A DNA stretch of 14,231 bases from Aquabacterium sp. (GTDB taxonomy: Bacteria; Pseudomonadota; Gammaproteobacteria; Burkholderiales; Burkholderiaceae_C). Under the pieces are notes generated by a model. The model made no database searches. It was not told where the DNA came from and saw only the letters and a list, made by a program, of their open reading frames with translations. The stretch lies in assembly GCA_017989885.1 (NCBI GenBank), contig JAGNPA010000011.1:1-14231 (forward strand), in the 5' to 3' direction. Made by a program: the position numbers and the translations under genes. The stretch's first letter is position 1; each line of letters opens with the position of its first letter. Positions 1 through 14,231 of the stretch are shown piece after piece.

Positions 1-660
1 CGGGTGTTCCGGTCGGCACGCCACTACGGTCTGCCCATCGAGCGCGGCGTGTTCACGCGCGGTGAAAGTCCCTGGCGCTACCTGCGGCCCTTGCAGGCCC
101 ACCTGTTCCTGTCGGCCAACGAGGCCGATGTGCGCTCGGCCCTGGCCGCGGGCGTGCCGGCCGCGCGCGTGCTGCCCCATGCCGCCCGCGCCGGCGAGGC
201 CCATCCGCATGAAGTGCGCATCGCGTTCGACGGCGATGCCGTGCTGTTCTCGGACGAGGCCGAACAGGTCTACCAAAGTGGCGGGCTGGACGCCTTCCAG
301 GCCCACGAGGTCGCCTTGGCCGAGCAGCCCCTGCCCGATGGGCCTTTCAAGCCCTTGCTCCAGGCCCTGCACACCCTGCAGCAACACGCGGCCAGCGGCG
401 GCGCCAATGGCATGCGCATCCGCACCGCGCTGGTCACCGCGCGCGGCGCCCCGGCGCACGAGCGCGCCATCCGCACCCTGATGAACTGGGGCATCGACGT
501 GCACGAGGCGCTGTTCCTGGGCGGCCTGCCCAAGGGCGAATTCCTGCGCGAGTTCGAACCCGACTTCTTCTTCGACGACCAGACCGGTCATGTCGACAAT
601 GCCGCGCCCCATGTGCCTTCCGGACATGTGGCCTCGGGGGTGAGCAACCCAGTGCGGTGA
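1..660 (+). CDS. 5'-nucleotidase, cytosolic type (5' end outside the window)
   Basis: The 3' part of a cytosolic 5'-nucleotidase (NT5C1-like, 5_nucleotid family), a HAD-like phosphatase that removes phosphate from nucleoside monophosphates. The frame is open from base 1. The GTG at 4 is only an internal codon, because the family is usually around 300 residues and about 219 codons are visible. Counting from that GTG, the HAD nucleophile region is FDGDAVLFSDEAE at 75-87 (DGD 76-78). The TAR segment is at 145-147, the conserved Lys in LPKGEFL at 177, and the acidic metal-binding motif FFFDDQTGH at 188-196. The last 20 or so residues look unstructured. The next gene on the same strand begins 31 to 76 bases downstream. 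The family call is firm; the exact substrate cannot be read from the sequence. Confidence 0.85.
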   Translation, partial: RVFRSARHYGLPIERGVFTRGESPWRYLRPLQAHLFLSANEADVRSALAAGVPAARVLPHAARAGEAHPHEVRIAFDGDAVLFSDEAEQVYQSGGLDAFQAHEVALAEQPLPDGPFKPLLQALHTLQQHAASGGANGMRIRTALVTARGAPAHERAIRTLMNWGIDVHEALFLGGLPKGEFLREFEPDFFFDDQTGHVDNAAPHVPSGHVASGVSNPVR

Positions 661-691
661 TCTGGCGGGCGATCCCGCTTTCGAGTCAGAC

Positions 692-1516
692 GTGGTACAA
701 ACGGTCGCTTCCGTTTCACCGTCATCAGGACGTGGTGTGTACTTGTCTGACTTTTTCGCCGACGCCGATGACGAGCTCATCGGCTGCATTCGGTGCCGCA
801 ATGCGAAGCCATTTCACCTCGATCTGAAGATGGCGTTCCAGCCCATTGTGGATGTGGACACGCGCACCGTCTTTGCCTACGAGGCCCTGGTCCGGGGCGC
901 CCAGGGCGCGTCCGCCGGTGAGGTGCTGGCCGCCGTGGCCCCGGAAGAGATGTACAGCTTTGACCAGACCTGCCGCGTGCTGGCCATCGAAACGGCGCAG
1001 CGTCTGGGCATGTCGACCTATCTGTCGATCAATTTCCTGCCCAACGCGGTGTACGAGCCGGCCACCTGCATCCGCTTGACGCTGGCGGCGGCCCGCAAGG
1101 TGGGCTTCCCCCCGGATCGGCTGATTTTCGAGCTGACCGAGGGCGAGAAGATCCATGATCCGGCCCACGCGCTGCGCATCATCAAGGACTATCAGCAGCG
1201 CGGCTTCCTCACGGCCATCGACGACTTTGGCGCGGGCTACTCGGGCTTGAACCTGCTGGCCGAGTTTCAGCCGCACATCGTCAAGCTCGACATGGCGTTG
1301 ACGCGCGACATCGACCGCGATCCGGTGCGCCGCGCCATCGTGGGTGGGGTGATTGGCACCTGCAAGGCGCTGGGCTGTCAGATCGTGGCCGAAGGCATCG
1401 AGACGCCGCAAGAGCTTGACACCTTGCGAGGCATGGGGGTCTCGATGTTCCAGGGTTACCTGCTGGCCCGCCCGCAGGTCGAGGCCTTGCCCGAGCCGGA
1501 CCTCACCTACTGCTGA
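692..1516 (+). CDS. EAL-domain cyclic-di-GMP phosphodiesterase, stand-alone
   Basis: Predicted to hydrolyse cyclic di-GMP to pGpG in the cytoplasm. A single EAL domain fills residues 45-265 with no GGDEF, PAS or membrane segment. All expected active-site residues are visible: E64 in YEALVRG, N114 in LSINFLPN, E147 in FELTEGE, D177 and D178 in IDDFGAGYSG, K198 in VKLD, E234 in VAEGIET and Q254 in FQGY. An active enzyme is therefore expected. The N-terminal 45 residues carry a CxxC pair (C32, C35) that could be a small metal or redox element, but nothing proves this. The start is uncertain: GTG at 692 has no clear ribosome site, whereas GTG at 737 has AGGA six bases upstream and would remove 15 residues. 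The gene converges with the MOSC gene across an 18-base gap. Confidence 0.92.
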   Translation: MVQTVASVSPSSGRGVYLSDFFADADDELIGCIRCRNAKPFHLDLKMAFQPIVDVDTRTVFAYEALVRGAQGASAGEVLAAVAPEEMYSFDQTCRVLAIETAQRLGMSTYLSINFLPNAVYEPATCIRLTLAAARKVGFPPDRLIFELTEGEKIHDPAHALRIIKDYQQRGFLTAIDDFGAGYSGLNLLAEFQPHIVKLDMALTRDIDRDPVRRAIVGGVIGTCKALGCQIVAEGIETPQELDTLRGMGVSMFQGYLLARPQVEALPEPDLTYC

Positions 1517-1534
1517 GGCCGTGGCGCCGGTGGC

Positions 1535-2158
1535 TCAGTCCAGGTGCCGCCGGTTCATCTTGGCGCTGAACAGCTCCTTGATGCTCACCTCGCGCGCACC
1601 GGGGACCAGTTCATACGTCTCGCCTGCGGCGATCGTGCCGGGCTGGATCACCGACAGGTAGAAGCCGCAGTAGCCCGACTGCGCCATCATCTTGGTGGCC
1701 TGCTTGAAGCCCATGATCGCGTCGAACTTGAAGCAGGGCCGGCGCGGTTCACTGATCGCCAGCACGCAGTCACTGAATTTCAACTGGTCGCCCACGTAGG
1801 CGTCGGCCTCCAGCAAACCGGTCAGCGTCAGGTTCTCGCCCAGCATGCCGTGCGGCAGGGCCTCGTCCCAGGCTTGTGCGCTCGCCTGGGCACGCACGGT
1901 CTGCCAGAAGGCGTAGTGCTCGTGGGGGTAGGCATACACGGCCTTGCTCAGACCCCCGTGCACCGTCAGGTCGGCCTGCTCGTCGCCCGCCAGGCCCAGC
2001 CGCTGCACGCCGATGCGTTGGGGGTCGGCCGGGGTGCTGACCGCGCGCTTGCCGATGCCGCTGAGCACGCGGCGGCCGTCGATCTCAAGGGGGGTGGCCA
2101 AGGCGGTGTTGACCGACAGGATCTGGCGCGGCAGCAGCGTGGACATGATCGGGCGCAA
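1535..2158 (-). CDS. MOSC-domain protein, YiiM-like
   Basis: MOSC domains are the beta-barrel found at the end of molybdenum-cofactor sulfurases. The YiiM branch supports Moco-dependent detoxification of N-hydroxylated bases in Escherichia coli. Visible marks are the HGG motif followed by AVYAYPHEHYAFW (67-85), GMLGENLTLTGL (104-115) and the conserved Cys in EPRRPCFKF (C142). The C-terminal stretch REVSIKELF (189-197) is the beginning of the 3-alpha domain that follows MOSC in YiiM. It stops early: 207 residues against about 220 in YiiM. The start at 2158 is TTG; ATG at 2146 is equally good and neither has a convincing ribosome site. The gene lies 71 to 83 bases downstream of the ModC-like gene on the same strand, so a shared transcript is possible and fits a molybdenum theme. 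Confidence 0.85.
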   Translation of the reverse strand: MRPIMSTLLPRQILSVNTALATPLEIDGRRVLSGIGKRAVSTPADPQRIGVQRLGLAGDEQADLTVHGGLSKAVYAYPHEHYAFWQTVRAQASAQAWDEALPHGMLGENLTLTGLLEADAYVGDQLKFSDCVLAISEPRRPCFKFDAIMGFKQATKMMAQSGYCGFYLSVIQPGTIAAGETYELVPGAREVSIKELFSAKMNRRHLD

Positions 2159-2229
2159 TCAGGAGGGGTGGAGCAGAGGGTTCGGGGCCGCAGTATGCGC
2201 CCGTTCGCCCGCAGGGCGCTTGCGGTGGC

Positions 2230-3636
2230 TCAGTGCCAGGCCGATACCGTGGTCGCCATGGCCTTGAAACCCACCACACAGGGGCTGCCCGGCTGCCAGT
2301 CCATCTGTTGAATGGCCTTGCGGGTCAACAGGGCCCACACGGCCGGTGGGGACTGCTCCGCATCCCCGTGCAGGCCCAGGGCCTGGTCCAGCTCGATCCC
2401 GACGGCGCCGTAGGTGCCATGCTCGCCCGCCAGCATCACCTGGGTGATGCGGCCGTGCAGGCAGTTGAGGCTGCTCGTGTCGCTCGGGGGTTGGTGGTGC
2501 AGGCTCAGGTCGCGCGCGCGCAGCTTCAGGCGCACCCGGCTGCCCACGGGGTGCAGCATGGCCGGCACCGTGATGCGCTGGCCGCCCACGTCCACCTCGC
2601 TGAGCAGCCAGTTCAGGTCGTGGCGGCGCACCACGCCTTCGAGCACGCTGCCCGCATCCGTTCCTTCCAGAAAGGTCGACAGGGACACGTCCGAGAGCAC
2701 CTGGAGCGCTGGCCCCGCACTGGCCATGCGGCCCTCGTGCAGCACCAGCACGTCGTCGGCCAGGCGCACCACCTCGCTCATCTTGGGGCTGACCAGCACC
2801 ATGGGCAGGCGCCAGCGGCGGGGGATCTCGGCCAGCAGCTCCAGCAACTCGTCGTGCTCGTGGGCGGGTACCTCGCCCAGCGGGTTGTCCAGCAGCAGGG
2901 CCTGCGGGCGTGACAGCAGGGCGCGGCCCAGGGCCACGCGCACCCGCTGCGCGGCGGTGAGCTGCGCGGGGCGGCGGGGCAGCAGGGTGGCCAGTTCCAG
3001 CCACGCCACGATCTGCGCGAAGTCGGGGGCGTCGGCGGGGGCGGCGCCGCGGGGCAGGCCATAGCGCAGGTTGCCGCGCACGCTCAGGTGGGCGAACAGG
3101 TGGGCGTGGGCGTCCAGCCAGACCAGGCGCCGCTGGTGCACGGGCAGGTTGATGCGGGCGCTGCCGTCATACAGGGTGTCCTGCCCCAGCGCGATGCGCC
3201 CCCCCTTGGCCGGGATGAGGCCGGCGGCCGCCTGCAACAGGGCGCTCTGGGTGGCGGGCTCGCGGCCCACCAGGGCACAGACGCGGCCCGGGGGCACGCG
3301 AAACTGCGCGCGGATGTCCAGGCCTGGCTGCTGCAGACGCAGCTCCACACTCAGGGCTCGGGCCGACGTCGAGGCGGGGCGGGGCTTGGCGAGCGGGGGC
3401 GCGGGCAGTTGCATGGCCAGGGTCCACCAACTGCGCCAGCGCGAGGCGCCCAGGGTGTGGGCCAGCGGCCGGCTCATGGGGGGGAGGGCCTGGGTGCGCT
3501 GCCCCATCCACAGCATCAGGGCCAGCAGGGCCATCATGCTGGCGGCCACGATGTTGCCGACCAGGGGCAGGTCGATCTGGCCGTCGGGCAGGGTGGGCAG
3601 CCAGGGCCAGGCGCGCAGCAAGGTGTCCATCGTCAT
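2230..3636 (-). CDS. Degenerate ModB-ModC fusion: ABC pseudo-ATPase with TOBE-like C-terminus
   Basis: Reads as a molybdate ABC transporter ATPase (ModC) whose chemistry is gone. Residues 24-45 form one membrane segment. Residues 58-76 (AHTLGASRWRSWWTLAM) resemble the cytoplasmic EAA loop of ModB, so a much shortened permease is fused in front. The ATPase part (95-325) keeps the ModC hallmark HLSVRGNLRYGL (183-194). However, Walker A is GREPATQS (124-131, Lys replaced by Gln), the Q-loop Gln is Leu (174), the signature is LTAAQ (226-230), Walker B is LLLDNP (Glu replaced by Asn 251), and the H-loop His is Pro (284). The C-terminal 330-468 resembles the ModC TOBE/Mop domain. The ATG at 3636 overlaps the TGA of the binding-protein gene (ATGA); ATG at 3630 is the alternative. 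The 468-codon frame is intact, so either repurposing or early decay is possible. ATP-driven transport is very unlikely. Confidence 0.75.
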   Translation of the reverse strand: MTMDTLLRAWPWLPTLPDGQIDLPLVGNIVAASMMALLALMLWMGQRTQALPPMSRPLAHTLGASRWRSWWTLAMQLPAPPLAKPRPASTSARALSVELRLQQPGLDIRAQFRVPPGRVCALVGREPATQSALLQAAAGLIPAKGGRIALGQDTLYDGSARINLPVHQRRLVWLDAHAHLFAHLSVRGNLRYGLPRGAAPADAPDFAQIVAWLELATLLPRRPAQLTAAQRVRVALGRALLSRPQALLLDNPLGEVPAHEHDELLELLAEIPRRWRLPMVLVSPKMSEVVRLADDVLVLHEGRMASAGPALQVLSDVSLSTFLEGTDAGSVLEGVVRRHDLNWLLSEVDVGGQRITVPAMLHPVGSRVRLKLRARDLSLHHQPPSDTSSLNCLHGRITQVMLAGEHGTYGAVGIELDQALGLHGDAEQSPPAVWALLTRKAIQQMDWQPGSPCVVGFKAMATTVSAWH

Positions 3637-4436
3637 GCCTTGGGGCCTTGCCAGCCGGGACGGCTCGCCTTGACCGCTTTCTGGGCCAGCGGCCATTGCA
3701 GCCAGCTCACCAGCAGCTTGGCACCCGGGTGGCGCGAGCGGAAGGCGCAGGCCACCTGGGCCTCCAGCACGAAGTTCGGACCCCCTGCCAGCCAGATCTT
3801 GCGCGGCTCGCCCTGCGGTGGGGTGGCCAGCCACTGGGCACGGGTCATGAGCCGGTAGGTGGGCAGGCGGGCCCCCGTCTTCACGCTGGCCGCGAGGCTC
3901 AGCAGGGCGCGCAGCTGGCCGCCACTGAGCCGGTGGGCCAGGGCTTCCAGGGGCGAGTCGGCCTCCAGTGGGTGCCAGTTGGCCACGCCGGCCCGGCACG
4001 CCGCCAGCACCTGCATCAGGGCGCGGGCGGCATCGGCCTCGCCCCGGATGCCAGCGACATCGTCGGCAGGCCCCAGCAACAGCACGTCGGTGCGCGCCAC
4101 CGTCTGGCGGTTGAAGATCAGGCCGTCCTTTTCCAGCGCCTCGGCACGCGGGTGCGACAGGAACAGGCCGGCGTCGATGCTCCCCTGTTCCAGGGCGTTC
4201 AGCACCTGGCGTGTGCCCATGGCCTCGAAGCGCGCGGTCCAGCCCAGGTCCTTGCGCATGGCCGACTGCCAGCGCCCGGTCAGGCCGGTGCTGATCAGCA
4301 GCGGGTCGGCGCCGGTGCGGGGGCTGTCGGCCCGCGCGGGCACGCGCCCCTGTGCCTGGCTGGCCGAGGGCGCCGCGAGCAGGCCCAGACCGCTCAGGGT
4401 CGTGGTGAGGAAGGTGCGGCGGGCGGAGACAGACAT
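3633..4436 (-). CDS. Tat-exported TupA/ModA-like substrate-binding protein, degenerate
   Basis: Probable periplasmic binding protein of the tungstate/molybdate type, 267 residues from ATG at 4436. An upstream in-frame start at 4514 is rejected because the export signal begins at 4436. The signal has the twin-arginine pattern SARRTFL (4-10), a hydrophobic core and a likely cut after SQA. TupA-like landmarks follow in order: GTRQVLNALEQGSIDAGLF (74-92), GPADDVAGI (122-130) and a C-terminal segment ending in a WL...A.KA pattern. The TTTS ligand loop expected at the mature N-terminus of TupA is replaced by STGLTGRW (49-56), so oxyanion binding is doubtful. The stop codon overlaps the start of the ModC-like gene by four bases, indicating translational coupling. 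No strong ribosome site was seen. Alternative: a more general PBP-like protein with another ligand. Confidence 0.65.
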   Translation of the reverse strand: MSVSARRTFLTTTLSGLGLLAAPSASQAQGRVPARADSPRTGADPLLISTGLTGRWQSAMRKDLGWTARFEAMGTRQVLNALEQGSIDAGLFLSHPRAEALEKDGLIFNRQTVARTDVLLLGPADDVAGIRGEADAARALMQVLAACRAGVANWHPLEADSPLEALAHRLSGGQLRALLSLAASVKTGARLPTYRLMTRAQWLATPPQGEPRKIWLAGGPNFVLEAQVACAFRSRHPGAKLLVSWLQWPLAQKAVKASRPGWQGPKA

Positions 4437-4583
4437 GGCGGGCGGGCGACGAAACAGGGCCCCGGCGGGGCGGGCAAGCCTGTCAGGATACAAAAAAGCA
4501 GCACCGCCGGGCACGCTTTCTTGGGGGGTTGGGGTCTGTCCCCGGTTCGCATCGGGGTCAGGGGGGTGTCAAAAACCGGCGAC

Positions 4584-4611
4584 TTGATTAAAATGGAAGG
4601 TTCCCGATAAG
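4584..4611 (+). promoter_or_regulatory. Candidate sigma-70 promoter for pckG
   Basis: TTGATT (4584-4589) and GATAAG (4606-4611) are separated by 16 bases in the most AT-rich part of the intergenic region. The -35 box is a good match and the -10 box a fair one. If correct, transcription would start near 4618 and give a leader of about 140 bases before the pckG ATG, long enough to hold the hairpins at 4699-4738. Other promoters cannot be excluded by eye. Confidence 0.35.
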
Positions 4612-4698
4612 CCTGTCGTGTGTTCACCCCGGTGATTTGCCGGGTACGCTGGACAGCGACAGATGGCGCGGGCCGCACGCCAAGGCGGGGTGTCGAGA

Positions 4699-4738
4699 GC
4701 ATGGTGCAGGGTGCCGTGCTGTCGAGACCCTGTTTTTT
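4699..4738 (+). promoter_or_regulatory. Terminator-like hairpin with a competing upstream hairpin in the pckG leader
   Basis: CAGGGT (4707-4712) pairs with ACCCTG (4727-4732) and is followed at once by six T (4733-4738), then AATTTT. This is the form of a short intrinsic terminator 18 bases before the pckG start codon. An alternative hairpin, GCATGGTGC (4699-4707) with GTGCCGTGC (4711-4719), nine pairs including three G-U, uses the 5' arm of the first hairpin, so the two cannot coexist. That is the arrangement of a transcription attenuator. The terminator stem is only six pairs with a 14-base loop, and GC-rich DNA forms hairpins easily, so this is a candidate only. Confidence 0.35.
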
Positions 4739-4756
4739 AATTTTCTGGAGTGAGTC

Positions 4757-6613
4757 ATGACTGCTGCAGTACAGGTGAATGCACCTGCTTACGTCAAAAA
4801 CACCAAGCTGATCGCCTGGGTGGCCGAAATCGCCGCCCTGACCCAGCCCAAGGACATCGTCTGGTGTGACGGTTCGACCGAAGAGTACGACCGCCTGTGC
4901 GCCCAGCTCGTGGCCGCCGGCTCGTTCAAGAAGCTCAACCCCGAGCTGCGCCCCAACTCCTACCTGGCCTGGACCCACCCGTCCGACGTGGCCCGCGTGG
5001 AAGACCGCACCTTCATCTGCGCCGAGCGCAAGGAAGATGCCGGCCCCACCAACAACTGGTGTGAGCCCGCCGAAATGCGCGCCAAGCTGCAAACCGGTGA
5101 AGACGCCCTGTTCAAGGGCTGCATGAAGGGTCGCACGATGTACGTGATCCCCTTCTCGATGGGCCCGCTGGGCTCGAACATCGCCCACATCGGCGTCGAG
5201 CTGTCTGACTCGGCCTATGTCGCCGTCAACATGAAGCTCATGACCCGCATGGGCAAGGGCGTGATCGACGTGCTGGGCACCGATGGCGAGTTCGTGCCCT
5301 GCGTGCACACCGTGGGCGCCCCGCTGGAAGCCGGTCAGCAAGACTCGGCCTGGCCGTGCAACCCTGACACCAAGTACATCGTCCACTACCCCACGACCCG
5401 CGAAATCTGGTCCTACGGTTCGGGCTACGGCGGCAACGCGCTGCTGGGCAAGAAGTGCTTCGCACTGCGCATCGCCTCCACGATGGGCCGTGACCAGGGC
5501 TGGCTGGCCGAGCACATGCTGCTGCTGGGCGTGACCAACCCCGAAGGCCAGAAGTACCACGTCGCTGCTGCCTTCCCCTCGGCCTGCGGCAAGACCAACT
5601 TCTCCATGCTGATCCCGCCCGAGGGCTACAACGGCTGGAAGGTCACCACCATCGGTGACGACATCGCCTGGATCAAGCCCGGTGCCGACGGCAAGCTGTA
5701 CGCCATCAACCCCGAAGCCGGTTACTTCGGCGTGGCCCCTGGCACCAACACGCTGACCAACTTCAACTGCATGAAGTCGCTCGACCGTGACGTGATCTTC
5801 ACGAACGTGGCCCTGACCGACGACGGCGACGTGTGGTGGGAGTCGATGACCGACGAGCTGCCCGCTCACCTGGTCGACTGGCAAGGCAATGACTGGACCC
5901 CGGCGATTGCCAAGGAAAAGGGCACCAAGGCCGCGCACCCGAACGCCCGCTTCACCGTCTCGGCCATCAACAACCCGGCCCTGGACCCCGAGTGGGACAA
6001 CCCCGCTGGCGTGCCGATCGACGCCTTCATCTTCGGTGGCCGTCGCTCCACGACCGTGCCGCTGGTGACCGAGGCCCGTGACTGGACCGAAGGCGTCTAC
6101 ATGGCCGCCACCATGGGTTCGGAAACCACCGCCGCCGCTTTTGGCGCGCAAGGTGTCGTGCGCCGCGATCCGTTCGCCATGCTGCCCTTCATGGGCTACA
6201 ACATGAGCGACTACTTCCAGCACTGGCTGAACCTGGGCAACAAGCTGGCCGCCTCCGGCGCCCAACTGCCCAAGATCTACTGCGTGAACTGGTTCCGCAA
6301 GGGCCCCGATGGCAAGTTCGTGTGGCCGGGCTACAGCGAGAACATGCGCGTGCTGGAGTGGATGCTGGGTCGCCTGCAAGGCAAGGCCCACGGTGTCGAG
6401 AACGCCTTCGGCATCAGCCCCACCTACGAAGACATCAACTGGAATGGCCTGAACTTCACCAAGGACCAGTTCCAGTCCGTCATCGGCATCGACACCGCCG
6501 CCTGGACGCAAGAGCTCAAGCTGCACGACGAGCTGTTCACCCAGTTGGCCCACAACCTGCCGGCCGAAATGCCCGCGACCAAGGCCAAGCTGGCCCAACG
6601 TCTGGCGGCCTGA
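4757..6613 (+). CDS. pckG: Phosphoenolpyruvate carboxykinase (GTP)
   Basis: Cytosolic enzyme converting oxaloacetate and GTP to phosphoenolpyruvate, CO2 and GDP, the entry step of gluconeogenesis from TCA intermediates. At 618 residues it has full family length. The GTP-type P-loop FPSACGKTN is at 273-281 with the reactive Cys at 277. The nucleotide-contact segment [12 protein letters not shown] lies near 424-435, and the substrate-side segment [17 protein letters not shown] near 218-234. The GTP form is distinguished from the unrelated-length ATP form (pckA) by this P-loop and by size. ATG at 4757 is preceded by GGAG (4747-4750) with a six-base spacer. The gene is monocistronic: a divergent gene lies upstream, and a strong terminator with a convergent TetR gene lies downstream. 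Expression may be modulated by the leader hairpins at 4699-4738. Confidence 0.97.
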
Positions 6614-6638
6614 TCGGCTCGGGTGCGTTGTCCCTGAG

Positions 6639-6663
6639 AACCCCGCTTCGGCGGGGTTTTTTT
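6639..6663 (+). terminator. Intrinsic terminator of pckG
   Basis: AACCCCGC (6639-6646), a TTCG tetraloop (6647-6650) and GCGGGGTT (6651-6658) form an eight-pair stem running into seven T (6657-6663), 26 bases after the pckG stop. Read on the other strand, the stem is not followed by a T run, so it mainly serves the plus strand. Confidence 0.92.
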
Positions 6664-6674
6664 ACGTCTGTCGT

Positions 6675-7340
6675 TCAGCGCGCGGTGCTGCGCAGGTCCA
6701 CCACCTCGCGGGTGATCATGGCGGCGTAGCGCTGCACCACGGCCTGAGCGTCCAGGTCGGGCTCATCGGTCAGCATTTCCTGCACCGCGTAGCCCATCTC
6801 CACGGCCAGGCGCGCGAAGGTCTGGATCTGCTTCGGATCGACGCTCGGGTAGGCGTCGACGAAAGCCTGCTCGATGAGTTGGGAGACGTGCCGGTGGGAT
6901 GCCACGCGAACCTCGTGCAGTGCCGGCACGGCGCGCAGCGCACGCATGATCCAGGCGCCCCCCGCAAACGCATCGGTCAGGGCAATGGTGTCGATGAACA
7001 AGCGCTGCAGACGCTGGTGGAACTCGGCCGGTGGTGCCGCCACGGTGGCCGGGGTCGCCCAATCGGCCAGCAGGGCGTTCTGCGCGCCCATCAAACGCTC
7101 ACCCAGGGCGTGCAGCACCGCGTACTTGTTCGGAAAGTAGCGATACAGCGCGGGGGGCGTGAGGCCGGCGCGTTCGCAGATGAGGTTGGTGGACAGGCGC
7201 TCGATGCCGACCTCGGCGAGCAACTCGGCCGTGATCGACAGGATGCGTTCGAAGGTTTCCTGCGCGCGGCCTTGACGGGGCAAGGTCTTGGTGTCCAGGT
7301 CTGGCGGGTTCGGCCGGTTGGTCGTGAGAGAGCTTGGCAT
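6675..7340 (-). CDS. TetR/AcrR-family transcriptional regulator
   Basis: One-component repressor-type protein. The N-terminal DNA-binding domain is clear: FERILSITAELLAEVGIERL is followed by the recognition helix LTPPALYRYFPNKYAVLHAL, the standard TetR layout. The C-terminal ligand and dimer domain is alpha-helical, as usual, and does not reveal the ligand. The start is uncertain. ATG at 7340 gives 221 residues, normal for the family; in-frame starts at 7367 and 7418 would add unconserved residues, and none has a clear ribosome site. It faces the ceramidase gene across a 134-base region containing a dyad (7419-7436), so it most likely controls itself and the ceramidase-cytochrome-oxidase-PLP operon. 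The ligand is unknown; a sphingoid base or fatty acyl compound is an inference from context. Confidence 0.9.
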   Translation of the reverse strand: MPSSLTTNRPNPPDLDTKTLPRQGRAQETFERILSITAELLAEVGIERLSTNLICERAGLTPPALYRYFPNKYAVLHALGERLMGAQNALLADWATPATVAAPPAEFHQRLQRLFIDTIALTDAFAGGAWIMRALRAVPALHEVRVASHRHVSQLIEQAFVDAYPSVDPKQIQTFARLAVEMGYAVQEMLTDEPDLDAQAVVQRYAAMITREVVDLRSTAR

Positions 7341-7418
7341 CTTTTGGCCCGTGATCGTTGCGGGCATTCTGGCACGCACGGCTCGGTCAGCATGGATCGC
7401 GGGTATCCACCGATGCAA

Positions 7419-7436
7419 CGATAGTGATAACTACCG
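7419..7436. promoter_or_regulatory. Candidate TetR operator in the divergent intergenic region
   Basis: CGATAGTGATAACTACCG is an 18-base dyad with 14 of 18 positions symmetric (mismatches at 3/16 and 8/11). It lies in an AT-rich patch 38 bases before the ceramidase ATG and 78 bases from the TetR start. Length, symmetry and position suit a TetR-family operator that could cover a plus-strand promoter. No clear -35/-10 pair was found here. Confidence 0.4.
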
Positions 7437-7474
7437 AACATGCGGCATCTGTGCAACCCTGAGGAGCCGATGTC

Positions 7475-9556
7475 ATGCGTCATTTTTTGCCTTTCGTACG
7501 GCGCGCGCGCGTTGTCATGTCGGCCGGTGCCATCGCTCTGGCTGGGTGGGCATCGACCCCGGCCTGGGCCGGCGAGTTTTTGATCGGCACGGGGGTGTAC
7601 GACATCACAGGTCCCGCGGCTGAAACGGGGATGTTCGGCTACGCCGCGCAGCAGGAGGTCAACGGCCTGCACCAGCGCCTGCGCGCCCGGGCCTTCATCA
7701 TGCAGGGTGCCCAGGGCGGCCCGCGCGCGGTGTTCGTGAACGTTGATCTGGGGGCGGCGCACGAGTCACTGAAGCTGGCCGTGATCCAGCGCCTGCAAGC
7801 CCGCTATGGCGCGCTCTATGGTCACGAGAACGTGATGATCTCGGCCACCCATACCCACGTGGGCAGCGGCGGGCACGCGCACCACACGCTCTACATCATC
7901 GCGGCGGCCGACAAGAGCGGGATTGGCTACGACGCCCAGAGCTTCGAGGCGGCAGTGGGCGGCATCGTGGCCGCCATCGAGCGGGCGCACCGCAATCTGG
8001 CGCCGGGACGCATTGAGCTGGTGGAGGGCAGTTTGCTGGGGGCCACGCGCAACCGCTCCCTGCCGGCGTTCCGCGCCAATCCGGATGCGGCCGCCTTGGC
8101 GCACGACACGAACAAGGCCATGACGGTGCTCAAGTTCCGCAAGGACAATGGGCGCGAGGTCGGCATGCTGAACTGGTATGCCATCCACCCGACCAGCTTC
8201 AGCCTGAAGTTCACCCACATCAGTGGCGATAACAAGGGCTACGCGTCCCAGTTCTTCGAGCGACGCAAGGGGGCGAACTACAGTGCCTCCGAAACCTTTG
8301 TGGCGGCTTTTGCCAATGCCGATGAGGGCGACGTGGTCCCCACCGATGGCAACGCGTATTCGGCGCCGGGCTACGAGGGATCGGGCAACGAGTACGCCAA
8401 TGCCGAGGCGGCGGGCCAGCGTCAACTCCACAAGGCCTGGGAGCTGTACGCCACCCCCGGCCGCGTCCAGCCTGGCGTGATCAACGTGCGCCACCAATGG
8501 GTGACGATGCCGGGCCTGGTCGTGTCGCCCGCCTACAGCCAGCCTGGCGGTGCCGTGCTGTGCACGGCGGCACGCGGGGTGTCCTTTGCGGCGGGGGGCG
8601 AAAACGGACCGTCCAACATCCCCGGCATCACCGAGGGCATGACGACGAGCAGCGCCCAGTTGGGCACGGCCCTGCAGACGTTTGCCAACTCAGCGCTGGG
8701 CGGCCTGGTGCAGACGGCCTTCTTCGGGATCTCGTCGGTGGTCAGTGACCCTTGTCAGTCGCCCAAGCCCACCTTGCTGCCCACCGGGGCGCTGGACTGG
8801 GTGCCCTCGGTGCTGCCCATTCAGGTGATCCAGGTGGGCGCGCTGGCCATCGTCGGGCTGCCCTTCGAGCCGACGACGATGGTGGGCCATCGCTTGCGCG
8901 CGCAGGTGCGCCAGCAACTGGCTGCCAAGGGGGTCGACACGGTGGTGGTGGCGGGTTTGTCCAACAGCTACGCCGGCTACCTGACCACCCGTGAGGAGTT
9001 CGAGATGCAGCACTATGAAGGCGCCTCCAACGAGTTTGGTCCGTGGACGCTGGGTGCCGTCCAGCAGACCGTGGCGCACCTGACGCAAGCCATGGTCAGC
9101 GGCGCGGCGGTCGAGCCGGGCGTGCCACCACGTGACCGGACGTCAGCACTGCGCCTGACCCGACCGGGCGTGGTTTTCGATGACAAGCCGCTCAAAGAGA
9201 GCTTTGGCAAGGTGCTCCAGGATGCCCTGCCGGCCTATCAGCCGGGGCAGGTGGTGCAGGCGAGCTTTCGCAGTGGCCACCCCAAGAACCATCTCAAGAC
9301 TCAGGACAGTTTTTTGCGCGTGGAGCGCTGGCAGGACGGGCAATGGGTCGCCGTGGCCCAGGACTGGGACTGGGAGACCAGCTACCAATGGCGCCGCGAG
9401 GGGCTGGCCTATTCAGTGGTGGACGTCGTGTGGCGCATCCCCGCCGGGACGCCTGCAGGCAGCTACCGCCTGCGTCACGACGGGCACTGGAAGAACGGCT
9501 GGACGCGGGCCATCAGCGCCTACACGGGCGTGAGCCGCACCTTCCGGGTGGATTGA
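7475..9556 (+). CDS. Neutral/alkaline ceramidase family protein, exported, with substituted catalytic Ser
   Basis: Neutral ceramidases split ceramide into a sphingoid base and a fatty acid using an active-site zinc. The 693-residue protein has a Sec signal peptide with a likely cut after AWA (33), an N-terminal catalytic domain and, from about 560, the C-terminal immunoglobulin-like domain. Zinc-site regions are kept: ATHTHVGSGG (H126/H128), NWYAIHPTS (H238), GLPFEPTTM (E465) and SNSYAGYLTTREEF (Tyr 499/502). The NRS motif with R194 is also kept. The family hexapeptide GDVSPN, whose Ser is essential in human and Pseudomonas enzymes, here reads GDVVPT (285-290; V288 at 8336-8338). Amidase activity on ceramide is therefore questionable although the fold and metal site look sound. 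GAGGAG at 7461-7466 supports the start. First gene of a four-gene operon. Confidence 0.9.
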   Translation: MRHFLPFVRRARVVMSAGAIALAGWASTPAWAGEFLIGTGVYDITGPAAETGMFGYAAQQEVNGLHQRLRARAFIMQGAQGGPRAVFVNVDLGAAHESLKLAVIQRLQARYGALYGHENVMISATHTHVGSGGHAHHTLYIIAAADKSGIGYDAQSFEAAVGGIVAAIERAHRNLAPGRIELVEGSLLGATRNRSLPAFRANPDAAALAHDTNKAMTVLKFRKDNGREVGMLNWYAIHPTSFSLKFTHISGDNKGYASQFFERRKGANYSASETFVAAFANADEGDVVPTDGNAYSAPGYEGSGNEYANAEAAGQRQLHKAWELYATPGRVQPGVINVRHQWVTMPGLVVSPAYSQPGGAVLCTAARGVSFAAGGENGPSNIPGITEGMTTSSAQLGTALQTFANSALGGLVQTAFFGISSVVSDPCQSPKPTLLPTGALDWVPSVLPIQVIQVGALAIVGLPFEPTTMVGHRLRAQVRQQLAAKGVDTVVVAGLSNSYAGYLTTREEFEMQHYEGASNEFGPWTLGAVQQTVAHLTQAMVSGAAVEPGVPPRDRTSALRLTRPGVVFDDKPLKESFGKVLQDALPAYQPGQVVQASFRSGHPKNHLKTQDSFLRVERWQDGQWVAVAQDWDWETSYQWRREGLAYSVVDVVWRIPAGTPAGSYRLRHDGHWKNGWTRAISAYTGVSRTFRVD

Positions 9557-9573
9557 GAGGCAGGAGCGCGTTG

Positions 9574-9981
9574 GTGAAGTCATGGTGTACCGCGCGGGGG
9601 CATCGGCCCCTGCTGAGCCGATGGGTAGGCTGGTGGGTCGGTGTGGGGGTGGCGTGGTCCGTGGGCTTGAGTGGGTGCGGTGAGCCGACCCCGGCGCCGC
9701 CCACAGATGCGGAAGTGTTGGCCGCAGAGCGGCTGCGCCCGACGCGGCCCGAGTTGGCGGCCGTGTACGAGCGCAGCTGTCTGGCCTGCCACGGTGTGCG
9801 CAGCGCCGCTCCGCTGACGGGCCATGCCCCGTCGTGGCGCGCGCGCCTGCAGCAGGGCCCGGACGTGCTGCTGTCCCACACCCGCGAGGGCCTGCGCGGC
9901 ATGCCCGCCATGGGCCTGTGCCCCGATTGCAGCGACGACGAACTGCAAGATCTGATCACCTTCATGAGCACGCCGCGATGA
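9574..9981 (+). CDS. Lipoprotein monohaem cytochrome c (SphD-like)
   Basis: A 135-residue class I cytochrome c, probably anchored to a membrane on the periplasmic side. The leader ends in the lipobox LSGC (32-35). Haem attaches at CLACH (69-73), and the distal Met is in GMPAMG (M110 or M113). CPDC (116-119) followed by SDDEL resembles the cytochrome c5 type with a disulfide next to the Met loop. The GTG start at 9574 has CAGGAG (9561-9566) seven bases upstream; TTG at 9571 is an alternative. It lies 17 bases after the ceramidase stop, and its stop overlaps the next start (ATGA), so it should pass electrons from the neighbouring FAD oxidase to the respiratory chain. The same trio, as recalled, forms P. 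aeruginosa sphDCB for sphingosine use. Confidence 0.85.
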   Translation: MKSWCTARGHRPLLSRWVGWWVGVGVAWSVGLSGCGEPTPAPPTDAEVLAAERLRPTRPELAAVYERSCLACHGVRSAAPLTGHAPSWRARLQQGPDVLLSHTREGLRGMPAMGLCPDCSDDELQDLITFMSTPR

Positions 9982-11393
9982 GCCGACCTCACCTGAATCG
10001 CCGACAGCTGCTTGGTGGCGCCGCCGCACTGGGCCTTGTCGACGCCCTGCGGGGTGGGACCCTGGCGCAGTGGATGAGCAGCGATGCCCATGCGCAAACG
10101 ACCCCACGCGCGCCTGCGCCAACGCGCCGCTGGCAGAACTGGTCCGGCCTGCAGCAGGCCACGCCCGCCACCTGGGCTGCACCGGCCCACGAGGCCGAGT
10201 TGCAGCAACTCCTGCGGCGCACGCGCGGTGAGGTGCGCGCGGTCGGCGCCGGCCACTCCTTCACGGCGCTGGTGCCCACCGACCAGACCCTGGTGTCCCT
10301 CGACCGCCTCCATGGCATCGTCTCGATCGACCGGGCCGCGATGACCGTGACCGCGCACGCTGGCACCCGCATCGGCGCGCTGGCCAAAGCGCTGGATGCC
10401 CAAGGCCTGGCCCTGCGCAACCAGCCCGATGTGGACGTGCAGACCCTGGCCGGCGCGATCGCGACCGGCACGCATGGCACGGGCGCCGCCTTGCCTGCGC
10501 TGCATGACGAGGTTGTGGCGATGCGTCTGGTGCGCCCTGACGGGGAGGTCGTCGAGATCGACGCCCGCCGCGACCCGGATCTCATGGCGGCGGCGCGCGT
10601 GTCGCTGGGCAGTCTGGGTTTGATCACCCGCGTGACGATGCGCGTGGTGCCTGCCTATCACCTGGCACGCCACGTCTGGCTGATGCCCCTGGCGCAGGTG
10701 CTGACCGAGGCGCTTGAGCTGGCGCGGCGCCATCGTCATTTCGAGTTCTACGTGCTGCCCTTCACCGGCTACGCCGCCTGCATCCGCCTGGACCCTTACC
10801 AAGGCTCGGATCTGAGCCTGCCCAACTCGGCTGACGAGGACGTGCTCGGCGATCTCAAGCAGTTGCGTGACTGGCTGGGCCGTTTCCCTCGCCTGCGCCG
10901 CTGGGCAGCCCAGCAGCTCATCGATCCCCAGCTGACCGAATCGGCCCGTCATCGCTCCCACCGCCTGTTGTCCTCGGTGCGTCCCACCCGTTTTCAGGAA
11001 ACCGAGTGGCATGTGCCGCGTGAGCGGGGGCTGGCCTGCCTGCGTGCAGTGGTTGACCGACTGGAGCAGCACAACGAGGCCTTCTTTCCGCTGGAGTTCC
11101 GCTTCGTCCAGGGCGACGGGGCCTGGCTCAGCCCCTTCCATGGCCGTGACAGCTGCTCGATCGCGGTGCATGCCGCCGCCGATGAAGCCTGGGACTATCT
11201 GATCGACGATTTCACGCCCATTTTCCGCGCGCACCAGGGGCGCCCCCACTGGGGCAAGCTGCACCGCCTGGGCGCCGTCGACCTGGCACCGCTCTACCCT
11301 CGCTGGGCCGATTTCGCCGCCGTGCGCCAGCGCTTCGACCCGCAAGGCCGCCTGCTCAACGCCCACCTGCGTCAGGTGTTCGGCATCACCTGA
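9978..11393 (+). CDS. Tat-exported FAD oxidoreductase, D-arabinono-1,4-lactone oxidase family (SphC-like)
   Basis: A VAO-type flavoprotein oxidising an alcohol or lactone, here probably a dehydrogenase reducing the adjacent cytochrome c. The start at 9978 overlaps the cytochrome stop. The twin-arginine signal LNRRQLLGG (6-14) has a likely cut after AHA (39), consistent with export of a folded flavoprotein. GAGHSFTALVPT (90-101) includes H93, the position that carries covalent FAD in alditol-oxidase relatives. GTHGTG (164-169) is the second FAD segment. HWGK (424-427) near the C-terminus is characteristic of the ALO domain. The 471 residues match the family. Annotation as a lactone oxidase is by family only. 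The operon and recalled SphC similarity point to the C1 hydroxyl of a sphingoid base as substrate, which is an inference. Confidence 0.88.
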   Translation: MSRPHLNRRQLLGGAAALGLVDALRGGTLAQWMSSDAHAQTTPRAPAPTRRWQNWSGLQQATPATWAAPAHEAELQQLLRRTRGEVRAVGAGHSFTALVPTDQTLVSLDRLHGIVSIDRAAMTVTAHAGTRIGALAKALDAQGLALRNQPDVDVQTLAGAIATGTHGTGAALPALHDEVVAMRLVRPDGEVVEIDARRDPDLMAAARVSLGSLGLITRVTMRVVPAYHLARHVWLMPLAQVLTEALELARRHRHFEFYVLPFTGYAACIRLDPYQGSDLSLPNSADEDVLGDLKQLRDWLGRFPRLRRWAAQQLIDPQLTESARHRSHRLLSSVRPTRFQETEWHVPRERGLACLRAVVDRLEQHNEAFFPLEFRFVQGDGAWLSPFHGRDSCSIAVHAAADEAWDYLIDDFTPIFRAHQGRPHWGKLHRLGAVDLAPLYPRWADFAAVRQRFDPQGRLLNAHLRQVFGIT

Positions 11394-11403
11394 GGGCCTG
11401 CAG

Positions 11404-12684
11404 ATGCCGAACTGGACACGTCGACGCTGGCTGGGTGCTGCGGCCTTGGGGGGCGGCGCTGCGGTCTGGGCCCTGCGCCCCGGGGAGACCGGCGCCCCCC
11501 ATGCCGCGCGCTTCCAGGTCTTGACCCGTGCCCTGCGTCAGGCTGGGCTCACTCAGCCCACGCTGGTGCTCGACCGCGCGCAACTGCAGGCCAATGCCCG
11601 CCAGGTGCGCGCCAACCTCGATGCGGCCCTGGCCCTGCGCCTGGTGAACAAATCCTTGCCCTGCCTGCCCCTGCTCGATGAGTTGGCCACTCTCCTGGCC
11701 ACGGAGCGGCAGATGGTGTTCAACCTGCCCTACCTGCAACTGCTGGCCGAGCAGCGGCCGCGCAGCGAGGTGCTGCTGGGCAAGCCTTTCCCAGTGGCCG
11801 CTGCGGCGCACTTCCTCGCACAGCCCCCTCGCAGTGGCTTCGATCCCGTTCGTCAGGTGCAGTGGCTGGTGGACACGCCCGAGCGCCTCGCCCAGTACCG
11901 CGAACTGGCCCGCCAGCGCCGGCAGGTGCTGCGCATCAACCTTGAAATCGACGTGGGCCTGCACCGCGGCGGTCTGCCCGACGAGGCGGCGCTGCGCGAG
12001 GTCATCGGGCTGTTGCAAGGCGAGCCCTGGCTGCAATGGTCCGGGCTCATGGGCTACGACGCCCACACGGAAAAAATCCCCGACGTCGGTGGCTTGCGCG
12101 CCGAGGTGCGGGCCCAGGTGCAGCAGCGCTACCGCAGCTGCCTGGACACGGTGCAGGCCAGCCCGCTGGCCCGCGACCGTGCGCTGCTGACGCTCAACAC
12201 GGGTGGCTCTCCCACCTACCGCCTGCACCGCGCGGTGGGCGCAGCCAACGAGGTGGCGGTGGGCTCGGCCCTGGTCAAACCCAGCGACTTCGACACGCCC
12301 CTGCTGGCCGATCTGCAACCCGCCGTCTGGATCGCCACGCCGGTGCTCAAGGTGGCCGCCTGGCGTGCGCCCGACGGGGTAGGGGCCCTGGGCACGTTGC
12401 TGCGTGGCTGGGACCGTAACCAGCGGGTGGCCCATTTCATCCACGGCGGTCACTGGCTGGCGCAGCCTGACTCGCCCGTGGGCCTGCAAGCCAGCGCCCT
12501 GATCGGGGCCTCGTCCAACCAGCAGCTCTACCTGGGCTCGGGTCGGCAGGGCCTGCAGCCCGACGACCTCGTCTTCTTTCGTCCCACGCAGAGCGAGTCG
12601 GTGCTCCAGCAGTTCGGTGACATCGCCGTGGTCGAGGGTGACCGCGTCGTGGCGATGTGGCCCGTCTTCCCCGCCCGCGCGTGA
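11404..12684 (+). CDS. Tat-exported fold-type III PLP enzyme, DSD1/D-threonine aldolase-like (SphB-like)
   Basis: Belongs to the alanine-racemase-fold group that includes D-threonine aldolase and D-serine dehydratase, acting on D-beta-hydroxy amino acids. It starts with TRRRWLGAAALGGG (5-18), a twin-arginine export signal unusual for a PLP enzyme. PTLVLDRAQL (52-61) opens the barrel, K83 in LVNKS is the expected PLP Lys, EIDVGLHRGG (181-190) is a barrel strand motif, and TGGSPTY (266-272) should hold the PLP phosphate. The C-terminus ends WPVFPARA, whereas metal-dependent relatives have Pro-x-His-x-Cys/Asp there, so those metal ligands appear missing. GAGGG (11392-11396) overlaps the upstream stop and suits ATG at 11404. 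The ten-base gap to the oxidase gene supports one transcript. Retro-aldol, dehydratase or racemase activity cannot be decided from sequence. Confidence 0.82.
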   Translation: MPNWTRRRWLGAAALGGGAAVWALRPGETGAPHAARFQVLTRALRQAGLTQPTLVLDRAQLQANARQVRANLDAALALRLVNKSLPCLPLLDELATLLATERQMVFNLPYLQLLAEQRPRSEVLLGKPFPVAAAAHFLAQPPRSGFDPVRQVQWLVDTPERLAQYRELARQRRQVLRINLEIDVGLHRGGLPDEAALREVIGLLQGEPWLQWSGLMGYDAHTEKIPDVGGLRAEVRAQVQQRYRSCLDTVQASPLARDRALLTLNTGGSPTYRLHRAVGAANEVAVGSALVKPSDFDTPLLADLQPAVWIATPVLKVAAWRAPDGVGALGTLLRGWDRNQRVAHFIHGGHWLAQPDSPVGLQASALIGASSNQQLYLGSGRQGLQPDDLVFFRPTQSESVLQQFGDIAVVEGDRVVAMWPVFPARA

Positions 12685-12697
12685 GCGGCGCCCAGCC

Positions 12698-13279
12698 TCA
12701 GTCCGGCGACCACACCTGTACTTCGGTCACGACCGCCATCAGCGGCAGGTCGTGTGCTTGCGGCGCCAGCTCCTCGCGGCTCAGGCGCGCCTGTTCCCAG
12801 GCCACGCCGATCACGGTCACGCCGGGGTGGGCGGCCAGGTAGCGGTCGAAATAGCCGCCGCCATAGCCCAGGCGGAAGCCCTCGGGCGTGAAGCCCACGC
12901 AGGGTACCAGCACCACGTCGGGCACCACCGGTTTGCCCGCCGGGCTGGGCAGACCGCATTCGTCCACGCTGCTCAGCTCGCCGCCATCCCAGGGGCGAAA
13001 GTGCATGGCCACCGGCTCGCGCTGGGCAAAAGGCAGGGCCAGGCGGCAATCCCACTGCGCCTGGGCTCGCAAGGCCAGCGTCCTTGGGTTAAATTCCCCC
13101 TTCATGGGCCAGTACACCCCCAGGCCATCGGGCTCCAGCTGCGCGAGCACGTCCAGCAGTCGCTGTTCAAGTTGCACTTGCGCGGCTTCGCCCGCAGGCG
13201 TGGCACACCAGGCTTGATGCGCGGCCAGCAGGCGGCGGCGCAGGGCGGGGCGATCGAGGGTCGGTTCGGGTGAAGTCAT
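12698..13279 (-). CDS. fau: 5-formyltetrahydrofolate cyclo-ligase (MTHFS)
   Basis: Converts 5-formyl-THF to 5,10-methenyl-THF with ATP in the cytoplasm, returning a stalled folate to one-carbon metabolism. The diagnostic C-terminal motif GYGGGYFDRYLA (139-150, counted from GTG 13282) follows VPCVGFTPEGFRL. KGEFNPRTL (61-69) matches the substrate-side segment of the family. The 193 to 194 residues are the usual size. ATG at 13279 and GTG at 13282 are adjacent start candidates without a clear ribosome site. It converges with the PLP enzyme gene across 13 bases and diverges from the transglycosylase gene, whose start lies within 20 bases, so its promoter must sit inside that neighbouring coding sequence. 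Confidence 0.93.
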   Translation of the reverse strand: MTSPEPTLDRPALRRRLLAAHQAWCATPAGEAAQVQLEQRLLDVLAQLEPDGLGVYWPMKGEFNPRTLALRAQAQWDCRLALPFAQREPVAMHFRPWDGGELSSVDECGLPSPAGKPVVPDVVLVPCVGFTPEGFRLGYGGGYFDRYLAAHPGVTVIGVAWEQARLSREELAPQAHDLPLMAVVTEVQVWSPD

Positions 13280-13296
13280 CACAGAGAGTCATTCCA

Positions 13297-14231
13297 TTGA
13301 AATTCACACACAAGTATGCGGCCCCGGCCGCCCGGATGCTGGCGGCGATGGCCCTTGCCTGGGGCGCCGGAGTCCCCGTTGCCGTCGCGCAGACGGCGGC
13401 GGACAGCGCCGACAACGCCACCATCGTGGCGGCCCGCGAGGCCTGGCGCGCCCGTGACGCGGTGGCCCTGCTGGCTGCACGCGACCAACTGATCCAGACG
13501 CAGCACCCCTTGGCCCCCTGGGCCGATTACTGGTCGCTGATGCTGCGCCTGCCCACCCTCAGCGTGGCCGAGGCCGACGCCTTTTTCGCGCGCTGGCCCG
13601 ACAGCTATGTGGCCGACCGCGGCCGCAACGACTGGTTGCTGGAGCTGGGGCGCCGCCAGGACTGGGAGACCTTCCTGCGCATCCAGCCGCAGTTCCGCAT
13701 GGCCGACGACCGCGAGGTGAATTGCCTGGGCGTGTGGGCGCGTTACCAGAGCCGCCCGGCGGCACAGACCCAGGAGGCCTGGCGCACCCAGGCGCAGCAG
13801 GCCTGGTGGGACCAGAAAGATGCCGACCAGGGCTGTGACCGCATGGCCAGCGGTTTGCTGAAAGCCGGCGTGCTGCGCACCGAAGATGTCTGGCAAAAGC
13901 TGCGCTTGGTGGTCGAGACCAACAAGCCCAAGGCCGTTCAGCAGACGGCGCGCCACCTGGGCGATGCCGTGGCCCAGGTGGCCGCGCGCCTGATGACCGC
14001 GCCGCAGGCCGTGCTGCAACCCGGCGCGCTGTCCGGGTCGCTCGCCTCGGCCGACGGCGAGGGTGACCGGGCGCCAGGCGCCTCCATCGGCCCCCAGTCG
14101 CCGGCCAAGCAGCCTGTGGCCAAGACCCGCAGCCTGTTGCGCAAGAAGCCGGTGCCCAGGCCGACCCTGGCCAGCATCCCGCTGAGCATCCCACCCGAGT
14201 CGGAAGGGCCGCTGAACCTGCTGGCCTTCAT
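13297..14231 (+). CDS. Soluble lytic murein transglycosylase, N-terminal part (3' end outside the window)
   Basis: The frame is open from the start to the window end (about 311 codons). After a Sec signal peptide with a likely cut after VAVA (31), there is an Ala/Trp/Arg-rich alpha-helical region with repeated W..A...LL patterns. This resembles the superhelical U-domain that precedes the catalytic SLT domain in Slt70-type enzymes, which cleave peptidoglycan in the periplasm. Family-like spots are REVNCLGVWARYQ and the DQGCDRMASGLL segment. From about residue 240 the sequence is Pro/Ala/Ser-rich. The SLT catalytic domain itself is not in the window, so the call rests on the helical domain and on the neighbouring MTHFS gene, a common Burkholderiales pairing. 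Starts are ambiguous: TTG 13297 (weak AGAGAG upstream), GTG 13270 (GAGGG nine bases upstream) or ATG 13336. Confidence 0.75.
   Translation, partial: MKFTHKYAAPAARMLAAMALAWGAGVPVAVAQTAADSADNATIVAAREAWRARDAVALLAARDQLIQTQHPLAPWADYWSLMLRLPTLSVAEADAFFARWPDSYVADRGRNDWLLELGRRQDWETFLRIQPQFRMADDREVNCLGVWARYQSRPAAQTQEAWRTQAQQAWWDQKDADQGCDRMASGLLKAGVLRTEDVWQKLRLVVETNKPKAVQQTARHLGDAVAQVAARLMTAPQAVLQPGALSGSLASADGEGDRAPGASIGPQSPAKQPVAKTRSLLRKKPVPRPTLASIPLSIPPESEGPLNLLAF

What the first reader, a model, noticed from the sequence alone, without database searches (positions are those of the whole stretch)
7475..12684. Four-gene periplasmic operon that looks like a complete sphingolipid breakdown route
Seen: ceramidase-family gene, then after 17 bases a lipoprotein cytochrome c, then by ATGA overlap a Tat FAD oxidase, then after 10 bases a Tat fold-III PLP enzyme, all exported. 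Known (from memory): P. aeruginosa sphBCD (PA5326-PA5328) encodes the same cytochrome/oxidoreductase/PLP trio and is induced by sphingosine together with the separately located ceramidase gene cerN. Inferred: here the ceramidase and the oxidation genes are fused into one unit that turns ceramide into glycine or ammonia plus a fatty aldehyde or oxo-acid outside the cytoplasm, with electrons going to cytochrome c. The linkage and the different regulator are the new parts.
Basis: partly seen in the sequence, partly recalled or inferred. Interest (0 to 1): 0.78.

Follow-up and report, generated by a model that had tools for sequence, protein, structure and literature searches.

The report
Sphingolipid-breakdown operon under TetR operator
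An environmental bacterium carries, in one operon of exported enzymes, a ceramide-cutting enzyme and relatives of the three genes that Pseudomonas uses against sphingosine, and a shared DNA switch found in relatives suggests that these genes belong together even where they lie apart in the genome.

Summary
The last three are 47, 40 and 43% identical to P. aeruginosa SphB, SphC, SphD, in the same order. Relatives add three things. (1) In a 299-genome family sample all 6 ceramidase genomes also have a strong sphD; 5 have both on one contig, in differing orders and with two ceramidase subfamilies. (2) The divergent TetR gene has orthologues within 12 kb of sphD in 17 genomes, own included. (3) A palindrome, TAGYNATNRCTA, at 7422-7433, occurs once in the 2.27 Mb genome held, and in two relatives before both sph genes and ceramidase, one with the two unlinked. 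So ceramidase and sph genes look like one TetR regulon. Not shown: the chemistry. SphD has the D-threonine-aldolase fold but lacks its metal and base residues; the ceramidase lacks the usual active-site Ser/Thr. The linkage recurs in Massilia, Rhodoferax and other Aquabacterium. New variant of a known system.

The parts
6675..7418 (-). TetR-family regulator (called TetR1 here), divergent from the operon; longest ORF starts at TTG 7418, the conserved part suggests a start at ATG 7367 or 7340
   Evidence: TetR_N in Pfam; orthologues in 33 of 299 family genomes, 17 of them within 12 kb of sphD; alignment A7
7422..7433 (.). predicted operator, palindrome TAGTGATAACTA, 41 bases before the ceramidase ATG
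   Evidence: only exact site in the genome held; same palindrome before ceramidase and sph genes in relatives
7475..9556 (+). exported neutral ceramidase homologue (subfamily with Val288 where the human enzyme has Ser354)
   Evidence: Pfam; PDB 2zws and 4wgk; zinc-site residues and Val288; tree
9574..9981 (+). lipoprotein cytochrome c, SphB homologue (47% over 100 residues)
9978..11393 (+). FAD oxidoreductase of the ALO family with twin-arginine start, SphC homologue (40%)
11404..12684 (+). exported fold-III PLP enzyme, SphD homologue (43%), D-threonine-aldolase fold

Best explanation
It is an exported route that takes ceramide-type lipids and gets rid of the resulting sphingoid base. Step 1 (by homology): the ceramidase splits the amide bond, giving a fatty acid and a sphingoid base. 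Step 2 (by homology to a genetically tested pair): the FAD protein SphC oxidises the sphingoid base in the periplasm and hands the electrons to the lipoprotein cytochrome SphB and so to the respiratory chain. Inference: the C1 alcohol is oxidised, as the related alditol oxidase does with terminal alcohols. Step 3 (inference, weak): SphD acts on the oxidised product; oxidation of C1 of D-erythro-sphingosine (2S,3R) would give a (2R,3R) 2-amino-3-hydroxy acid, which has the D configuration that fold-III aldolases and dehydratases take. Control (supported by sequence comparison, not by experiment): the divergent TetR protein represses the operon at TAGTGATAACTA, 7422-7433; inference: a sphingoid base or ceramide product releases it. 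It would do the job that the AraC protein SphR does in P. aeruginosa.
For: Trio identity and order to P. aeruginosa sphBCD: 47/40/43%. In P. aeruginosa sphBC are needed for sphingosine loss (PMC11893366), and cerN and sphBCD are in one sphingosine regulon (PMC3900636, PMC5150637, passages). Co-occurrence: 6 of 6 ceramidase genomes are among the 28 of 299 with strong sphD (hypergeometric 4e-7); 5 of 6 on one contig, gaps 0.1-8.5 kb, in differing orders. TetR1 orthologue in 33 of 299, 19 shared with the 28 (7e-15), 17 within 12 kb. Operator: all 7 exact sites in the three sampled genomes that hold both TetR1 and a ceramidase (own 1, Albitalea 4, Rhodoferax MAG 2) lie before the ceramidase or sph genes. 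Gatekeeper residue beside the flavin is Pro or Ala in 15 of 15 aligned SphC with a cytochrome gene alongside, Gly in 11 of 15 aligned relatives without one; Ala at this place limits O2 reaction in GalDH (PMC11099136).
Against: No experiment on these genes. The ceramidase has Val at the human Ser354 place and scores 388 bits against a 1200-bit cut-off for NCBIfam's neutral ceramidase. SphC's relatives include ALO proteins without sph neighbours that have the same active-site Asp and Glu, so the substrate cannot be read from residues. In PMC11893366 C. crescentus SphBC (44 and 42% identical to P. aeruginosa) gave only a non-significant trend of complementation, and deleting sphBC in P. fluorescens WCS365 had no phenotype, so having the genes does not prove the role. 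SphD lacks the D-threonine aldolase metal His and base. No SphA or SphR homologue in the window. The backward control pattern hits 37 times in the 12 genomes against 25 for the operator, and 2 against 1 in the own genome, so placement, not number, is the evidence. Four of 19 TetR1 loci lack an exact site, and 5 of 19 sites in eight other genomes lie away from these genes. Four SphC with no cytochrome alongside still have Pro at the gatekeeper.
Confidence: 0.75

Rival explanations
1. The operon handles another N-acylated amino alcohol or amino lipid, not ceramide and sphingoid bases; similar chemistry, another substrate.
For: The window ceramidase is in a clade (16 rows, 14 distinct loci, support 0.998) with Val or Leu at the Ser354 place; SphC relatives without sph neighbours share its active-site residues; in several genomes the trio or sphCD sits with a TonB receptor and no ceramidase is found in the genome.
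Against: Ceramidases with Ser or Thr at that place occupy the same neighbourhood beside the same trio in Massilia, Rhodoferax and Aquabacterium; zinc-site residues are kept in 89 of 89 rows; the trio's only tested role that I found is with sphingoid bases.
Confidence: 0.17
2. The trio is a sugar, lactone or polyol oxidation unit that happens to lie next to a ceramidase gene.
For: Closest solved relatives of SphC are alditol oxidase and galactonolactone dehydrogenase; NCBIfam TIGR01679 is a general subfamily.
Against: P. aeruginosa SphC is in the same TIGR01679 subfamily (468 bits) and is needed for sphingosine loss (PMC11893366); repeated linkage and the shared operator are not expected of chance neighbours.
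Confidence: 0.05
3. It is mainly a defence against toxic sphingoid bases in the surroundings, not a way to use them as food (a variant of the best explanation that differs in purpose, so its odds overlap with it).
For: [quoted passage not shown] I saw no gene in the window that would use the aldehyde or acid inside the cell.
Against: A ceramidase makes the toxic base, which points to use of ceramide with disposal of the base; TonB receptors and outer-membrane proteins accompany the trio in relatives.
Confidence: 0.35

Closest known systems
P. aeruginosa SphR regulon: sphA, sphBCD, cerN (PA5325-PA5328, PA0845)
   Same: Same cytochrome / FAD protein / PLP protein in the same order (47/40/43%), with a ceramidase under the same control (PMC3900636, PMC5150637 passages)
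   Different: Ceramidase is in the operon and from another subfamily; regulator is TetR with a TAGYNATNRCTA site instead of AraC SphR; no sphA in the window
Neutral ceramidases of P. aeruginosa (2zws) and man (4wgk)
   Same: Whole-length similarity (430 and 358 bits), zinc-site residues and the pocket Arg kept
   Different: Val288 where human has Ser354 and 72 of 89 aligned rows have Ser or Thr; separate clade
Alditol oxidase (2vfr, 8ot8) and L-galactonolactone dehydrogenase
   Same: ALO fold family, FAD-linking His (oxidase), Glu/Arg/Lys of the active site
   Different: Asp151 for the Ser that binds flavin N5, Glu341 for Gln295; Pro150 at the gatekeeper; cytochrome gene alongside
D-threonine aldolase / D-3-hydroxyaspartate aldolase (4v15, 7yqa, 6qkb)
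   Different: Metal His347 is Gln, Lys or His; metal Asp349 is Glu; base His193 not kept

Membership tests
sphBCD (sphingosine oxidation) system | Lipoprotein c-type cytochrome, exported ALO-family FAD protein, fold-III PLP protein, adjacent in this order | tested here: met
sphBCD (sphingosine oxidation) system | Mutual best similarity to P. aeruginosa SphB, SphC, SphD | tested here: inconclusive
   Among the five P. aeruginosa proteins each window protein finds its namesake only, and the genome held has one ALO and one SphD match; the search back against a whole P. aeruginosa genome was not run
sphBCD (sphingosine oxidation) system | Induced by sphingosine and needed for its loss | not testable with these tools
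   needs expression and deletion work
SphR regulon | AraC-type SphR next to the genes | tested here: not met
   No SphR hit in the window; TetR instead, with its own site. The rest of the genome was not searched for SphR
Neutral ceramidase (PF04734) | Full-length domain pair and zinc-site residues | tested here: met
   (which residues bind zinc is recalled; their places were read from the alignment)
Neutral ceramidase (PF04734) | Ser (or Thr) at the human Ser354 place that steadies the pocket Arg | tested here: not met
   Val288; V, L or A in 17 of 89 rows, 15 distinct loci; role of Ser354 from PMC6952831 (passage)
Neutral ceramidase (NCBIfam NF041649 equivalog) | Score over curated cut-off 1200 | tested here: not met
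   388 bits
D-threonine aldolase | Metal ligands His and Asp, base His | tested here: not met
   Gln396, Glu398, Lys224; across 22 SphD: Q19 K2 H1, E22, no His at the base place
D-threonine aldolase | Fold-III two-domain fold with PLP Lys | tested here: met
ALO-family dehydrogenase (not an O2-using oxidase) | Non-Gly residue at the gatekeeper place next to the flavin | tested here: met
   Pro150; that Pro acts like Ala is not shown

The most novel reading that the evidence does not exclude
In Burkholderiales a TetR repressor with the operator TAGYNATNRCTA senses sphingoid bases or ceramide products and has taken over the ceramide-to-sphingosine-disposal regulon from SphR; a second TetR type with an AACANTGTT palindrome does the same in sister lineages; and the ceramidase slot was filled twice, once by a subfamily that works without the Ser/Thr thought to hold the active site. 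SphC is a cytochrome-c-linked sphingoid-base dehydrogenase that makes a D-configured amino acid for an aldolase-like SphD without the usual metal site.
Probability: 0.35. Interest if true: 0.75.

Novelty: new variant of a known kind. Interest (0 to 1): 0.6.

Why it matters
How bacteria destroy sphingosine is an open question: in P. aeruginosa the product, and whether SphC acts on sphingosine directly, are unknown (PMC11893366). Here the enzyme that would make sphingosine and the enzymes that would remove it appear as one transcription unit, with a predicted repressor and a 12-base site, so substrate, inducer and product can be tested in one small system. It also gives a marker (operator plus TetR) for further members, such as the TonB receptors in relatives.

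Tried and rejected
Charge signature of SphC: I thought that Asp151 and Glu341, in place of neutral residues of alditol oxidase, mark binding of an amino alcohol (note). One search shows the Asp in 9 of 10 and the Glu in 10 of 10 ALO proteins from L201-L210, which have no cytochrome alongside and no or only weak SphD hits (L201 1e-5, L206 4e-12; L201 also has an SphR-like gene, 1e-70). So these residues mark the wider subfamily, not sphingosine; rejected.

SphA: the outer-membrane protein between sphD and ceramidase in several relatives matches Gcw_chp (PF09694), and P. aeruginosa SphA found no match at 1e-3 among the 32 loci searched; a PDB profile search gave nothing meaningful.

Promoter scan of 7250-12800: no sigma-70 match (0.4 expected by chance); one terminator-like hit at 7559, inside the ceramidase gene, against 2.2 expected; not informative.

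TetR fold comparison: nearest solved structures are general TetR proteins, with acyl-CoA binders DesT and FadR, and FasR, among the first 50 (TM by query length 0.55-0.65); too weak to name a ligand.

Class-wide sample (369 genomes): 16 with a ceramidase; their neighbours were not examined.
Full report
WHAT IS THERE. Pfam names them neutral ceramidase (both domains), Cytochrome_CBB3, ALO plus FAD_binding_4, and Ala_racemase_N. Upstream and divergent is a TetR gene (6675-7418); downstream and convergent is a 5-formyltetrahydrofolate cyclo-ligase gene. The window is one whole contig (C126) of a 2.27 Mb, 75% complete genome.

THE TRIO IS SPHBCD. A plasmid record of P. aeruginosa holds cytochrome c5, ALO protein, DSD1 PLP protein, a transporter gene, sphR and argB in a row, the order given for PA5328-PA5323 in the papers. 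Among these five proteins (argB left out) the window's cytochrome finds only SphB (47% over 100 residues, E 7e-25), the FAD protein only SphC (40%, 1e-102) and the PLP protein only SphD (43%, 3e-100); no window product matches SphA or SphR. In P. aeruginosa, cultures without sphBCD keep the added sphingosine, sphB and sphC are the genes that matter, sphD was dispensable under the conditions used, and the product is unknown (PMC11893366: abstract and sections 19, 20, 22 read). Sphingosine induces sphA, sphBCD and the distant cerN through SphR (PMC3900636 and PMC5150637: passages).

LINKAGE TO CERAMIDASE IS REPEATED. In a family sample of 299 genomes, own included, PF04734 is found in 6 and a strong SphD (E 1.3e-90 or better) in 28; 59 have a hit at 0.001. 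All 6 ceramidase genomes are among the 28 (hypergeometric 4e-7). In 5 of 6 both lie on one contig with gaps of 0.1 to 8.5 kb; the sixth (Albitalea terrae, by its contig) has them on different contigs. The orders differ: ceramidase-B-C-D in the window; B-C-D-ceramidase in G241; B-C-D-outer membrane protein-ceramidase in G159; ceramidase divergent from B-C-D in G015; ceramidase, ABC transporter, LolA-like protein, another protein, B-C-D in G027. A named scan of ceramidases kept the best 80 of 556, many on short contigs; sph genes are nearby in 5 of 80: two Massilia, a Rhodoferax MAG (the same locus as G027), an Aquabacterium MAG (an sphD fragment at the contig end) and A. fontiphilum. Oleiphilus has an sphD-like gene 7 kb from a ceramidase, without an SphC hit nearby.

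TWO CERAMIDASE SUBFAMILIES FILL THE SLOT. The window's ceramidase is only 43 and 42% identical to those of two genomes of the same genus, G159 and G241, although the FAD proteins there are 60 and 78% identical to the window's. A tree of 89 rows (four of them second copies of a locus) puts the window with Albitalea, Oleiphilus, Psychrobacter, Arcanobacterium and others in a clade of 16 rows (14 distinct; support 0.998), outside a clade of 34 rows (support 0.79) with a Pseudomonas enzyme and the other sph-linked ones. Zinc-site residues (His126, His238, Glu465, Tyr502; that these bind zinc is recalled) are kept in 89 of 89, but the place of human Ser354 is Ser in 47, Thr in 25 and Val, Leu or Ala in 17, the window being Val288 (mapping read). 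Ser354 is said to steady the pocket Arg257 (PMC6952831, passage), which aligns with Arg194, invariant in 18 of 18. Whether this subfamily has ceramidase activity is therefore open; its place in the regulon argues that it does.

THE REGULATOR AND ITS SITE. TetR1 orthologues (E up to 1e-30) occur in 33 of 299 family genomes; 19 of these are among the 28 with strong SphD (7e-15), and in 17 the two genes are within 12 kb. Upstream regions of 14 TetR1 genes were listed, where I saw a palindrome by eye, then written TAGYNATNRCTA. In the window it occurs once, 7422-7433, between TetR and ceramidase; 200 shuffles gave none. It is present in 15 of 19 TetR1 loci (25 sites in 280 kb), in 0 of 9 sph loci with another TetR type, in 0 of 5 Pseudomonas, alphaproteobacterial and Eleftheria loci, and in 3 of 75 other ceramidase loci (4 sites). 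One of those three is Albitalea, where two copies lie about 75 and 92 bases before the probable ceramidase start; this locus was not among those, and the two Rhodoferax sites lie outside the stretch listed there. The other two loci have one site each, away from the ceramidase start. Genome-wide, the own genome has 1 site, Albitalea 4 (two before sphC-sphD, two before the unlinked ceramidase), the Rhodoferax MAG 2 (one before ceramidase, one within the 5' end of the longest sphB frame, ahead of its probable start). In the other eight genomes with sites, 14 of 19 sites lie by TetR1, TonB-receptor or sph genes and 5 elsewhere; the two same-genus genomes without this TetR have none. The backward control pattern gives 37 hits in the same 12 genomes against 25, and 2 against 1 in the own genome, so position, not count, carries the argument.

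A SECOND REGULATOR TYPE. Sph loci of Massilia, G159, G241, G015, A. fontiphilum, G125 and G120 have a different TetR (TetR_C_33 where scanned), and regions next to the trio share another palindrome around AACANTGTT, seen by eye; its statistics were not tested. With SphR, three regulators would then serve the same genes.

KNOWN OR NEW. Searches of the open-licence PMC library for sphBCD, ceramidase with sph genes, TetR with sphingosine and related words list no paper on a ceramidase-sphBCD operon or a TetR regulator of it; I saw the listings only in part (20 of 23, 20 of 29, 12 of 668, 12 of 27), and most subscription papers and preprints are not held. One paper reports that a Cupriavidus strain responds to sphingosine although no gene strongly similar to sphR was found (PMC13293705, passages), which another kind of sensor might explain; I did not look in that genome.

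VERDICT. The end products, the ceramidase activity and the inducer are unproven. New variant of a known kind.

Noticed in passing
L161, L162, L183, L184, L185, L186, L193 (family genomes): A TonB-dependent receptor gene lies with the sph genes and mostly with TetR1, with the operator before it in six of these seven loci (not L193), in genomes where one search found no ceramidase: a candidate importer of a sphingolipid.
   Followed up: partly
L190, L191, L195, L196, L008, L109, L160, L157: An outer-membrane protein of family Gcw_chp (PF09694, function unknown) or its relative sits next to TetR1 or beside sphD; in L190, L191, L195, L196 with TetR1 and operator but no trio in the stretch.
   Followed up: partly
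L008, L009, L010, L108, L109, L146, L159, L160: A second TetR type next to the trio with a shared AACANTGTT-like palindrome.
   Followed up: partly
L198 3399-8182: Ruegeria pomeroyi megaplasmid: TetR, cytochrome c, ALO protein, DSD1 PLP protein, DUF819 protein in a row.
   Followed up: no
L200: P. aeruginosa plasmid p1B17416 record carries a chromosomal-type segment with rph, pyrE, sphBCD, a transporter gene, sphR and argB.
   Followed up: no
L197 4336-7054: Eleftheria terrae has sphC-sphD without a cytochrome alongside and with Gly at the gatekeeper place of SphC.
   Followed up: partly
L201 3790-9779: Burkholderia stagnalis plasmid: ALO protein with an SphR-like AraC gene a few kb away and only a weak SphD hit.
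   Followed up: no
L007 3156-7703: Rhodoferax MAG: a MacB-like ABC transporter, a LolA-like protein and a 436-aa protein without Pfam match lie between ceramidase and sphB.
   Followed up: no
L073, L156: Oleiphilus: a ceramidase of the window's subfamily lies next to an AraC gene with similarity to SphR (1.5e-20).
   Followed up: no
L098: Smithella MAG with two ceramidase genes in tandem.
   Followed up: no
window 4757-6613, 12698-13282, 1535-2158: Nearby genes are ordinary: GTP-type PEP carboxykinase, 5-formyltetrahydrofolate cyclo-ligase, MOSC protein.
   Followed up: partly
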